Of a stretch of 64,000 nucleotides of DNA, positions 1 to 64,000 are shown piece after piece. Position numbers and translations under genes: made by a program. Below the pieces are notes generated by a model that saw only the letters and a list, made by a program, of their open reading frames with translations, had not been told where the DNA came from and searched no databases. The number at the start of each line of letters is the position of its first letter. The first letter of the stretch is position 1. Origin of the DNA: Streptomyces roseirectus. Its GTDB lineage: Bacteria; Actinomycetota; Actinomycetes; Streptomycetales; Streptomycetaceae. The stretch is from NCBI RefSeq assembly GCF_014489635.1, contig NZ_CP060828.1, forward strand, positions 6,098,001 to 6,162,000, written 5' to 3'.

Positions 1-384
1 CCGGGGCTTGGTGAGCTTGTAGCAGGTGCCGGAGAGGGTGGAGGAGATCTCCTCCAGGTACACCGGCAGGACCTCGTCGCTCAGACCGAGGGCGGACTTC
101 AGCTCGATGAAGAAGTCCAGCGCGGCGAGCGGGAGTTGGACCCCGTCGCGGGTGCGGGTGATCGAGTCCGCGTCGACCTGCCAGTGATCGAGGGCGCGGC
201 GGACGGCGGTGAAGCGGTACGTGGTGAGGTCGTCGTCGCTGCGGACGAGGTAACTCCCGTTCCGCTCCTCGGGGTTGATGAGGCGTTCGTGGGCGAACTC
301 GGCGAGCGCCTTGCGGATCAGCAGGCGGTTGGCCTTCTCCCAGCGCTCGGGGGAGAGGTGGGCCACGGCGTCGGCGAGGCTCAT
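1..384 (-). CDS. desD: Desferrioxamine synthetase DesD, N-terminal part (cut by window edge)
   Basis: Only the first 128 codons are inside the window; the reading frame stays open to base 1. The start [20 protein letters not shown] and the following region resemble the N-terminus of the IucA/IucC family of NRPS-independent siderophore synthetases. In the des pathway this enzyme condenses and cyclises N-hydroxy-N-succinyl- or acetyl-cadaverine units, using ATP, in the cytoplasm. The ATG (382-384) overlaps the TGA of desC as ATGA, so translation is probably coupled. Identity rests mainly on position as fourth gene after desA, desB and desC. Confidence 0.88.
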   Translation of the reverse strand, partial: MSLADAVAHLSPERWEKANRLLIRKALAEFAHERLINPEERNGSYLVRSDDDLTTYRFTAVRRALDHWQVDADSITRTRDGVQLPLAALDFFIELKSALGLSDEVLPVYLEEISSTLSGTCYKLTKPR

Positions 385-917
385 GCGGTCACCGCCGTCG
401 CCCGCTTCTCGGCGAACTGCTCCCGGGTGCAGAAACTCAGCAACGCTGTCTTCTCCGGCTTCTGGATCACGCGCTCGGGCACGAACCCGACGGCTTCGTT
501 CAGGGCGTGGACGGCTGTGTTGGAGACGTCCGGTTCGACGACGACGCGTCGCACGGCCGGGTCCTCGAAGAGGTGGGCCATGACGGCGGTGAGGACGGCT
601 CGGGTGAAGCCGCTGCGGGGGGTGTCGGTCGCCGGGGTGAGGAAGTGCATGCCGACGTCACCGGGCAACGGGTCGTAGAGGCCGGGGAGTTCGCGGTGGA
701 CGGGGTCGTAGCGCTCCATCACGAAGGCGGGGACGCCGGCCTCCAGACCGAGGAACGCCTCCTGGTGCTCGTCGGCGGCGACGGCCATGTAGGCGCGCTC
801 GATGTCCTCCAGGCGCGCGTCCAGCATCATCCAGTAGGCCGCTTTGGGGTGGGTCAGCCAGGAGTGCAGGAGTTCGGCGTCGGTGAGGGGATCGACCGGC
901 CGGAAGGTGAAGTTCAT
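381..917 (-). CDS. desC: N-hydroxycadaverine acyltransferase (GNAT/IucB type)
   Basis: A 178-residue acyl-CoA acyltransferase of the IucB/RhbD type. It would transfer succinyl or acetyl from CoA to N-hydroxycadaverine, giving the hydroxamate used by DesD. The C-terminal half has a GNAT-like stretch ([20 protein letters not shown], then [13 protein letters not shown]). The ATG at 915-917 overlaps the desB stop (914-916) as ATGA, and its own TGA overlaps the desD start, so desB-desC-desD are tightly coupled. Length is normal for the family. Confidence 0.92.
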
Positions 918-2182
918 ATCGCGAACTCCTGGAACGCGATCGTCTTCTCCACCGGGTAGTACTCGCGGCCCAGCAGCTCCGCGATGATGCTGCTGTTGCG
1001 GTACGCGCCCATCCCCAGGTCGGGGGAGGTGACGCTGTGCGTGTGCACCCCGGCGTTCTGGAGGAAGACGCCCCGGCCGGTCGTGTCGATCGCGTAGTTG
1101 CGGGCGATGTCGAAGTTGCCGTGGCCGTCGTAGACGAGGCGGTCGCGGATCGGGGCGAGGAAGGCCGGCTCGGTGTATGCGTACCCGGTCGCGAGGACGA
1201 GGCCGTCCGTCGTCAGCTCGAAGTCTGTCTCCTGCTCCTCCTGGCGGAAGCCCAGCGTGTAGCTGCCGTTGTCGTGACGGGCGCTGTTCAGCGAGGAGTT
1301 GGTGAGGAGCCTGGTCGGGACCGGGCCGCCGAGGTTCTTCTGGTAGAGCAGGTCGAAGATCGCGTTGATCAGCTCGCCGTCGATGCCCTTGAAGAGGCCC
1401 TTCTGCTGCGCCGCGAGCCGGTAGCGGGTGGCCTCGGGCAGTGCGCGGAAGTAGTCGATGTACTCCGGGGAGGTCATCTCCAGCGTCAGCTTGGTGTATT
1501 CGAGCGGGAAGAAGCGCGGGGAGCGCGTCACCCAGTTCAGCCGGTAGCCGTGGACGTCGATCTCGCTCAGCAGGTCGTGGTAGATCTCGGCGGCGGACTG
1601 CCCCGAGCCGACCAGCGTGATCGACTCCTTCTTCACCAGCTCCGAACGGTGCTGCACGTAACGGGAGTTGTGGATGAAGTCCCCGCCAAGACCCCGCACG
1701 GCGGCGGGGTGGTACGGCTGCGTGCCGGTGCCCAGGACCAGCTTGCGCGCGCGGTAGACGTCCCCGCCGGTGGTGCGGACGACGTACAACTCGCTCTCGT
1801 ACGTGACCTGTTCGACCGTCGTCGAGAACCGCACGCTGCTCAGCCGGTTCGCGGCCCAGCGGCAGTAGTCGTCGTACTCCACCCGCAGCGGATAGAAGTT
1901 CTCGCGGATGTAGAACGAGTACAACCGGCCTTTCTCCTTCAGGTAGTTGAGGAAGGAGTACGGCGAGGTCGGGTCGGCGAGGGTGACCAGGTCCGACAGG
2001 AACGGGGTCTGGAGGTGGGCGCCGTCGAGGAACATGCCCGCATGCCACTCGAAGTCGGGCTTCGACTCCAGGAAGACGCCGTCGAGTTCGGCGATCGGCT
2101 CGGTCAGGCAGGCGAGGCCGAGGTTGAAGGGGCCGAGGCCGATGCCGACGAAGTCGTAGGTGGTGTCAGGACGCGCGGTCAA
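914..2182 (-). CDS. desB: Cadaverine N-monooxygenase (lysine N6-hydroxylase family)
   Basis: A 422-residue flavin-dependent N-hydroxylating monooxygenase. The N-terminal FAD motif [18 protein letters not shown] is typical of the lysine/ornithine N-hydroxylase family, and an NADPH-binding [14 protein letters not shown] lies near residue 210. The role is hydroxylation of cadaverine to N-hydroxycadaverine. The start appears to be a TTG (2180-2182) seven bases after GGGAGAG. It overlaps the end of desA by 17 bp, so the rare start codon is probably tolerated because of coupling. No better start is visible downstream, because the FAD motif begins about ten codons in. Confidence 0.93.
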
Positions 2183-3608
2183 GGGACTCTCCCAGGTACT
2201 GCTCGGCGTGGCCGGCGATCAGGTCGAGGACGGCGGCGATGTCGGCCGGCGTGGTCTCGGGGTTGAGCAGGGTGAACTTGAGGTGGTGCCGGTGGCCGAC
2301 CTTCGTACCCGCGACCACCGCGGCCCCGGACGCGAACAGGGCCTTGCGGGCATACAGGTTGGCCCGGTCGATCTCGGCGGGGTCGGTGACGGCGGCCGGG
2401 ATGTAGCGGAAGACCAGCGTGGACAGCGACGGCTCGACGACGACGTCGAACCGGGGGTCGGCGGCCAGCAGTTTCCAGCCCTCGACGGCCAAGTCGCAGA
2501 CCTCGTCGAAGAGTTGGCCGATGCCGTCGGCGCCCATCGTGCGCAGCGTCATCCACAGCTTGAGCGCGTCGAAGCGGCGGGTCGTCTGGAGGGACTTGTC
2601 GACCTGGTTGGGGATGCGCTCCTGGACCATCCGGCGCGGGTTCAAGTACTCGGCGTGGTAGGTCACGTGACGCAGCGTCGCCGCGTCACGGACCAGGACG
2701 GCGGACGAACTCACCGGCTGGAAGAAGGACTTGTGGTAGTCGACGGTGACGGAGTCGGCGCGCTCGATGCCGTCGATGCGGTCCCGGTACTTCACGCTGG
2801 CCAGCAGCCCGCAGCCGTAGGCCGCGTCGACGTGCAGCCAACTCCCGTACTGGGCACAGAGTTCGGCGATCTCGGGGAGCGGGTCGATGGAGCCGAAGTC
2901 GGTGGTGCCGGCGGTGGCGACGACGGCCATCGGGGTCAGCCCGGCGGCGCGGCAGCGCTCCAGCTCACGGGCCAGGGCCACCGTCCGCATGCGCTTGTCG
3001 TGGTCGACGGGGATCGAGACGACCGCGTCGGGGGACAGGCCGAGGAGTTTGGCGGACTTCTTCACGCTGAAGTGGCTGACCTCGGAGGCGAAGACGCGCA
3101 GGTCGGCGAGGTCGCCCGCCTTGGCCTCCTCGCGGGCCAGCAGCAGCGCCTGGAGGTTGGACTGGGTGCCGCCGGAGGTGAAGACGCCGTCGGCGGCCTC
3201 GCCGAGGCCGATGCGCTCGGTCGTCCAGTCGATCAGTTTGCGCTCGATCAGGGTGCCGCCCGCCGACTGGTCCCAGGTGTCCAGCGAGGAGTTGACCGCG
3301 CTCAGGACGGCCTCGCCGAGCACCGCGGGTATGACGACCGGGCAGTTGAGGTGGGCGAGGTAGCGGGGGTGGTGGAAGTAGACCGCGTCCCGGAGGTAGA
3401 CCTCCTCCAACTCGTCGAGGACCGCCGCCGTGTCGTGCAGCGGCTTGTCGAGGTCGATCCGGTCGATGCGGGGGGCGAGGGCGTCGACCGTGACTCCGGT
3501 GAACGGGCGGTCGGTGGCGGCGAGTCTGGCGGCCACCCGTGCCACTCCGTCGGTCACGGAGCGGCGGTACTGCTCCGCGGTCGTGTCGTTGAGCAGGTGC
3601 GAGCGCAT
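2166..3608 (-). CDS. desA: Lysine decarboxylase, first enzyme of desferrioxamine synthesis
   Basis: A 480-residue PLP-dependent decarboxylase of the group II (DDC/GAD-like) family. The PLP lysine lies in [13 protein letters not shown] and a histidine-bearing stretch HVDAAYG precedes it. It would convert L-lysine to cadaverine, the building block of desferrioxamines. The ATG at 3606-3608 has a strong GGAGG seven bases upstream. It is the first gene of desABCD, and the only promoter-like element upstream is the iron box at 3680-3698, so iron repression by a DmdR/IdeR-type regulator is expected. Confidence 0.95.
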
Positions 3609-3679
3609 GCGGGGTCCTCCGGGGGAAGGGGACGGCGGCGGCGTGGGGGGTGATCGGGGGCGATCAGAAGTGATCGAAG

Positions 3680-3698
3680 TAAGGTTAGCCTAACCTAA
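3680..3698. promoter_or_regulatory. Iron box upstream of desA
   Basis: The 19-mer TAAGGTTAGCCTAACCTAA has perfect AGGTTAG / CTAACCT arms around a central C at 3689. It lies 72 bases upstream of the desA start. It matches the known actinobacterial DmdR1/IdeR/DtxR operator (TTAGGTTAGGCTAACCTAA type). Repression of desABCD under iron-replete conditions follows from this. Confidence 0.93.
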
Positions 3699-3772
3699 GT
3701 TTGCTGTTCGAAATCGCGACCGTCCCGTGACCGTGATCACGTTTGACGCCGGAGTCGACGGCAGAGGGAGCG

Positions 3773-4585
3773 TTACTCCCCGGCTGCCCTCAACTCCTCC
3801 TCGGACATTCCCCGCCGCCAATAACCGACGAAGGTGACCCGGCGCCGGTCGATCCCGCGTTCCTGGACGAAATGCCGGCGCAACGCCTTCACGGAACCGG
3901 ATTCCCCGGCGATCCACACGTACGGGAATGCGGCGTCCGGCAGTACGGCCGTCCGCAGATTCTCCAGGGAATCCTCGCCGACCAGCCAATTGATCTCGGT
4001 GTCGGGAGGTGTGGTCAGTTGAATGACGTCGGACACGTCGTCGACCTCTATCCACGCCCGCACCCGCCGCGTACCGGGAAGTGCCTCAAGAATCGCGGCG
4101 ATCGCGGGAAGTGCGGTCGCATCGCCCCACAGGATGATGAGATCGGCGTCCTCGGGCGCCCGGAAGCGGATCGCCCGGTTGTCGGCGACGGCGGGCCCCA
4201 GCAGCACGACCCGGTCACCGGGGACGGCCCGCTCGGCCCACGCGGACGCCGGCCCGGCGGGCGTGTGGAGCACGAAGTCGACGTCGATCTCGTCGGGCCC
4301 GCGCCGCAGCTCACGCAGGGTGTACGAGCGCATCACGGCCCGCACGTCGGCGGGGAGGTCGCGCCAGCCCTGCCACCAGCCGTCGCCGAGTTCGATCGGC
4401 ACCTGGGGCTCGCGCTGGCCGGGGTGGGGGACGAACAGCGACAGCGACTGGTCGTACCCGAGGGAATGGAAATGCCGGAGATCGTCCCCGGCGAAAGAGA
4501 CGCGCACGAGGGACGGCGAAATCCGCCGGGTCCGTGTCACGTGGAGGGAGAAGAAACGGAACGGGGACCCGGCGGAATCGGTCAT
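3773..4585 (-). CDS. desF: Siderophore-interacting protein, probable ferrioxamine reductase
   Basis: A 270-residue protein of the siderophore-interacting (SIP/ViuB) family. The FAD-binding RSYTLRELRR lies near residue 88, and a C-terminal NAD(P)H-type domain ends with the family hallmark GYWRRG. The family reduces ferric siderophores to release Fe2+ in the cytoplasm. It starts 7 bases after the desE stop and so is co-transcribed with the ferrioxamine-binding lipoprotein, which fits uptake followed by iron release. Confidence 0.9.
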   Translation of the reverse strand: MTDSAGSPFRFFSLHVTRTRRISPSLVRVSFAGDDLRHFHSLGYDQSLSLFVPHPGQREPQVPIELGDGWWQGWRDLPADVRAVMRSYTLRELRRGPDEIDVDFVLHTPAGPASAWAERAVPGDRVVLLGPAVADNRAIRFRAPEDADLIILWGDATALPAIAAILEALPGTRRVRAWIEVDDVSDVIQLTTPPDTEINWLVGEDSLENLRTAVLPDAAFPYVWIAGESGSVKALRRHFVQERGIDRRRVTFVGYWRRGMSEEELRAAGE

Positions 4586-4592
4586 GCGGAAA

Positions 4593-5651
4593 TCACGCGA
4601 CCTTCTTGGCCTTCTCGATGGCGGCCGCCAGGTTTTCCAGGAGCGGCGCGCACTTGTCGTACGACAGAATCGGCTCGGGCGACCGCGCGATGACCTGACC
4701 GGCCTTGACGGCGGGCAGCTTCTTCCACGTCTCCTTGGTGATCGCCGAAGGCTGGATCGCGGAGGTCCGGTCGTCCATCAGAATGAGGTCGGCCGGGTAT
4801 TTGTCGACGTTCTCCCAACTGAGCGGTTCGAACCAGCCGCCGCTCGCCTTGAGGACGTCCGCCGGAGGCTCGACGAAGTTCACGCCGAGCGCCTTGAAGT
4901 ACTCCAGGTCGATGGAGAGATTGCTACCGGAAACGTAGAACAGCTCGGCGCTGGCGGAACCGGCGAGGACCTTGATGCCGGGGTTGGCCTTGGTGGCGGC
5001 GCGCAGCCGGGCCGCGGCGTCCTCGAAGCGCTTCTTCGCGGCGGTCACCTTCGCGGCCGTCATGTCGGCGCCCAGGGACTCGGCCAGCTCCCACATGCGC
5101 TCCAGCGGCGCGGTGAGCTGACGGTCGTACACCGAGATGCCGACGCTGGGCGCCAGCTTGGCGATCTTGTCCTTGGACGCCTCGGGGACGTACCAGAGGG
5201 TGCCGGCGGTGTCGAACATGGTGGTGACCAGGACGTCCGGCGCGAGGGCGGCGTACTTCTCGACGTTGAACTCGTCCCAGACGTTGCCCAGGATCTCGAC
5301 CTTCGAGACGTCCATGTCGCCGGCCTGGACGTCGGCCTTGCCGGCGGACGTCTTCGTCGGGCCGAAGACGCCCTTGACCTGGATGCCGTAGTCGAACAGG
5401 GCGGCGCCGACGCCCGTGAAGGCGACGATCGTCGAGGGGGTCCTGTCGAGCTTCACGGTCGTGCCGCGGTCGTCCTTGAACGTCCACGGGCCGGACTTGG
5501 CGGCGTTCGCCCCCGGGCCCGTCGACGCGTCGGAGCCACCGCTTTTCGCGCCGTCGTCCCCGCAGGCGGCGAGGGCGGCTCCGAGGCCGAGGGCGCCGCC
5601 GGCGGCGAGGAGGCCGCGGCGGGTCGGGTGGGTGGCTCTGGCGTTGGGCAT
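4593..5651 (-). CDS. desE: Ferrioxamine-binding lipoprotein (ABC transporter SBP)
   Basis: A 352-residue FecB/FhuD-type iron-siderophore-binding lipoprotein. The N-terminus shows a twin-arginine-like TRRGLLAAGG followed by the lipobox LAAC, so it is probably a Tat-exported lipoprotein. The periplasmic-binding domain starts at about residue 60 (PSTIVAFTGVGAALFDYGIQ). I chose ATG at 5651 rather than the GTG at 5684 because it puts the RR motif about 10 residues in. It is the first gene of desE-desF, with an iron box 51 bases upstream. No permease or ATPase gene is adjacent, so it must use a transporter encoded elsewhere. Confidence 0.91.
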   Translation of the reverse strand: MPNARATHPTRRGLLAAGGALGLGAALAACGDDGAKSGGSDASTGPGANAAKSGPWTFKDDRGTTVKLDRTPSTIVAFTGVGAALFDYGIQVKGVFGPTKTSAGKADVQAGDMDVSKVEILGNVWDEFNVEKYAALAPDVLVTTMFDTAGTLWYVPEASKDKIAKLAPSVGISVYDRQLTAPLERMWELAESLGADMTAAKVTAAKKRFEDAAARLRAATKANPGIKVLAGSASAELFYVSGSNLSIDLEYFKALGVNFVEPPADVLKASGGWFEPLSWENVDKYPADLILMDDRTSAIQPSAITKETWKKLPAVKAGQVIARSPEPILSYDKCAPLLENLAAAIEKAKKVA

Positions 5652-5701
5652 GAGTGGGGCTGCTTTCGGACGTGCGGGGATCACCGCCGGACAGATCGAA
5701 G

Positions 5702-5720
5702 GTAGGTTAGCCTAACCTCA
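5702..5720. promoter_or_regulatory. Iron box upstream of desE
   Basis: The 19-mer GTAGGTTAGCCTAACCTCA has the same perfect AGGTTAG-C-CTAACCT core as the desA box, centred at 5711 and 51 bases upstream of the desE ATG. This predicts that uptake (desEF) and synthesis (desABCD) are repressed together by iron through a DmdR/IdeR-type protein. Confidence 0.92.
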
Positions 5721-5785
5721 GTCGATGTTCCTAGGGGTGGTCGCCTTGGATCGAAAGCTATGTGCGGCCTGTGGGTCGCGTGTTG

Positions 5786-6946
5786 TCAGCTCACCAAGCC
5801 CAACTCCCTTGCAATCAACATCCGTTGCACCTCGCTCGTGCCCTCGCCGATCTCCAGGATCTTCGAATCGCGCCACATCCGGGCCACCGGGTACTCGTTC
5901 ATGAAGCCGTAGCCGCCGTGGATCTGCGTCGCGTCGCGCGCATTGTCGACCGCGACCGTCGAGGAGTGCAGCTTCGCCAGCGCCGCCTCCTTCTTGAAGG
6001 GCTCGCCCGCCACCAGCCGGGCCGCCGCGTCCCGCCACGCCAGGCGCGCGGTGTGCGCCTTCAGCTCCATGTCGGCGATCTTGAACTGGATGGCCTGGTT
6101 GGCGCCGATCGGCCGCCCGAACGCCTCGCGCTCCTTCGCGTACTTCACCGACTCGTCGACGCAGCCCTGCGCGAGGCCCGTCGCCAGCGCGGCGATCGCG
6201 ATCCGGCCCTCGTCCAGGATGCGCAGGAACTGCGCGTAGCCACGGCCGAGTTCACCGAGCAGGTTCGCGGCGGGCACGCGCACGTCCGCGAAGGACAGCT
6301 CGCGGGTGTCCGAGGCGTTCCAGCCGACCTTCGAGTAGGGGGCGGCGACCGTGAAGCCCGGCGTGCCCGACGGGACGATGATCGAGGAGATCAGCGGCTT
6401 GCCGTCCGGCTTGCGGCCGGTGACCGCCGTGACCGTCACCAGCCCCGTGATGTCCGTGCCCGAGTTGGTGATGAAGCACTTGGTGCCGTTGATCACCCAT
6501 TCGTCCGTCTCCGGGTCGAGGCGGGCCGTCGTGCGCGTCGCGCCCGCGTCGCTGCCGCCGTCCGGCTCGGTCAGGCCGAAGGCGCCCAGGAGTTCGCCCG
6601 CGCACAGGCGCGGCAGCCACGTGCGCTTCTGCTCGTCCGTGCCGAACAGGTGGATCGGCATCGCGCCCAGGGAGACGCCCGCCTCCAGGGTGATCGCCAC
6701 CGACGAGTCGACGCGCGCCAGCTCCTCCAGCGCGACGCCCAGCGCCAGGTAGTCGCCGCCCATGCCGCCGTACTCCTCGGGAAACGGCAGGCCGAACAGG
6801 CCCATGCGGCCCATCTCGCGGACGATCTCGTACGGGAACTCGTGCCGTTCGTAGAAGTCGCCGATCTTGGGAGCCACGACGTCGTGCGCGAACTCCTCGA
6901 CCGTGCGGCGGAGTTCTTCCAGCTCGGGGGAGAGGCGGTAGTCCAT
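5786..6946 (-). CDS. acdH: Acyl-CoA dehydrogenase, AcdH-like (branched-chain amino-acid catabolism)
   Basis: A 386-residue FAD-dependent acyl-CoA dehydrogenase with all family blocks: FGLTEPDGGSDAG, WVINGTKCFITNSG, QIHGGYGFMNEYPVARMWRD. Glu368 lies in IGEGTSE, the place of the MCAD/SCAD catalytic glutamate. Isovaleryl-CoA dehydrogenases of the human type have a non-acidic residue there. This suggests a broad short/branched-chain enzyme like streptomycete AcdH rather than a strict isovaleryl-CoA dehydrogenase. The start has AAGGA six bases upstream and shares one base with the stop of the HMG-CoA lyase gene (TGATG). It is the last gene of the leucine-type operon. Confidence 0.88.
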   Translation of the reverse strand: MDYRLSPELEELRRTVEEFAHDVVAPKIGDFYERHEFPYEIVREMGRMGLFGLPFPEEYGGMGGDYLALGVALEELARVDSSVAITLEAGVSLGAMPIHLFGTDEQKRTWLPRLCAGELLGAFGLTEPDGGSDAGATRTTARLDPETDEWVINGTKCFITNSGTDITGLVTVTAVTGRKPDGKPLISSIIVPSGTPGFTVAAPYSKVGWNASDTRELSFADVRVPAANLLGELGRGYAQFLRILDEGRIAIAALATGLAQGCVDESVKYAKEREAFGRPIGANQAIQFKIADMELKAHTARLAWRDAAARLVAGEPFKKEAALAKLHSSTVAVDNARDATQIHGGYGFMNEYPVARMWRDSKILEIGEGTSEVQRMLIARELGLVS

Positions 6947-7881
6947 CACTGTTCCTTGTGGGAGAGGGCGCGGACGGTTCGGGACGGGCTGGGGCGGCCC
7001 AGATGACCGGCCATCCACGCGCTCGTGGCGACGAGGCGGCCGAGGTCGGTGCCGGTGTCGATCCCGAGGCCCTGGAGCATCCACACGAGGTCTTCGGTGG
7101 CGAGGTTCCCGGTGGCCGACCTGGCGAACGGGCAGCCGCCCAGGCCGCCCGCTGAGGCGTCGACGGTGGTGACGCCGTGCTGGAGCGCGGCCAGGGTGTT
7201 GGCGAGGGCCTGGCCGTACGTGTCGTGGAAGTGGACGGCCAGCGCGGGAGTGGGGACGCCGGCGTCGTTCAGGGCCGTCAGGAGGGCGCGTACGTGGCCC
7301 GCCGTCGCGACGCCGATCGTGTCGCCGAGGCTCAGCTCGTCGCAGCCCATGTCGTACAGGGCCTTGGCGACCCTGACGACCTGGGGGATCGGGACGGGGC
7401 CCTCCCAGGGGTCGCCGAAGCACATCGAGAGGTAGCCGCGGACGTGCGCCTGACGGTCCTTCGCCCGGGTGACGACCGGGTCGAACATCGCCAGGGACTC
7501 GTCGACCGTGCGGTTGAGGTTGGCCTTGGCGAAGGACTCCGTGACGCTGGCGAAGACGGCGATCCTGCGCGCGCCGAGGGCGAGGGCCCGGTCGAGGCCG
7601 CGGTCGTTGGGGACCAACACCGGCAGATCCACGGGGAGTTCGCTCACCCGCGGGAACAGGGCCTCCGCGTCCGCCAGTTGGGGGACCCACTCGGGGCGGA
7701 CGAAACTCGTCGCCTCGATGGTGGTCAGGCCCGCGTCCGCCAGGCGATGGATGAACTCCGCCTTGACCTCCGTCGGGACGGTCGTCTTCTCGTTCTGGAG
7801 GCCGTCCCTGGCGCCGACCTCGTGGATGCGGACGCGCGCGGGGAGGCCGTTCGCCGGGACCGTCATGGGGAGTTCAGGCAT
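6946..7881 (-). CDS. Hydroxymethylglutaryl-CoA lyase
   Basis: A 311-residue HMGL-like TIM-barrel lyase. The motifs [11 protein letters not shown] near the N-terminus, metal-binding [12 protein letters not shown], and GLGGCPFA with the catalytic cysteine are all present. It splits 3-hydroxy-3-methylglutaryl-CoA into acetoacetate and acetyl-CoA, the last step of leucine breakdown. The start MPELPMTV (7879-7881) has GAGGAGG about 6 bases upstream and overlaps the carboxylase alpha gene by 8 bp. An in-frame start 15 codons earlier lacks an RBS. Its presence supports methylcrotonyl-CoA as the substrate of the neighbouring carboxylase. Confidence 0.93.
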
Positions 7882-9793
7882 CGGGGGCCTCCTCAAAGGG
7901 CGTCACCACGGCGAGGACCTGGTCCATGGCGACCGTCGTGCCCGGGGTGACGTCCAGCTCGGTGACCGTGCCCGCGTGCGGGGCCGCGATGACGTGCTCC
8001 ATCTTCATCGCCTCGACGACCAGCAGGCTCTGGCCCGCGGTGACCTCGTCGCCCTGCGCGACCTTGACGACCGTGACCGTGCCGGGCATGGGGGCGGTGA
8101 GGGCGTCGGCGCCCGCGCGGGTGGTGGCCGTGAGGGAGGCGGCGACGGGGTCGTGGTCGCGGACGTGCCAGGCGTCGCCGTCGCGGCCGAGCCAGTCGCC
8201 CGCGCGGTGGAAGGTGTGGCGGAGGCCGTCGAGGGTGACGCAGACCTGGTCGGCGGTGACGGTGTGGGTCCCGCGCGGGGTGTATGCCAGGGGGTCCCGC
8301 ACGGCCAGGTGGAAGGCGGCCGGCTTCGGCTCGCCGCCCATGCGCCAGCCGCTGGGGACGGAGAAGGGGTCGACCCAGCCGTCGCTGTGCGGCGTGAGCG
8401 CGTCCAGGCGTACGGCCGCCGCCGCCTCGTACACCTCCTCCGGCACGTCGTCGGAGACCAGCTCGTCCACCACGCGCTCGACGAGCCCGGTGTCCAGCTC
8501 GCCCGCGACGACCGCCGGGTGGGCGAGGAGGCGGCGCAGGAAGCCCGCGTTGGTCTGTACGCCCAGGGTGACCGTCTCCGCGAGGGCCGCGCGGAGCTTG
8601 CGCAGCGCCGTCTCGCGGTCGGGCCCGTACACGACGACCTTGGCGAGCATCGGGTCGTACAGGCTGCCCACCTCGGTGCCCTCGCTGAGCCCGGAGTCGG
8701 TGCGGACGCCGTCGCCCTCGGGCTCGCGCAGCCTCAGGACCGTCCCGCCGGACGGGAGGAACCCGCGCGCGGGGACCTCGGCGCAGATCCGCGCCTCCAC
8801 CGCGTGCCCCGTCAGGGCGACGTCGTCCTGGGTGAACGCCAGCTTCTCCCCGGCCGCGACCCGCAGCTGCCACTCCACCAGGTCGAGGCCGGTGACGAGT
8901 TCGGTCACCGGGTGCTCCACCTGGAGGCGGGTGTTCATCTCCATGAAGTAGTACTGCGACGCGTCGGCGCCCGGGACGATGAACTCGACCGTCCCCGCGC
9001 CCACGTACCCGCACGAGCGCGCCGCCTGCACCGCCGCCTCGCCCATCGCCGCGCGCGCGGCGGCGTCGAGGAACACCGAGGGGGCCTCCTCGATGACCTT
9101 CTGGTGGCGCCGCTGGAGGGAGCACTCGCGCTCGCCGAGGTGGACGACGCCGCCGTGCCCGTCGGCCAGGATCTGGATCTCGATGTGGCGGGGGCGGTCG
9201 ATCCAGCGCTCGACCAGGAGCGTGTCGTCGCCGAAGGAGGCGCGGGCCTCGCGGCGGGCGGCGGCGATCTCGTCGTCCAGGGCGGACAGGTCGCGCACCA
9301 GGCGCATGCCCTTGCCGCCGCCGCCCGCGCTGGGCTTGAGCAGCACGGGCGCGCCCAACGCGCGCGCGGCGTCGGCGAGCTGCGGGTCGCGCCCGCCGGG
9401 GACGACGGGGACGCCGGCCGCCTCGACGGTCTCCTTGGCGCGGATCTTGTCGCCCATCAGGGCGATCGCCTCGGCGGGCGGCCCGATGAACACGAGCCCC
9501 GCCTCGGCGCACGCGCGCGCGAAGGCCGCGTTCTCCGCGAGGAACCCGTACCCGGGGTGGACCGCTTGCGCGCCGGTGCGGGCGGCGGCCTCCAGGATGC
9601 GCTCGGCGGACAGGTAGCTCTCCGCCGCGGGCGCCGGGCCGAGCCGGACCGCCGTGTCGGCCTCGCGCACGTGCCGCGCGTCCGCGTCGGCATCCGAGTA
9701 CACGGCGACCGAGCGGACGCCCAGCGCGCGGAGCGTACGGATGACACGGACGGCGATCTCGCCCCGGTTGGCGACGAGGACGGTGTCGAACAT
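7874..9793 (-). CDS. Acyl-CoA (probably 3-methylcrotonyl-CoA) carboxylase alpha subunit: biotin carboxylase + BCCP
   Basis: A 639-residue protein with a biotin carboxylase domain ([20 protein letters not shown]), ATP-grasp [11 protein letters not shown], active-site [14 protein letters not shown], and a C-terminal biotinyl domain with [10 protein letters not shown]. It carboxylates its own biotin using ATP and bicarbonate and passes CO2 to the beta subunit. ATG 9793 gives the family-typical MFDTVLV start. A GTG three codons upstream (9802) overlaps the beta stop as GTGA and is a real alternative. Length is close to other MCC alpha subunits, longer than plain AccC. Confidence 0.92.
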
Positions 9794-9798
9794 GGGCC

Positions 9799-11415
<1,617 letters not shown>

Positions 11416-11433
11416 CTCGCGCTCCCCTCCGCA

Positions 11434-11449
11434 GTTAATGAGCGTTAAC
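11434..11449. promoter_or_regulatory. Candidate TetR operator 1
   Basis: The 16-mer GTTAATGAGCGTTAAC is an inverted repeat lying 18 bases upstream of the carboxylase beta start. It has the same design as the site at 11463-11478 (GTTAAYGAGCGYTAAC). Two copies in an 85-bp divergent intergenic region next to a TetR gene make it a probable operator of that protein. Confidence 0.75.
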
Positions 11450-11462
11450 CCATGGCCTCCAT

Positions 11463-11478
11463 GTTAACGAGCGCTAAC
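11463..11478. promoter_or_regulatory. Candidate TetR operator 2
   Basis: The 16-mer GTTAACGAGCGCTAAC is the second copy of the GTTAAYGAGCGYTAAC palindrome, 29 bases start to start from the first. It overlaps the proposed -35 box of the tetR promoter (TTAACG, 11464-11469), which predicts autorepression. Confidence 0.75.
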
Positions 11479-11493
11479 AAGCCTGTCTAGAAT
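11464..11493 (+). promoter_or_regulatory. Probable promoter of the TetR gene, leaderless transcript
   Basis: A -10 box TAGAAT (11488-11493) is 18 bases after TTAACG. The ATG at 11501 lies only 8 bases beyond the -10, and no Shine-Dalgarno sequence is visible in TCGATTTC before it. This arrangement fits leaderless translation, which is common in Streptomyces. Confidence 0.55.
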
Positions 11494-11500
11494 CGATTTC

Positions 11501-12097
11501 ATGGGCACCAGAACCGACGCTCCCACCCGCCGCGAGCAGATCCTCAAGGAGGCCGCGCGCCTCTTCGCCGAGCGCGGGTTCCACGGCGTCGGCGTCGACG
11601 AGATAGGCGCCGCCGTCGGCATCAGCGGACCCGGCCTCTACCGCCACTTCCCCGGCAAGGACGCGATGCTCGCGGAACTCCTCGTCGGCATCAGTGGCCA
11701 GCTCCTCACGGGTGCGCGCACGCGCCTGAGGGAATCCGCCGGCGACGCGCCCGCGCGCGTGCTGGACTCCCTCATCGAGGGGCACATCGACTTCGCCCTC
11801 GACGACCGTCCGCTCATCACCCTCCACGACCGCGAGCTGGACCGCCTGCGCGACAGCGACCGCAAGCTCGTGCGCCAGCTCCAGCGCCAGTACGTCGAGC
11901 TGTGGGTGGAGGTCGTCCGCGAGGTGTATCCGGGGCTGCCCGAGCCCGCCGCCCGTTCGGCCGTCCACTCGGTCTTCGGTCTGCTGAACTCCACGCCGCA
12001 CCTCGGGCGCGCGGGTTCCCTGCCGGGGCGCGGCGAGACGGCGCGGCTGCTGCACCGGATGGCGCGGGGGGCGTTCGGGGCGGCGGCGGGGGAGTGA
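11501..12097 (+). CDS. TetR-family regulator of the adjacent leucine/acyl-CoA catabolic operon
   Basis: A 198-residue TetR protein. The N-terminal HTH is clear (REQILKEAARLFAERGFHGV, then GVDEIGAAVGISGPGLYRHF). The C-terminal ligand domain is helical and would probably sense an acyl-CoA; that is inferred from context. It is divergent from the carboxylase operon with two shared palindromic operators between them. There is no RBS at the ATG, so it is probably leaderless. The stop codon lies inside the first unit of a 12-bp tandem repeat, so loss or gain of units cannot change the protein end unless the TGA mutates. Confidence 0.9.
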   Translation: MGTRTDAPTRREQILKEAARLFAERGFHGVGVDEIGAAVGISGPGLYRHFPGKDAMLAELLVGISGQLLTGARTRLRESAGDAPARVLDSLIEGHIDFALDDRPLITLHDRELDRLRDSDRKLVRQLQRQYVELWVEVVREVYPGLPEPAARSAVHSVFGLLNSTPHLGRAGSLPGRGETARLLHRMARGAFGAAAGE

Positions 12098-12154
12098 GGC
12101 GGGGCGTGAGGCGGGGCGTGAGGCGGGGCGTGAGGCGGGGCGTGAGGCGGGGCA
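12095..12154 (+). repeat. Five tandem copies of a 12-bp unit
   Basis: The unit TGAGGCGGGGCG is repeated at 12095, 12107, 12119 and 12131, and the fifth copy (12143) ends in A. The first TGA is the stop codon of the TetR gene. No matching repeat is seen elsewhere in the window. Too short and spacer-free for a CRISPR. Confidence 0.9.
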
Positions 12155-12244
12155 TGGGGTGCGCCGGGTGGGCCGTCGTGCTGCTCTGGAGTGACGTGCG
12201 TCTCTGGCGCTCCTGGCTACTCGCCGGTACGCTCTGATATGAGC

Positions 12245-12252
12245 AAGCGCTT
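12245..12252. promoter_or_regulatory. Candidate operator AAGCGCTT upstream of acyl-CoA dehydrogenase 2
   Basis: A perfect 8-bp palindrome inside GAGCAAGCGCTTAGAC, 25 bases upstream of the GTG start. The same core occurs upstream of the sugar operon at 53976-53983, next to a LacI gene. It may be a regulator site here, but the sequence is short and chance is possible. Confidence 0.28.
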
Positions 12253-12276
12253 AGACAGGTAGCGGGAGGTGGCGGC

Positions 12277-13434
12277 GTGCGCCGTACGGTGTTCAACGAG
12301 GATCACGAGGCGTTCCGGGAGACCCTTCGGGCGTTCATCGAGGCCGAGGTCGTGCCGGTGTACGACGAGTGGTTCGCCGCGGGGCAGGCGCCGCGCGAGT
12401 TCTACTACAAGCTCGCCGAGCTGGGCGTCTTCGGGATCCAGGTCGCCGAGGAGTACGGCGGCGCGGGCATCGACTCGTACAAGTTCGAGGCGATCATCTA
12501 CGAGGAGACCGCGCGCGCGGGCGTGACGTTCGGCGGCTCCGGCGTGCACACGCTGCTCGGCCTGCCGTACGTGAAGCTCCTCGCCACCGACGAGCAGAAG
12601 AAGCGCTACCTCCCCAAGTTCGTCTCCGGCGAGGAGATGTGGGCCATCGCGATGACCGAGCCGGGCACCGGCTCCGACCTCGCGGGCATGAAGACCACCG
12701 CCAAGCTCTCCGAGGACGGCACGCACTACGTCCTCAACGGCGCCAAGACCTTCATCACCGGCGGCGTCCACGCCGACCGCATGATCGTCTGCGCCCGCAC
12801 CTCCGCGCCGACCGCCGAGGACCGCCGGCACGGCATCTCCCTGTTCGTCGTCGACACCAAGGCGGAGGGCTACTCCGTCGGCCGCAAGCTCGACAAGCTC
12901 GGCTTGAAGACCTCCGACACCGCCGAGCTGGCCTTCGTCGACGTCAAGGTCCCCGTCGAGGACCTGCTGGGCGAGGAGAACAAGGGCTTCTACTACCTCG
13001 GCCACAACCTCGCCTCCGAGCGCTGGGGCATCGCCTACGGCGCGTATGCGCAGGCCAAGGCCGCGATCCGGTTCGCCACCCAGTACGTCAAGGAGCGCAC
13101 CGTCTTCGGCCAGCCCGTCGCCGCCTTCCAGAACACCAAGTTCGAACTCGCCGCCTGCCAGGCCGAGGTGGACGCCGCCGAGGCCGTCGTCGACCGCGCC
13201 ACGGAAGCCCTCGACGCGGGCGAGCTGACCCCCGCCGAGGCCGCCTCCGCGAAGCTCTTCACCACCGAGGTCGCGCACCGCGTCATCGACCGCTGCCTCC
13301 AGCTGCACGGCGGCTACGGCTTCATGAACGAGTACCCCATCGCGCGCCTGTACGCGGACAACCGCGTCAACCGCATCTACGGCGGCACCAGCGAGATCAT
13401 GAAGACGATCATCGCCAAGAACATGGGCCTGTAG
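12277..13434 (+). CDS. Acyl-CoA dehydrogenase, helix-G glutamate type
   Basis: A 385-residue FAD acyl-CoA dehydrogenase: AIAMTEPGTGSDLAG, YVLNGAKTFITGG, LQLHGGYGFMNEYPIARLY. The MCAD-type catalytic glutamate position is glycine (Gly369 in IYGGTSE), while Glu248 in LASERWG matches the helix-G glutamate of LCAD and isovaleryl-CoA dehydrogenases. This makes it mechanistically different from the dehydrogenase at 5786-6946. The GTG start has GGGAGG about 6 bases upstream. It precedes a TesB thioesterase by 51 bp, probably as one unit. Substrate is unknown; long or branched acyl-CoA is the likely class. Confidence 0.92.
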   Translation: MRRTVFNEDHEAFRETLRAFIEAEVVPVYDEWFAAGQAPREFYYKLAELGVFGIQVAEEYGGAGIDSYKFEAIIYEETARAGVTFGGSGVHTLLGLPYVKLLATDEQKKRYLPKFVSGEEMWAIAMTEPGTGSDLAGMKTTAKLSEDGTHYVLNGAKTFITGGVHADRMIVCARTSAPTAEDRRHGISLFVVDTKAEGYSVGRKLDKLGLKTSDTAELAFVDVKVPVEDLLGEENKGFYYLGHNLASERWGIAYGAYAQAKAAIRFATQYVKERTVFGQPVAAFQNTKFELAACQAEVDAAEAVVDRATEALDAGELTPAEAASAKLFTTEVAHRVIDRCLQLHGGYGFMNEYPIARLYADNRVNRIYGGTSEIMKTIIAKNMGL

Positions 13435-13485
13435 GCAGCCGGCCGCACGGCCCCCGCACCGACGAGTCACCAGAAGCAGGGGCCG

Positions 13486-14358
13486 ATGACCCACGCACTC
13501 CAGGATCTCCTCGATCTGCTCGACCTGGAGCAGATCGAGGAGAACATCTTCCGCGGCCAGTCCCGCTCCGCCGTCGTCCCGCGCGTGTTCGGCGGGCAGG
13601 TCGCGGCGCAGGCGCTGGTCGCCGCGGGGCGCACGGTGCCGGCGGACCGGCTCGCACACTCCCTGCACGCCTACTTCCTGCGCCCCGGCGACCCCGGCGC
13701 GCCCATCGTCTACACGGTCGAGCGCCTGCGGGACGGCCGCTCCTTCACCACCCGCCGCGCGGTCGCCGTCCAGCACGGACGGCCGATCTTCGCGCTCTCC
13801 GCGTCCTTCCAGCTGGCCGAGGACGGGCTCGACCACCAGACCCCGATGCCGCCCGCGCCCGACCCGGAGACCCTGCCGACCAGCCACGAACGGCTGCGCG
13901 GGTACGGCCATCTCGCTCCCGAGGTCGTCGAGCGCTTCCTCGAATCCCGAGAGGCGATCGACCTCCGGTACGTCGACGAGCCCCCGTACGGCAAGTTCGG
14001 CGAGCCGCGTGAGCCGCACTCCCAGGTCTGGTTCCGCACCAACGGCAAGCTCGCGGACGACCCGCTGCTCCACGTCGTACTCGCGACCTACGTGTCCGAC
14101 ATGACCCTCCTCGACTCCGTCCTGCTCGCCCACGGGCGCGGAGGGTGGGCCGTGGGGGACGTCGTCGGGGCGTCCCTGGACCACGCGATGTGGTTCCACC
14201 GGCCCTTCCGGGCCGACGAATGGCTCCTGTACGACCAGGAGTCGCCGTCGGCGCACGGGGGGAGGGGGCTCGGGCAGGCGCGGATCTACACGCGGGAGGG
14301 GGAGCTGGCGATCTCGGTGATCCAGGAGGGCGTGGTCAGGGTCCCTCGGGAGGTGTAG
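13486..14358 (+). CDS. tesB: Acyl-CoA thioesterase II (TesB family)
   Basis: A 290-residue double hot-dog thioesterase. The N-terminal LLDLLDLEQIEENIFRGQS and FGGQVAAQAL are typical of TesB, and the C-terminal hot dog contains GASLDHAMWFHRPFRADEW. It hydrolyses acyl-CoA to free acid and CoA in the cytoplasm. It follows the acyl-CoA dehydrogenase in the same direction. RBS is weak (AGCAGGGGCCG). The end converges on the phosphatase gene across a 61-bp gap holding copies of the 9-bp repeat. Confidence 0.93.
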   Translation: MTHALQDLLDLLDLEQIEENIFRGQSRSAVVPRVFGGQVAAQALVAAGRTVPADRLAHSLHAYFLRPGDPGAPIVYTVERLRDGRSFTTRRAVAVQHGRPIFALSASFQLAEDGLDHQTPMPPAPDPETLPTSHERLRGYGHLAPEVVERFLESREAIDLRYVDEPPYGKFGEPREPHSQVWFRTNGKLADDPLLHVVLATYVSDMTLLDSVLLAHGRGGWAVGDVVGASLDHAMWFHRPFRADEWLLYDQESPSAHGGRGLGQARIYTREGELAISVIQEGVVRVPREV

Positions 14359-14359
14359 A

Positions 14360-14419
14360 GGTACTACGGGTTGGCGGTGCCGGGGAGCGGGGCGCCGCAG
14401 GTACTACGGGTACTACGGG
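14360..14419. repeat. GTACTACGG repeat cluster between convergent genes
   Basis: GGTACTACGGG occurs at 14360-14370, and two directly joined units (GTACTACGGGTACTACGGG) lie at 14401-14419. They fill much of the gap between the thioesterase stop (14358) and the phosphatase stop (14420). The same 9-bp unit recurs at 16168-16272, 29210-29219, 41082-41146 and 46034-46060. Confidence 0.9.
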
Positions 14420-15208
14420 TCATCTCAGCCCCGCCTCCGCCAGCAGGTACGCCACCATCGGGTCGTAGTACCTGGGGCTGACGACGTGGTCGTCCAGGGG
14501 GACCGCCACTTGGAGGGTGCCCTCCGACTCCGCGAGGAACAGGGCGGGGTCGTTGCAGTCGGCGTAGCCGACGGAGTCGACGCCGTGCTGGGCGGCGTAA
14601 CCGGCCCAGCCGTGGTCGGCGACGACGAGGTCCGGCAGGTCGCGGGCGGTGCGTTCGAGGGCGGTGAGGATCTGCCGCATGGGCTCGCCGGAGTGCGTGT
14701 GCCAGAGCGTCGCCCCGTGTTCGAGGACCGCGACGTCCGCGAACTGCATGACGTACCCCTCCTCCGTCTGGAGCCCGTCGGGGATGACGACGATGTCGCA
14801 GCCGGCCGTCCGCAGCGCCCCCGCGACCGTGCGGTGCACGTCGAGCAGGCCGCCCGGGTGACCCGTCGCGAACAGCACCCGCTGGTGGCCGTCCGCCGCC
14901 TTGCGCAGCCGCGCCGCCATCCGGTCCAGCGCGTCGACCGTCAGCTCGGGGTCGATCGTGTCCTGCCCGTAGCGGTACTCCGGATCGTCGTTCACCCCGA
15001 CCCGCTCCGCCATCACGGCCAGCACGTCCTGTTCGTCCGCCCACCGGTCACCCAGTTCGAGCCCGAGCCAGAAGTTCCGGACGCCGTTGGCGAGTTGGCG
15101 GTAGTGAGCGAGGTTGTTCTCGCGCGGCGTGGCCACCTGGCCGGCGATGCGGGTCTTCACCAGGTGCTCGACCAGTTCGCTGCGGGTGGGGATCCGGGGT
15201 ATCGGCAT
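14420..15208 (-). CDS. Phosphatase-like protein conserved in Streptomyces
   Basis: A 262-residue protein matching what I recall as the family annotated simply as phosphatase in streptomycetes (PF15698-type). Recognisable stretches are RVLFATGHPGGLLDVH, VVIPDGLQTEEGYVMQFADV and LPDLVVADHGWAGYAAQHG. The many His/Asp/Gly motifs suggest metal- or phosphate-binding, but no assay-based role is known to me. I start at ATG 15208; a GTG ten codons upstream (15238) is possible. It is cytoplasmic, with no signal peptide. Substrate unknown. Confidence 0.72.
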   Translation of the reverse strand: MPIPRIPTRSELVEHLVKTRIAGQVATPRENNLAHYRQLANGVRNFWLGLELGDRWADEQDVLAVMAERVGVNDDPEYRYGQDTIDPELTVDALDRMAARLRKAADGHQRVLFATGHPGGLLDVHRTVAGALRTAGCDIVVIPDGLQTEEGYVMQFADVAVLEHGATLWHTHSGEPMRQILTALERTARDLPDLVVADHGWAGYAAQHGVDSVGYADCNDPALFLAESEGTLQVAVPLDDHVVSPRYYDPMVAYLLAEAGLR

Positions 15209-15281
15209 ACCCCCATTCTGGTGCAGACGCTCGCGCACGTCCGCATGGTTGCGTCCGCTGGGACATGGGTCACGTCGACGA

Positions 15282-17000
15282 TCACTCCGCCCGGTCCGCG
15301 TGCTCCCTGAGGTGCTCCCTGAGCGCGAACCACAACTCCATCCGAACGTCGGGATCGTCCAGGTCCGTCCCCAGCAACCCCGCGCAGCGCGCGATCCGTT
15401 GGCGCACGGTGTTGCGGTGCACGCCCAGCGCCACCGCCGTCCGGTCCCAACTCCCGTGCAGGGACAGCCAGGTGCGCAACGTCTCGGTGAGCGCCGGGGT
15501 CTCGGCGACCGGCGCGAGCAGCGCCCGCGCGTGCGCCGCCGCGTCCTGCGGGGAGATCAGCGCGGTGAGCGTGGTGCGGGCGGTGTGCCGGACGACGGGG
15601 ACGCGCGTCGCCAGCGCCCGCGCGAGGGCTCGCGCCGCCTGCGCGTCGGCGGCGGGCCAGTCGGCGGGGGTGACGGGGGCGCTCGCCCCCAGGGCCCAGC
15701 CCGGCTGGGGCGGCGGGGCGGGGTACGGGTCCTCGTCGGCCGGGAGGAGGAGGCGGACGACATCGCCGGCGGCGTCGGCGATGTCCACGAGGGGGGTGCC
15801 GAGAGCCGCGCCGAGGGCGGTGGGGGTGAGGCCGGTGCCGGCGCCGGGGGCGGGGTCCGGGTCGTAGGGGAGGGGGTGGCTCTCGGGGTGTACGGGGTGT
15901 ACGGGGTCCGCCGGGGTGCGGGTCGTCCGGCGGGCGTGGACGACGATCCAGCGCTCGGCGCCGAGCAGCGGGGCGACCTGCTCCGGGCGCGCGCCCAGCA
16001 GCAGCCGGACGAGGGAGGTCGTACGGGTCGTCTCCGGGGTGCTCTGGCGCTCGTCGGTGAGGAGGGTGAGGAGGACGGCGGCGACGGAGGTGATGGTGTG
16101 GTCGGCGGGGGTGCGGTGGGGGGAGGCGAGGGTGAGGGCGAAGGGGCGGCGGGGGGTGGTCGCGGGGCCCGTAGTACCCGTAGTACCTGCGGTGCCCTCG
16201 CCGAGGCGTCCCGTAGTACCCGTAGTACTCGCGGCGCCCCCGCCCGCGCGGCCCGTGCTACCCGTAGTACCCAAGGCGTAAGCCGAGAGGTGCAACCCCG
16301 TGGCGGGGTCCGTGTCGGTGGCCGTCGCGGAGGTGCGGGTCGTGACGAGGCGGGCCAGCGCGGCAAGGGCCTCGTCGGTACCGGCGAGGGAGGCCGCGCC
16401 CGGTGTTCCCGCCGCTGCCACTGTCCCCCCGTCCGGCCCGAACAGCACCGCCCGTCCCCCCGTCCGCTGGGCCAGTTGCCGCAGGACCGCCGGGACCGGG
16501 TCGGGGCGGGACGCCGCTGCCGCGAGGCTCTGCTGGGCCTCCGTCACCCGGCGCAGCTCCGAGGTACGGGCCCGTTCCATGAGCTGCCAAACCGCGCGGG
16601 CCACCGCCGCGAACGTCGTCCCCTCCGGGACCTCGATCAGGGGCAACCCGTACGACTCGCAGGCGGCGACCAGAGCCCGGGGCACGGTGTCGTGGACGGG
16701 GGCGACCCCGAACCCGAGAGCCACGCCGCCCGCCTCGACGACCCGGGAGACGTAGTCGTCGAAGTAGGTCCCCGCCCCCGCCGCCTCCGGGATGTGCACG
16801 CCGGCCGTGAGCAGCAGCTCGCCCCCCAGGAGGTACGGGTAGGGGTCGGCCATCTCGGAGGTGAGGGCGCCGTACAGGACGACGGCCGGGTCGGCGGGCC
16901 CGGCGATCTGGCGCAGGGCGAGGTCGTCGCGGGCGAGGAGCGCGGCGAGCGGGACGGGAGGAGTGGGCGGGACGGTGGGGGCCGACGGCGCGTTATGCAT
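15282..17000 (-). CDS. PucR-family transcriptional regulator
   Basis: A 572-residue PucR-type activator. The N-terminal PucR domain (PLAALLARDDLALRQIAGPA, about residues 15-140) is followed by a long variable middle. The C-terminal HTH_30 is LRTWLSLHGSWDRTAVALG with HRNTVRQRIARCAGLLG. ATG 17000 has GGAGG 7 bases upstream; an ATG at 17015 would include the RBS itself. Residues about 243-276 hold TTGSTG, TTGTTG and TTGTTG blocks encoded by the window's 9-bp repeat, an unusual linker expansion. It is divergent from the symporter-ureohydrolase-TPP operon (140-bp gap), so it probably regulates it in response to a nitrogen compound. Confidence 0.88.
   Translation of the reverse strand: MHNAPSAPTVPPTPPVPLAALLARDDLALRQIAGPADPAVVLYGALTSEMADPYPYLLGGELLLTAGVHIPEAAGAGTYFDDYVSRVVEAGGVALGFGVAPVHDTVPRALVAACESYGLPLIEVPEGTTFAAVARAVWQLMERARTSELRRVTEAQQSLAAAASRPDPVPAVLRQLAQRTGGRAVLFGPDGGTVAAAGTPGAASLAGTDEALAALARLVTTRTSATATDTDPATGLHLSAYALGTTGSTGRAGGGAASTTGTTGRLGEGTAGTTGTTGPATTPRRPFALTLASPHRTPADHTITSVAAVLLTLLTDERQSTPETTRTTSLVRLLLGARPEQVAPLLGAERWIVVHARRTTRTPADPVHPVHPESHPLPYDPDPAPGAGTGLTPTALGAALGTPLVDIADAAGDVVRLLLPADEDPYPAPPPQPGWALGASAPVTPADWPAADAQAARALARALATRVPVVRHTARTTLTALISPQDAAAHARALLAPVAETPALTETLRTWLSLHGSWDRTAVALGVHRNTVRQRIARCAGLLGTDLDDPDVRMELWFALREHLREHADRAE
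16168..16272. repeat. GTACTACGG repeat blocks inside the PucR coding region
   Basis: On the plus strand, CCCGTAGTACCCGTAGTACC lies at 16168-16187, a second double unit at about 16210-16228, and a partly degenerate double unit at 16252-16272. In the PucR frame (minus strand) they read Gly-Thr-Thr repeats. The unit and its direction match the intergenic clusters at 14360 and 41082, so these are insertions or expansions within a gene. Confidence 0.85.
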
Positions 17001-17140
17001 GTGCGTTTCCTCCATCCCGTACCGCGAGGGTGTGGGAAACGTACACTTCGCAGTCGCTTTCCGGCCACCTAATCTCGGAGTCCGTCACCCGCACGGCGAC
17101 GAGGAGCGCCCCCGGGCGCGCAGCCAGAGTGAGGGATTCC

Positions 17141-18619
17141 ATGGCCGTCGACTACACCGTGATCGTCGTCTACCTGGCCGGGATGCTGGCCATGGGCTGG
17201 TGGGGCATGCGCCGCGCCCGGTCCAAGAGCGAGTTCCTGGTCGCGGGCCGCAGGCTCGGCCCCGCGATGTACTCGGGGACGATGGCGGCGATCGTCCTGG
17301 GCGGCGCGTCCACCATCGGCGGGGTAGGTCTCGGGTATCAGTACGGCCTCTCCGGCGCGTGGATGGTGTTCACGATCGGCCTCGGCCTGCTCGCCCTGAG
17401 TGTCTTCTTCTCCGCCCGCATCGCCCGCCTCAGGGTCTACACCGTCTCCGAGATGCTCGACCTCAGGTACGGGGGTGGCAGGGCCGGGATCGTCTCCGGA
17501 GTGGTCATGTGGGCGTACACCCTGATGCTGGCGGTGACCTCGACCATCGCGTACGCCACCATCTTCGACGTCCTGTTCGACATGGACCGCACCCTCGCGA
17601 TCGTCCTCGGCGGCTCGATCGTCGTCGCGTACTCCACCCTCGGGGGGATGTGGTCGATCACCCTGACGGACATGGTGCAGTTCGTCGTCAAGACGGTCGG
17701 CGTGCTGCTTCTGCTGCTGCCGATCGCGGTCGTCAAGGCGGGCGGATTCGGCGCCATGCGCGACGAGTTGCCGACGTCGTACTTCGACCCGCTGGGTATC
17801 GGCGGCGAGACGATCTTCACGTACGTGCTGATCTACACCTTCGGCATGCTGATCGGCCAGGACATCTGGCAGCGGGTGTTCACCGCCCGCAGCGACCGCA
17901 CCGCCAAGTGGGGCGGCACGGTGGCGGGTTCGTACTGCCTCGCGTACGCCCTCGCGGGCGCCGTCATCGGTACGGCGGCCAAAGTGCTCTATCCGAGCCT
18001 GACGTCGGCGGACGACGCCTTCGCGACGATCGTGAAGGACGAACTCCCTGTCGGTGTCAGGGGGTTGGTGCTGGCGGCGGCGCTCGCGGCGGTGATGTCG
18101 ACGTCGTCCGGCGCGCTCATCGCGTGTGCGACGGTGGCGAACAACGACATCTGGGCGCGGCTGCGGGGCGGGCGGGGCGGGAACGCCGGTGCCGAGAGCG
18201 GTGACGAGGTCCGCGACAACCGGCTGTTCATCCTGGTCATGGGCATCGCCGTGATCGGCACGGCCGTCGCGCTGAACAACGTGGTGGAGGCGCTGACCGT
18301 CGCCTACAACCTGCTCGTCGGCGGTCTCCTGGTCCCCATCCTGGGCGGCCTGCTGTGGAAGCGGGGCACGGTCCACGGCGCGCTGGCCTCCGTCGTGGTC
18401 GGCGGCGGCTCGGTGATCGCGCTGATGGCGGCGTACGGCATCCTCGCCAACGAGCCCGTCTACTACGGTCTGTCGGCCTCCCTCGCCGCCTACGTCGCGG
18501 TCTCCCTCGCGACCCCGCCGACCGACGCGGCCGTCCTCGCCGCCTGGCGCGAGCGACTGGCCGGACACGCGCCAGAACTGACGGAACATCAGCTCCGTAC
18601 GGCGACGACCTCGCCGTAG
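17141..18619 (+). CDS. Sodium:solute symporter (SSS family)
   Basis: A 492-residue multi-pass membrane protein, about 13 predicted helices. The start MAVDYTVIVVYLAGMLAMGW and the following RSKSEFLVAGRRLGP, GGASTIGGVGLGYQYGLSG are typical of SSS transporters (PutP/SGLT fold). ATG 17141 follows GTGAGGG by 5 bases. First gene of a unit with a ureohydrolase and a TPP enzyme, so a guanidino compound (for example agmatine or guanidinobutyrate) or its product is a plausible cargo; that is inference from context only. Confidence 0.9.
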   Translation: MAVDYTVIVVYLAGMLAMGWWGMRRARSKSEFLVAGRRLGPAMYSGTMAAIVLGGASTIGGVGLGYQYGLSGAWMVFTIGLGLLALSVFFSARIARLRVYTVSEMLDLRYGGGRAGIVSGVVMWAYTLMLAVTSTIAYATIFDVLFDMDRTLAIVLGGSIVVAYSTLGGMWSITLTDMVQFVVKTVGVLLLLLPIAVVKAGGFGAMRDELPTSYFDPLGIGGETIFTYVLIYTFGMLIGQDIWQRVFTARSDRTAKWGGTVAGSYCLAYALAGAVIGTAAKVLYPSLTSADDAFATIVKDELPVGVRGLVLAAALAAVMSTSSGALIACATVANNDIWARLRGGRGGNAGAESGDEVRDNRLFILVMGIAVIGTAVALNNVVEALTVAYNLLVGGLLVPILGGLLWKRGTVHGALASVVVGGGSVIALMAAYGILANEPVYYGLSASLAAYVAVSLATPPTDAAVLAAWRERLAGHAPELTEHQLRTATTSP

Positions 18620-18668
18620 GAGACATTCGGAAAGCGCCCAACAGGCGTGAGAGAGAAGGAACGTGACC

Positions 18669-19640
18669 ATGGTTGACCACGAGACGCCGCGCGGCCCCGT
18701 CGACTCCTCGCGGATCCCCCGCTACGCCGGGCCCGCGACGTTCGCCCGGCTGCCGAGGCTCGACGAGGTCGGCGGGAAGGCCGATGTCGCCGTCGTGGGC
18801 GTGCCGTTCGACTCCGGCGTCTCCTACCGGCCGGGGGCGCGGTTCGGGGGCAACGCGATCCGCGAGGCGTCGCGGCTGCTGCGCCCCTACAACCCGGCCC
18901 AGGACGCCTCGCCGTTCGCGCTCGCGCAGGTCGCGGACGGCGGGGACATCGCCGTCAACCCGTTCGACATCAACGAGGCCGTCGAGACGATCGAGGCCGC
19001 CGCCGACCAACTCCTGTACGGCGGGGCCCGGTTGATGACGCTGGGCGGCGACCACACCATCGCCCTGCCGCTGCTGCGGGCCGTCGCCAAGCAGCACGGG
19101 CCGGTCGCGCTGCTGCACTTCGACGCCCATCTCGACACCTGGGACACGTACTTCGGGGCCGAGTACACGCACGGCACCCCGTTCCGCCGCGCGGTCGAGG
19201 AGGGCATCCTCGACACCTCGGCGCTCTCGCACGTCGGCACCCGGGGCCCGCTGTACGGCAAGCAGGACCTGACCGACGACGAGAAGATGGGCTTCGGGAT
19301 CGTCACCTCCGCCGACGTCATGCGGCGCGGCGTCGACGAGGTCGCCGACCAGCTGAGGCAGCGGGTCGGGAACCGGCCGCTCTACGTCTCGATCGACATC
19401 GACTGCCTCGACCCCGCGCACGCGCCGGGTACGGGTACCCCTGAGGCCGGAGGTATGACGTCCAGGGAGCTACTGGAGATTCTGCGCGGGCTGTCCGGGT
19501 GCAACCTCGTTTCCGCCGATGTGGTAGAGGTTGCTCCGGCTTACGACCACGCCGAGATCACCTCCGTCGCCGCCTCCCACACGGCGTACGAGCTGGTCAC
19601 CCTCATGTCCCGCCAGATTGCCGAGGCCCGCGCACAGTGA
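18669..19640 (+). CDS. Agmatinase/guanidinobutyrase-type ureohydrolase
   Basis: A 323-residue ureohydrolase with the binuclear Mn motifs GGDHT (near residue 125), HFDAHLDTW and [20 protein letters not shown]. It hydrolyses a guanidino compound to an amine and urea. The sequence alone does not tell agmatine from 4-guanidinobutyrate. I chose ATG 18669, 8 bases after AAGGA; the GTG at 18663 would leave only two bases of spacer. The TGA overlaps the GTG of the next gene (GTGA). Operon with symporter and TPP enzyme; the divergent PucR is the likely regulator. Confidence 0.9.
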
Positions 19641-21319
19641 CTCACGACCATGACCTCGTCCTCCGTCCGACGGCGGCCCAGACGGCGGCCGCGCTGAACC
19701 CTCCCGCCGGGCGGATCGGCGGGGACCTGGTCGTGGAGACGCTGGCCGGGCTCGGCGCGACGACCGTCTTCGGACTGCCCGGCCAGCACGCGCTCGGCAT
19801 GTTCGACGCGCTGCGCCGCTCCCCTCTCAGGTATGTCGGTCTCAGGGTGGAGAACAACGCGGGGTTCGCGGCCGACGCGTACGGGCGGGTCACGGGCGAG
19901 GCCGCGCCGCTGCTGCTGTCGACCGGGCCCGGCGCGCTGACGTCGCTCGCCGCGCTCCAGGAGGCGGCAGCGGCCTCGGCGCCCGTGCTGGCGATCGCCA
20001 GCCAGGTGCCGCGCGCCGGTCTCGGCGGCGGCCGCCACGGCTACCTGCACGAACTCCCGGACCAGGCAGCCTCGTTCAGGGGCGTCGTGAAGTCCGTCCA
20101 CACCGCCCGCACCCAGTCGCAGATCCCCTCGGCGATCGCGGACGCCTGGCGGTCGGCACTGTCCGCGCCGCACGGCCCGGTGTGGGTGGAGATCCCGCAG
20201 GACGTCCTGCTCGCCCCGGCCGCGCTCCCCGTCGTGACCGGCGTCGACGCGACCCCCGAAGAGCTGGCGCCCCGGCCCGAACTCACCGCCGTCGCCGCCG
20301 AGTTGCTGTCCCGCGCCGAACGCCCGGCGATCGTCGCGGGCGGCGGGGTGGTCCGCTCGGACGCCTCCGGCAAGCTGCGGAAACTGGCCGAGCGGCTGTC
20401 CGCGCCCGTGGTGACGACGTACGGCGGGAAGGGCGCGTTCCCCTGGCACCACCCGCTGTCGCTCCAGTCGTGGATGGAGGACCGGCACACCACCGAACTC
20501 CTCGAAGACGCCGACGTGTTGCTCGTCGTCGGCTCCGGACTCGGTGAACTGTCGTCCAACTACCACACGTTCAGGCCGCGCGGCCGGGTCATCCAGGTCG
20601 AGGCGGACCTCGGCAAGTTGGAGTCCAACCACCCGGCGCTCGGCATCCACGCGGACGCGCGGCTCGCGGTGCAGGCGCTCCTGGAGACGGTCGAGGACCG
20701 CGACGACCCCCGGGCGCCGGAGCGGGTACGGGAGCTGCTGGCGAAGGTGGGCGAGCGGCTGGCGGGCCAGCGACTCGACCTGGAACAGGGCGTGTTGGCG
20801 TCCGTCCGGCGGGCGCTTCCCAAACGGGCCGCGTCGTTCTGGGACATGACGATCCTCGCGTACTGGGCGTGGGCCGGGTTCGACGCGGGCGCCCCCGGCC
20901 TCATGCACTCCGCCCAGGGCGCCGGCGGGCTCGGGTACGCGTTCCCCGCGGCGCTCGGCGCGGCGGCGGCCGACCCGACGCGGCCCGTGCTCGCCGTCTC
21001 CGGGGACGGCGGCGCGCTCTACTCGATCGCCGAGCTGGCCACGGCCCGGCAGTACGGGTACGACGTGACCTGGCTCATCGTCGACGACGGCGGGTACGGC
21101 ATCCTGCGGGAGTACATGACCGACGCGTTCGGCGAGGCGTCCGGCACCGAGCTGGCCCGCCCCGACTTCGTGGCCCTCGCCGAGTCCTTCGGGGTGCCCG
21201 CGGTGCGGACCTCGCCGGAAGCCCTCACCGAGGACCTGGCCAACTCCCTTGCCCGGACCGGCCCTTCGGTGGTCGTGCTGCCGGCGGTGCTGCGGATGTT
21301 CGCGCCGACGCACCTGTAG
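19637..21319 (+). CDS. Thiamine-pyrophosphate enzyme, acetolactate synthase/benzoylformate decarboxylase-like
   Basis: A 560-residue three-domain TPP enzyme. The N-terminal catalytic glutamate is in [18 protein letters not shown]. The C-terminal TPP/Mg motif starts [20 protein letters not shown] and ends about 27 residues later in IVDDGGYG, where most homologues have NN or ND, so the metal-binding Asn is replaced by Asp. The GTG start overlaps the ureohydrolase stop. Reaction unknown: a 2-keto acid decarboxylase or carboligase acting downstream of the ureohydrolase is plausible. It is not an anabolic IlvB by context, as no IlvN is present. Confidence 0.85.
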
Positions 21320-21455
21320 CGGCCGTTGACGCCACACCCTGACAGCTCACCGGGGAGGGCGAGGTTGGCTCTTTCGGGTGTTCCGTTTCACCGCCCTCAC
21401 CTGACACTCTGGGTGCCTGAGGGGCTACTTTCGGTTCTGAGGCGAGGAGGACGGC

Positions 21456-22508
21456 ATGGTGCGGGGCGAGGTCGGTACGGCAGGTGGCGCGGAGGGGGAG
21501 CGGTTGCGCCGTTCCGGGGCGTTCCTCGTCGACGAGGCGATGGCGTTCCTCCAGTCCGCGGCGCTGCGCGCGGCGGCCGAGGTCAAAGTGGCCGATCACC
21601 TCGCCGGGGGTCCCCTCGCACCGGCCCAACTCGCCGTCGCCACAGGCGTGGACGAGCGCGGCCTCTACCGCGTGCTGCGGCTCCTCGCGACGCGGGGCAT
21701 CGTCGAGGAGGACACGCGCGGGGCGTTCACGCTGACCGACGCCGGGCAGGCGCTGCGCGGTGACGTGCCGGGGTCCGTCCGGACGGCCGTCCTCATGATC
21801 ACCGACCGGAGCATGTGGCAGCCCGCCGGCGAGCTGGCCCGCTGTCTCACCGGTCAACTCCCCGTGTTCGACAGCATGTTCGGGATGCCGTTCTTCGACT
21901 ACTTCGCGCAGGACGAGCGGACGGCCGCCGTCTTCCACGTCGGCATGGCCGCGATGACCGACCCCGAGAACGCCGTCATCGCCGGCGCGTACGACTTCCC
22001 GGACACCGGCACGGTCGTCGACGTCGGCGGCGGGCACGGCGGGCTCCTGCTGGAGGTGCTGCGCCAGAACCCGTCCCTGGACGGCGTGTTGTACGACCAG
22101 GCCCACGTCCTCGCGGGCCACCGGCTGGCCGGCGCCGAGGAGATCGCCGGGCGCTGGGCCCTGGCGGACGGCGACTTCTTCACCCACGTGCCCGACGGCG
22201 ACGTCATCATGATGAAGCGCATCACGCACGACTGGGACGACGACAGGTGCGTCACGCTGCTCACGCACTGCCGCCGCGCCCTGCGCCCCGGCGGGCGGGT
22301 CCTCGTCCTCGACGCCGTCGTCCCGCCCGGCAACGCGCCTCACCAGTCCAAGACCATCGACCTCATGATGATGGCTTCCCTCGGCGGACGGGAGCGCACG
22401 GCCGGGGACTTCGCGGCGCTGTTCGAGGCCGCGGGGCTGAAGCTGGCGCGGGTGCTGCCGACGGACACGGTGCTGTCGGTGGTGGAGGCGGTGGCCGCCG
22501 GGGAGTGA
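21456..22508 (+). CDS. SAM-dependent O-methyltransferase
   Basis: A 350-residue class I methyltransferase of the plant-COMT/TcmN type: N-terminal winged-helix dimerisation domain (about 25-110, LYRVLRLLATRGIVEED), SAM-binding VVDVGGGHGGLLLEVL, and the catalytic histidine in MMKRITHDWDDDRC. ATG 21456 has GAGGAGG 6 bases upstream. It stands alone, with no biosynthetic neighbours, so its substrate (an aromatic hydroxyl by family) cannot be deduced. It ends 1 base before the convergent VOC gene stop. Confidence 0.88.
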   Translation: MVRGEVGTAGGAEGERLRRSGAFLVDEAMAFLQSAALRAAAEVKVADHLAGGPLAPAQLAVATGVDERGLYRVLRLLATRGIVEEDTRGAFTLTDAGQALRGDVPGSVRTAVLMITDRSMWQPAGELARCLTGQLPVFDSMFGMPFFDYFAQDERTAAVFHVGMAAMTDPENAVIAGAYDFPDTGTVVDVGGGHGGLLLEVLRQNPSLDGVLYDQAHVLAGHRLAGAEEIAGRWALADGDFFTHVPDGDVIMMKRITHDWDDDRCVTLLTHCRRALRPGGRVLVLDAVVPPGNAPHQSKTIDLMMMASLGGRERTAGDFAALFEAAGLKLARVLPTDTVLSVVEAVAAGE

Positions 22509-22509
22509 G

Positions 22510-22896
22510 TCAGCGGGCGGGTTCGCGGACCAGGCACAGGGGATGCCCCGCCGGGTCCGCGAACACCCGCCAACTCCGCTCCGAGGGGCCGGAGTCGAGG
22601 AGTTCGGCGCCCAGCGCGAGGAGTTGGGTGCCGGCCTCGTCCAAGTCCCGTACGCCGAAGTCGAGATGGAACTGCTGGGGGCGCTCCGGGTCCGGCCAGG
22701 TGGGCGGGCGGTGGTCGGCGACCTTCTGGAAGCACAGGACCAGACCGGACGGGGCGTGCAGCGTGGCCCAGTCCTCGTCCAACGCCCAGCGCGGGTCGGG
22801 GCGGTTGACCTCGCCGCCGAGCAACGCGTGGTAGAAGGCGGCGAGTCCGGCGGGGTCGGGGCAGTCCAGGACGACGCACTGGAGGTCGGCGATCAT
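22510..22896 (-). CDS. VOC (glyoxalase/bleomycin-resistance fold) protein
   Basis: A 128-residue single VOC domain. It starts MIADLQCVVLDCPDPAGLAA with the usual FYHALLGG turn, continues FHLDFGVRDLDEAGTQLLAL and ends VFADPAGHPLCLVREP. The His and Glu-like positions suggest a metal site in a dimer, but no substrate can be assigned. Such single-domain proteins are common in Streptomyces with varied roles. Convergent with the methyltransferase. Confidence 0.82.
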   Translation of the reverse strand: MIADLQCVVLDCPDPAGLAAFYHALLGGEVNRPDPRWALDEDWATLHAPSGLVLCFQKVADHRPPTWPDPERPQQFHLDFGVRDLDEAGTQLLALGAELLDSGPSERSWRVFADPAGHPLCLVREPAR

Positions 22897-22933
22897 GGGG
22901 CGAGCCTAGCCAGTCGAGCCGCCGGTCGAGCCG

Positions 22934-23542
22934 TCAGTCGAACCAGAAGAACAGCGTGTCCGCCGTCGAGTTGGCCCGCCACTCGTCCACCTCGAAGCGG
23001 AACGCCTCGGTGAAGCGGCGGACCGTGTCCTGGCAGTCGGGATGGACGCGGTCGAGGACGGCGGTGTACGCGGTCGCGGCCTCGGCGGCGCGGTGGATGG
23101 AGAGGGTGCCGATCTGCGGGTGGACGTCGCCGGGGTGGGGGAGGGGCAGCGGCGGGCCCGAGAAGAGGAACGTCTCGGGCAGCAGCGGGGCCGGAACGCC
23201 GTGCCGGGCAAGGTCGTTGGAGACCGTCTGGAACCACGACATGCGCCGCCAGCTGCCGAGATCGGTGACGTCGGAGAAGCACGACGCGACGACCTCGTGG
23301 AAGGCGTGCGCGTACGCCGGGCACATGTTCCTGGACGGCGCCCCCTCGATCAGCTCCTCCAGCGCGCGGATCACCGGCACGTCGAGCCCGGCGCCCTGGC
23401 TCTGCAGCCGGACGTCCAGGGCCTTGCACTGCTCGCGCACCCTGCCGAGGTGCAGCTCCTGTTCCGGCGTCCGCTCCACCGCCGTCAGCAGCCGGGCCAC
23501 CTGCCGCATGTCCCCCGCACTCATCTCCAGGGCGTAACTCAC
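22934..23542 (-). CDS. Conserved hypothetical protein, possibly DUF7691-like
   Basis: A 202-residue soluble protein with no signal peptide or membrane helix. It begins VSYALEMSAGDMRQVARLL and has a Cys-containing MCPAYAHAFHEVVASCF near the middle. I do not recognise a catalytic motif. The GTG at 23542 follows AAAGGA by five bases and is better than an ATG 12 codons upstream. Similarity to streptomycete DUF7691 proteins is a faint recollection only. Upstream lies a small inverted repeat (ACTCCCTT/AAGGGGAGT, about 23606-23628). Confidence 0.6.
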   Translation of the reverse strand: MSYALEMSAGDMRQVARLLTAVERTPEQELHLGRVREQCKALDVRLQSQGAGLDVPVIRALEELIEGAPSRNMCPAYAHAFHEVVASCFSDVTDLGSWRRMSWFQTVSNDLARHGVPAPLLPETFLFSGPPLPLPHPGDVHPQIGTLSIHRAAEAATAYTAVLDRVHPDCQDTVRRFTEAFRFEVDEWRANSTADTLFFWFD

Positions 23543-23728
23543 CGTCGTCCTTTCCCTCCACTCGGTCGGTCCGCCCATGATCCGTTGCCCAGCGCGGGAA
23601 GGCCAACTCCCTTGTCATAAAGGGGAGTCGGGGGGTTTCCGGGTCCTTGTGCAGAGGTGCCGTCCGTTGTGTCCGGGCTGTGGTGGGGGAGTTGGCCGGC
23701 GCGGACTGGCAGGGGCCGTCAACACCGA

Positions 23729-23757
23729 GGGCCCTCCCCCGAATTGGGGAAGGGCCC
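23729..23757 (-). terminator. Terminator of the secreted endonuclease gene
   Basis: A 12-bp stem, GGGCCCTCCCCC (23729-23740) against GGGGAAGGGCCC (23746-23757), with one G-T-type mismatch and a 5-base loop GAATT. It lies 18 bases downstream of the minus-strand stop at 23776. No T-tract is evident, as is usual in Streptomyces. Confidence 0.7.
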
Positions 23758-23775
23758 GATACGGCTCAGCCGGTG

Positions 23776-24582
23776 CTACCAGATCGCCTCGACCCACTCC
23801 GGGTGGTCGATGAAGGGGTTGCGGTTGTGCTGGTACGTGTCGTAGATGACCTGGTTGCGGCGCTCCTCGAAGGCGCTCGGCGGGTCCTGCTCGTTCCACG
23901 CCTTGAGGACGGAGAGCTTGCCGATGTACGGGTTGCTGCCGTTGTTGACCCGCTCGTTGGGCTCCAGGTCCGCGAAGCCGTCGCCGCCGTCGTAGCGCAC
24001 GGCCATGTAGAGGATCATGCGGGCGACGTCGCCCTTGTCCGCGTCGCGCGGCTCGAAGGAGTCCGAATCGACCTTGCTGCCACCGCCGTTGGTCACGGAG
24101 CTGCCGCCGTTGTCGAAGTCCAGGTTCCCCCGGATGCTGTTGACCTGGACGTCCGCTGGGCGCAGGTGGTGCAGGTCGGTGCCGGGGCCGGTCACCTCGC
24201 CGAAGTCGCCGTGGGACTTGGCCCACACGTGCTCGCGGTTCCAGTCGCCGACGTCGCCGCCGTTGAGCGACTTGCTGCGTGAGAGGCCGCTGTAGAGCAG
24301 GATCACGTTGTTGCTGTTGTTCGGGTCCTGGTCCGTCGCCTTGAGCGCGTTCCAGACGGCGGAGTACGAGATCTTCGTCTGGCTGCTGATGATCGTGTGC
24401 AGCGAGGACTTCAGGCTCGCGCCCGTCTTGCCGACCGCGTTCTTGTAGTACGTCGCGTCGTACGCCGTGGTCGTGGCGGCGGCGGGGGTCGCCGTCATGG
24501 CCGGTGCGGTGAGGCCCACCAGGACCGCGGTGGTCGTCAGAGCGACTGACTTCCAGCGGCGGCGTATGCGTGTCGCCAGCAT
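23776..24582 (-). CDS. Secreted endonuclease I family nuclease
   Basis: A 268-residue exported nuclease. The signal peptide (arginine-rich start MLATRIRRRWKSVALTTTAV, hydrophobic core, TPAAATT cleavage region) is followed by an endonuclease I domain. Catalytic-type motifs are DWNREHVWAKSHGDFG and TDLHHLRPADVQVNSIRGNL. This family (EndA/BsnI type) degrades DNA or RNA outside the cell, giving phosphate and nucleosides. ATG 24582 has AGGA 8 bases upstream. Stands alone, with its own terminator. Confidence 0.9.
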   Translation of the reverse strand: MLATRIRRRWKSVALTTTAVLVGLTAPAMTATPAAATTTAYDATYYKNAVGKTGASLKSSLHTIISSQTKISYSAVWNALKATDQDPNNSNNVILLYSGLSRSKSLNGGDVGDWNREHVWAKSHGDFGEVTGPGTDLHHLRPADVQVNSIRGNLDFDNGGSSVTNGGGSKVDSDSFEPRDADKGDVARMILYMAVRYDGGDGFADLEPNERVNNGSNPYIGKLSVLKAWNEQDPPSAFEERRNQVIYDTYQHNRNPFIDHPEWVEAIW

Positions 24583-24738
24583 AAGGAGTGTCCTGTCTAC
24601 GCGTGTTGAGTGGGGGGCAACAGAGGGAGCGTGACATGGACATGCGGTCATGTAAATGAATCCGGTGTGTCCGGTCGGTGTCAAGAAAGGGCAAATCGTT
24701 GGCGATCTACGCGAGTTGACCTTACGTGCGGGTAAAAT

Positions 24739-24767
24739 GGCCCCTGGAGTCGGTGACTTCAGGGGCC
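24739..24767 (-). terminator. Rho-independent terminator of the GT39 gene
   Basis: GGCCCCTG (24739-24746) pairs with CAGGGGCC (24760-24767) with an inner AGT/ACT extension, and on the minus strand is followed by ATTTTACCC. It is 24 bases past the stop at 24791. This is a canonical intrinsic terminator with a short T-tract, rare in this GC-rich window. Confidence 0.82.
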
Positions 24768-24790
24768 GTTGGGGGTGGAGGCGGTCTGGG

Positions 24791-27058
24791 TCAGTTCACG
24801 TCTGACGGGTCCAGGCGGTAGATCGACGCGGACGACGACGTGGACGACGACGTGGACGCCGTCTTGCTGTAGTCGCTCTCCTTCACCGCCGTCGCGTTCT
24901 TCCGCACCCACTCCGTGACCTCGGAGCTGACATTCGAGCCGCCGCCGGGGCCGCCGCTCATGCCGCCCCCGCCGATCTGGATGTAGTGCAGCTCGCCCTT
25001 CTTGACCAGCTCCTTCAGCTTGGCGAGGGTCATGGCCTTGTCGCTGCCGGACCAGCCCCACATGGAGATCACCGGTTCGCCGCTGCTGAGGATGAGCTGG
25101 GCCGCGCTCTGTGAACTCGACACCGCGAGGAGCCACTTGGCGCCGTCCTGGTGCTTCTTCAGGTAGGCGATCAGTTCGGTGCTCGCGCCGGCCATGCCCA
25201 TGGCGCCGGTGGGCATGCCGTCCATCTCGCCCATGCCGCTGGGGGCACCGCCGGGGGTGTCGCCGCCGGAGGGCGTGCCGCTCATCTCGCCCGTGCCGCC
25301 GGGGAGTTGGCCGTTCTCGCCGCCCGGGGCCTGTCCGCCGTCCTGCTGGGAGCCGCCCGGGAACTCGCCACCCTGCCAGCCGTTTTCGCCGGACCGGCCA
25401 CCCTGACCGTCCTGGCCGCCTTGCCCGCTCTGACCGCCAGGGAACCCGCCCTGCCGGCCCCCCATGCCGCCCCAGCGACCGCCGGGACCACCGCCGAAAC
25501 CGCCGAAGCCGGTCGTGGGTCCCGCCGTGGGGTTAGTACCCCCCATACCTCCGGTGGACCCCGAAGGTACCGACCACGCGTACGCCGCAGGTCCTGCTAC
25601 CGAGGCGACGACCGCCGCGGCGACCGAGGCCGCGAGCAGCCGTACCCGGTTGCCGGAGCGGAAGACGACCAGCCCGACGACGGCCGCCGCCATCAGGACG
25701 CCGATCGTCGGCCACAGCCAGGTGTGCCAGCCGGACGCCCGCCGCAGCAGCACGATCGCCCAGACGCCGGTGACCGCGAGCGCCGCGGGCAGCACCCACG
25801 TCCACCGCTTGTCCGTGCGGAACGCGCGCAGCAGCATCGCGCCACCGCCGCCGCACAGCGCCGCGATGCCGGGGGCCATGGCGGTCGTGTAGTACGGGTG
25901 CATCGTGCCCTCGGCCATGCTGAAGGTGAGGAAGTGCAGGCCCAGCCAGCCGCCCCACAGGAGGACGGCGGCCCGGGTGAGGTCGGTGCGCGGGGCGCGC
26001 CCGCACAGGATCACCGCGCCGGCGAAGGCGATCGCGGCGAAGGGCAGCAGCCACGAGATCTGCCCGCCGAGGACGTCGTTGAACATCCGGCCGAGGCCCG
26101 CGGTGCCGGAGAAGCCGCCGCCTCCGCCACCACCGCCTCCGCCGCCCATGTTGCCGTCGCCGCCGAAGACCCGGCCCAGGCCGTTGTAGCCCATGATCAG
26201 GTTCCAGGCGGTGCCGTCCGTCGAACCTCCGATGTAGGGGCGGTCCCCCGCGGGTACTAGGGATACGGCCGCCGCCCACCAGAACGAGGAGACCGCGAGT
26301 ACGACACCCGCGAGAGCCAGGTTGACGATCCGCCGCACCAGCTTCGGCCGCGCCGCGTAGAGGTAGACCGCGAAGACGGCCGGCAGCGCGATGTAGCCCT
26401 GGAGCATCTTGGTGTTGAAGGCGAGCCCGAAGCACGCCGCCGAACCCAGCAGCGGCAGCAGCCTGCCGCTGTGGACGGCCCGCAGCGCGAGCGCCGCGCC
26501 GCCCGCCATCAGGAACACCAGCAGCGTGTCGGGGTTGTTGTCGCGGTTGATGGCGACGGTGATCGGGGTCAGCGCGAGGACCAGCGCGGCGACGGCCGCC
26601 GCCGCGTGCCCCCACACCCGCTGCACGGACGCGTGCAGGATCCAGATCGTGCCCAGCGCGACCAGGACCATCGGCAGCATCATCTGCCAGGTGCCGAAGC
26701 CGAACACGCGGCACGACAGGCCCATCACCATCAGCGCGAACGGCGGTTTGTCGACGGTGAGGAAGTTCCCGGCGTCGAGCGAGCCGAAGAACCACGCCTT
26801 CCAGCTCTCGGTGCCGCTCTGCACGGCCGCGCTGTAGAAGCTGTTGAGGCCCGACCCGGAGAGGTTCCAGGAGTAGAGGACCGCCGCCAGGGCCAGGATC
26901 GCGAGCAGCGCGGGCAGCGACCAGCGCGGCGCCTTCTCCGCTGCGGCGGCGTCCGTCGGCTCGGGTGGCGGCCGGTCCGAGGAGACGGCCGGCCCGTCCG
27001 GTGAGGTCGTGTGGGCCGGTGAGGTCGTGTGGGGGTGGGGATCGGTGGCAGAGGTCAC
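24791..27058 (-). CDS. GT39-family (ArnT/PMT-like) membrane glycosyltransferase
   Basis: About 755 residues. A proline-rich N-terminus contains an in-frame duplicated HTTSP motif, followed by about 12 membrane helices (residues 45-510) typical of ArnT/PMT enzymes that use polyprenyl-phosphate sugars: SWNLSGSGLNSFYSAAVQSG, then FLTVDKPPFALMVMG. A Gly-run (GGGGGGGGGGG) lies in an extracytoplasmic loop. A Gly/Gln-rich linker (about 515-625) then leads to an extracytoplasmic C-terminal domain ending in a Ser/Thr tail. Start uncertain: GTG 27058 or GTG 27091. Acceptor unknown, as neighbours give no clue. Confidence 0.86.
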   Translation of the reverse strand: MTSATDPHPHTTSPAHTTSPDGPAVSSDRPPPEPTDAAAAEKAPRWSLPALLAILALAAVLYSWNLSGSGLNSFYSAAVQSGTESWKAWFFGSLDAGNFLTVDKPPFALMVMGLSCRVFGFGTWQMMLPMVLVALGTIWILHASVQRVWGHAAAAVAALVLALTPITVAINRDNNPDTLLVFLMAGGAALALRAVHSGRLLPLLGSAACFGLAFNTKMLQGYIALPAVFAVYLYAARPKLVRRIVNLALAGVVLAVSSFWWAAAVSLVPAGDRPYIGGSTDGTAWNLIMGYNGLGRVFGGDGNMGGGGGGGGGGGFSGTAGLGRMFNDVLGGQISWLLPFAAIAFAGAVILCGRAPRTDLTRAAVLLWGGWLGLHFLTFSMAEGTMHPYYTTAMAPGIAALCGGGGAMLLRAFRTDKRWTWVLPAALAVTGVWAIVLLRRASGWHTWLWPTIGVLMAAAVVGLVVFRSGNRVRLLAASVAAAVVASVAGPAAYAWSVPSGSTGGMGGTNPTAGPTTGFGGFGGGPGGRWGGMGGRQGGFPGGQSGQGGQDGQGGRSGENGWQGGEFPGGSQQDGGQAPGGENGQLPGGTGEMSGTPSGGDTPGGAPSGMGEMDGMPTGAMGMAGASTELIAYLKKHQDGAKWLLAVSSSQSAAQLILSSGEPVISMWGWSGSDKAMTLAKLKELVKKGELHYIQIGGGGMSGGPGGGSNVSSEVTEWVRKNATAVKESDYSKTASTSSSTSSSASIYRLDPSDVN
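26998..27033 (-). repeat. Two tandem 18-bp copies in the GT39 N-terminal coding region
   Basis: CCGGTGAGGTCGTGTGGG is present twice, head to tail. It encodes the repeated HTTSPA/HTTSPD in the disordered N-terminus, so copy changes keep the frame. Confidence 0.85.
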
Positions 27059-27123
27059 CCCAGCATGGTGCGAAGGCCGCGTTGGCGGCACCTGTGCCGA
27101 AGCTGGCCCTCACCTGTGAATGG

Positions 27124-27181
27124 GCGGGGGTGGTGGCGAGCCCGCGGGGGTGGTGGCGAGCTGCGCAACCGTTGCGCAACG
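27124..27181. promoter_or_regulatory. Direct and inverted repeats upstream of the serine hydrolase gene
   Basis: GCGGGGGTGGTGGCGAGC occurs twice (27124-27141, 27144-27161). Directly after it, GCGCAAC-C-GTTGCGC (27163-27177) and the overlapping GTTGCGCAAC form perfect inverted repeats about 55 bases before the serine hydrolase ATG. This could be an operator in the divergent GT39/serine hydrolase gap. No regulator gene is adjacent. Confidence 0.4.
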
Positions 27182-27232
27182 GTGACAGCGACCCGTGCAA
27201 CCCTTACCTCGAACGTATGAGTCACATCGGGT

Positions 27233-28078
27233 ATGACTCACACGACTTCCAGACGTACCCGAGCGGTCGCGGTCGCCGCCCTCGGCACCGGCCTCCTCAT
27301 AACCGCCGCCGTCCCGGCCTCGGCCGCCGCACCCGCGGTGAGCTGTACGTCGTCCAAGGCGGCCCTCGCGACCAAACTCAAGAAGGACATCACCGCCGCC
27401 GTCGCCTCCCGCAAGGGCACGGTCGCCGTCGGGCTCTACGACCGTACGACCAACACGAACTGCACCCTGCGCGCCTCCTCCGCCTTCGACTCGGCGAGCG
27501 TGGTCAAGGTGACCGTCCTGTCGACCCTCCTGTGGGACGCGCAGAAGGCGAAGCGCTCCCTCACCGCCCGCGAGAAGTCCCTCGCGACCGCGATGATCAC
27601 CAAGTCGGACAACGCCTCCACCAGCACCCTGTGGAAGCAGCTCGGCGTCACCAAGGTGAAGAACTTCCTCAAGGCCGCCGGGATGACCCAGACGAAGCCG
27701 GGCGCGAACGGCTACTGGGGCCTCACCCAGATCACGGTCACGGACGAGCAGAAGCTCCTCAAACTGCTGCACGCGAAGAACACCGTCCTCACCGACGGCT
27801 CCCGCTCCTACGCCAACGGCCTGATGAGCAAGGTGGTTTCGGCGCAGCGCTGGGGAACTCCCTACGGGGCTCCGGCCGGTGTCGCCGTCCGCGTGAAGAA
27901 CGGCTGGCTCCAGCGGGCGACCTACGGCTGGCGCGTGCACAGCGTCGGCACCTTCACGGGCGGCGGGCACGACTACACGATCACCGTGCTCACCCACGGC
28001 AACAGCACCATGAACTACGGGATCGCGACGATCCAGGGCGTGGCCAAGGTGATCCACGCCGACCTCAAGGCGTCCTGA
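27233..28078 (+). CDS. Secreted serine hydrolase, class A beta-lactamase-like fold
   Basis: A 281-residue exported protein. The signal peptide ends around PASAAAPA (about 27-34). The active-site SxxK is Ser89-Val-Val-Lys92 (FDSASVVKV), and SDN is Ser125-Asp126-Asn127. The third beta-lactamase motif (KTG) is not recognisable in the region HSVGTFTGGG, so it is probably a penicillin-binding or esterase-like relative and not a proven beta-lactamase. RBS is weak before ATG 27233. Monocistronic by spacing. Confidence 0.82.
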   Translation: MTHTTSRRTRAVAVAALGTGLLITAAVPASAAAPAVSCTSSKAALATKLKKDITAAVASRKGTVAVGLYDRTTNTNCTLRASSAFDSASVVKVTVLSTLLWDAQKAKRSLTAREKSLATAMITKSDNASTSTLWKQLGVTKVKNFLKAAGMTQTKPGANGYWGLTQITVTDEQKLLKLLHAKNTVLTDGSRSYANGLMSKVVSAQRWGTPYGAPAGVAVRVKNGWLQRATYGWRVHSVGTFTGGGHDYTITVLTHGNSTMNYGIATIQGVAKVIHADLKAS

Positions 28079-28088
28079 GGCGGGCTGT

Positions 28089-28128
28089 CTTGGCGTGGTG
28101 TTCCACCAGCTTGGCGTGGTGTTCCACC
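28089..28128 (+). repeat. 21-bp period direct repeat between two secreted-protein genes
   Basis: CTTGGCGTGGTGTTCCACC occurs at 28089-28107 and again at 28110-28128, separated by AG. It lies between the serine hydrolase stop and the phytase-like start at 28160. It could be a duplicated regulatory site; function unknown. Confidence 0.8.
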
Positions 28129-28159
28129 GGACGACACCCGTTCGCCCTACCGTGCCTCC

Positions 28160-29200
28160 ATGCGCCTGAGAACCGTACTCGCGACCCTCACCGCCGGCCT
28201 GGCGGCGGCCACCACGCTGACCGCCGCGGGCCCGGCCGCAGCCTCCGCCAACTCGCCTGGCGGCCACGCCTGTTCGCCCGCCGTGACCCTCGACGGCTTC
28301 TCCGACTCCCTCGACAAGACGTCGTACGACGGGACCTTCACCGGCAACCTCTCCGCCCTCGCCCCCGATCCGGACGGCACCCTCGCCGCCCTCTCCGACC
28401 GCTCGGCCCTGTTCTCCCTGGACCGGCGAACTCTTGAGCCCCGCAAGGTCGTTCAGCTCGCCGACGAGAAGGGCGCGGCCCTCGACGCCGAGGGCCTGGT
28501 GATCGACCGCGACGGCACACGGCTGGTCACCTCCGAGACCGAGCCGTCGGTGCGCCGCTACGACCGGGACGGCCGGCTCCTCGGCCGGCTCCCCGTGCCC
28601 GCCCCGCTCCAGGTCGCGCCGGCCGGCCGGGCCGTCGTCAACGGCACGTTCGAGGGCCTGAGTTGGGCGGACGGCGGACGGGCGCTGCTGGCGTCCATGG
28701 AGTACGCGCTCAGCGGCGACGCCGCCGGGACCGTCCGGTTGCAGACCTGGAAGCGGCACGGGGCCGCGTTCACGCTCGGCGCGCAGTACGCCTACCGCGC
28801 GGACGCCGGGCTCGGCGTGCCCGAGGTCCAGGCCCTCCCCGACGGCCGGCTCCTGGTCCTGGAACGGGGGTTCACCGCCGGCGTCGGCAACACGGTCCGC
28901 CTCTACCTCGCCGATCCGCGCCGCGCGAGCGACACGCGGGACGTCGAGCACCTCACCGGGCAGGCCGGGGTGAGGCTCGTCCGCAAGACGCTGCTCGCGG
29001 ACATCGTCGACTGCCCGAGCCTCGGGGCGACCGCGAAGCAGCCCCAGCCGAACCCGCTGCTCGACAACATCGAGGGCATGGCCGTCACCGGCCGGGCCCC
29101 CGGCCGGCCGGGGACCTTCCGGGTGACGCTGGTCAGCGACGACAACCAGAACGCCGTCCAGACGACCCGGTTCTACTTCCTGCGGGTGAGGACGCGCTGA
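28160..29200 (+). CDS. Secreted phytase-like esterase/beta-propeller domain protein
   Basis: A 346-residue exported protein. The signal peptide MRLRTVLATLTAGLAAATTL ends near PAAASANS. The body matches the phytase-like domain (PF13449 type): NLSALAPDPDGTLAALSDRS, GTFEGLSWADGGRALLASME, and the C-terminal DNIEGMAVTG with LVSDDNQN. The domain is thought to be a beta-propeller; the actual substrate (phosphoesters or others) is unknown. Starts 81 bp after the serine hydrolase. A single 9-bp repeat unit (29210-29219) lies 10 bases past its stop. Confidence 0.85.
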   Translation: MRLRTVLATLTAGLAAATTLTAAGPAAASANSPGGHACSPAVTLDGFSDSLDKTSYDGTFTGNLSALAPDPDGTLAALSDRSALFSLDRRTLEPRKVVQLADEKGAALDAEGLVIDRDGTRLVTSETEPSVRRYDRDGRLLGRLPVPAPLQVAPAGRAVVNGTFEGLSWADGGRALLASMEYALSGDAAGTVRLQTWKRHGAAFTLGAQYAYRADAGLGVPEVQALPDGRLLVLERGFTAGVGNTVRLYLADPRRASDTRDVEHLTGQAGVRLVRKTLLADIVDCPSLGATAKQPQPNPLLDNIEGMAVTGRAPGRPGTFRVTLVSDDNQNAVQTTRFYFLRVRTR

Positions 29201-29349
29201 CCTACCTGAGTACTACGGGACCGGCGGGAGCCGAGGAAACCGTGAAGGAGGCGGAGATCACCGCCGGAATTGTTGCGGAGGGATGAAATCCGGTTCCCTC
29301 CGCGTTGGTGCCTTCCGGGACAGCAACGGTTTCTGCAGGAGGGCACCGC

Positions 29350-32300
29350 GTGGCAGCGCAACGGGGATGGGCACGACGGCTGGCGGGGTACGCCTGGCGG
29401 TATCCGAAGGACACGGTCCTGGCTCTCGGCTCGTCCCTCGTGGGTATGGCGGTGATGGCGCTCGTCCCGCTGATCACGAAGGTGATCATCGACGACGTCA
29501 TCGGTGATCATTCCCGCTCCATGGCCCCCTGGGCGGGCGCCCTCCTCGGGGCGGCTCTCCTGGTGTACGTGATGACGTACATACGCAGGTACTACGGGGG
29601 CCGCCTCGCCCTCGACGTCCAGCACGACCTGCGCACCGAGATGTACGGGACGATCACCCGGCTCGACGGCCGCCGCCAGGACGAGCTGTCCACCGGCCAG
29701 GTCGTCGGCCGCGCGACCAGCGACCTCCAGCTCATCCAGGGTCTGCTGTTCATGCTGCCGATGACGATCGGCAACATCGCCCTGTTCGTGGTCTCCCTCG
29801 TCGTCATGGCGTGGCTGTCCCTCCCGCTCACCCTGGTCGCCCTCGCCGTCGGCCCCGCGCTGATCTGGATCGCCCGGCTCAGCCGCACCCGCCTCCACCC
29901 CGCGACCTGGTACGCGCAGGCGCAGGCCGCCGCCGTCGCCGGGGTCGTCGACGGCGCCGTCAGCGGTGTCCGCGTCGTCAAGGGGTTCGGGCAGGAGGAG
30001 CAGGAGACCGGCAAGCTGCGCGAGGTCGGGCGGCGGCTGTTCGCCGGGCGGCTGCGCACGATCCGGCTCAACTCGCTCTACACGCCCGCCCTCCAGGCCG
30101 TCCCCGCGCTCGGCCAGGTCGCCATGCTGGCGCTCGGCGGCTGGCTCGCCGTACGCGGCCACATCACCCTCGGCACGTTCGTCGCGTTCTCCACCTACCT
30201 CGCCCAACTCGTGGGCCCCGTCAAGATGCTGGCGATGGTCCTCACCGTCGGCCAGCAGGCCCGCGCCGGCACCGAGCGCGTCCTCGAACTCATCGACACC
30301 GAGCCCGTGTCGCGCGAGGGCACCAAGCAACTGCCCGCCGACGCACCGGCGACCGTCGAGTTCGACGACGTCACCTTCGGCTACACCGACGACCGCCCCG
30401 TCCTCGACGGCCTCAGCTTCGAGATCCGCCCCGGCGAAACCCTGGCCGTCGTCGGCGCCTCCGGCTCCGGGAAGTCCACCCTCGCGCAGCTCCTGCCGCG
30501 CTTCTACGACGTCACCCGGGGCGCCGTCCTGATCGGCGGCCACGACGTCCGCGAGCTGACCTACGACTCCCTGCGCAATGCCATAGGACTAGTACCCGAG
30601 GACTCCTTCCTCTTCTCCGAGACCGTCCGGTACAACATCGCCTACGGCCGCCCCGACGCCACCGACGCCGAGATCGAGGCCGCCGCTCGCGCCGCACAGG
30701 CCGACCGATTCATCGCCGAGCTACCCCAGGGGTATGACACGAAGGTCGGCGAGCACGGCCTCACCCTCTCCGGCGGCCAGCGCCAGCGCGTCGCCCTCGC
30801 CCGCGCGATCCTCACCGACCCCCGGCTCCTGGTCCTCGACGACGCGACGTCCGCCGTCGACGCCCGCGTCGAGCACGAGATCCACGAGGCGCTGAAGGAG
30901 GTCATGCGCGGCCGGACGACCCTGCTGATCGCCCACCGCCGCTCGACCCTCAACCTGGCCGACCGCATCGCCGTGCTGGACGCCGGACGCCTCGCCGACC
31001 TCGGCACGCACGACGAGCTGGAACGCCGATCCCCACTCTACCGGCGCCTGTTGACCGACCCGGACGGCCTCGGCGGCGTCAGCCCCGGCCACGCCCGCCC
31101 GGCCGGACCCGCCGAGGACACGACCGTCCGCGACGAACTGGACGCCGAGTTCGACGCCGAACGCGGCATCACGCCCCGCCTGTGGGCCGCTCCCCGCGCC
31201 ACCCGCGACACCGCCCTCGCCGGCACCCCCTCGACGCCCGAACTCCTCGCCCAGGTCGAGGCGTTGCCCCCGGCGACCGACACCCCCGGCATCGACGAGG
31301 CGCGCGCCGTCACCCCGGAGGAGTCGTACGGGCTGCGCCGGCTGCTGCGCGGCTTCCGCACGCCGCTGCTCATCAGCCTCGGCCTCGTCGCCGTCGACGC
31401 GGGCGTCGGCCTGCTGCTGCCGGTCCTCATCCGGCACGGCATCGACAGCGGCGTCTCCGAGGCCGCGCTCGGCGCCGTGTGGGCGGCGTCGCTGCTCGCC
31501 CTGCTCGCCGTCCTCGTGCAGTGGGCGGCGCAGATCGGCGAGACGCGCACCACCGGGCGGACCGGTGAACGCGTCCTCTACACCCTGCGGTTGAAGATCT
31601 TCGCCCAGCTCCAGCGGCTCGGACTCGACTACTACGAACGGGAGTTGACCGGCCGGATCATGACCCGGATGACGACGGACGTGGACGCGCTGTCGACGTT
31701 CCTGCAGACCGGACTCGTCACCGCGTTCGTCTCCGTCGTCACCTTCTTCGGGATCATGGTCGCCCTCGTCGTCATCGACGTGCAGCTCGCGCTCGTCGTC
31801 TTCGTGACCCTTCCCCCGTTGGTGGTAGCCACGTACTACTTCAGGCGGGCGAGCGTACGCGCCTACGAGCTGGCCCGGGAGCGGATCTCCACCGTGAACG
31901 CCGACCTCCAGGAGACGGTGGCGGGCCTCAGGATCGTCCAGGCGTTCGGGCGCGAGCGCGACGGCATGGTCCGGTTCGCGGCCGGCAGCACCGCCTACCG
32001 CGAGGCCCGGGTGCACGGGCAGTGGCTCATCTCGGTCTACTTCCCGTTCGTGCAGTTCCTGTCGTCCGCCGCTGCCGCCGCCGTGCTGATCGTGGGCGCG
32101 GGCCGGGTCGAGGCGGCGACGCTGACGACGGGCGCGCTGGTCGCCTACCTGCTCTACATCGAGCTGTTCTTCGCCCCCGTGCAGCAGCTCTCCCAGGTCT
32201 TCGACGGCTACCAGCAGGCGGCCGTCTCGCTCGGCCGTATCCAGGAACTGCTCCAGGAACCGACGTCCACGAAGTCCGCCGACGAACCCCTCGACGTCCT

Positions 32301-33057
32301 CTCGCTGCGCGGCGACATCACCTTCGAGGACGTCCACTTCGCCTACACCGACGACGAAGAGGCCCTGGGCGGCGTCTCGTTGAGGATCCCGGCGGGGCAG
32401 ACCGTCGCGTTCGTCGGCGAGACCGGCGCGGGCAAGTCGACCCTGGTCAAGCTCGTGGCGCGGTTCTACGACCCGACCTCGGGGCGGGTCCTGGCCGACG
32501 GCACCGACCTGCGCGACCTCGACCTCACGTCGTACCGCCATCACCTCGGAGTGGTACCCCAGGAGGCGTACCTCTTCCAGGGGACGGTCCGCGACGCGAT
32601 CGCCTACGGCCGTCCCGCCGCGACCGACGCCGAGGTCGAGGCGGCGGCGCGGGCCGTCGGGGCGCACGAGATGATCGCGACCCTGGAGAACGGCTACCTG
32701 CACGAGGTCGCCGAGCGCGGGCGCAACCTCTCGGCGGGCCAGCGCCAGCTGATCGCGCTGGCCCGCGCCGAGCTGGTCGACCCCGACGTCCTGCTCCTCG
32801 ACGAGGCGACGGCGGCCCTCGACCTGGCGACGGAAGCGCAGGTCAACCAGGCCACGGAACGGCTCGCGGGCCGCCGCACCACCCTCGTCGTTGCCCACCG
32901 GCTGACCACCGCCGCCCGCGCCGACCGGGTCGTCGTCATGGCTGACGGGCGGGTCGCGGAGGACGGGACGCACGAGGAGCTGCTGGCGCGGGGCGGGCGG
33001 TACGCCGCGCTGTGGCGGACGTTCGTGGGGGAGCCGGTGGATGTCGTGCCGTCCTGA
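29350..33057 (+). CDS. ABC exporter with two half-transporters fused in one chain
   Basis: A 1,235-residue protein arranged TMD-NBD-TMD-NBD. NBD1 has Walker A GASGSGKST (about residue 369), signature LSGGQRQRVALARAI and Walker B LLVLDDATSAVD, with Asp in place of the catalytic Glu. NBD2 has GETGAGKST (about 1,022), signature LSAGQRQ and LLLDEATAALD with the normal Glu. The degenerate Walker B of NBD1 and the altered signature of NBD2 fall in the same composite site, as in heterodimeric exporters (TM287/288, BmrCD type). GTG 29350 has GGAGGG 6 bases upstream; upstream in-frame ATG lacks an RBS. Substrate unknown (drug or lipid export). Confidence 0.92.
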   Translation: MAAQRGWARRLAGYAWRYPKDTVLALGSSLVGMAVMALVPLITKVIIDDVIGDHSRSMAPWAGALLGAALLVYVMTYIRRYYGGRLALDVQHDLRTEMYGTITRLDGRRQDELSTGQVVGRATSDLQLIQGLLFMLPMTIGNIALFVVSLVVMAWLSLPLTLVALAVGPALIWIARLSRTRLHPATWYAQAQAAAVAGVVDGAVSGVRVVKGFGQEEQETGKLREVGRRLFAGRLRTIRLNSLYTPALQAVPALGQVAMLALGGWLAVRGHITLGTFVAFSTYLAQLVGPVKMLAMVLTVGQQARAGTERVLELIDTEPVSREGTKQLPADAPATVEFDDVTFGYTDDRPVLDGLSFEIRPGETLAVVGASGSGKSTLAQLLPRFYDVTRGAVLIGGHDVRELTYDSLRNAIGLVPEDSFLFSETVRYNIAYGRPDATDAEIEAAARAAQADRFIAELPQGYDTKVGEHGLTLSGGQRQRVALARAILTDPRLLVLDDATSAVDARVEHEIHEALKEVMRGRTTLLIAHRRSTLNLADRIAVLDAGRLADLGTHDELERRSPLYRRLLTDPDGLGGVSPGHARPAGPAEDTTVRDELDAEFDAERGITPRLWAAPRATRDTALAGTPSTPELLAQVEALPPATDTPGIDEARAVTPEESYGLRRLLRGFRTPLLISLGLVAVDAGVGLLLPVLIRHGIDSGVSEAALGAVWAASLLALLAVLVQWAAQIGETRTTGRTGERVLYTLRLKIFAQLQRLGLDYYERELTGRIMTRMTTDVDALSTFLQTGLVTAFVSVVTFFGIMVALVVIDVQLALVVFVTLPPLVVATYYFRRASVRAYELARERISTVNADLQETVAGLRIVQAFGRERDGMVRFAAGSTAYREARVHGQWLISVYFPFVQFLSSAAAAAVLIVGAGRVEAATLTTGALVAYLLYIELFFAPVQQLSQVFDGYQQAAVSLGRIQELLQEPTSTKSADEPLDVLSLRGDITFEDVHFAYTDDEEALGGVSLRIPAGQTVAFVGETGAGKSTLVKLVARFYDPTSGRVLADGTDLRDLDLTSYRHHLGVVPQEAYLFQGTVRDAIAYGRPAATDAEVEAAARAVGAHEMIATLENGYLHEVAERGRNLSAGQRQLIALARAELVDPDVLLLDEATAALDLATEAQVNQATERLAGRRTTLVVAHRLTTAARADRVVVMADGRVAEDGTHEELLARGGRYAALWRTFVGEPVDVVPS

Positions 33058-33089
33058 TACCCGGGAGCTGATACCCGCGAGGGAGTCGG

Positions 33090-33108
33090 GGCGCCGGGGT
33101 GTGGCGCC
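33090..33108 (+). terminator. Possible terminator of the fused ABC exporter
   Basis: GGCGCC (33090-33095) and GGCGCC (33103-33108) can form a 6-bp stem with loop GGGGTGT, 33 bases after the stop. The surrounding region (33060-33180) is G-rich with degenerate repeats, so this is weak evidence. Confidence 0.3.
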
Positions 33109-33228
33109 GGGGGTGTAGCCCTGGGGGCGTACGGGTGTGGCTCTCGCGGTGTACGGGCTCGATGTGGTCCTCAGGGCGTACGGGGCGCGGCCGGTTCGGC
33201 GTGCCCTCGTGACGGTCGTGCAACCGTG

Positions 33229-33261
33229 CGACATATGTCGTGCGTCCGTACATCTGTACGG
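33229..33261. promoter_or_regulatory. Two adjacent perfect palindromes upstream of a small secreted protein
   Basis: CGACATATGTCG (33229-33240) is a perfect 12-mer palindrome. CCGTACA-TC-TGTACGG (33246-33261) has perfect 7-bp arms. They lie 38-70 bases before the ATG at 33299. The spacing suggests two regulator dimers or a promoter operator; the cognate factor is unknown. Confidence 0.5.
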
Positions 33262-33298
33262 GATGTCGGTACGGGCGGACGGCACACGGGTGGGGGCC

Positions 33299-33793
33299 AT
33301 GGAGAAACGCGGGATACGACGACGGCTGGCGCTGGCGACGGTCGCCCTCACGGCGTCCGCAGCCGTGGCCCTGGCGACACCGGCGGTCGCGGATGAGGCA
33401 CCGGCGGCTACGGGGGTGGCCCCGGCAGCTACGGAGGTCGCCCCTGCGGTCACCAACGCGCTCCACACGGCGAGGGTGTGGAAGAAGCCGGGCAAGGGCC
33501 CCGCCCCCACCGCCTGCTACGGCCGCAAGGTCCGCACCTTCCCCTTCCGCACCGGCACGGTCGTCGTCTACAAGCGCCCCGGCTACGTCTGCGCCGTCAC
33601 CCTCGCCGAACGCCCCGGCGGCAGGCAGAAGATCTCCGTCACCGTCCAGGCCCGGGGCAACGCCGCGGTGACACGGGGGTGGGTCAACGCCCGGACCTCC
33701 CCGGCCGTCACGGTCCACGCCGGGCACCGGTGCGTGCGCGTGGCGGGCCGCGTGGGGCGCGGGGAGGTCAAGTCGGGCTGGATCCTGTGCTGA
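33299..33793 (+). CDS. Small secreted protein, unknown function
   Basis: A 164-residue exported protein. The signal peptide MEKRGIRRRLALATVALTAS ends near TPAVADE. A repeated AATGVAP/AATEVAP/AVTN spacer follows, then a compact basic C-terminal domain with three cysteines (TACYGRK, GYVCAVTL, HRCVRVAG) and a final Cys. I know no family for it. It converges on the small secreted protein at 33801, with only 7 bp between stops. Confidence 0.7.
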   Translation: MEKRGIRRRLALATVALTASAAVALATPAVADEAPAATGVAPAATEVAPAVTNALHTARVWKKPGKGPAPTACYGRKVRTFPFRTGTVVVYKRPGYVCAVTLAERPGGRQKISVTVQARGNAAVTRGWVNARTSPAVTVHAGHRCVRVAGRVGRGEVKSGWILC

Positions 33794-33800
33794 GCAACCG

Positions 33801-34247
33801 TCAAGTCAGCGGGTTGTCCACCACGTTGCCCCGGTAGCTGTGGAACCCGCTCGGCCCCTGCCCCTTGGTGGAGGCCACCTCGACCTGGAAGAACCGGATG
33901 TCGGCCTTCTGCTTCCAGGACAGGTTGGGGAACAGGGTGTACTTGCCGCACTTGCTCTTGCCGGCGATGCGCGGCGCGCCGAACTGCTGGCGCCCGTCGG
34001 TGCCGGTGACGATGACACGGATCTGTCCGGCGACAAGTCCCTTGCCGCACGGGAACTTCACGGACATGGCGCCCTTGAGCGTCTTCTTGCCCCAGGTGAA
34101 AGTCCCGCTGCCGCAGGCGTACTTGCCGCAGGCGTCACTGCGCCCCGTCGCGGCGGAGGCAGGGCCGGCCTGGACGAGGACGCCCGTGCCGGCGAGCAGT
34201 CCGGCGGCGCCGGTGAGGGCGAGACGGCGGGCGATGGTCGTGCGCAT
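33801..34247 (-). CDS. Small secreted Cys-containing protein, unknown function
   Basis: A 148-residue exported protein. ATG 34247 has AGGGGGAC 5 bases upstream. The signal peptide MRTTIARRLALTGAAGLLAG ends at PASAATG. The mature part has four cysteines (DACGKYACGSG, VKFPCGKGL, GKSKCGKYT), enough for two disulfides. Function unknown. The longer frame to 34427 has no signal and no RBS, so it was not used. Confidence 0.7.
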   Translation of the reverse strand: MRTTIARRLALTGAAGLLAGTGVLVQAGPASAATGRSDACGKYACGSGTFTWGKKTLKGAMSVKFPCGKGLVAGQIRVIVTGTDGRQQFGAPRIAGKSKCGKYTLFPNLSWKQKADIRFFQVEVASTKGQGPSGFHSYRGNVVDNPLT

Positions 34248-34565
34248 GATGTCCCCCTGTGGAAGTGGTCGAAGGTGGTGCCGGGCCGGATGGACCCCCG
34301 TCCCTTCCGGCCCGCCGTACCGAGATTGCAGGCCAACTTGGCTGCGGGCCAGTGCTGGTGGGGACACCGGGACCGCGTGGGACGTCCCACGCGCTGAGCT
34401 GCGCGGACGGGTGCCGTGACGCGGCATCGGTGGGACGCCCGGACGCGGCCGGGCGCAACCGGGCGCGTCCGAAAGGCGACCCGGTCGGTGTTCCGGCCGG
34501 AACCCGGAGGCGGCCCCGGGGGTGTACTACAGAGTCGAGGGATCCTGACGCGTGCGGGGTGAGGG
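34248..34565. other. Divergent intergenic region with perfect palindromes
   Basis: This 318-bp gap separates the minus-strand secreted protein from the plus-strand HTH-membrane protein. It holds a 20-bp perfect palindrome, CGCGTGGGACGTCCCACGCG, at 34374-34393, and a 14-bp one, GTTCCGGCCGGAAC, at 34490-34503. I see no gene. Both sites could bind regulators of the flanking promoters. Confidence 0.6.
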
Positions 34566-35354
34566 ATGTCGCGTTGGCAGGAACTGCCGGACTCGCTGGA
34601 CCAGAGGGTCCGCCAACTCGTCGTGCAGCTCCGCCGGTTGAAGGACCGGTCCGGGCTGACCCTGAACTCGCTCGCCACCAAGACCGGGTACAGCCGCTCC
34701 TCCTGGGAGCGCTACCTCAACGGCCGGGCCCTGCCGCCCCGGCAGGCGGTGGAGGAACTGGCGCGGGTCACCGGCACGGAACCCACGCGGTTGCTCGCGC
34801 TGCACGAGGTGGCCGTGGACAGCTGGCAGACACCGGCCGAACCCCCGCCGACGGAACCCGAGTCGATCGAACCGCCGGCCGCCGTGATCCCCCGCTCCCA
34901 CGCCTTCGCCGCCGTCGCGGTCGCCGCACTCCTGGGCGTCGGCGCGGGCCTGCTGATCGCCGTTCCCTGGCGGAGCGACGACAGCGGAGGGCGGAAGGGC
35001 AGCACCGAGGTCGTCACGGGCGCGCGGCCCAGCCCCAGCCCCTCAACCACCGGGGAAGGACCGGGGCGTTACCTCTTCAGGGTCGGCAAGACCTACCCCT
35101 GCGAGATCCGCGCGCGGGGCGCGCTCGGCCTCGGCGCCGGGTACAGCACGACCCGGACCGCCGTCCTCGCCGGGCCCGGCTGGGACGTCGTCGAGGCCCA
35201 ATGCCTGTTGCGCAGGCGCCGGTTGAACCCGGGGCCTGTCGACGGCATCTACGGCCAGCAGACCATCGCGGCCGTCGTACGCCTCCAGCAGGTGGCCGGG
35301 CTGCCGGCGGACGGCATCGTCGGCCCGCACACCTGGCAGGTGCTGCGCCGATGA
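34566..35354 (+). CDS. XRE-type HTH / membrane / peptidoglycan-binding domain protein
   Basis: A 262-residue protein in three parts. The N-terminal Cro/CI HTH (about 12-75; LNSLATKTGYSRSSWERYLN) is followed by one membrane helix (about 113-135, HAFAAVAVAALLGVGAGLL) and an extracytoplasmic C-terminal PG_binding_1-type domain (CLLRRRRLNPGPVDGIYGQQ, then TIAAVVRLQQVAGLPADGIV). Such proteins may link the cell wall to transcription, but no target is known. Its TGA overlaps the ATG of the paralogous gene that follows (ATGA). Confidence 0.82.
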   Translation: MSRWQELPDSLDQRVRQLVVQLRRLKDRSGLTLNSLATKTGYSRSSWERYLNGRALPPRQAVEELARVTGTEPTRLLALHEVAVDSWQTPAEPPPTEPESIEPPAAVIPRSHAFAAVAVAALLGVGAGLLIAVPWRSDDSGGRKGSTEVVTGARPSPSPSTTGEGPGRYLFRVGKTYPCEIRARGALGLGAGYSTTRTAVLAGPGWDVVEAQCLLRRRRLNPGPVDGIYGQQTIAAVVRLQQVAGLPADGIVGPHTWQVLRR

Positions 35355-36149
35355 CCGCCACCGCACCGGAGTGCGTCGCCCTGGCCGAGGGGCTGCGCGC
35401 GGCGCGGGCACGAACGGGCCTGAGCCTGGCGGCACTTGCCGAGCGCACCCCGTACAGCAAGTCGTCGTGGGAACGCTATCTCAACGGGAAGAAACCACCG
35501 CCCCGGCAGGCGGTCGAGGCGCTGTGCGCACTCGCCGGAGAACCGCCCGGACGGCTCCTCGCGCTCTGGGAACTCGCCGACGCCGAGTGGAGCGGACGCG
35601 CCCGCGCCACCCCGCCCGCCGAACTCCCCTCCGTGCCCGTCACGTTGGTGACTCCGCCCGCGCCCAGGCGCCGTCGCCGGTACCTGCTCCCCGTCGGCGC
35701 GGCGGTCGCCGCCGTCGCCATCGCCGCGCTGTCCGTGCGGAGTTCGGGGTCGGAGCACACCACGACGGCCACGCCCCTGCTCGACCCCGCCCCCCGGCTG
35801 CCAGGGCCGCACGTGCGACGGGCGGGATCCGGACGCGATGTCGTGCGGGCTGCCCGGCCGCGTCGACTCCCTCGGCCCGCAGCACCGCACGCGCGCCGGG
35901 GCGAGCGTCGAGTTGCGCTACAGCACTGTGTGCGGGGCGGCTTGGGGTCGTATCTGGCACGCGCGGGTCGGGGACGCGGTGGAGATCTCGGCGCCGGGGG
36001 AGCGGGCGCGCCGGGCCGTCGTCCGCGACGTCGCCGACACCGCCGTCTACCGGTTCACCGCGATGATCGGGGAGCCGGACCGGGCGAAGTTGCGGGTGTG
36101 CTTCGTGCCGGGGAGCGGCGGGGGCGGGCGGGAGTGCTTCGGGCCCTGA
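35351..36149 (+). pseudogene. HTH-membrane-DUF2690 protein, split by a +1 frameshift in a C-run
   Basis: The first part (from ATG 35351) encodes an HTH nearly identical in layout to the previous gene (TPYSKSSWERYLNGKKPPPR) and a membrane helix near residue 120. The family's extracytoplasmic DUF2690 domain then appears in another frame: CQGRTCDGRDPDAMSCG onward, ending ARECF-like at 36149. The switch falls at the six-C run at about 35789-35794; with five Cs the two halves read through. In the original frame the reading continues without domain similarity to 36232. It may be a sequencing error, a recent mutation, or slippage. Confidence 0.75.
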
Positions 36150-36192
36150 CGCCGATATGCCCTGGCCGGCGGGGAGTTGAGCTGACGTGGGG

Positions 36193-36612
36193 CTACTGCT
36201 CGCTCTCCACCCGGCTCGCCAGCCTCTCGTAGCGCTGCCGGGCCGCCTGCGGAGTGCCGAGCCCCAGGCCGAACGCGATCTCCTGCCACGTCATCTCGCG
36301 CCCGCGCGCCATCTCCAGCAGCCCGGCCTCCAGCTCGTCCAACTCGGCCCGCACCAGCGGCAGAAGCGTCAGCGCGGCGGTGATGTCCGCCCGGTCGACG
36401 TCCTCCTCACCCTCTTCCTTCAGCGCCGCCCCACTGAGCAGGAACGACACCAGTCGTACCGCCTCGTGGGGCGCGAGGATCGCCGGGTTGGTCTGCCGCA
36501 GACGCTGCGCGTCGGTCGCCGCGTGCCGTTCGGCTATCCGGAACAGGGACGGGTAGACCCGCTCGGCGCGGGCCTGTTCGGGGTCGGGGGCGGTGAAGGG
36601 ATCCGAAGTCAT
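36193..36612 (-). CDS. Small DNA-binding-like protein (HTH)
   Basis: A 139-residue cytoplasmic protein. The C-terminal part, EMTWQEIAFGLGLGTPQAAR followed by QRYERLASR, looks like a sigma-4/MarR-like HTH; the middle is helical and acidic (EEGEEDVDRADITAAL). Streptomycete relatives are annotated as DNA-binding proteins. The start at ATG 36612 has a poor RBS; in-frame upstream starts exist. Repeated GTTGAAC elements just upstream suggest autoregulation. Confidence 0.6.
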   Translation of the reverse strand: MTSDPFTAPDPEQARAERVYPSLFRIAERHAATDAQRLRQTNPAILAPHEAVRLVSFLLSGAALKEEGEEDVDRADITAALTLLPLVRAELDELEAGLLEMARGREMTWQEIAFGLGLGTPQAARQRYERLASRVESEQ

Positions 36613-36628
36613 GAGCACCAGCATGGGA

Positions 36629-36665
36629 GTTGAACGAAGAGGCGTCAACTCCTTATGTTGAACGA
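36629..36665. promoter_or_regulatory. Repeated GTTGAACGA elements upstream of the HTH gene
   Basis: GTTGAACGA occurs at 36629-36637 and 36657-36665, with an inverted GTCAAC at 36644-36649 between them, giving the near-palindrome TCAACTCCTTATGTTGA. They lie 17-53 bases upstream of the minus-strand start at 36612. This is a plausible autoregulatory operator. Confidence 0.45.
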
Positions 36666-36683
36666 GATGTTGTCACTCTTTTC

Positions 36684-37496
36684 TCAGCCGCGCACCGCCC
36701 CCGCCGTCAGCCCCGACACGAAGTGCCGCTGGAGCAGCACGTACACGACGATCACCGGCACCGACGCGATCACCACCCCCGCGAACAGCAGGGGGTACTG
36801 GGTCTGAAACTCGCCCTGGAAGTCCAACAGGGCCAGCGGCAGCGTCCGTTGCTCGTGGGAGCGGATGAACAGAAGGGGATAGAGCAGGTCGTTCCAGTCC
36901 ATCACGAACAGGAAGATGCCCGTCGTCGCCAGCGCGGGACGCGTCAGCGGGAGCGTGAGGGACACGAACGACCGCAGCGGACCCGCGCCGTCCAACTCGG
37001 CCGCCTCGTACAGCTCTTCGGGGATTGTGCGCAGGAAACCGCCGAGGATGAACACGGCCGTCGGCAGCGTCATCGTGGTGTCGACGAGGACCAGCCCGAA
37101 CAGGCTGTCGGTGAGCCCGAGCCGGTCGAACAGGACGTACTGCGGGACGATCGCCGCCTGCGCGGGCACCGCGAGCCCCGCGACGAGGACACCGAACACG
37201 ATCCAGCCGACCCGCCCCGGCACCCGCGCGCAGAAGAACGCGGCGAGACTCGCGACGGCCAGCGTCAGCACGACCGCGCCCGCTGTGACGAGCACGCTGT
37301 TGCCGAACGCGGCCCCGAGCCCGCCCTCGTCGACCGCCCGCCGGTAGTTGTCCAGCGTCGGCGAACTCGGCGGCGACAGCGGCGAGTCGAAGAGCTGCGG
37401 CAGCGTCTTGAACGTGCCGAACACCACGACCAGCAACGGGACCACGACGGTCGCCGCGCCCAGCGTGAGTACCAGGGGTCGCAGGGTCTTCGTCAT
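36684..37496 (-). CDS. Carbohydrate-type ABC permease 2 (MalG-like)
   Basis: A 270-residue permease with 6 predicted helices. The EAA loop is EELYEAAELDGAGPLRSFVS followed by LTLPLTRPAL, as in the MalG family. The ATG at 37494-37496 overlaps the preceding permease stop as ATGA. Last gene of the ssuD-SBP-permease-permease unit. No ATPase gene is present, so a shared ATPase such as MsiK is presumed. Confidence 0.9.
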   Translation of the reverse strand: MTKTLRPLVLTLGAATVVVPLLVVVFGTFKTLPQLFDSPLSPPSSPTLDNYRRAVDEGGLGAAFGNSVLVTAGAVVLTLAVASLAAFFCARVPGRVGWIVFGVLVAGLAVPAQAAIVPQYVLFDRLGLTDSLFGLVLVDTTMTLPTAVFILGGFLRTIPEELYEAAELDGAGPLRSFVSLTLPLTRPALATTGIFLFVMDWNDLLYPLLFIRSHEQRTLPLALLDFQGEFQTQYPLLFAGVVIASVPVIVVYVLLQRHFVSGLTAGAVRG

Positions 37497-38386
37497 CGCG
37501 TCGCCCTCCGGATCGCCCGCCGCTGGACCCAGGTGAGCAGCGCGATGAGCGCCATGAACAGCAGGGACTGGGCGGCGGCATAGCCGAACTGGTTGTTGGA
37601 GAAGGTGGTGTAGACCCGCGTCGACAGCAAGTCCAGTGCCGGACCAGGGGGGTTGCCGCCGAGCCCGAGGACCAGATCGAACGCCTTGAAGGACTGCACG
37701 GTCGTGTAGGCGACGACGATCCCCGTCGCCGGAGCCACCAACGGCCAGGTGACATACCGGAACCGGGCCAGGCGCCCGGCGCCGTCCAGCTCGGCCGCCT
37801 CGTACAACTCCCGTGGGATCGCCTGGAGTCCGGCGATGAAGACGACCATCATCTGGCCCGCGTGGAACCACACCTGCGTGAGCGCCAGCCAGTACACCGC
37901 CGTGTCCGGGTTCCCCAGGTACACCGACTGGAGATTGCCCAACCCCACAGCACGAAGGCCCGAGTTGAGCAGCCCGCCGTCCGGGTCGTACACGAACCGC
38001 CACACGAACGCGACCGCCACCGACGACAGGACCGTCGGCAGGAAGAACAGTGCGCGCAGCACGGTCGAGGCGCGGGTCGTGCGCACCAGGTAGAGCGCCA
38101 GCAGCAGCGCCAGCGCCGTCTGGGCGAGGACGACCACCACCATCAGCTTCAGGTTGTTCTCCGCCGCGTTCCTGAACACGTCGTCGCCCGTGGCGAGTTG
38201 ACGGAAGTTGTCCAGGCCGACGCTGCGGTACGCCGCGCTGTAGCCGTCCCAGTCCGTCAGCGCGTACTGCACCGCCTGCACGGTCGGGTACGCGAAGAAG
38301 AACAGGTAGAGGGCCAGCGCGGGCACCGGGAAGAGCCACAGCGCCCGCGACGCGCGGCGGCTACGCGCGCTTCTGGTCGATGACAC
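37493..38386 (-). CDS. Carbohydrate-type ABC permease 1 (MalF-like)
   Basis: A 297-residue permease with 6 predicted helices, starting with a basic RSARSRRASRALWLFPVPAL. The EAA loop is RELYEAAELDGAGRLARFRY. It is the MalF/UgpA type used for sugars and glycerol phosphate. GTG 38386 has GGAGG 6 bases upstream and overlaps the end of the binding-protein gene by 26 bp, so coupling is likely. Confidence 0.9.
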   Translation of the reverse strand: MSSTRSARSRRASRALWLFPVPALALYLFFFAYPTVQAVQYALTDWDGYSAAYRSVGLDNFRQLATGDDVFRNAAENNLKLMVVVVLAQTALALLLALYLVRTTRASTVLRALFFLPTVLSSVAVAFVWRFVYDPDGGLLNSGLRAVGLGNLQSVYLGNPDTAVYWLALTQVWFHAGQMMVVFIAGLQAIPRELYEAAELDGAGRLARFRYVTWPLVAPATGIVVAYTTVQSFKAFDLVLGLGGNPPGPALDLLSTRVYTTFSNNQFGYAAAQSLLFMALIALLTWVQRRAIRRATR

Positions 38387-39662
38387 GCTGGGCCTCCTCG
38401 GCCGCCTGCGCCGGCTTCTTGCCCCCGACGACGGCCACGGCCGCGTTCTCGACGGCCGAGCGGATGTCGAGGTCCAGGAACTGGAAACGCGGCGCCAGCA
38501 GCGTCCTGCGCGCCAGCCACGGCGACACGGCCTTCAGGTCGGCGTTGGTGTACTCGACGCCCTCGACGGTGACGTGCTGCCCGGTGCCGTTCGCGTAGAC
38601 GGCCGCGTTCACCGGGTCGCTCAGGAACTCCAGGAACGCGTACGCCGCCGGCTGCGCCTTCGACGCGCTGTTCACGCCGAGGATGAACGTCGCGTTGAAC
38701 ACGCCCTCGTACTTCGCCTGTTGAGCCGTCGTCGTGATCGGCGCGACCAGGTCGAAGGGAAACTTCGCTCCCAGTGCCCGCACCCCGGCCATCTGGAAGG
38801 AGCCGGTCGCGAGCAGGCCCGCCTTGCCGGAGGCGAACAACTGCGTCACCGCGTCCGTCGTCGAACCGGTCGCGCGGTCCTGGAAGTACGGCGCCAACTG
38901 GGCGTACTGCTCAAGGGTCTTGAGGAACCAGTCGTCGGTCACCCGGTACACGCCCGACTCGATCTTCGTGAACATGTCGCCGCTCGGCGCGTTGTTCATG
39001 ACCATCGTGTTGAGCAACTGCCCCGCGTTCGCGGTGTCCCCGCCCGGCCAGGCGATCGGCGTGAACCCCTTCGCCTTGAGGTCGTCGAGGAGTTGCAGGA
39101 AGCCGTTCCAGTCCTTCGGCGCGCTCGTGTGCCCCGCCCTGTCGAGCGCGTCGGTGTTGGCGAGCGGCATGTTGAACACCAACTGGTAGGGCAGGCCGTA
39201 CTGTTGGCCCGCCTGCGCGCCCGGCGTCACCAGGCTCGCCCGGTACCTGCCGACCACGTCCGTGCCGGTGAGCGGCGCGTACACGCCCGCCTTCACGATC
39301 TGCTGGAACTGCGCTCCCCGGAACGCGGTGAACAGGTCACCCGTCTTCGAGCCCTGGATACGGCGCAGCGCCGTCGACTGGTAGTCGGCGGACGGGGAGA
39401 TGTCCTGCTCGACAGCGGCGTCCGGATGCTTCTTCACGAACGCCTTCACCAGCTCGGCTATCACCGCCTTGTCCTCGGCCCGCCAGTGGGCGAAGGACAC
39501 CGTGCCCTTGACGGCACCCGAAGTGGCCGGCGCCGAGGGGGAGTTGCCGGCCGCCGGCGAGGCGCCGCCCCCGCCCGGTCCGGCGCAGGCGGCGAGGCCC
39601 AGGCCCAGACCGGAGGCGGTGAACAGGCGCAGGGCGGCTCGTCTGTCGAGCGTACGGGACAT
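38361..39662 (-). CDS. Sugar-type ABC solute-binding lipoprotein
   Basis: A 433-residue extracellular binding protein of family 1 (MalE/UgpB type). The N-terminus has a twin-arginine-like DRRAALRLF and the lipobox LAAC at about residues 23-26. The body shows KGTVSFAHWRAEDKAVIAEL and DAAVEQDISPSADYQSTALR. The family usually binds sugars or sugar derivatives. It follows ssuD by 30 bp. Ligand unknown; with a desulfonating monooxygenase next to it, a sulfonated sugar is a candidate. Confidence 0.9.
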   Translation of the reverse strand: MSRTLDRRAALRLFTASGLGLGLAACAGPGGGGASPAAGNSPSAPATSGAVKGTVSFAHWRAEDKAVIAELVKAFVKKHPDAAVEQDISPSADYQSTALRRIQGSKTGDLFTAFRGAQFQQIVKAGVYAPLTGTDVVGRYRASLVTPGAQAGQQYGLPYQLVFNMPLANTDALDRAGHTSAPKDWNGFLQLLDDLKAKGFTPIAWPGGDTANAGQLLNTMVMNNAPSGDMFTKIESGVYRVTDDWFLKTLEQYAQLAPYFQDRATGSTTDAVTQLFASGKAGLLATGSFQMAGVRALGAKFPFDLVAPITTTAQQAKYEGVFNATFILGVNSASKAQPAAYAFLEFLSDPVNAAVYANGTGQHVTVEGVEYTNADLKAVSPWLARRTLLAPRFQFLDLDIRSAVENAAVAVVGGKKPAQAAEEAQRVIDQKRA

Positions 39663-39692
39663 GGCTCGGTTCTCTCTTCCGGTGAAGTCGGG

Positions 39693-40784
39693 TCAGGCAG
39701 TGGCGAGTTGGCGGGTGAGCAGCGGACGGACGCACTCCCCGAAGCGGATCGCCTCCTCCAGGTGCGGCTGCCCGGAGAGGATGAAGTGCTCGATGCCCAG
39801 CGCCGCGAACTCCTCGATGCGCTCGGCGACCTGCTCGTGGCTGCCGACCAGCGCGGTGCCCGCACCGGGCCGGACGAGCCCGAACCCGGCCCACAGGTTG
39901 GGGTGGATCTCCAGCCGGTCCGTGCGCCCGCCGCTGAGCGCGGCCATCGCCCGCTGCCCGGCCGACTCCGAGGCGCTGAACCGCTCGTGCGCGGCCCTGA
40001 TCGCGGCCGGGTCGAGGCCGGCCAGGATCCGGTCGGCCTCCGCCCACGCCTCGGCGGCGGTGTCGCGGCTGATGACGTGCAGCCGGATGCCGTACGACAG
40101 CTCACGCCCCTCGGCCGCCGCCAACTCCCCCACCCGGGCGATCTTCTGGGCGACCGCCGCCGGAGGCTCACCCCAAGTGAGGTACGTGTCCGCGTACTTG
40201 GCGGCCACCGGGAGCGCCGCCTGCGACGATCCGCCGAAGAACACCGGGGGTCGCTGGGCCGGGGGCCTGCGCAGCTGTCCGCCCGCGACCCGGTAGTGGG
40301 CGCCCTCGTAGTCGTACACCTCGCCCGCCCAGGCCGTCCGCAGCAGGTCCAGGAACTCGGCGGTGCGGCCGTAGCGTTCGTCGTGCGAGAGGAAGTCGCC
40401 GTACGCGCGCTGCTCGTCGGCGTCGGAGCCGGTGACGACGTTGAGCAGCAGGCGTCCGCCGGACAGGCGCTGGTAGGTCGCCGTCATCTGGGCGGCCAGC
40501 GGGGGTGCGATGACGCCGGGGCGGAACGCGACCAGGAACTTGAGCCGGGTGGTCTGCGGGATCAGCGCGGCCGTGGTGAGCCACGCGTCCTCGCAGTCGC
40601 TCCCCGTAGGGGTCAGCACGGCCTCGAACCCGGCCGACTCGGCGGCGCGGGCGACCTGCGCGAGGTAGTCCAGCGTCGGCGGGCGGGTGGTCGTACGGGA
40701 CTGGAGCGAGTCACGGGCGGTCACGCCGACCACGTCACGGTCGTCGCCCGTGGTGGGCAGGAACCAGTGCAGGCGCACGGTCAT
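39693..40784 (-). CDS. ssuD: SsuD-like FMNH2-dependent sulfonate monooxygenase
   Basis: A 363-residue LLM-class flavin monooxygenase. Its pattern closely follows alkanesulfonate monooxygenase SsuD: N-terminal HWFLPTTGDDRDV, TGSDCEDAWL with the conserved Cys, LVTGSD-type LNVVTGSDADE, YLTWGEPP, GIRLHVI with the active-site Arg/His, and EIHPNLWAGFGLVRPGAGTA. It would release sulfite from an organosulfonate. ATG 40784 has GGAG 5 bases upstream. No flavin reductase (SsuE) is nearby. A sulfur-type leader peptide gene lies 140 bp upstream, and a sugar-type importer, not SsuABC, follows. Confidence 0.88.
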   Translation of the reverse strand: MTVRLHWFLPTTGDDRDVVGVTARDSLQSRTTTRPPTLDYLAQVARAAESAGFEAVLTPTGSDCEDAWLTTAALIPQTTRLKFLVAFRPGVIAPPLAAQMTATYQRLSGGRLLLNVVTGSDADEQRAYGDFLSHDERYGRTAEFLDLLRTAWAGEVYDYEGAHYRVAGGQLRRPPAQRPPVFFGGSSQAALPVAAKYADTYLTWGEPPAAVAQKIARVGELAAAEGRELSYGIRLHVISRDTAAEAWAEADRILAGLDPAAIRAAHERFSASESAGQRAMAALSGGRTDRLEIHPNLWAGFGLVRPGAGTALVGSHEQVAERIEEFAALGIEHFILSGQPHLEEAIRFGECVRPLLTRQLATA

Positions 40785-40924
40785 GGGGTCTCCAGGGGGG
40801 AGGGAGTTCACCAAAGCGGATGCAACGTTGAATCAACGCCCGGCGAAGGTGGCGCGCAAGGGTACGGAGCGGAAGAACCAGGGGAAATGGGCGTCAAGGA
40901 AGGACGCGGAAGGGATGTGCGGGG

Positions 40925-40999
40925 TCAGCTACACAGCGCGGTGGCGACCCTGAGCAGGTCGACGTGCGCGCGCTTCACGAGCTCGACACCGGAATCCAT
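40925..40999 (-). CDS. Putative cis-acting leader peptide upstream of ssuD
   Basis: A 24-codon frame, ATG 40999 to TGA 40925, encodes MDSGVELVKRAHVDLLRVAT then ALCS. It fits the recurring actinobacterial leader-peptide pattern (RxHVDLxRxxSxxC near the C-terminus) that precedes sulfur-metabolism genes and is thought to sense cysteine supply during translation. It ends 140 bp before ssuD. There is almost no room between the -10 box and the ATG, so it is probably leaderless. Too short for standard gene calling. Confidence 0.78.
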   Translation of the reverse strand: MDSGVELVKRAHVDLLRVATALCS

Positions 41000-41005
41000 G
41001 GGCCG

Positions 41006-41023
41006 GGACTATACACACAGTCC
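41006..41023. promoter_or_regulatory. Promoter -10 and inverted repeat upstream of the leader peptide
   Basis: On the minus strand, TATAGT (41008-41013) is 8 bases from the leader ATG, fitting a leaderless transcript. It is embedded in GGACT-ATACACAC-AGTCC (41006-41023), a perfect 5-bp inverted repeat that could be an operator covering the -10. The -35 (TCGTCC, 17 bases further) is poor. Confidence 0.5.
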
Positions 41024-41034
41024 GTACAGCGGAC

Positions 41035-41068
41035 GACGGCCGACCGGAATGTGGGCCGGTCGGCCGTC
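41035..41068 (-). terminator. Strong terminator downstream of the S37 peptidase gene
   Basis: GACGGCCGACCGG (41035-41047) and CCGGTCGGCCGTC (41056-41068) form a perfect 13-bp stem with an 8-base loop. It lies about 72 bases past the S37 stop (41140) and just upstream of the leader-peptide promoter, insulating the ssuD operon. Confidence 0.85.
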
Positions 41069-41081
41069 GGGGTGGCTCTCA

Positions 41082-41146
41082 GGTACTACGGGTATGACGC
41101 GCGCCTGAGCCGCCTCAGGTACTACGGGTACTACGGGTACTACGGG
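41082..41146. repeat. GTACTACGG repeat cluster at the 3' end of the S37 peptidase gene
   Basis: GGTACTACGGG lies at 41082-41092, and three joined units at 41118-41146. The S37 stop codon (TAG, 41140-41142) lies inside the last unit, so the repeat supplies the stop. A small CCTGAG/CTCAGG hairpin (41104-41119) separates the two blocks. Confidence 0.9.
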
Positions 41147-42558
41147 CGCAGCGCCGGCTCCCGTTCGATGTCCCTGACATCCAGCTTCGCGTCGAACCTC
41201 GCCAGCGGCTTCGCCGCCGCCACGGCGCTCGCGGAGACACCGGCCCAGTCCAGGATGCGGGCGGTGGCGAACGCCTTCTCGTCGGGGACGAGACCGGCGA
41301 CGTTCGCGCCGTGGTTCAGACCGGGGGCGGTCATCACGTACGAGTCCTTCGCGCCCTTGCCGACCCGGAACGGCTCCGCGCCCCAGGGGTCGTTCTGGCC
41401 GTACACGAACAGCATCCGGTGGGCGTGGTGGCGCACCCAGTTGTCCACGTCGGCCATCGCGTACCGGTCGAACCTCGGGATGCGGATGCTGTCCGGCACG
41501 AAGTTCGCCGGCGGCTGGTAGCCGTAGCGGATGTACTTCCGCTCGATGTGCGGGAAGTGGATGGTGGGCGCCCCGAGCTGCGAGGCCGCCTGGAAGTAGT
41601 ACGGGGTGTACGGGGTGAGACCCTGGTCCGTGTAGAAGGAGAACCCGGAGATCGAGTCGACCGAGTTCCAGATCTCGTCGTCGGTCGCGTTCTTCGCGTC
41701 CGCCGGGACCGTGTCGCAGTCGGCGAGCAGGCTGTACTGCCAGAAGCCCCAGACGTAGTCGAGGACGACCGCCTCGTACGCCTTGTCGAGACTGCCGACG
41801 GTCGTGAAGGTGTAGCCGTTGTCGGCCGCGTACGCCGCGTACCGCTTCTCCAGCGTCTCCCGGCGCACCAGCGCCTCGCGCTGCACGCCGTTCAGCCGGT
41901 CGCGGCACTCCTTGGTGCCGACGGTCCGGAAGAACCGGTCGTACGCCGAATCCTCGTCGTTCACCACGTCGTTGGGCGCCACGTACGCGACGACGCCGTC
42001 CATGTCACGCGGGTAGAAACGCTCGTAGTAGGTGGCGGTCATGCCGCCCTTCGAACCGCCCGTGGAGATCCAGTTCTTGGGGTAGACCGGCTTCAACGCC
42101 TCGAAGATGCGGTGCTGGTCGCTGGCGGCCTGCCAGATCGTCAGCTTGCTCCAGTCGGCGGGCTCGGCCGGCCGGGACGGCGTGAAGTACCGGTATTCCA
42201 TGGAGACTTGGTTGCCGTCCACGATCTGGGTGGGCTCGCGGCGGCCCGGGTTCGTGGAGACGTTGTAGCCGCCCGTGTAGAAGACGGTCGGCCGGCTCAC
42301 GTCCTTGTGCAGCACCGTGATGCGCTGCTCGAAGGTGCCGGCGGAGGGGTGCCGGTGGTCGATCGGCTGGGTGTAGTTCAGCACGAAGAAGCGGTAACCG
42401 GGGTACGGCTTCTCCTGGACCAGACTCATGCCCGGGATCGACAGCAGCCGGTCCTTGATGTCGGTGGCCTCCGGTTCGGCGGCGGTCGCCGCCGTCGCCG
42501 TGCCCAGCGTGCTTATCAGCACCGTGAGCGCGAGCAGCCATCTGAGCGCCTTGCGCAT
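41140..42558 (-). CDS. Secreted S37-family (PS-10) aminopeptidase
   Basis: A 472-residue exported peptidase. The signal peptide MRKALRWLLALTVLISTLGT ends near ATAAEPE. The alpha/beta-hydrolase nucleophile elbow is STGGSKGGMTATYY; FVYGQNDPWGAEPF and PGLNHGANV supply the likely Asp and His. It matches the Streptomyces PS-10 peptidase S37 family, which removes amino-terminal (proline-type) peptides from extracellular protein. ATG 42558 follows GGAAGGG by about 9 bases. The stop codon is part of a 9-bp repeat unit. Confidence 0.87.
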   Translation of the reverse strand: MRKALRWLLALTVLISTLGTATAATAAEPEATDIKDRLLSIPGMSLVQEKPYPGYRFFVLNYTQPIDHRHPSAGTFEQRITVLHKDVSRPTVFYTGGYNVSTNPGRREPTQIVDGNQVSMEYRYFTPSRPAEPADWSKLTIWQAASDQHRIFEALKPVYPKNWISTGGSKGGMTATYYERFYPRDMDGVVAYVAPNDVVNDEDSAYDRFFRTVGTKECRDRLNGVQREALVRRETLEKRYAAYAADNGYTFTTVGSLDKAYEAVVLDYVWGFWQYSLLADCDTVPADAKNATDDEIWNSVDSISGFSFYTDQGLTPYTPYYFQAASQLGAPTIHFPHIERKYIRYGYQPPANFVPDSIRIPRFDRYAMADVDNWVRHHAHRMLFVYGQNDPWGAEPFRVGKGAKDSYVMTAPGLNHGANVAGLVPDEKAFATARILDWAGVSASAVAAAKPLARFDAKLDVRDIEREPALRP

Positions 42559-42766
42559 GCGCGTGCACCCTTCCTGCGTACCTGTGAAGTTGATGTGTGC
42601 GGCGGAAGGTATCGGAGCAACGGCCTTGGCACCAGAGGGCCTAGGGGGAGCCACACCGTGAACTCGCGGCGAAAACAGGGGAGATGGGAGGGTTCGCGCC
42701 CACCGATTCCTGCCCGCCGCCCCTCACCCGCCCGCTCTCACCCGCCCGCTCGAACCCCGCCCGCCC

Positions 42767-43768
42767 TCACCCGCTCTCCCGCACCACCAGCCGGTACCCC
42801 GCCACCAGCAACGACGCCCGGTCCGCCCCCGCTATCCCGCTCAGCAGCGACGTCACGGCCAGCCGCGCCAGTTCGGACTTGTCGGGGGCGACGGTGGTCA
42901 GCGGGGGAGCGGTGTAGCGGGCCGCCTCGACGTCGTCGAAACCGATGACCGCGAGGTCTTCCGGAACCCGCACCCCCCGCTCCCGGGCCGCGTGCAGCGC
43001 CCCTTCGGCGAGCGCGTCCGCGAAACAGAAGACGGCGTCGGGGAGTTGGGGCAGCGCCAGCAGAGCGCGCAGCGCGGCGGCGCCCGACGCGCGGTCGTAC
43101 GCGGGGACGGGCGGCGCCAGCGCCTCGTCGTACGGGACGGCGAACTCCGCCAACGCCCTTAGATAGCCCCGGAGTCGGGTCGCCGAGGTCGCCGCGTGCG
43201 GGGTGGTCTGGCGGCCGATGACGGCGATCCGGCGCCGCCCGCGCGCCAGCAGCCGGACGGTCGCCTCCCGCGCGGCGGCCGTGTTGTCGATGGTGACGTG
43301 CGGATGGGGAAGGTCGTGCAGCCGCTCGCCCAGCAGCACAAGCGGCTTGCTGCGCAAGGCCGTTGACGCCCGCACGTCGTCCAGTGCGAGCGGGCTGAGG
43401 ATGACCCCGTCGACCATCGGGTCGGTGCGGCCCAGCGCGATCTCCAGCTCCGCCCCGGGCGCACCGCCCGTCGCCTCGACGAGGAGAGTGCAGCCGTGGG
43501 CCGCCGCCTCCCGCAGGACGTGCCCGGCGAGTTCGGCGAAGTACGGCATCGACAGATCGGGCACCGCCAGCAGCAGCACCCCGCTGCGGCCGGTGCGCAG
43601 CCGCCGGGCCGCGGTGTTGGGCCGGTACCCCAACTCCTCGACGGCGCGGGCGACTTTCTCCCGCGTCGCCTCCGAGAAACGGCCCGTGCCGCGGACCACG
43701 TTCGACACGGTCCGCATCGACACTCCGGCCCGCTCGGCCACCTCCCTCAGCCCGATCCCCGCGCGCAT
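42767..43768 (-). CDS. LacI-family transcriptional regulator
   Basis: A 333-residue LacI protein. The N-terminal HTH is GLREVAERAGVSMRTVSNVV followed by the hinge RPNTAARRLRTGRSG; a periplasmic-binding-like sugar-sensing domain follows (VDGVILSPLALDDVR, VIGFDDVEAARYTAPPLTTV). It stands alone between the S37 peptidase and a LysR gene, so its target is unclear. The nearest sugar transporter is the ssuD-linked importer, 3 kb away across a terminator. Low-complexity ACCCGCCCGC runs lie just past its stop (about 42,720-42,780). Confidence 0.88.
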   Translation of the reverse strand: MRAGIGLREVAERAGVSMRTVSNVVRGTGRFSEATREKVARAVEELGYRPNTAARRLRTGRSGVLLLAVPDLSMPYFAELAGHVLREAAAHGCTLLVEATGGAPGAELEIALGRTDPMVDGVILSPLALDDVRASTALRSKPLVLLGERLHDLPHPHVTIDNTAAAREATVRLLARGRRRIAVIGRQTTPHAATSATRLRGYLRALAEFAVPYDEALAPPVPAYDRASGAAALRALLALPQLPDAVFCFADALAEGALHAARERGVRVPEDLAVIGFDDVEAARYTAPPLTTVAPDKSELARLAVTSLLSGIAGADRASLLVAGYRLVVRESG

Positions 43769-44171
43769 CGGCCCACCCTACGACCTCGCGTCCCACCAAC
43801 GGCCTTGCTGACATGCGGCGTTCACACGCGATGCGCGCGGACTCCGGCGCAGACGGACCCCGAGGGCCGTCACCGGCGCTGTGGAGGGGGGCACGCCGGT
43901 GACGGCACGCTGCCGGGCGCGGTACGGCTGGAGAGGGGTGCGCCGACGATCACCGCCGACCGATCACCGCCGACCGATCACGGCTGACCGATCACGGCCG
44001 ACCGCGAGAGCCGACACCGCACCGAGACGACTCGCCCGGCAGTCCGGCGCTTCGACGTACAGGGGAGGCGAACGGTTCCCGGAACGGGCGGGACGGCGAG
44101 AGGGCGCTCACAGCGCGACTCCTCATCGCGTGCCCCCTCACCAGGCCGTCACCCTCACCGCGCGCCCACCC
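43769..44171. other. 403-bp intergenic region without a gene
   Basis: It lies between the LacI start and the LysR stop (both minus strand). No frame has a plausible start with RBS or family similarity. It holds the 14-bp tandem array at 43948-44003 and CACCCTCACCGCGC-like repeats at about 44,150-44,185 that run into the end of the LysR gene. Confidence 0.7.
43948..44003. repeat. Four tandem copies of a 14-bp unit
   Basis: GATCACCGCCGACC at 43948 and 43962, GATCACGGCTGACC at 43976, GATCACGGCCGACC at 43990. The copies drift by two bases and contain repeated CGATCACSG cores. Possibly a multi-site binding array or a simple minisatellite. Confidence 0.88.
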
Positions 44172-45080
44172 TCACCGCGCCGTCACCCTCGGCCACTGCT
44201 CCCGCAGCGTCCGCACCGTCTCCGCGATCGCCGGCCGGCGCGCGGCCCCCGTACGCCACAAGGCGTACAACCTGCGTACGGGTACCGGGTCCAGGGCCAC
44301 CTCGACGACGCCCGCCGGGAGAGGGCCCCGACCGAGGCGCGGGATCAGGGCCACCCCCAGCCCCGCCGCGACCAGCGCGACCAGCGTCGGGTTCTCGTCG
44401 GCCTGGTGGACGACGTCGGGCTCGTGGCCCGCCGAGCGCACGGTCCGCAGCAGCCAGTCGTGACAGACCCGCCCCGGCGGCTGGCAGATCCACCGCTCAC
44501 CGCCCAGTTCCTCGCGCCGCACCGCCGTACGCCCCGCGAAGGGGTGGCTCTCAGGTACGAGGAGATCGCACAGGTCGTCCCCGAGGCGCACCTGCTCCAG
44601 ACCCGTAGGGGACGGCAGCGGGGCGATGTCCCAGTCGTGGGCCACGGCGAGGTCGACCGCGCCCTTGGCCACCAGGTCCACCGAGAGGTGCGGGTCGATC
44701 TCGCTCAGCCGGGCGTCCAGCGCGGGATGCCGGCGGGCCAGGTCCGCGAGGACGGACGGCATCAGCCCCCGCGCCGCCGAGGCGAACGCGGCGACGGTGA
44801 GCCGGCCCGCGGGCAGCCCCCTGCGCTCTTCGAGCCCGGTCTCCGCACGCTCCACGATCGCCAGCAACTCCCGCGCGGTCTCCGCGAGTTGCCATGCCTC
44901 GTCGGTCAACCGCACGCCCCTGCCCTTGCGTTCGAGCAGGACCGTCCTCGTCTCCCTCTCCAGCTTGGCGATTTGCTGCGACACCGCCGAGGAGGTGTAT
45001 CCGAGCGCGGCGGCAGCGGCGCCGACCGTGCCGTGGACGGAGACCGCGTGCAGGGCGCGCAGGCGCTGGAGGTCGAGCAT
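44172..45080 (-). CDS. LysR-family regulator of the divergent DMT transporter
   Basis: A 302-residue LysR protein. N-terminal HTH: LRALHAVSVHGTVGAAAAAL followed by GYTSSAVSQQIAKLERETRT. The C-terminal effector domain contains DLAVAHDWDIAPLP and GVALIPRLGRGPLPAG. ATG 45080 has GGGAG 7 bases upstream. It is divergent from a DMT exporter gene (90-bp gap), and TTGCT-N14-AGCAA (45104-45127) between them is a likely LysR site. Inferred role: activation of the exporter by its substrate, perhaps an amino acid. Confidence 0.9.
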   Translation of the reverse strand: MLDLQRLRALHAVSVHGTVGAAAAALGYTSSAVSQQIAKLERETRTVLLERKGRGVRLTDEAWQLAETARELLAIVERAETGLEERRGLPAGRLTVAAFASAARGLMPSVLADLARRHPALDARLSEIDPHLSVDLVAKGAVDLAVAHDWDIAPLPSPTGLEQVRLGDDLCDLLVPESHPFAGRTAVRREELGGERWICQPPGRVCHDWLLRTVRSAGHEPDVVHQADENPTLVALVAAGLGVALIPRLGRGPLPAGVVEVALDPVPVRRLYALWRTGAARRPAIAETVRTLREQWPRVTAR

Positions 45081-45103
45081 GACGGGCTCCCGAGAAGTAA
45101 GCG

Positions 45104-45127
45104 TTGCTACATCCTGTCGTGCAGCAA
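45104..45127. promoter_or_regulatory. Candidate LysR binding site
   Basis: TTGCT (45104-45108) and AGCAA (45123-45127) form an inverted repeat in the 90-bp divergent gap between the LysR and DMT genes. Position and arm spacing fit a LysR recognition site, though the arms are short. Confidence 0.45.
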
Positions 45128-45170
45128 TCATCGCTGGTGCTACACGGTCCGTGCGGCCGATCCTCGACAC

Positions 45171-46139
45171 ATGCGCCCCGCACACCTCTTGCTCGCCGTC
45201 CTCGTCGCCGCCGTCTGGGGCGTCAACTTCACCGTCATAGAGGTCGGCCTCGACCACTTCCCGCCGCTGCTCTTCTCCGCCCTTCGCTTCCTGGCCGCCG
45301 CGCTGCCCGCCGTGTTCCTCGTGGGGCGGCCGACGGTGGCGTGGAAGTGGATCGTGGGCGTCGGACTCTCGCTGGGCGTCGCCAAGTTCGGGCTCGTCTT
45401 CGTCGGGATGGGCGCCGGGATGCCGGCCGGGCTGACCTCGCTCGTCCTGCAGATCCAGGCCGTGTTCACCGCGCTGATCGCGTTCGCGGTGCTGGGCGAA
45501 CGACCCACGCGCGTACGGGTGTTGGGGATGGCGGTCGCCTTCTCCGGGATCGTCGTCGCCGCCGTGGACGAGGGCACCTCCGGGCCGCTCGGCGCGTTCG
45601 CGCTCGTCGTCGCCGGCGCCGCCTGCTGGGGCGTCGCCAACGTCCTGACCCGCAAGGCCGCGCCGCCCGACGCCCTCAACTTCATGGTCTGGGTGAGCAC
45701 CGTCCCCGTCCTGCCGCTCCTCGGCCTCTCCCTCCTGACCGAAGGCCCCGCGCGCGACCTCGACGCCCTGCGCTCCCTCGACCTCGCCGGCGTCGTGACG
45801 GTCCTCTTCGTCGCCTGGGTCTCCACCGTCCTCGGCTTCGGCGCCTGGGGCTGGCTCCTGCGCCGCCACCCCGCCTCGACCGTCGCCCCCTTCACCCTCC
45901 TCGTCCCCGTCTTCGGCATGTCGACCGCCGCACTGTTCCTGGGCGAGCCGGTCAGCGGGCTCCGCTGGTGCGCTGCGGCCCTGCTGGTCGGAGGCGTGGC
46001 GTTGACGTCCCTGTCGCCGGGCCGGAGGGGCGCGGGTACTACGGGTACTACGGGTACGGGGACGGCGATACCTGAGGACGACGTGGTCCAGCACACGGCC
46101 GCCGCAGGACCCCCTACCCGTACGACCCTGACACGGTGA
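45171..46139 (+). CDS. DMT-superfamily exporter (EamA type)
   Basis: A 322-residue membrane protein with two EamA repeats, about 10 helices: N-terminal LLLAVLVAAVWGVNFTVIEV, second repeat VVAGAACWGVANVLTRKAAP, C-terminal GLRWCAAALLVGGVALTSLS. Members export amino acids or metabolites. The cytoplasmic tail after residue about 286 carries GAGTTGTTGTGTA, encoded by the window's 9-bp repeat, and is longer than usual. Divergent LysR neighbour. No clear RBS at ATG 45171. Confidence 0.88.
   Translation: MRPAHLLLAVLVAAVWGVNFTVIEVGLDHFPPLLFSALRFLAAALPAVFLVGRPTVAWKWIVGVGLSLGVAKFGLVFVGMGAGMPAGLTSLVLQIQAVFTALIAFAVLGERPTRVRVLGMAVAFSGIVVAAVDEGTSGPLGAFALVVAGAACWGVANVLTRKAAPPDALNFMVWVSTVPVLPLLGLSLLTEGPARDLDALRSLDLAGVVTVLFVAWVSTVLGFGAWGWLLRRHPASTVAPFTLLVPVFGMSTAALFLGEPVSGLRWCAAALLVGGVALTSLSPGRRGAGTTGTTGTGTAIPEDDVVQHTAAAGPPTRTTLTR
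46034..46060 (+). repeat. GTACTACGG repeat units in the DMT exporter tail
   Basis: GGGTACTACGGGTACTACGGGTACGGG reads as two full units plus a shortened third. It adds a Gly-Thr-Thr tail to the DMT protein. The unit matches the intergenic clusters at 14360 and 41118. Confidence 0.88.
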
Positions 46140-46236
46140 CCCGTACGCCCCGTAATACCCGCACCCCCACAGACCTGACGAACCCCCCGTTCCATCCCCT
46201 GGACGCACCCGCCCTCACCGCCCCCGCCGCGAGATC

Positions 46237-47559
46237 ATGCGGGGTATGCCCCACGTCGACATCCCCGGTTCCAAGTCCCTCACCGCCCGCGCCCTCTTCC
46301 TGGCGGCAGCGGCGAACGGTGTCACGACCCTCGTACGCCCCCTGCGCTCGGACGACACGGAAGGGTTCGCCGAGGGGCTGACGGGCCTCGGGTACCGGGT
46401 CGGCCGGGCGCCGGACGCCTGGCAGGTGGACGGCAGGCCCGAGGGCCCGGCGGTCACCGAGGCGGACGTCTACTGCCGGGACGGCGCGACGACCGCCCGC
46501 TTCCTGCCGACGCTGGCCGCGGCCGGCCACGGCACGTTCCGCTTCGACGCCTCGCCCCAGATGCGCCGCCGCCCCCTGCTCCCGCTCACCCGCGCCCTGC
46601 GCGACCTCGGCGTCGACCTGCGGCACGGCGAGGCGGAGGGCCACCACCCGCTGACCGTCCACGCGGCCGGGGTGGAGGGCGGCGAGGTCGTCCTGGACGC
46701 CGGGCAGTCCTCGCAGTACCTCACCGCGCTGCTCCTCCTCGGCCCCCTCACCCGCACCGGCCTGCGGATCCGCGTCACCGACCTGGTCTCCGTCCCGTAC
46801 GTGGAGATCACGATCGCGATGATGCGGGCGTTCGGCGTGGAAGTCAGGGTGGAGACCACCGCCGGCGGGGACGCGGTCACAGCCGCCAACACCGGTTCGG
46901 CGCAGGCGAGTTCGGCTAACCCCGCCGCCGGTGAACGCGTCTACACCGTCCCGCCCGGCGGCTATCGCGCCACCACCTACTCCATCGAACCCGACGCCTC
47001 CACCGCCAGCTACTTCTTCGCCGCGGCGGCCCTCACCGGCGGCGAGGTCACCGTCCCCGGGCTCGGACAGGGCGCGCTCCAGGGCGACTTGGGCTTCGTC
47101 GAGGTGCTGCGGAAGATGGGCGCGCACGTCGAGATCGCCGCCGACCGCACCACGGTCAGGGGCACCGGCGCCCTGAACGGCGTGACGGTCAACATGCGTG
47201 ACATCTCCGACACGATGCCCACCCTCGCCGCGATCGCCCCCTTCGCGGCGGGCCCGGTCCGTATCGAGGACGTCGCCAACACCCGTGTGAAGGAGTGCGA
47301 TCGGCTCGACGCGTGCGCGGAGAACCTGCGCCGCCTCGGCATCGACGTCACCACGGGCCCCGACTGGATCGAGATCCACCCCGGCACCCCCGAACCCGCC
47401 GAGATCAAGACCTACGGCGACCACCGCATCGTCATGTCCTTCGCGGTCACCGGCCTGCGCACACACGGTATTTCGTTCGACGACCCCGGCTGTGTCCGCA
47501 AGACTTTCCCCGGTTTCCACGAAGCGTTCGCGCAGTTGAGGAAGGACATCACCGGGTGA
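46237..47559 (+). CDS. aroA: Accessory 3-phosphoshikimate 1-carboxyvinyltransferase (AroA paralogue)
   Basis: A 440-residue EPSP synthase. PEP and S3P-binding blocks are present: [16 protein letters not shown] (the usual Asn before Arg is Ala), [49 protein letters not shown] and [11 protein letters not shown]. The N-terminus is about 10-15 residues shorter than usual and starts almost at PGSKS. Start is 46237 or 46246. No other shikimate gene is near, so it is probably a second copy or serves a special pathway. Its TGA overlaps the GTG of the GNAT gene. Confidence 0.88.
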
Positions 47560-48215
47560 GATTCGAGGCGGGCCAAAACAAGCCCCTGGACGGCGAGTTG
47601 GTGCGCCTGGAACCCCTGGAGCGGCGCCACGCCGCCGAGTTGGCGTCGGCGGCGCAGGAGGACCGGGCGTCGTACGCGTTCACCTGGGTGCCGACGCCCG
47701 CCGAGTTCGACGGCTACCTCGACCTCCAACTCGCCAGAGCCGCCGAGGGATCCATCGCCCCCTACGCCCAGATCTCGACCGCCACGGGCCGCGCGGTCGG
47801 CACGACGGCCTACTGCGAACCCCGCGCCTGGCTCGACCCCGCCCGCCTGGACGCCGTCGAGGTCGGCCACACCTGGCTCGCCGCCTCCGCCCAGGGCACC
47901 GGCATCAACGCCGAGGCCAAACTCCTCCTGTTCCGGCAGGCGTTCGAGGTGTGGGAGGTCTCCCGCATCGACCTCAAGACCGACGCCCGCAACAACCGCT
48001 CCCGCGCCGCCATCGCCGGCGTCGGCGCCACCTTCGAAGGCGTCCTGCGCAACTGGTCCCCCTCCAAGTACCCCGGCGAAGAAGGCCGATTGCGCGACAC
48101 CGCGATCTTCTCGATCACAGCGGACGAATGGCCCCAGCGCAGAACATCCCTGGAGAACCGAGTAGCCCGCTACTCCCCCCGCCCCACCAACCGCACGACC
48201 TCAGGCGGAAGTTGA
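47556..48215 (+). CDS. GNAT (RimJ/RimL-type) N-acetyltransferase
   Basis: A 219-residue acetyltransferase. It begins [20 protein letters not shown]; the acetyl-CoA-binding part includes [20 protein letters not shown] and the RimL-like [20 protein letters not shown] with [11 protein letters not shown]. The GTG start overlaps the aroA stop (GTGA), with GGAAGGA 9 bases upstream, so the two are coupled. Acceptor unknown. The gene end overlaps the convergent lipoprotein gene by 46 bp. Confidence 0.86.
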
Positions 48216-48547
48216 CCCCGAGCCCCCTGCACCACCAGCAACGTGTCCGCGACCCCGCCCACCACGATCGCCACGGCCGGATCCACCCCGGCCACGGCGT
48301 ACGCCGTCACCTCACGCGCACCGACCCCCGGATCCCCGTCCCCGCCGGTGTCGTCGCAGGCCGGCAGCACCGCCGTACCGACCGCCTCCCCGAGCGTGAA
48401 CTCGGCCCCGTACAGGCCCGAATACCGCCGCCCGTCGTAATCGGCGACGAACGCGCAGGACGCCGCCCCCTCCCCGCCGCCACCGGCGAGAGAACAACCG
48501 GAGGCAAGACACAGCACCACGGCGACACAGCTCGCAACAATTCTCAC
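48170..48547 (-). CDS. Small lipoprotein, DUF6281-like
   Basis: A 125-residue lipoprotein: [20 protein letters not shown] with lipobox ASGC (about residues 15-18), then a short domain with [17 protein letters not shown] and ACDDTGG. GTG 48547 was chosen for its position before the signal sequence; AGGAG is 12 bases upstream. It resembles DUF6281 proteins of streptomycetes as I remember them. It converges on and overlaps the GNAT gene 3' end. Confidence 0.62.
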
Positions 48548-48594
48548 GACGACACGACTCCTGGGCACGGACGGCACATCACGACCAGGACGCC

Positions 48595-49530
48595 TCAACC
48601 ATCAAGAACGTTCGCCGCGTTGCGCAGCTCCTCCCGGACGGCGGCCAGTACCGGATCCCCCTCGGCCCCCGCCCGCACGGCCGCGAACACGTTCCGTGAG
48701 GGAGCGGAGCCCGTGACCGGACGCAGGGCCAACTCCCGCCCGGCGTAGACGGATCGCACGAGCCGGGGCACCAGCGCGACACCTGCTCCCGCCTCGACGA
48801 GTGCGGACAGCGCGGCCCAGTCGTCGACGGCGTGCCGCACGTCCGGGGTGAACCCGCTCGCCGCGCAGACGGAACGCGCCACCGCCCCGCAGCAACTCGA
48901 CGCCCGGCCGATGATCCAGGGCTCGGCGGCGAGTTCCCGCAGCGGCACCGACGCGCGGCCCGCGATCCGGTGACCGCGCGGCAGGGCGACGTCCAGGACG
49001 TCGGTGAGCAGGTCCTCGCGGGTGTAGCGGACGTCGGTGTGCGGGGGAGCGGCGGCGAAGTCGACGGCGACCGCCACGTCCACCTGCCCGGCGTCCAACG
49101 CGGTGAACAGATCCGGCGGTTCGGCCTCCACGACGTCCACGCGCAGGTGCGGCAGCCGCTCCCGCAGAGCACGCAGCGCCGGGGGCAGCAGCCCCAGGAT
49201 CCCGCTGGAGAAGCAGCCGACGACGACCGTCCCGCGCCCGCCCTCCGCGTACTCCGCCAAGTCGGTGCGGGCTCGCTCCAGTTGGGCGGCGATCACGTCC
49301 GCGTGCGCGAGCAGCACCCTGGCCTGCGCCGTCAACCGCAGCCCTCGACCTTCACGTTCGGTGAGCGGCACACCGAACTCGCGGGCCAGCCCCGTGAGTT
49401 GCTGGGACACCGCCGAGGGTGTCAGATGCAGCGCCTCGGCGGTCCGCGCGACGCTGCCCCGGCGCTGGAGTTCACGCAGGACGGCGAGACGACGCAGGTC
49501 GATGGTGAAGGCTGAGCTGAAGGGTTCCAC
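48595..49530 (-). CDS. LysR-family regulator
   Basis: A 311-residue LysR protein: HTH in LAVLRELQRRGSVARTAEAL with HLTPSAVSQQLTGLAREFGV, effector domain with VVVGCFSSGILGLLPPALRA and GAGVALVPRLVRSVYAG. The GTG start has little RBS. It is divergent from the small alpha/beta hydrolase gene (50-bp gap), which is its most likely target. Effector unknown. Confidence 0.88.
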   Translation of the reverse strand: MEPFSSAFTIDLRRLAVLRELQRRGSVARTAEALHLTPSAVSQQLTGLAREFGVPLTEREGRGLRLTAQARVLLAHADVIAAQLERARTDLAEYAEGGRGTVVVGCFSSGILGLLPPALRALRERLPHLRVDVVEAEPPDLFTALDAGQVDVAVAVDFAAAPPHTDVRYTREDLLTDVLDVALPRGHRIAGRASVPLRELAAEPWIIGRASSCCGAVARSVCAASGFTPDVRHAVDDWAALSALVEAGAGVALVPRLVRSVYAGRELALRPVTGSAPSRNVFAAVRAGAEGDPVLAAVREELRNAANVLDG

Positions 49531-49580
49531 CGGAAAACATTAACTGGACCTGACGCATCCCGGCTGGGGATGATCGGCGC

Positions 49581-50147
49581 ATGACCTCCTCCTTCCTGAT
49601 CCTCCATGGCTGGCAGAACCACCGCCCCCAGGGCCACTGGCAGCACTGGCTGGCCGACCGCCTCACCAGCCGCGGACACGACGTCGTCTACCCCCAGCTC
49701 CCGAACCCCGACCATCCCGAACTGGAGGTCTGGCTCGGCGAGTTCGAGCGGCACCTGACCGCGCCGGGCCGCCGGATCGTCATCGCGCACAGCCTCGCCA
49801 CCGTCACCTGGCTCCACGCGCTGCACCGGCGCCTGCCCGGCCTCGACTCCGTCGACCGCGCCCTCCTCGTCTCCCCGGTCACGACCCTCGCCGCCCATCC
49901 CGAGATCGCCGGCTTCGCCCTGCCCCCGCTGACCGGCCTCACCCTCGCCTCCCCGACCCGCATCACCGCCGGCGACGACGACCCGTACTGCCCGGAGGGC
50001 GCCCAGCGCGCCTACGCCGACCCCCTCGCCCTCACCGCCGAAATCCTCCCCGGCGCAGGCCACTTGACCCCGGACGAGGGCTACGGCCCGTGGCCGTCGG
50101 TACTGGAGTGGTGCCTGGACGGGGAGACAGAGCTGACGGCGAGGTGA
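49581..50147 (+). CDS. RBBP9/YdeN-family alpha/beta hydrolase
   Basis: A 188-residue serine hydrolase of the RBBP9 type: SFLILHGWQNHRPQGHWQHW, nucleophile in VIAHSLATVTW (Ser-Leu-Ala where most have Ser-Leu-Gly), Asp in ITAGDDDPYCP and His in GAGHLTPDEGYG. Single domain with no signal peptide. Substrate unknown. Divergent from a LysR regulator; converges on the MFS gene (36-bp gap). Confidence 0.88.
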   Translation: MTSSFLILHGWQNHRPQGHWQHWLADRLTSRGHDVVYPQLPNPDHPELEVWLGEFERHLTAPGRRIVIAHSLATVTWLHALHRRLPGLDSVDRALLVSPVTTLAAHPEIAGFALPPLTGLTLASPTRITAGDDDPYCPEGAQRAYADPLALTAEILPGAGHLTPDEGYGPWPSVLEWCLDGETELTAR

Positions 50148-50182
50148 GGGCGACGTGAGGACGAGGGCCGAGGAACACCGGC

Positions 50183-51487
50183 TCAGGACCGAGGGGCACG
50201 CCCGTAGCGGCGCCTCTCACCGGGGCTGACGTCACCGTCGCCGCCCCGCCTCCCGACCACACCCCCCACCAAAGCCACCCCCGCCAACCCCGCACTCACC
50301 CACACCGCATCCCGGTAATCCCCACTCACCTCAGTGACACCCCCGGCCACCAACGGCCCTACGAACGCCCCCAAGTTGAGCGCGACAGTAGCGAACGCCC
50401 CCGCCAACACCGGCGCTTCACCACCCCCGACGCTCAACACCCGCCCCACCAACGCCGACCCGGCCCCGAACGACAACGCCCCGAGCATCAGCGCCCCACC
50501 GAACAGCACCACCGCCCACTCCCCGGCGAGCGCCAACACCCCCCAGGCGAACGGCAACACCACCAGCACCGCCCCCACCCACCCCTCGCCCCTGCGCCCG
50601 GCCACGGTCACCCCGAAGAACGCCCCCACCCCGAACACCGCGAGCAGCACCGGCACGAGGGCAGAGGGCACCCCGGCAACGTCCGTACCGATCACGGCGA
50701 GATACGAGAACCCGGCGAAGGTGGCCCCATTCACAGCGGCCCCCATGACCAGCGCACGCCGCAACACAGGCCGCCCCAACACCCGAAGCTCCGCCCGCAC
50801 CCCGAAGCCACCCGCCGGGACCTTGTCCGCGCCCCCTAGGGACTCCCCAACCTTCGACCTCAGGGTTTCCCCGCCTCCCGACCCCAGAGACTCCCCACCG
50901 GACTCGCCCCCCGACGAACCCCGTACCCCCAAAGAGCCACGAGACCCCCCGCCCGAAGCCCGCACCACCCACCCCAACGCCGGCACACACAACCCCGCCA
51001 CCGCCCAGAACGCCGCCCGCCACCCGAACCACTCTCCGAGCAACGCCCCCGCAGGCACCCCCACCGCACACGACAACGTCACCCCGGCCAGCAACACGGA
51101 CGCCGCCCGAGCGGCCGACTCCGGCGCGACAAGGGACGTCGCCGTCGACAACGCCACCGCCAGGAACCCGGCGTTGACGACCGCCGCCACCACCCGCGCC
51201 CCGAACAGCACCGCGAAGTCGGACGTCACCGCCCCCACGACATGCACGACGACGAACGCCCCCAGGAACCCGCCCAACGCGGCCCGCCGAGGCAACCGGG
51301 CCCCGACGACGGCCATGACCGGCGCCCCGACGACCATCCCGACCGCATAGGCGGACGTGAGGCTCGCGGCGGCCCCGACCGACACGGACAACTCCCGCGC
51401 GATCCCGGGGATCAGCCCCGACAGCATGAACTCGGATGTGCCCTGCGCGAAGACGGCAAGGCCAAGGACGTACAGGAAGACAGGCAC
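50183..51487 (-). CDS. MFS exporter, Cmx/CmlR-like
   Basis: A 434-residue 12-helix exporter. The start MPVFLYVLGLAVFAQGTSEF, then MLSGLIPGIARELSVSVG and VVGARLPRR, closely follow chloramphenicol exporters of the Cmx/CmlR type and related DHA1 transporters. The central cytoplasmic loop (about residues 183-232) is expanded with Gly/Ser/Glu repeats (GGESGGESLGSGGGETL). GTG start. Drug specificity cannot be read from sequence. Confidence 0.85.
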   Translation of the reverse strand: MPVFLYVLGLAVFAQGTSEFMLSGLIPGIARELSVSVGAAASLTSAYAVGMVVGAPVMAVVGARLPRRAALGGFLGAFVVVHVVGAVTSDFAVLFGARVVAAVVNAGFLAVALSTATSLVAPESAARAASVLLAGVTLSCAVGVPAGALLGEWFGWRAAFWAVAGLCVPALGWVVRASGGGSRGSLGVRGSSGGESGGESLGSGGGETLRSKVGESLGGADKVPAGGFGVRAELRVLGRPVLRRALVMGAAVNGATFAGFSYLAVIGTDVAGVPSALVPVLLAVFGVGAFFGVTVAGRRGEGWVGAVLVVLPFAWGVLALAGEWAVVLFGGALMLGALSFGAGSALVGRVLSVGGGEAPVLAGAFATVALNLGAFVGPLVAGGVTEVSGDYRDAVWVSAGLAGVALVGGVVGRRGGDGDVSPGERRRYGRAPRS

Positions 51488-51770
51488 GGCAACGCACTCC
51501 AGCGAGAAGGAGGTTCACAGACGGAGACCACAAGTCCCGCACGCTGAAACGGCGTTGAAGCCGACACGAAAAGCGCCCACAGCCGCACGGAACACACATC
51601 CGTCAGCCGCGGGCGAAGCCCCTCCGACCCCGAAGAACCCCAGGGCTCAGAGCACGACGACCCGCCGCCGGCTGACCGGCGGCTCCGCTCTGTCCGACTC
51701 GGGGCTCGACATGCCCGGCACGCTACCGCCCACCCACCCGTCGATCAACTCCCCCACCCGACCGACAGGT

Positions 51771-52103
51771 TCACCCCCCGAGCACCCGCCGCACCGCCTC
51801 CACGACAGGCACCCCCACCTCTCCCACCACAGCGGCCACCCCCACGATCGCCGTCAACGCCCGCCGCACCACCCCGGGCTCGGCACCCTCTTCCCCGATC
51901 ACCCGCAACGACGCGTCGATCGTCTCCCGGTCCTCGGACGAAACCCGCTCCCGCAACACCTGAACAGCCGCCAGCATTTCCCGGAACGCCGCCTGAGGAT
52001 CACCGGCCGACTGATATGTGTTCTGGATCTTCCCCACGTTCCCGGAACCGCCGTACACATTGACGACGTCCCCCACCTGAAACCCGCGCTCTTCGGTACT
52101 CAA
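51771..52103 (-). CDS. Small protein with GD..N..GG..N.GK motif
   Basis: A 110-residue soluble protein starting with TTG (52101-52103), which overlaps the previous stop as TTGA. The N-terminal QVGDVVNVYGGSGNVGKIQN repeats a motif found at the very end of the upstream protein. A helical tail follows (AFREMLAAVQVLRERVSSED). No known enzyme motif. Coupled translation with the DUF6232-like gene suggests that both act together. Confidence 0.66.
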   Translation of the reverse strand: MSTEERGFQVGDVVNVYGGSGNVGKIQNTYQSAGDPQAAFREMLAAVQVLRERVSSEDRETIDASLRVIGEEGAEPGVVRRALTAIVGVAAVVGEVGVPVVEAVRRVLGG

Positions 52104-52639
52104 TTCGCCTGCTTCCCGATGTTGTTGTGCCCGCCGACCATATTGATCTTGTCGCCGATGTGATAGTTCTCGACCGACACCTGGAATTCGGCCTCGGGAT
52201 TGTCGATCGCGTCCATGATCTGGAAGACGAGCCGCGAGACGATCGTCTTGTCCGTGCTGACGAGCGCGGTGTACGGCGTCCCGGCGGTCTCGATGACCAG
52301 CGCGTGATAGACGGGCGTGACCAGCACGGACACCAGTCGGATCACCAGGATGCCGCCGATCACGGCATCGAGCAGAAGCACGAGATCTGTGACGGCCCCG
52401 CTGTCCGCGTTGTTCAGTTCCCCATGGCGCGCGGCCTCCGTGATCACACCCGAGACGACCACCAGAAGCAGCGCGTACGCGAGGAATTGCCCGAGCGCGG
52501 CCATCCGCCGGGGCCGGATCCGTACCGTCGTCGCCCGAGCGATGTTGTGCAGCGGATATGCCTCCGCCCCCACCCAGAGGATCCACCCTCGGGAAACACC
52601 GGCACGGCAAGCGAAATGCTGGAAATCAAATTCCGTCAA
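52100..52639 (-). CDS. DUF6232-like membrane protein
   Basis: A 179-residue protein with the DUF6232-type core WVGAEAYPLHNIARATTVRI, two hydrophobic segments (about 48-68 and 87-110), a beta-rich part ALVIETAGTPYTALVSTDKT, and the C-terminal HIGDKINMVGGHNNIGKQAN. The start is uncertain: TTG 52639 without RBS gives 27 residues before the core. Function unknown. In the same unit as the small GD..N..GG protein. Confidence 0.6.
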   Translation of the reverse strand: MTEFDFQHFACRAGVSRGWILWVGAEAYPLHNIARATTVRIRPRRMAALGQFLAYALLLVVVSGVITEAARHGELNNADSGAVTDLVLLLDAVIGGILVIRLVSVLVTPVYHALVIETAGTPYTALVSTDKTIVSRLVFQIMDAIDNPEAEFQVSVENYHIGDKINMVGGHNNIGKQAN

Positions 52640-52728
52640 TTTATTCGATTATCGCACCAGCATCCTCACGCCGACTCGCCCACCCCTCACACCGACTCAC
52701 CCACCCCTACCTCCGAGGTACCCCCTGA

Positions 52729-53781
52729 CTACCCCCGGGGTACCCCCGAAGACCCCCGCACCATCAACTCCCCCCGGATCACGGCGATCCCCCCGGGCGG
52801 CGGCTCCTCCCGCCCCATCGCGATCCGCCCGGCCCGAGCCCCCGCCTCCGCCAACGGCAACCGCACGGTCGTCAGCGACGGCACCGCGTCGATGCTGAAC
52901 GGCAGATCGTCGAACCCGGCGACGGAGACGTCGTCCGGAATCCGCAGCCCGGAGTCCCGCAGCGCGGCGCAGGCTCCCAGCGCCACGGAGTCGTTCGCGG
53001 CCACCACGGCCGTCAACGAGGGGTCCCTGCGCAGCAGTTCGAGCGTGGCCTCGTACCCGGCCCGCCGGTCGTAGGGCCCGTGCACGGTCCAGCCCCCCAA
53101 CTCCTCGATCCCGGCGGCCTCCAGAGCCGCCCGGTGCCCTTCGAGCCGGTGCCGGGTGGTCGTCCGCTCCTCGGGCCCGGCGATGTAGCCGAGCCGCCGG
53201 TGCCCGAGCCCGATGAGGTGTTCGGTCAACTCCCGCCCCCCGCCCCGGTTGTCGAAGGCGAGCGCGATCGCCTTGGTGTCCTGCACGGGCGGCCGTCCGC
53301 ACAGCACGACCCGCGTCCCCGCGCTCTCCAGCCGCCTCAACTTCGCGGCGACGGCGATCGCGTGGGCCTCGTTCTCGATGGCGCCGCCGGTGAGGATCAC
53401 GGCGGCGGCCCGCTGCCGCTGGAGCAGCGTGAGGTACGTCAGCTCCCGTTCGGGATCGCCTCCGGTGTTGCACACGACCGCGAGCCGTTCCCCGCCGGCC
53501 CGCCCCCCGGACCCGGATCCCCCGATCTCGGACTGCACGGCGCCGGCCATGATCCCGAAGAACGGGTCGGCGATGTCGTTGACGAGGATGCCGACCAGGT
53601 CGGAGGTGGACGCGGCGAGCGCGCTCGCGGGCCCGTTGAGGACGTAGTCCAGCTCGTCCACCGCCCGAAGTACTCGCTCTCGGGTAGTAGCCGCCACGGG
53701 GTAGTTCCCGTTGAGTACGCGCGAAACCGTCGCGGGGGAGACCTGTGCGCGGGCCGCCACGTCCGCCAGGGTCACCGTCAT
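52729..53781 (-). CDS. LacI-family repressor of the divergent sugar operon
   Basis: A 350-residue LacI protein: HTH TLADVAARAQVSPATVSRVL, hinge NGPASALAASTSDLVG, effector domain ending in VSVAGFDDLPFSIDAVPSLT. ATG 53781 has GGAGGA about 7 bases upstream. It is divergent from the Gfo/DUF993/isomerase operon across a 276-bp gap containing AAGCGCTT at 53976, a good LacI-type site. It probably senses a sugar or its intermediate. Confidence 0.9.
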   Translation of the reverse strand: MTVTLADVAARAQVSPATVSRVLNGNYPVAATTRERVLRAVDELDYVLNGPASALAASTSDLVGILVNDIADPFFGIMAGAVQSEIGGSGSGGRAGGERLAVVCNTGGDPERELTYLTLLQRQRAAAVILTGGAIENEAHAIAVAAKLRRLESAGTRVVLCGRPPVQDTKAIALAFDNRGGGRELTEHLIGLGHRRLGYIAGPEERTTTRHRLEGHRAALEAAGIEELGGWTVHGPYDRRAGYEATLELLRRDPSLTAVVAANDSVALGACAALRDSGLRIPDDVSVAGFDDLPFSIDAVPSLTTVRLPLAEAGARAGRIAMGREEPPPGGIAVIRGELMVRGSSGVPRG

Positions 53782-53973
53782 CTCGTAGTCCTCCGGTCGC
53801 GCGTCATGTGTACGCCGTCGCACTCGTACGCCGTCGTACGTCCCCAAACCTGCCGGATCAGACCCTACGGCCGAAGCCCCGCCCTGTTCGCCCCCTCGAA
53901 CAACCCGATTATCTCGAACTGGACACGGTCTTGTCCGGACCACTGGTCAGAGGCTAGCTTGCCAGAAGTAATA

Positions 53974-53985
53974 GAAAGCGCTTGC
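53974..53985. promoter_or_regulatory. LacI-type operator upstream of the sugar operon
   Basis: GAAAGCGCTTGC contains the perfect AAGCGCTT palindrome (53976-53983), 72 bases before the oxidoreductase start. LacI-family operators often have a central CG with A/T-flanked arms like this, and a LacI gene is adjacent. Confidence 0.65.
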
Positions 53986-54057
53986 TGTGACGCTGATCAG
54001 GTAGAGGCGTGCGTGCGGCGCACACCCACCGCGTACGACTTCTCCGAAGGGAACGAC

Positions 54058-55209
54058 GTGACACGCAAAACGGTGCGTATCGCCATGAACGGCGTCACCG
54101 GACGTATGGGCTACCGCCAGCACCTCGTCCGCTCCATCCTGGCGATCCGCGAACAGGGCGGCCTCGACCTCGGCGACGGCACCGTGCTGTGGCCCGAGCC
54201 GATCCTGGTCGGCCGCCGCGAGCACGCCCTGCGCGCGATGGCCGAGGAGCACGGCCTGGAGCACATCTCGACGGACGTCGACGCGGTCCTCGCCGACCCG
54301 ACCGTCGACATCTACTTCGACGCCCAGGTCACCTCCGCCCGCGAGGACGCGATCAAGAAAGCGATTGCCGCCGGCAAGCACATCTACACCGAGAAGCCGA
54401 CCGCGACCGGCCTCGCCGGCGCCCTCGACCTCGCCCGCCTCGCGAACGAGAAGGGCATCAAGCACGGCGTCGTCCAGGACAAGATCTTCCTCCCCGGCCT
54501 GCTCAAGCTGAAGCGCCTGATCGACGGCGGCTTCTTCGGCCGCATCCTGTCCATCCGGGGCGAGTTCGGCTACTGGGTCTTCGAGGGCGACTGGCAGCCC
54601 GCCCAGCGCCCGTCGTGGAACTACCGCGCCGAGGACGGCGGCGGCATCGTCGTCGACATGTTCCCGCACTGGGAGTACGTCCTGCACGAGCTGTTCGGCC
54701 GCGTGAAGTCCGTCCAGGCCCTCGCCACCACCCACATCCCGCAGCGCTGGGACGAGAACGACAAGCCGTACGACGCGACGGCGGACGACGCCGCGTACGG
54801 GATCTTCGAGCTCGACGGCGGCGCGATCGCCCAGATCAACTCGTCCTGGGCCGTGCGCGTCAACCGCGACGAGCTCGTCGAGTTCCAGGTCGACGGCACC
54901 GAGGGCTCCGCCGTCGCGGGCCTGCGCAACTGTCGTGCCCAGCACCGCAGTTCGACCCCGAAGCCGGTCTGGAACCCGGACATCCCCGCCACCGAGGTCT
55001 TCCGCGACCAGTGGCAGGAGGTCCCGGACAACGGCGAGTTCGACAACGGCTTCAAGGCACAGTGGGAACTCTTCCTCAAGCACGTCTACGCCGACGCCCC
55101 CTACCACTGGGACCTCCTCGCCGGCGCCCGCGGCGTCCAACTCGCCGAGCTGGGGCTGAAGTCGTCCACCGAGGGCCGCCGCCTCGACGTCCCGGAGATC
55201 TCCCTGTGA
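54058..55209 (+). CDS. Gfo/Idh/MocA-family sugar dehydrogenase
   Basis: A 383-residue NAD(P)-dependent dehydrogenase: Rossmann start RIAMNGVTGRMGYRQHLVRS, then the family motif HIYTEKPTA and substrate region YRAEDGGGIVVDMFPHWEYV. GTG 54058 has GAAGGGAA about 7 bases upstream. First of three coupled genes, with a DUF993 aldolase-like protein and a TIM-barrel isomerase. Together they suggest oxidation, cleavage or isomerisation of a sugar or cyclitol. Substrate unknown. Confidence 0.9.
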   Translation: MTRKTVRIAMNGVTGRMGYRQHLVRSILAIREQGGLDLGDGTVLWPEPILVGRREHALRAMAEEHGLEHISTDVDAVLADPTVDIYFDAQVTSAREDAIKKAIAAGKHIYTEKPTATGLAGALDLARLANEKGIKHGVVQDKIFLPGLLKLKRLIDGGFFGRILSIRGEFGYWVFEGDWQPAQRPSWNYRAEDGGGIVVDMFPHWEYVLHELFGRVKSVQALATTHIPQRWDENDKPYDATADDAAYGIFELDGGAIAQINSSWAVRVNRDELVEFQVDGTEGSAVAGLRNCRAQHRSSTPKPVWNPDIPATEVFRDQWQEVPDNGEFDNGFKAQWELFLKHVYADAPYHWDLLAGARGVQLAELGLKSSTEGRRLDVPEISL

Positions 55210-56363
55210 CCATCCAACTCCCCACCCCGGACGGCGGGTTGCAGGCGTACGAGCCGCGCGCCGAACCCCTCGCCGTCACCCCCGGCGTCCCCTTCACCTC
55301 CCGGACGGTCTTCTCGGCGGCCCACGTCGTCGCGGACCCCTTCGCCGACGTCTCCCCGGACTCCCCGGCCGCCGTCGACTGGGACGCCACCCTCGCCTTC
55401 CGCCGCCACCTGTGGTCCCACGGCCTCGGGGTCGCCGAGGCGATGGACACCGCCCAGCGCGGCATGGGCCTCGACTGGGCCGGCGCCGCCGAACTGATCC
55501 GCCGAAGTGCCGCCGAGGCCAAGGCCGTTGGCGGACGCATCGCCTGCGGCGTCGGCACCGACCAGCTCCCCACGACCGGCGGATCCCTCGCGGCGATCCG
55601 AGCGGCCTACGAGGAGCAGCTGACCCTCGTCGAGGAGTCCGGCGCCCAGGCCATCCTGATGGCGTCCAGGGCCCTCGCGGCCACCGCCACCGGACCTGAG
55701 GACTACCTGGAGGTGTACGGCCACCTCCTGCGCCAAGCCACCGAACCGGTCGTCCTGCACTGGCTGGGCCCCATGTTCGACCCGGCACTCGAGGGCTACT
55801 GGGGCTCCTCCGACCTCGACGCGGCGACGGACACGTTCCTCGACGTCATCGCCGCCCACCCCGACAAGGTCGACGGCATCAAGGTCTCCCTCCTCGACGC
55901 CCAGCGCGAGGTCGACCTGCGCCGCCGCCTCCCGCAGGGCGTGCGCTGCTACACCGGCGACGACTTCAACTACCCCGAGCTGATCGCGGGCGACGAAAAG
56001 GGCTTCAGCCACGCCCTGTTGGGCATCTTCGACCCCCTGGGCCCGCTCGCGGCCGAGGCGGTACGCGTCCTCGACACCGGCAACACGGACGGCTTCCGCG
56101 CCCTGCTCGACCCGACGGTGGAGCTCTCCCGCCACCTCTTCCAGACGCCGACCCGCTTCTACAAGACGGGAGTTGTGTTCCTGGCCTGGCTCGCGGGCCA
56201 CCAGTCGCACTTCACGATGGTCGGCGGCCTCCAGTCCGCCCGCTCCCTCCCGCACTTCGCCCGCGCCTACCGACTCGCCGACGGACTGGGCCTGTTCCCC
56301 GACCCGAAGCTCGCCGAGGAGCGCATGAAGAGCCTGCTGGCGGTCTACGGGGTGAACCAGTGA
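55206..56363 (+). CDS. DUF993 family protein, dihydrodipicolinate-synthase-like
   Basis: A 385-residue protein of the DUF993 family, related to the DapA/NAL TIM-barrel aldolases: WDATLAFRRHLWSHGLGVAE, DKVDGIKVSLLDAQREVDLR with the probable Schiff-base lysine in GIKVSLL, and RCYTGDDFNYPELIAGD. The GTG overlaps the upstream stop (GTGA). It is probably a retro-aldolase or hydrolase in sugar-acid breakdown; the reaction is unproven. Confidence 0.85.
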   Translation: MTIQLPTPDGGLQAYEPRAEPLAVTPGVPFTSRTVFSAAHVVADPFADVSPDSPAAVDWDATLAFRRHLWSHGLGVAEAMDTAQRGMGLDWAGAAELIRRSAAEAKAVGGRIACGVGTDQLPTTGGSLAAIRAAYEEQLTLVEESGAQAILMASRALAATATGPEDYLEVYGHLLRQATEPVVLHWLGPMFDPALEGYWGSSDLDAATDTFLDVIAAHPDKVDGIKVSLLDAQREVDLRRRLPQGVRCYTGDDFNYPELIAGDEKGFSHALLGIFDPLGPLAAEAVRVLDTGNTDGFRALLDPTVELSRHLFQTPTRFYKTGVVFLAWLAGHQSHFTMVGGLQSARSLPHFARAYRLADGLGLFPDPKLAEERMKSLLAVYGVNQ

Positions 56364-57193
56364 GCGGGCTGGCGCGGTTCTCCATCAACCAGATGACGGT
56401 CAAGCAGCTGTCGATCCCCGAACTCGTCGCGGACTGCGTCGAGTTGGGCATCCCCGGCATCGGCCTGTGGCGCGACCCGGTCCAGCAGTACGGCCTCGAC
56501 GCCACCGCCAAACTCGTCCGCGACGCGGGCCTGACGGTCACCACCCTGTGCCGGGGCGGCTTCTTCACGGCCATCGAACCGGCCGAGCGCGCGGCAGCCC
56601 TCGACGACAACCGCCGCGCGATCGACGAGGCCGCGACGCTGGGCACCGACACCCTCGTCCTGGTCTCCGGCGGCCTCCCGGCGGGCTCCAAGGACCTGCA
56701 CGGCGCCCGCGAACGCATCGCCGACGCCCTGTCCGAGCTGGGCCCCTACGCCGAACAGCACGGCGTCCGCCTCGCCATCGAACCCCTCCACCCGATGTTC
56801 GCCTCGGACCGCTGCGTGGTCTCCACCCTCGCCCAGGCCCTCGACATCGCCGAACGCTTCCCGGCGCACCAGGTCGGCGTCACCGTCGACACGTACCACA
56901 TCTGGTGGGACGACACCGCCCCCGCCCAGATCGCCCGCGCCGGCGCCTCGGGCCGCATCCACACCTTCCAACTCGCCGACTGGATCACCCCGTTGCCCGA
57001 GGGCGTCCTCAACGGCCGCGGCCAGATCGGCGACGGCGCCATCGACATGCGCGAGTGGAGGCGCTACGTCGAGGACGCCGGCTACACCGGCCCCATCGAG
57101 GTCGAACTCTTCAACGACGACCTCTGGGCCCGCGACGGCCACGAACTCCTCAAGGAGACGGCGGACCGCTTCGTGGAACACGCGATCCGCTGA
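56360..57193 (+). CDS. Sugar phosphate isomerase/epimerase (AP endonuclease 2 fold)
   Basis: A 277-residue TIM barrel: FSINQMTVKQLSIPELVADC, IPGIGLWRDPVQQYG, metal ligands in LAIEPLHPMF, VTVDTYHIWW and the final PIEVELFNDD. Members isomerise keto sugars or inosose. The GTG overlaps the DUF993 stop (GTGA). Last gene of the LacI-linked unit, followed by a strong bidirectional terminator. Confidence 0.9.
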   Translation: MSGLARFSINQMTVKQLSIPELVADCVELGIPGIGLWRDPVQQYGLDATAKLVRDAGLTVTTLCRGGFFTAIEPAERAAALDDNRRAIDEAATLGTDTLVLVSGGLPAGSKDLHGARERIADALSELGPYAEQHGVRLAIEPLHPMFASDRCVVSTLAQALDIAERFPAHQVGVTVDTYHIWWDDTAPAQIARAGASGRIHTFQLADWITPLPEGVLNGRGQIGDGAIDMREWRRYVEDAGYTGPIEVELFNDDLWARDGHELLKETADRFVEHAIR

Positions 57194-57210
57194 CCGCCCC
57201 GCACCCCAAC

Positions 57211-57248
57211 GGCCGCCCCGCACCGGAGAGTTCCGGCACGGGGCGGCC
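57211..57248. terminator. Bidirectional terminator between isomerase and M48 genes
   Basis: GGCCGCCCCG (57211-57220) pairs perfectly with CGGGGCGGCC (57239-57248), with an inner CCGG/CCGG pair. It sits between the stop at 57193 (plus) and the stop at 57253 (minus), so it can end both convergent transcripts. Confidence 0.85.
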
Positions 57249-57252
57249 GTCC

Positions 57253-59349
57253 TCAACTGTTCCAGGCGTCCGCGACGGTCCACGCCGCCAGGATCACCGC
57301 CGCCACCGCCCGGACCCCGCCCACCCGCGCACGCGGGTCGAAGAGGGGATACGCCACGGCGACCATCACGATCACGATCACCCACGGCACCACCTCACCC
57401 CTCGCGAGCTGACCGAACCGGCCGACGGCCCCGAAGGTGACGAAGACGGCGGCGGCCGGGTTCAGCCACCGCCGCAGTCTCCTCGGCCGCTCCGCCCCGT
57501 ACCTCGCAGGTCTGACAACCTGGAGTACCGCCGTGAGGGCGAGGGAGATCATGGTGACGAGGGCGGCCCACTTGATCAGACCCGGGAGCCACATCCCACC
57601 GAAGATCGCGCCGAAGATCAGGGCACTGGTGCAGACCAGCAGGACAGCCGGAATGTCCCGGCCGGGCGTCCCGGTGTCCTCGGCCCCTCCGTGAACGGGC
57701 GGCGGCGCGAGGCGGGGGAGCGGCTGGTCCAGACCGACAGCGAACGCCGCCCGGCCCCACGAATCCCTGGAAAGCCCCGCCGAACGTTCCGCGAAAACCA
57801 ACGCCTCGGCACCCCTTGGATCAGTCGCGCTCTTATTCAGCACACGCAGCAGACCACCGAACGTCGGAACACAGAACCGACGGCTCCCCTCCCGCGCGCG
57901 GTACGCGTTGTACGCGTCGATCACGATCCGGAGTTTCGCCGGATGCGCCTCCGTCTGCCACGGCTCCACGGAGTCGAGCCACACCTTCCACGGAATAGGC
58001 TCGACAGCCCGAGCCAAAGGTGTGGTGGGCTGATCCCGGCGTTCAGGAGAATTCCTGCCCTGCCAGAACAGAATCAAGGCCGACACCAGAGCGAGAATAC
58101 CGCCGGACCACAGAACCGGACGAGCCACAGCAGCACCCAGATAAGCCCACAAAGGCCACACGAAGAACGTGAACGCACTCACCGCAAGCATCCCCCTGAC
58201 CACCCGGGAACCCCCGCGATACAGCGAGCTTCCCGTGGGCGGCGGCGCGAGGAACACGGCCTGACGGCTACGGCTGTACGCCGCCGAATCCATCACCGCC
58301 AGCTCTTTCACCGCAGGCACACCGACGGACTCCACCGCCCCTGACCAGCCAAGAGCCGCGAGCCGTCGGTCCAGGGGAGGGTGCGAATCCCACCACGAAC
58401 CCCGCCACGAGCCCTGTTGTGAACCCCGCCCCGGCGGCACAACCCGAGGCAACCGTCCGCCCCCACTCACCAGCACCCCGAACGCCTCGTACGGATCATC
58501 CGGAGTACGCCCATACGCATGCAGCGGATCAAGAACCCCAGTCCGATACGCATCCCAGAAACCCGCAACGGCATGCGAGGAAATAAGAGCACGGCCCATC
58601 ACATCGGCACCGACAACCTCCGCCGCGACACGATCCGCCTCGAACTCCTGACGCCGCCGAATAGCCAACGTCACCAGATTGTAGAAGGACAGACAGAGCA
58701 AGAAAAACCGACGCTGAACGGAAGCAAGAGAACGCATGGAAACATCAACGGCGGACACATCGCTCACCGGCAGAACGGCATGGTCGAGTTCCCCCACCAA
58801 CTCACCGAGAAGCGAGGACCCCCGATAGATCGCATTGCTGAACGGCGAATGCCGCCGCGCATGATGCCCCAGCTCATGACAGAGCACCGCCCGCAACTCC
58901 TCGGTCGTCAGCCCCACGAGCAACGGAACCCCGACACACATGTGCCGAACACGCCTCGGACGACGGAATATCCGGCGCACCTCGTGCACGGACGCGTTGG
59001 CGTACGGCGTCAGCCACACATGGTCCGGCGCGGCAGTCCCCACCGCGTCCGCGACGTCCGCCACCACTTTCCGCAGCCGCCGGGCATCGGCGGGGGAGAC
59101 GAGTTCCGCCGGCGCGGGCAGACCCCCGGTACGGCGGACACCGCGCACGGCACGGACGTCCGCCGAGAGGAGCGGGAAGACCACCACGCCCAGAAAGATG
59201 AACGCGGGCGGCGCCCAGAAGAAGGCCAGTACCGTGAAGCCGCCGATGACGAAGAGCCAGTAGGCGACGAGCACGGCGAGCAGCAGCGAGCCCGCCACCA
59301 ACAACCCGATGACGAGGAGGGCCAGAGCCGCGCGCGGCACATGTCTCAC
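57253..59349 (-). CDS. Membrane M48-family zinc peptidase
   Basis: A 698-residue protein. Two N-terminal helices (about 8-60), then the zinc motif HELGH (158-162) with the third ligand in EFEADRVA (about 238-245), as in HtpX/Oma1-type peptidases. Further helices follow at about 385-435 and three or more at the C-terminus. The GTG overlaps the sigma factor stop (GTGA). It may degrade membrane or secreted proteins under sigma control; that link is inference. Confidence 0.87.
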   Translation of the reverse strand: MRHVPRAALALLVIGLLVAGSLLLAVLVAYWLFVIGGFTVLAFFWAPPAFIFLGVVVFPLLSADVRAVRGVRRTGGLPAPAELVSPADARRLRKVVADVADAVGTAAPDHVWLTPYANASVHEVRRIFRRPRRVRHMCVGVPLLVGLTTEELRAVLCHELGHHARRHSPFSNAIYRGSSLLGELVGELDHAVLPVSDVSAVDVSMRSLASVQRRFFLLCLSFYNLVTLAIRRRQEFEADRVAAEVVGADVMGRALISSHAVAGFWDAYRTGVLDPLHAYGRTPDDPYEAFGVLVSGGGRLPRVVPPGRGSQQGSWRGSWWDSHPPLDRRLAALGWSGAVESVGVPAVKELAVMDSAAYSRSRQAVFLAPPPTGSSLYRGGSRVVRGMLAVSAFTFFVWPLWAYLGAAVARPVLWSGGILALVSALILFWQGRNSPERRDQPTTPLARAVEPIPWKVWLDSVEPWQTEAHPAKLRIVIDAYNAYRAREGSRRFCVPTFGGLLRVLNKSATDPRGAEALVFAERSAGLSRDSWGRAAFAVGLDQPLPRLAPPPVHGGAEDTGTPGRDIPAVLLVCTSALIFGAIFGGMWLPGLIKWAALVTMISLALTAVLQVVRPARYGAERPRRLRRWLNPAAAVFVTFGAVGRFGQLARGEVVPWVIVIVMVAVAYPLFDPRARVGGVRAVAAVILAAWTVADAWNS

Positions 59350-60041
59350 CGGCTCTCAGCGCTCCCGTCCGGCCCGCAGGCCGCCGTCAGCCAGACCTCC
59401 ATGTGCCGCAGGACGCCGCTCAGCGGATCACCGGACGGCGTCGGCGTGACGGACACCGGCCGCGCGCCGACACCCCCGGCCATCAACGAGTCGCCGCCAC
59501 CGGGCAGTTCGTCCACCGGCAGCCCCATCGCCCTGCCGAGCTTGCCCCGCGCCTTGTGCAGACTCGCCGCGACACCGCCACGGCTGATCTCCAGCAGGTC
59601 GGCGATCTCCTGCTGCGGCATCCCCTGGAGGCAGTGCAGCACCAGGACTTGACGCTGCCGGTCCGGCAACGTCCGTAACGCCGCGAGCACTTGACGGGCC
59701 TCGGCGGTCTCCTCCACGCCCGCCGCGGGCGCCGGCCGGACCTCCAGCGCCTGCGCGCGGAACCACCTCCGCCGGGCCCGGTTGAGCCGCTGCGTCATGA
59801 CCCGGTACGCCCACGCCTCCGGCGCCTCGTAACCCGACACCCGGTCCCAGTGCCGCAGCAGTTCGACGTACGCCTCCTGCACGGCGTCCTCCGCCTCCTC
59901 GCGGTGCCACCACAACAGCAGGGCCCGCGCCCGCAGTTGGGGATACGTCCGCTGAAAGAACGCGTCGAACTCCTCGCGCCCGCCCCCTCCGACGCCGCCC
60001 CCTCCGACGTCGCGCCCACCCCCATCGACGCTGCCCGTCAC
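59346..60041 (-). CDS. ECF-type RNA polymerase sigma factor
   Basis: A 231-residue sigma-70 family protein. Region 2: FDAFFQRTYPQLRARALLLW with AEDAVQEAYVELLRHW and NRARRRWF; region 4: LRTLPDRQRQVLVLHCLQGM with QQEIADLLEISRGGVAASLH. A Gly-rich N-terminus and an unusual C-terminal tail of about 45 residues flank these. GTG start overlaps the upstream gene stop; its own stop overlaps the M48 start. No classic zinc anti-sigma is seen. Confidence 0.9.
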   Translation of the reverse strand: MTGSVDGGGRDVGGGGVGGGGREEFDAFFQRTYPQLRARALLLWWHREEAEDAVQEAYVELLRHWDRVSGYEAPEAWAYRVMTQRLNRARRRWFRAQALEVRPAPAAGVEETAEARQVLAALRTLPDRQRQVLVLHCLQGMPQQEIADLLEISRGGVAASLHKARGKLGRAMGLPVDELPGGGDSLMAGGVGARPVSVTPTPSGDPLSGVLRHMEVWLTAACGPDGSAESR

Positions 60042-60307
60042 CGCTCCCCCTCGACCTCGACGGAGTCCTCACGCACGGACCGGTACCGGTACTCGACGAC
60101 GGTTCCGGCACGGCGGAAGCGAAATGTGCGCGCCACGATACGACGACGCGACCACCTCCCGGACGCCGACCACAGAATCCGCACCACCGCTTCAAGGCCC
60201 GCCCCGACAACCGCGATCACGGCGGGATCGACCAGGAACTGCTCCACGCTGCTCACCTGTCCCAGGAGTTGCACGTACACCTGGAAACAGCCCGAAGCCC
60301 CCGACAT
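60038..60307 (-). CDS. Small protein coupled to the sigma factor, unknown function
   Basis: An 89-residue protein: MSGASGCFQVYVQLLGQVSS, one hydrophobic stretch (FLVDPAVIAVVGAGLEAVVR), then a basic RWSRRRIVARTFRFRRAG and acidic tail. ATG 60307 was chosen because it begins at the conserved-looking part; the longer frame to 60538 would run through the rbsD terminator. Overlaps sigma as GTGA. It could be a membrane-linked regulator of the sigma factor, but this is a guess. Confidence 0.5.
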   Translation of the reverse strand: MSGASGCFQVYVQLLGQVSSVEQFLVDPAVIAVVGAGLEAVVRILWSASGRWSRRRIVARTFRFRRAGTVVEYRYRSVREDSVEVEGER

Positions 60308-60453
60308 GTTTACCGGCCCCTGCCCCCTCCCCAAAAAATCTTCGGCGACCCGTACAACCCTTTCCCACCCTCCCCGGTCGTACTGTGCGTCGGACCCCGG
60401 GAGGGGGATCTGGGGGGATCGCGAAGGGTTCCGGCACTGTGGGGGGAAACACC

Positions 60454-60483
60454 GAGGGGCCCGGTCGACGGACGGGGCCCCTC
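60454..60483 (-). terminator. Terminator of the rbs operon
   Basis: GAGGGGCCC (60454-60462) pairs with GGGCCCCTC (60475-60483). It lies 37 bases past the rbsD stop (60520). A 9-bp GC-rich stem without a T-tract, as is usual here. Confidence 0.8.
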
Positions 60484-60519
60484 GAAACATGTCCGGCGGT
60501 CTCGCCAGAAGAACGCCCC

Positions 60520-60909
60520 TTAGAAGAACACCCCGCACCGCAACAGCACGTTCGCATACGGCCGAGCCTCCCCGGTCCGCACCACCAACCGCGCCCCGGC
60601 AGACAGCTCCTTCAACTTCTCGTGCGACACGTACGAGAGATCACCGAAACTCCCGGCCAGCAACTCAGCCGCACCGGGGTTGACTTCACGCACCTCCTCC
60701 GCCGCGACGGCCGACTCGACCACCAACTCGTCGAGGAGCCCGGCGAGTACGTCGGAGAACGACGGCACACCGGCCCGGAACGCGAGGTCCACCACCCGGG
60801 GCCCGTCCGGAATCGGCATCCCCACGTCACACACGAGCACCCCGTCCCCGTGCCCCAACTCGGCGACGGCACCGGCGAGATGACGGTTCAGAATCCCGCC
60901 CTTCTTCAC
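60520..60909 (-). CDS. rbsD: D-ribose pyranase RbsD
   Basis: A 129-residue RbsD/FucU protein: KKGGILNRHLAGAVAELGHG with the catalytic His in NRHLA, and the C-terminal VRTGEARPYANVLLRCGVFF. It interconverts pyranose and furanose ribose for ribokinase. The GTG overlaps the rbsK stop (GTGA). Last gene of rbsA-rbsCB-rbsK-rbsD. Confidence 0.92.
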   Translation of the reverse strand: MKKGGILNRHLAGAVAELGHGDGVLVCDVGMPIPDGPRVVDLAFRAGVPSFSDVLAGLLDELVVESAVAAEEVREVNPGAAELLAGSFGDLSYVSHEKLKELSAGARLVVRTGEARPYANVLLRCGVFF

Positions 60910-61811
60910 AGCGCCTCGACCTCCTCGGCGGTGGGGAACGACTCCTGGGCCCCGCGCCGAGTCACGGCGACGGCCCCGACGCGAGCGGCATAGGCGGCGG
61001 CCTCCGCCAGCGAGGCCCCGCCCCCCAACTTCCAGGCCAGCGCGGCGGTGAACGAGTCCCCGGCCCCGGTCGTGTCGACGGCGTCGACCTTCACGGACGC
61101 GACCCGCGCGACCCCCTCGGCGGCGGAGGCGACCAACGCCCCCTCCGAACCGAGCGTCACCACAACCGACTTGGGCCCACCGGCCAGCAACTCCCGCGCC
61201 CACGCGGCGGGATCGTCCCCGAGCTCCCCGCCGCCCAGGATCACCCGGGCCTCGTGCTCGTTGACGATCAGCGGATCACAGGCGGCCAGCACCTCGGCGG
61301 GCAGCTCCCGCGGAGGCGACGGATTGAGCACGAACCGTGTCCCGGACGGCAGTTGCCGCACCACCTCGACGACCGACTCCAGCGGAATCTCCAACTGCGC
61401 CGACACCACCCGCGACGCGTGGAACAGCGACCCGGCGGCCCGGACGTCCTCGGGCGTGAGCCGCCCGTTCGCCCCGGGCGACACGACGATGCTGTTGTCG
61501 CCCGACGGGTCGACGGTGATCAGCGCGACCCCGGTCGGCGCCCCGCCCACCAGCACGCCGACCGTGTCGACCCCGGCGTCCCGCTGCGAGTCCAGCAGCA
61601 GCCGCCCGTTCGCGTCGTCCCCGACCCGCGCGAGCAACGCCGTCCGCGCGCCCAACTTGGCAGCCGCGACAGCCTGGTTGGCCCCCTTGCCGCCGGGATG
61701 GACCGCGAGGTCCGACCCCAGCACCGTCTCCCCGGCACCGGGCCTGCGCTCGACCCCGATCACGAGATCGGCGTTCGCCGACCCGACGACCAGCAAGTCG
61801 TAGTCGTACAT
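60906..61811 (-). CDS. rbsK: Ribokinase RbsK
   Basis: A 301-residue PfkB-family kinase: DLLVVGSANADLVIGVERRP, GGKGANQAVAAAKLG, and the catalytic VDTTGAGDSFTAALAWKLGG. It phosphorylates ribose with ATP. It follows the permease/binding protein gene after 153 bp and overlaps rbsD. Confidence 0.93.
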   Translation of the reverse strand: MYDYDLLVVGSANADLVIGVERRPGAGETVLGSDLAVHPGGKGANQAVAAAKLGARTALLARVGDDANGRLLLDSQRDAGVDTVGVLVGGAPTGVALITVDPSGDNSIVVSPGANGRLTPEDVRAAGSLFHASRVVSAQLEIPLESVVEVVRQLPSGTRFVLNPSPPRELPAEVLAACDPLIVNEHEARVILGGGELGDDPAAWARELLAGGPKSVVVTLGSEGALVASAAEGVARVASVKVDAVDTTGAGDSFTAALAWKLGGGASLAEAAAYAARVGAVAVTRRGAQESFPTAEEVEAL

Positions 61812-61964
61812 GAAATTCCCCTATCAAGCGGTCCGATCAAGCGAGTTGGACGAGCACCGCCCCCAGCAGGCCGCCCTCAGCAGGCAGCCCCCAGCCGGCA
61901 ACCCTCAGCCGACAACCGGCGCAGCCGGAGCCCCCGTCCCCGAGAGCCCCGGCCACCCCTCACC

Positions 61965-63914
61965 TCACCCGCTGAACCCGGCCACGTTCTCCTTGGTGAC
62001 CACCTTCACCGGAACCTTGATGGTCTCCTCGACCGACTTCCCCTCGATCGCCCGCAGCGCGTTGTCCACGGCGATCCTCCCGAGCTGCGACGGCTGCTGC
62101 GCGACGGACGCGTACAGCGTCCCCTGCTCAACCGCCTTGAGCCCGTCGGGAGTTCCGTCGAACCCGACGACCTGGACGGACTTGCCGGCCTTCGACCCGA
62201 GCGCCTTGATCGCGCCGAGCGCCATCTCGTCGTTCGCGGCGATGACCCCCTGCACGTCCGGGTGCGCCTGGAGCAGGTTCGACATGACGTCGAGCCCCTT
62301 GGTCCGGTCGAAGTCGGCGGGCTGCTGCGCGACGACCTGGATCCCGGGGTACGCCTTGAGCCCCTTGGCGAAGCCCTCGGCCCGCTCGCGCGCCGCCGAC
62401 GTACCCGCCTGCCCCTGAAGGATGACGATCTTCCCGCTGCCGCCCAGCTTCTCGGCGATGCTCTTGGCCGCCTGCTCACCACCGGCGACGTTGTCGGAGG
62501 CGACCAGCGCTTCCACGTCCGCCTTGTTGACGCCGCGGTCGACGGCGATGACCGGGATCTTCGCCTTGTCCGCGGCCTTCACGGAGTTGCCGGCCGCGTC
62601 CGAGTCCACGGGGTTGACGATGATCGCGCCCAGGTTCGAACTGGTGAAGTTCTGCAGCTGGTTGGCCTGCTGGTTGGCGTCGTTCTGCGCGTCGGTGACG
62701 GTCAGGTCGACGCCCAGCTTCTTGGCCTCGGCCTGCGCGCCCGACCGGATCTGCACGAAGAACGGGTTGTTGAGCGTGGAGAGCGAAAGGCCGATCTTCT
62801 TCTCGGAGGACCCGGAACTCCCGTTGTGCAGGAACGACGTCGCACCGACGACCGCCACCGTCGCCACCGCCGCGATCCCGTACGTGGCGACCTGCTTCCC
62901 CTTGCTCCCGCCGGGCGCCCCGAACGCCGTCGGCGTCGCCCCGGCCTTGCGCCGCACCGTGTCGAGCAGCACCGCCAGCGCGATGACGACACCGATGACG
63001 ACCTGCTGCCAGAACGCGGAGACGTTCAGCAGGTTCAGCCCGTTGCGCAGCACCGCGAGGATCAGCGCGCCGATCAGCGTCCCCGACGCCTTACCCGTAC
63101 CCCCCGCGAGGGAGGCGCCACCGATGACGACGGCGGCGATGGCGTCCAGCTCGTACCCGCTCGCGGCCTGCGGCTGCGCGGAGGAGAGCCGGGAGGCGAG
63201 GACGACACCGGCGACGGCGGCGAAGACACCGGACAGCGCGTAGATCGCGAGCTTCTGCCGGTGCACCCGCAGGCCCGACAGCCGTGCCGCTTCCTCGTTA
63301 CCACCGATGGCGTACATCGAACGGCCGATGTACGTACGGCCGAGGACGAACGCGGCGATCAGCCCCATGGCGACCATCACGAGCACCGGCACCGGCAGCC
63401 ACCCGCCGAGCGTGTCACCGAGGTGCGAGACCGAGTCGGGGAACGCGATCGGCGACCCGTCAGAGATCACCAGCGCGAGCCCGCGCCCCACCGACAGCAT
63501 CGCGAGCGTCGCGATGAACGGCGGCAGCTTCCCGTACGAGATCAGGAAGCCGTTTATCAGACCGGCGGCGACACCCGTCGCGAGCGCCAGCAGCACCGCG
63601 AGGAACACCGGCACCCCGTGCGACGTGGCGCTCCACGCCAGCACGGTCGCCGACAGCGCGGCCACCGAACCCACCGACAGGTCGATGCCCGCCGAGACGA
63701 TCACGAAGGTCACACCGAAGGCGAGGATGGCGGTCACGGCCGCCTGGACGCCGACGTTGAGCAGGTTGTCGGTGGTCAGGAAGTCACCCGACAGCGCCGA
63801 CATGGCGACGACGAGAACGATCAGCGCGGTCAGCGCGCCGTTGTCGAGCAGCAGACGGCGCACCGCCGCGGCGCCACCGGCGCCCGTACCGCTCTTGAGC
63901 GTTTCAGCGGCCAC
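61965..63914 (-). CDS. Ribose ABC permease fused to its substrate-binding protein (RbsC-RbsB)
   Basis: A 649-residue fusion. Residues about 1-335 are an RbsC permease (GVTFVIVSAGIDLSVGSVAA, AIAAVVIGGASLAGGTGKAS). A further helix (about 348-366) then leads to an RbsB-type binding domain (KKIGLSLSTLNNPFFVQIRS, VVGFDGTPDGLKAVEQGTLY). The binding protein is therefore tethered to the permease and not a free lipoprotein. GTG 63914 has GGAGG 6 bases upstream and overlaps rbsA by 11 bp. Confidence 0.92.
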   Translation of the reverse strand: MAAETLKSGTGAGGAAAVRRLLLDNGALTALIVLVVAMSALSGDFLTTDNLLNVGVQAAVTAILAFGVTFVIVSAGIDLSVGSVAALSATVLAWSATSHGVPVFLAVLLALATGVAAGLINGFLISYGKLPPFIATLAMLSVGRGLALVISDGSPIAFPDSVSHLGDTLGGWLPVPVLVMVAMGLIAAFVLGRTYIGRSMYAIGGNEEAARLSGLRVHRQKLAIYALSGVFAAVAGVVLASRLSSAQPQAASGYELDAIAAVVIGGASLAGGTGKASGTLIGALILAVLRNGLNLLNVSAFWQQVVIGVVIALAVLLDTVRRKAGATPTAFGAPGGSKGKQVATYGIAAVATVAVVGATSFLHNGSSGSSEKKIGLSLSTLNNPFFVQIRSGAQAEAKKLGVDLTVTDAQNDANQQANQLQNFTSSNLGAIIVNPVDSDAAGNSVKAADKAKIPVIAVDRGVNKADVEALVASDNVAGGEQAAKSIAEKLGGSGKIVILQGQAGTSAARERAEGFAKGLKAYPGIQVVAQQPADFDRTKGLDVMSNLLQAHPDVQGVIAANDEMALGAIKALGSKAGKSVQVVGFDGTPDGLKAVEQGTLYASVAQQPSQLGRIAVDNALRAIEGKSVEETIKVPVKVVTKENVAGFSG

Positions 63915-64000
63915 GGGGGGCCTCCAGTTCGGTAGTGGGGTTGCTCACGGCCAGCGACATGACCGCGTCCTGCGTGGCCTCGTCGGCGGACAGCTCGCCC
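63904..64000 (-). CDS. rbsA: Ribose ABC ATPase RbsA, C-terminal end (cut by window edge)
   Basis: Only the last 31 codons are visible: GELSADEATQDAVMSLAVSN followed by PTTELEAPRGR and TGA. The GELSADEATQ piece is typical of the sugar ABC ATPase C-terminus in RbsA/MglA. First visible gene of the operon; the rest lies outside the window. Confidence 0.85.
   Translation of the reverse strand, partial: GELSADEATQDAVMSLAVSNPTTELEAPRGR

Follow-up and report, generated by a model that had tools for sequence, protein, structure and literature searches.

What does a sugar-type importer do behind a sulfur-type leader peptide and next to a monooxygenase resembling SsuD? The question is raised by a minus-strand operon in the window, the whole 64,000-nucleotide stretch of Streptomyces roseirectus DNA that was analysed, in which a leader ORF of 24 codons (40925 to 40999) precedes the genes for an LLM class monooxygenase of the SsuD/MsuD lineage (39693 to 40784), a MalE/CUT1-type substrate-binding lipoprotein (38361 to 39662), a MalF-type permease (37493 to 38386), and a MalG-type permease (36684 to 37505). 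Overlaps join the last three genes: that for the binding protein runs at its end into the MalF-type gene, which in turn overlaps the MalG-type gene. The first-pass annotation had recognized this arrangement, including the coupled permeases, with the correct coordinates and strand, and had proposed that the products import and desulfonate a sulfonated sugar. Judging from comparative sequence analysis, we put at roughly two in three the probability that the operon scavenges sulfur from a sulfonated sugar. The likeliest candidates are sulfoquinovose (SQ) and its short glycosides, SQ-glycerol for example.

The binding protein matches PF01547 and PF13416 and has, by eye, a twin-arginine/lipoprotein-like N-terminus, and both permeases match PF00528. 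An SBP_bac_1 protein with two BPD_transp_1 permeases, a unit without an ATPase, and MsiK encoded in the genome together make up the pattern of a CUT1 importer served by MsiK. The ATPase that had been listed as missing is indeed absent from the unit; the genome contains an MsiK gene accompanied by msiK RNA, and this shared protein most likely supplies the ATPase for the operon's importer.

Relatives of the binding protein were found at 79 loci, all of which have tblastn matches to both permeases. At 45 of them, distributed over Streptomycetaceae, Actinoplanes, and Bacillota, an SsuD-like monooxygenase lies directly upstream in the window's gene order; 23 are linked to sulfo-EMP genes, one (in Enemella) to a TauD-type dioxygenase, and 10 to no recognized sulfur partner. 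The annotated neighbors at two sulfo-EMP loci (L041 and L045) encode a DeoR regulator, a PfkB kinase, a DeoC/LacD aldolase, an SftI-like isomerase, a GH31 protein, an aldehyde dehydrogenase, and TauE, and three loci (L066, L068, and L076) are the contigs PCPR01000010, LNUV01000003, and SIHX01000007 in the sulfo-EMP cluster figure of PMC8873060, whose authors proposed that the ABC importer takes up SQ or SQ glycosides. The window's operon shares a homologous binding protein, MalF, and MalG with the actinobacterial sulfo-EMP operon (Arthrobacter AK01/AK04; PMC8873060) but has one monooxygenase in place of the kinase, aldolase, isomerase, aldehyde dehydrogenase, and TauE, and a sulfur leader and a LacI-type gene where that operon has a DeoR-type gene. 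In a tree of 60 of the 80 binding proteins, from which 20 of the 28 Paenibacillus rows were omitted, the actinobacterial monooxygenase-linked proteins form a group (17 linked rows together with 5 that lack a recognized partner; SH-aLRT 97), and this group falls among the sulfo-EMP-linked branches with moderate support (82 at the enclosing fork, midpoint root). The importer therefore has clade-mates in SQ operons by neighborhood and by tree alike, which supports the idea of an imported and desulfonated sulfonated sugar; synteny and tree together suggest that the importer probably carries SQ or an SQ glycoside and that the monooxygenase frees sulfite.

The association of these genes goes beyond chance, because the four-gene order is kept in 45 of the 79 loci, across two phyla, and, of the 9 Streptomycetaceae copies besides the window's, 8 have the leader. 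The idea that a sugar importer merely came to lie beside an unrelated monooxygenase, for which the 10 loci without a recognized sulfur partner speak, is barely credible against this conservation, and none of seven distant sugar-binding paralogues in the same genome has the monooxygenase or the isomerase within about 1.5 kb. A structural model had been suggested earlier as a way to find a sulfonate pocket. The model of the binding protein (pLDDT 89.3) shares its fold with SmoF, which holds ranks 48-49 in the VIA list and is absent among the 50 matches shown by Foldseek; since the fold does not distinguish the protein from other sugar binders, this route to the pocket was abandoned.

The monooxygenase matches PF00296 (248 bits) and is SsuD-like, yet its score against TIGR03565 (445.5 bits) is under the SsuD equivalog cut-off of 518.2; against PRK00719 it scored 456, compared with 510. 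It is 56% identical to MsuD, 52% to SsuD, and 34 to 35% to PDB chains 7oh2 and 7olf, which we take to be SmoC, and SmoC, used as the outgroup, is set apart by long branches in the monooxygenase tree. Identity and tree thus rule out kinship with SmoC/SquD, and of the two LLM class relationships raised in the first-pass annotation only that with the SsuD/MsuD lineage stands. In numbering that is presumably that of E. coli SsuD, residues C54, W196, R226, H228, R297, and H333 are present and Y331 is Gln; the latter change, considered as a mark of altered substrate, is not diagnostic, with 51 Q, 31 Y, and 16 H among 98 further relatives. A single origin of the importer-linked monooxygenases was rejected by the AU test (P = 0.0008) for a group of 26 of the 52 rows, made up of 23 linked sequences and three (P0020, P0021, and P0086) lying inside or beside them and leaving out Metabacillus L079. 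The tree program flagged the Paenibacillus and SmoC rows as long-branched, and the rejection may therefore partly reflect a long-branch effect. One clade of Streptomycetaceae and Actinoplanes enzymes is compatible with the data (AU P = 0.115, 19 rows). All trees were quick searches with SH-aLRT support only.

Because the AU test speaks against a single clade of linked monooxygenases, the ligand may differ among the groups, which leaves some room for the same sulfur scavenging from a sulfonated sugar or polyol other than SQ, such as sulfofucose. The binding-protein clade is defined by neighbors and not by ligand, and the window's protein shares only 49 to 63% identity with the 16 aligned sulfo-EMP-linked binding proteins. 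We nevertheless consider a different sulfosugar unlikely, given that the tree places the monooxygenase-linked binding proteins of Actinobacteria among the sulfo-EMP-linked branches and that SQ is presented, in the extract of PMC12890257, as the abundant sulfosugar of plant matter. More doubtful again is plain scavenging of alkanesulfonates or methanesulfonate by an SsuD-like enzyme whose unusual importer would have no specificity for sugars. The closeness of the enzyme to MsuD and SsuD and the six retained residues would fit such a role, and the operon resembles the SsuEADCB/MsuD systems in monooxygenase lineage and presumed sulfur-starvation purpose; however, it has a sugar-type importer instead of SsuABC and an enzyme under the SsuD equivalog cut-off. 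Its importer is of the CUT1 type common to SQ operons, and the genome already contains leader-bearing SsuC/SsuB-like genes and two further SsuD-like paralogues (62% and 56%).

The four-gene unit contains neither the 6-dehydroglucose reductase and sulfoquinovosidase of sulfo-ASMO nor the SQ isomerase, SF kinase, and SFP aldolase of sulfo-EMP. In the genome as a whole, an SftI-like isomerase query gave no match in a search that had no positive control, and the YihQ model found three GH31 genes, all under its cut-off, a result that says little about sulfoquinovosidase because the E. coli control was itself under the cut-off. The GH31 protein of the sulfo-EMP loci, whose closest model is alpha-xylosidase PRK10658 (463.6 bits, under the cut-off of 606), has a best match of 41% in the genome, and an IolG-like query from Arthrobacter L068, SqgA-like by kind and place only, one of 32%. 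With no sulfoquinovosidase identified in this weak search, intact SQ glycosides are perhaps the substrate. The known sulfo-ASMO/sulfo-SMO pathways (SmoC/SquD; Agrobacterium and Novosphingobium) likewise use a flavin-dependent, C-S cleaving LLM monooxygenase and, in Agrobacterium, an ABC importer whose binding protein is of the sugar type (PMC8873060). They differ from the window's operon, which has an SsuD/MsuD-lineage enzyme and putative control by a leader peptide and encodes neither a reductase nor a sulfoquinovosidase. The operon's host is also Gram-positive, whereas the extract of PMC12890257 places the C-S cleaving monooxygenase route mainly in alpha- and betaproteobacteria. Full use of the sugar in the manner of sulfo-ASMO, with the aldehyde converted to glucose and the unit supplying both carbon and sulfur, would begin with the same first-step chemistry (extract of PMC12890257), and a LacI-type operator in the operon hints at carbon-type induction. 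It is very improbable for a unit that lacks a SquF/SmoB-type reductase and a sulfoquinovosidase and is headed by a sulfur-type leader.

In sulfur scavenging from SQ, as we favor it, the lipoprotein and the two permeases, powered by shared MsiK, would bring in SQ or an SQ glycoside. A flavin reductase, the gene for which lies elsewhere in the genome, would supply FMNH2 to the monooxygenase, which would turn the CH2-SO3 carbon into an aldehyde by oxidation. The sulfite released in this step would be used by cellular sulfite reductase and cysteine synthase. A leader-like frame precedes the flavin reductase gene of L021. Most of the pathways named in the extract of PMC12890257 are carbon routes with short sulfonates as end products, and our literature search found no description of sulfur-feeding SQ use in Streptomyces-type bacteria. 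We tentatively suggest that Gram-positive bacteria have a separate mode of SQ use, in which differing C-S cleaving enzymes (SsuD/MsuD type in Actinobacteria, the divergent SsuD type linked to the importer in Paenibacillus, and the TauD type in Enemella) have repeatedly been plugged into one conserved sulfosugar importer, and which is run for sulfur, under Cys-leader control in the Streptomycetaceae, and not for carbon, perhaps on intact SQ glycosides. If true, plant sulfolipid sulfur would have an additional, compact four-gene way into Gram-positive biomass, in soil Streptomyces, Actinoplanes, and Paenibacillus, and a substrate could be assigned to genes beside a sugar transporter whose present annotation says no more than "alkanesulfonate monooxygenase" or "LLM class oxidoreductase."

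The leader peptide points to a link between the operon and sulfur metabolism. Its translation, MDSGVELVKRAHVDLLRVATALCS, exceeds, at 33.9 bits, the cut-off of 27 for NF042934 (putative leader peptide, cis_reg_atten) and carries the HVDLLR..xALC motif with one Cys and no Cys tract. The leader frame, whose conservation had been named as a check, is present in 9 of the 10 Streptomycetaceae copies of the monooxygenase type, window included; the same search expression found none in three Streptomyces sulfo-EMP copies. Most leaders over the cut-off in the S. roseirectus genome precede sulfur genes, among them those for cysteine dioxygenase, a NirA/sulfite-reductase-family protein, an SsuD paralogue, SsuC/SsuB-like proteins, a rhodanese-domain protein, and cysteine synthase, and this agrees with the translation-linked sulfur control proposed earlier. 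The motif Cys is encoded by the rare codon TGT in the window and wherever else the motif was located. Canestrari et al. 2020 reportedly described a ribosome-pausing mechanism for mycobacterial Cys leader attenuators. Like the window's leader, those attenuators are short, leaderless-type upstream ORFs before a sulfur operon with Cys near the end, but they have a Cys tract (extract of PMC4633059) where the window has a single Cys and the conserved HVDLxR..xAxC motif. Scarcity of charged tRNA-Cys might cause ribosomes to pause at the TGT and raise downstream expression, in which case the single Cys would offer a clean test of leader-peptide control of sulfur genes.

A -10 box, TATAGT (41008 to 41013, minus strand), lies 8 nt before the leader ATG, a distance that would fit a leaderless mRNA. 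The element TGTGTATAGTC and its spacing to ATGG are identical in all nine leader-bearing copies (the window, L033 to L039, and L109), and the pattern has one match in the window, compared with 0.01 expected. A sigma-70 scan found no promoter, and the RNA fold from the leader through the start codon is unremarkable (z = -0.27). After the leader stop, the minus strand runs into a pyrimidine-rich, G-poor stretch (40845 to 40924; 78% pyrimidine, C/G 3.33), which ranks in the top 0.01% and 0.2% among 80-nt windows of the compared loci and may be a Rho-type loading site; no intrinsic-terminator-like sites were found on the minus strand between 36000 and 44000.

Between this stretch and the monooxygenase gene lies a LacI-type operator-like palindrome, TTCAACGTTGCA (40821 to 40832, minus strand), exact in 7 of the 10 Streptomycetaceae copies, which suggests a second control layer. 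Since TKCAACGTTGMA occurs at a single site in the 9.95-Mb genome, the operator was dropped as a route to more regulon members. A LacI-family regulator (PF00356/PF13377) encoded at 42767 to 43768 on the minus strand is the candidate binder and may contribute induction by the substrate; relatives at 74 to 90% are found near the operon in L033, L035, L036, and L040, all four of which have the operator. No riboswitch exceeded the threshold in the window, and a scan of 9 of the 79 relative loci detected one SAM-IV riboswitch, in L039, far from the unit.

The operon opens with a leader peptide gene (40999-40925, minus strand), reading MDSGVELVKRAHVDLLRVATALCS followed by a stop codon, which scores 33.9 bits against the NF042934 leader family (curated cut-off, 27). 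The next genes on this strand encode a luciferase-class monooxygenase at 40784-39693 and a binding lipoprotein at 39662-38361; they are followed by two overlapping permease frames at 38386-37493 and 37505-36684. Upstream are genes for a PS-10/S37 peptidase and a LacI-family regulator. The monooxygenase scored 445.5 bits against TIGR03565 (SsuD), under the equivalog cut-off of 518.2. Its closest solved structures are 7jv3 (MsuD; E of 1e-120) and then Escherichia coli SsuD (about 1e-106), with 7olf and 7oh2, chains of the sulfoquinovose (SQ) monooxygenase SmoC, ranking below at 1e-51 and 5e-50. Identity is 56% to MsuD, 52% to SsuD, and 34 to 35% to the two SmoC chains, and long branches separate SmoC from the window monooxygenase in a tree using SmoC as the outgroup. 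The SsuD residues C54, W196, R226, H228, R297, and H333 (SsuD numbering) are retained, and Y331 is replaced by Gln; this replacement was ruled out as diagnostic, as 98 further relatives comprised 51 with Q, 31 with Y, and 16 with H. Among the best 120 of 7987 matches, 21 proteins are 79 to 95% identical over nearly the full length, all from Streptomyces wherever the organism is named, and the next is at about 69%. The monooxygenase SQ pathway is placed mainly in alpha- and betaproteobacteria in the accessible text of a 2026 review (PMC12890257). Searches on SQ and Streptomyces, on actinobacterial alkanesulfonate monooxygenases and sulfur sources, and on SQ as the sole sulfur source, judged by titles and abstract openings, found no published report of such an operon, a weak negative with most subscription journals outside the search.

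A scan with the binding protein, using one genome per species, gave 79 loci, all of which contained tblastn matches to both permeases. The system is rare, with matches at an E value of 1e-90 in 4 of 392 genus genomes and 4 of 296 phylum genomes (S. roseirectus being counted in both). An SsuD-like gene lies directly upstream of the binding protein in 45 of the 79 loci: 9 from Streptomycetaceae, 7 from Actinoplanes/Paractinoplanes, and 29 from Bacillota, the last consisting of 28 from Paenibacillus (many near-identical) and 1 from Metabacillus. In this Metabacillus kandeliae locus (L079), two SsuD-like genes stand in tandem ahead of the importer (4604-6938), and the one compared is 57 to 60% identical to MsuD/SsuD versus about 40% to those of Paenibacillus.

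Genes of the sulfo-EMP pathway, whose families were annotated on loci L041 and L045, were present at 23 of the 79 loci. By tblastn (1e-8), all 23 contained the DeoC/LacD-type aldolase and the DeoR regulator, accompanied by the PfkB kinase (20 loci), aldehyde dehydrogenase (18), TauE (18), GH31 enzyme (17), and a relative of the SQ isomerase SftI (16); the isomerase reached 289 bits on NF048012, under its cut-off of 700. In actinobacterial sulfo-EMP operons (L041, 10111-12348, and relatives), the GH31 enzyme scores nearest to alpha-xylosidase PRK10658 and not to YihQ, and it may represent an unrecognized type of sulfoquinovosidase. Fig. 4 of PMC8873060 names the contigs of three sulfo-EMP loci (L066, L068, and L076), and its authors offer an untested proposal that SQ or SQ glycosides are imported by the binding protein and ABC system. 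Strain AK01 from that work can use both SQ and SQ-glycerol for growth, and its sulfo-EMP enzymes are upregulated on SQ (PMC10755693, the accessible text of which contains no mention of the importer). In Enemella dayhoffiae (L057), a TauD-family dioxygenase gene (5933-6850) directly upstream of the importer may supply a C-S cleaving partner of a different type. SsuD-like, sulfo-EMP, and TauD partners were all absent from 10 of the 79 loci (L042, L043, L044, L061, L062, L067, L069, L070, L074, and L077). As a control, seven distant sugar-binding paralogues in the S. roseirectus genome had no monooxygenase or isomerase within about 1.5 kb. The isomerase also adjoins the binding-protein gene in two further genomes (G171 and G085, binding proteins 51% and 61% identical). 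The neighbors of a 41%-identical relative (L171) resemble sugar kinases by eye and include no sulfur partner, so the reading proposed here should not be applied to the whole binding-protein family.

In a midpoint-rooted tree of 60 of 80 binding-protein sequences, the monooxygenase-linked proteins of Streptomycetaceae and Actinoplanes fell into one group (SH-aLRT, 97) of 22 rows, 17 monooxygenase linked and 5 without a partner, and the actinobacterial and Bacillota rows split at a support of 100. A fork enclosing this 22-row group and 11 sulfo-EMP-linked rows had a support of 82; given that value and the midpoint root, nesting of the monooxygenase-linked proteins among sulfo-EMP-linked rows is moderately supported. 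A single clade of linked monooxygenases from all three groups was rejected (AU test, P = 0.0008, with caution for long branches), and a clade of Streptomycetaceae and Actinoplanes monooxygenases was compatible with the test (P = 0.115). These outcomes make it probable that C-S cleaving enzymes of more than one origin have become associated with the importer.

Elsewhere in the S. roseirectus genome, an ATPase gene is that of MsiK, judging from its OB_MalK domain (47.3 bits) and a match to the Rfam msiK RNA where the gene begins (59.1 bits against a threshold of 33). An FMN_red flavin reductase gene adjoins an SsuD-like paralogue at 9.43 Mb. No sulfoquinovosidase was identified in this genome by several searches, of which the YihQ search lacked a working positive control, and the SftI-like isomerase query found no match there in a search that likewise had no positive control.

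Eight leaders in this genome exceed the NF042934 cut-off among the 150 of 318 candidates scored. Behind them lie the window operon and genes for a cysteine dioxygenase, a NirA/sulfite reductase family protein, an SsuD paralogue, SsuC/SsuB-like transport proteins, a rhodanese-domain protein, a small protein whose gene is followed by that of a cysteine synthase, and a protein with a GST domain. Subthreshold candidates include those preceding an amino acid-type ABC permease gene (L019, 26.4 bits), a Peripla_BP_4 gene (L020, 22.9 bits), and, with an HVDL-type leader, a Flavin_Reduct-domain gene (L021, 20.9 bits; gene at 926-1435), whose product is a candidate source of FMNH2 for the monooxygenases.

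The promoter sequence TGTGTATAGTC, followed by 8 nt from TATAGT to ATGG, is identical in all nine leader-bearing copies (the window, L033 to L039, and L109); beyond it, the upstream DNA aligns clearly only in the window, L033, L034, and L037. The 8-nt spacing fits a leaderless transcript. In Streptomyces lividans, 17% of transcripts are leaderless and the -10 box is generally TAnnnT, according to the accessible text of PMC8079986. The Streptomyces fumigatiscleroticus copy (L040, 5350-5830) has kept the operon, operator, and downstream part and has lost the leader and promoter. A search expression for the leader (plus strand, to position 7200), which would overlook control elements of another kind, found none among the copies from Actinoplanes (7) and Bacillota (29) or in the 34 loci without a monooxygenase, including three Streptomyces sulfo-EMP operons.

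Counted from the HVDL His, the motif Cys stands at position 12, and its codon is TGT in all 26 motif-bearing leaders found among 29 loci (L136 to L164) in 31 genomes of the order; of the 27 other Cys codons at or after this His, 25 are TGC. Many of these rows are orthologous and hence not independent. In S. roseirectus, all seven motif candidates (L011 to L015, L017, and L021) have TGT at the motif Cys, which is at position 13 in L021 and at position 12 in the other six; other Cys codons from the His onward are TGC (6/6), and L011 has a further Cys, ahead of the motif, with the codon TGT. Among 31 distinct leaders pooled, position 12 is Cys in 30, every one TGT; Cys codons in the genes of nine Streptomycetaceae loci number 161 TGC and 13 TGT. 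Because codon bias also occurs at Ser9 (AGC, 19/20) and Val2 (GTC, 21/23), a nucleotide-level constraint is possible in addition to a slow-codon effect. The regularity did not appear in literature searches aimed at other matters.

A mechanistic paper on mycobacterial Cys leaders, by Canestrari et al. in 2020, reportedly describes ribosome pausing. The accessible text of PMC4633059 proposes that cysteine supply affects ribosomes in Cys-rich leaderless upstream open reading frames of mycobacteria. In the window, the stretch after the leader stop codon is 78% pyrimidine with a C/G ratio of 3.33, values that rank within the top 0.01% and 0.2% among 80-nt windows of the compared loci; this bias is uneven in relatives, C/G being weaker in L036 to L038 and pyrimidine content weaker in L038 and L109. 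No intrinsic terminator-like site was found on the operon strand in a scan of 36000-44000, and RNA folding of the control region was unremarkable. Together with the pyrimidine-rich stretch, these results would favor control through Rho or through translation over attenuation by a hairpin.

Between the leader and the monooxygenase gene, the operator-like palindrome TTCAACGTTGCA occurs without mismatch in 7 of the 10 Streptomycetaceae copies (the window, L033 to L037, and L040), and its palindromic pattern has a single match in the 9.95-Mb genome. It is present in all five loci with a LacI-family gene (the window, L033, L035, L036, and L040). L034 (a short contig) and L037 have TTCAACGTTGCA with no LacI-family gene in the available sequence. 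These observations suggest a local substrate-responsive repressor, with the LacI-family protein as the candidate binder of TTCAACGTTGCA. The S37 peptidase gene (41140-42558, minus strand) separates the leader from the LacI-family gene, and L033, L034, and L037 have such a gene ahead of the operon as well; at the end of the window copy is a 9-bp perfect tandem repeat, GGTACTACG, in 3.2 copies (41118-41146).
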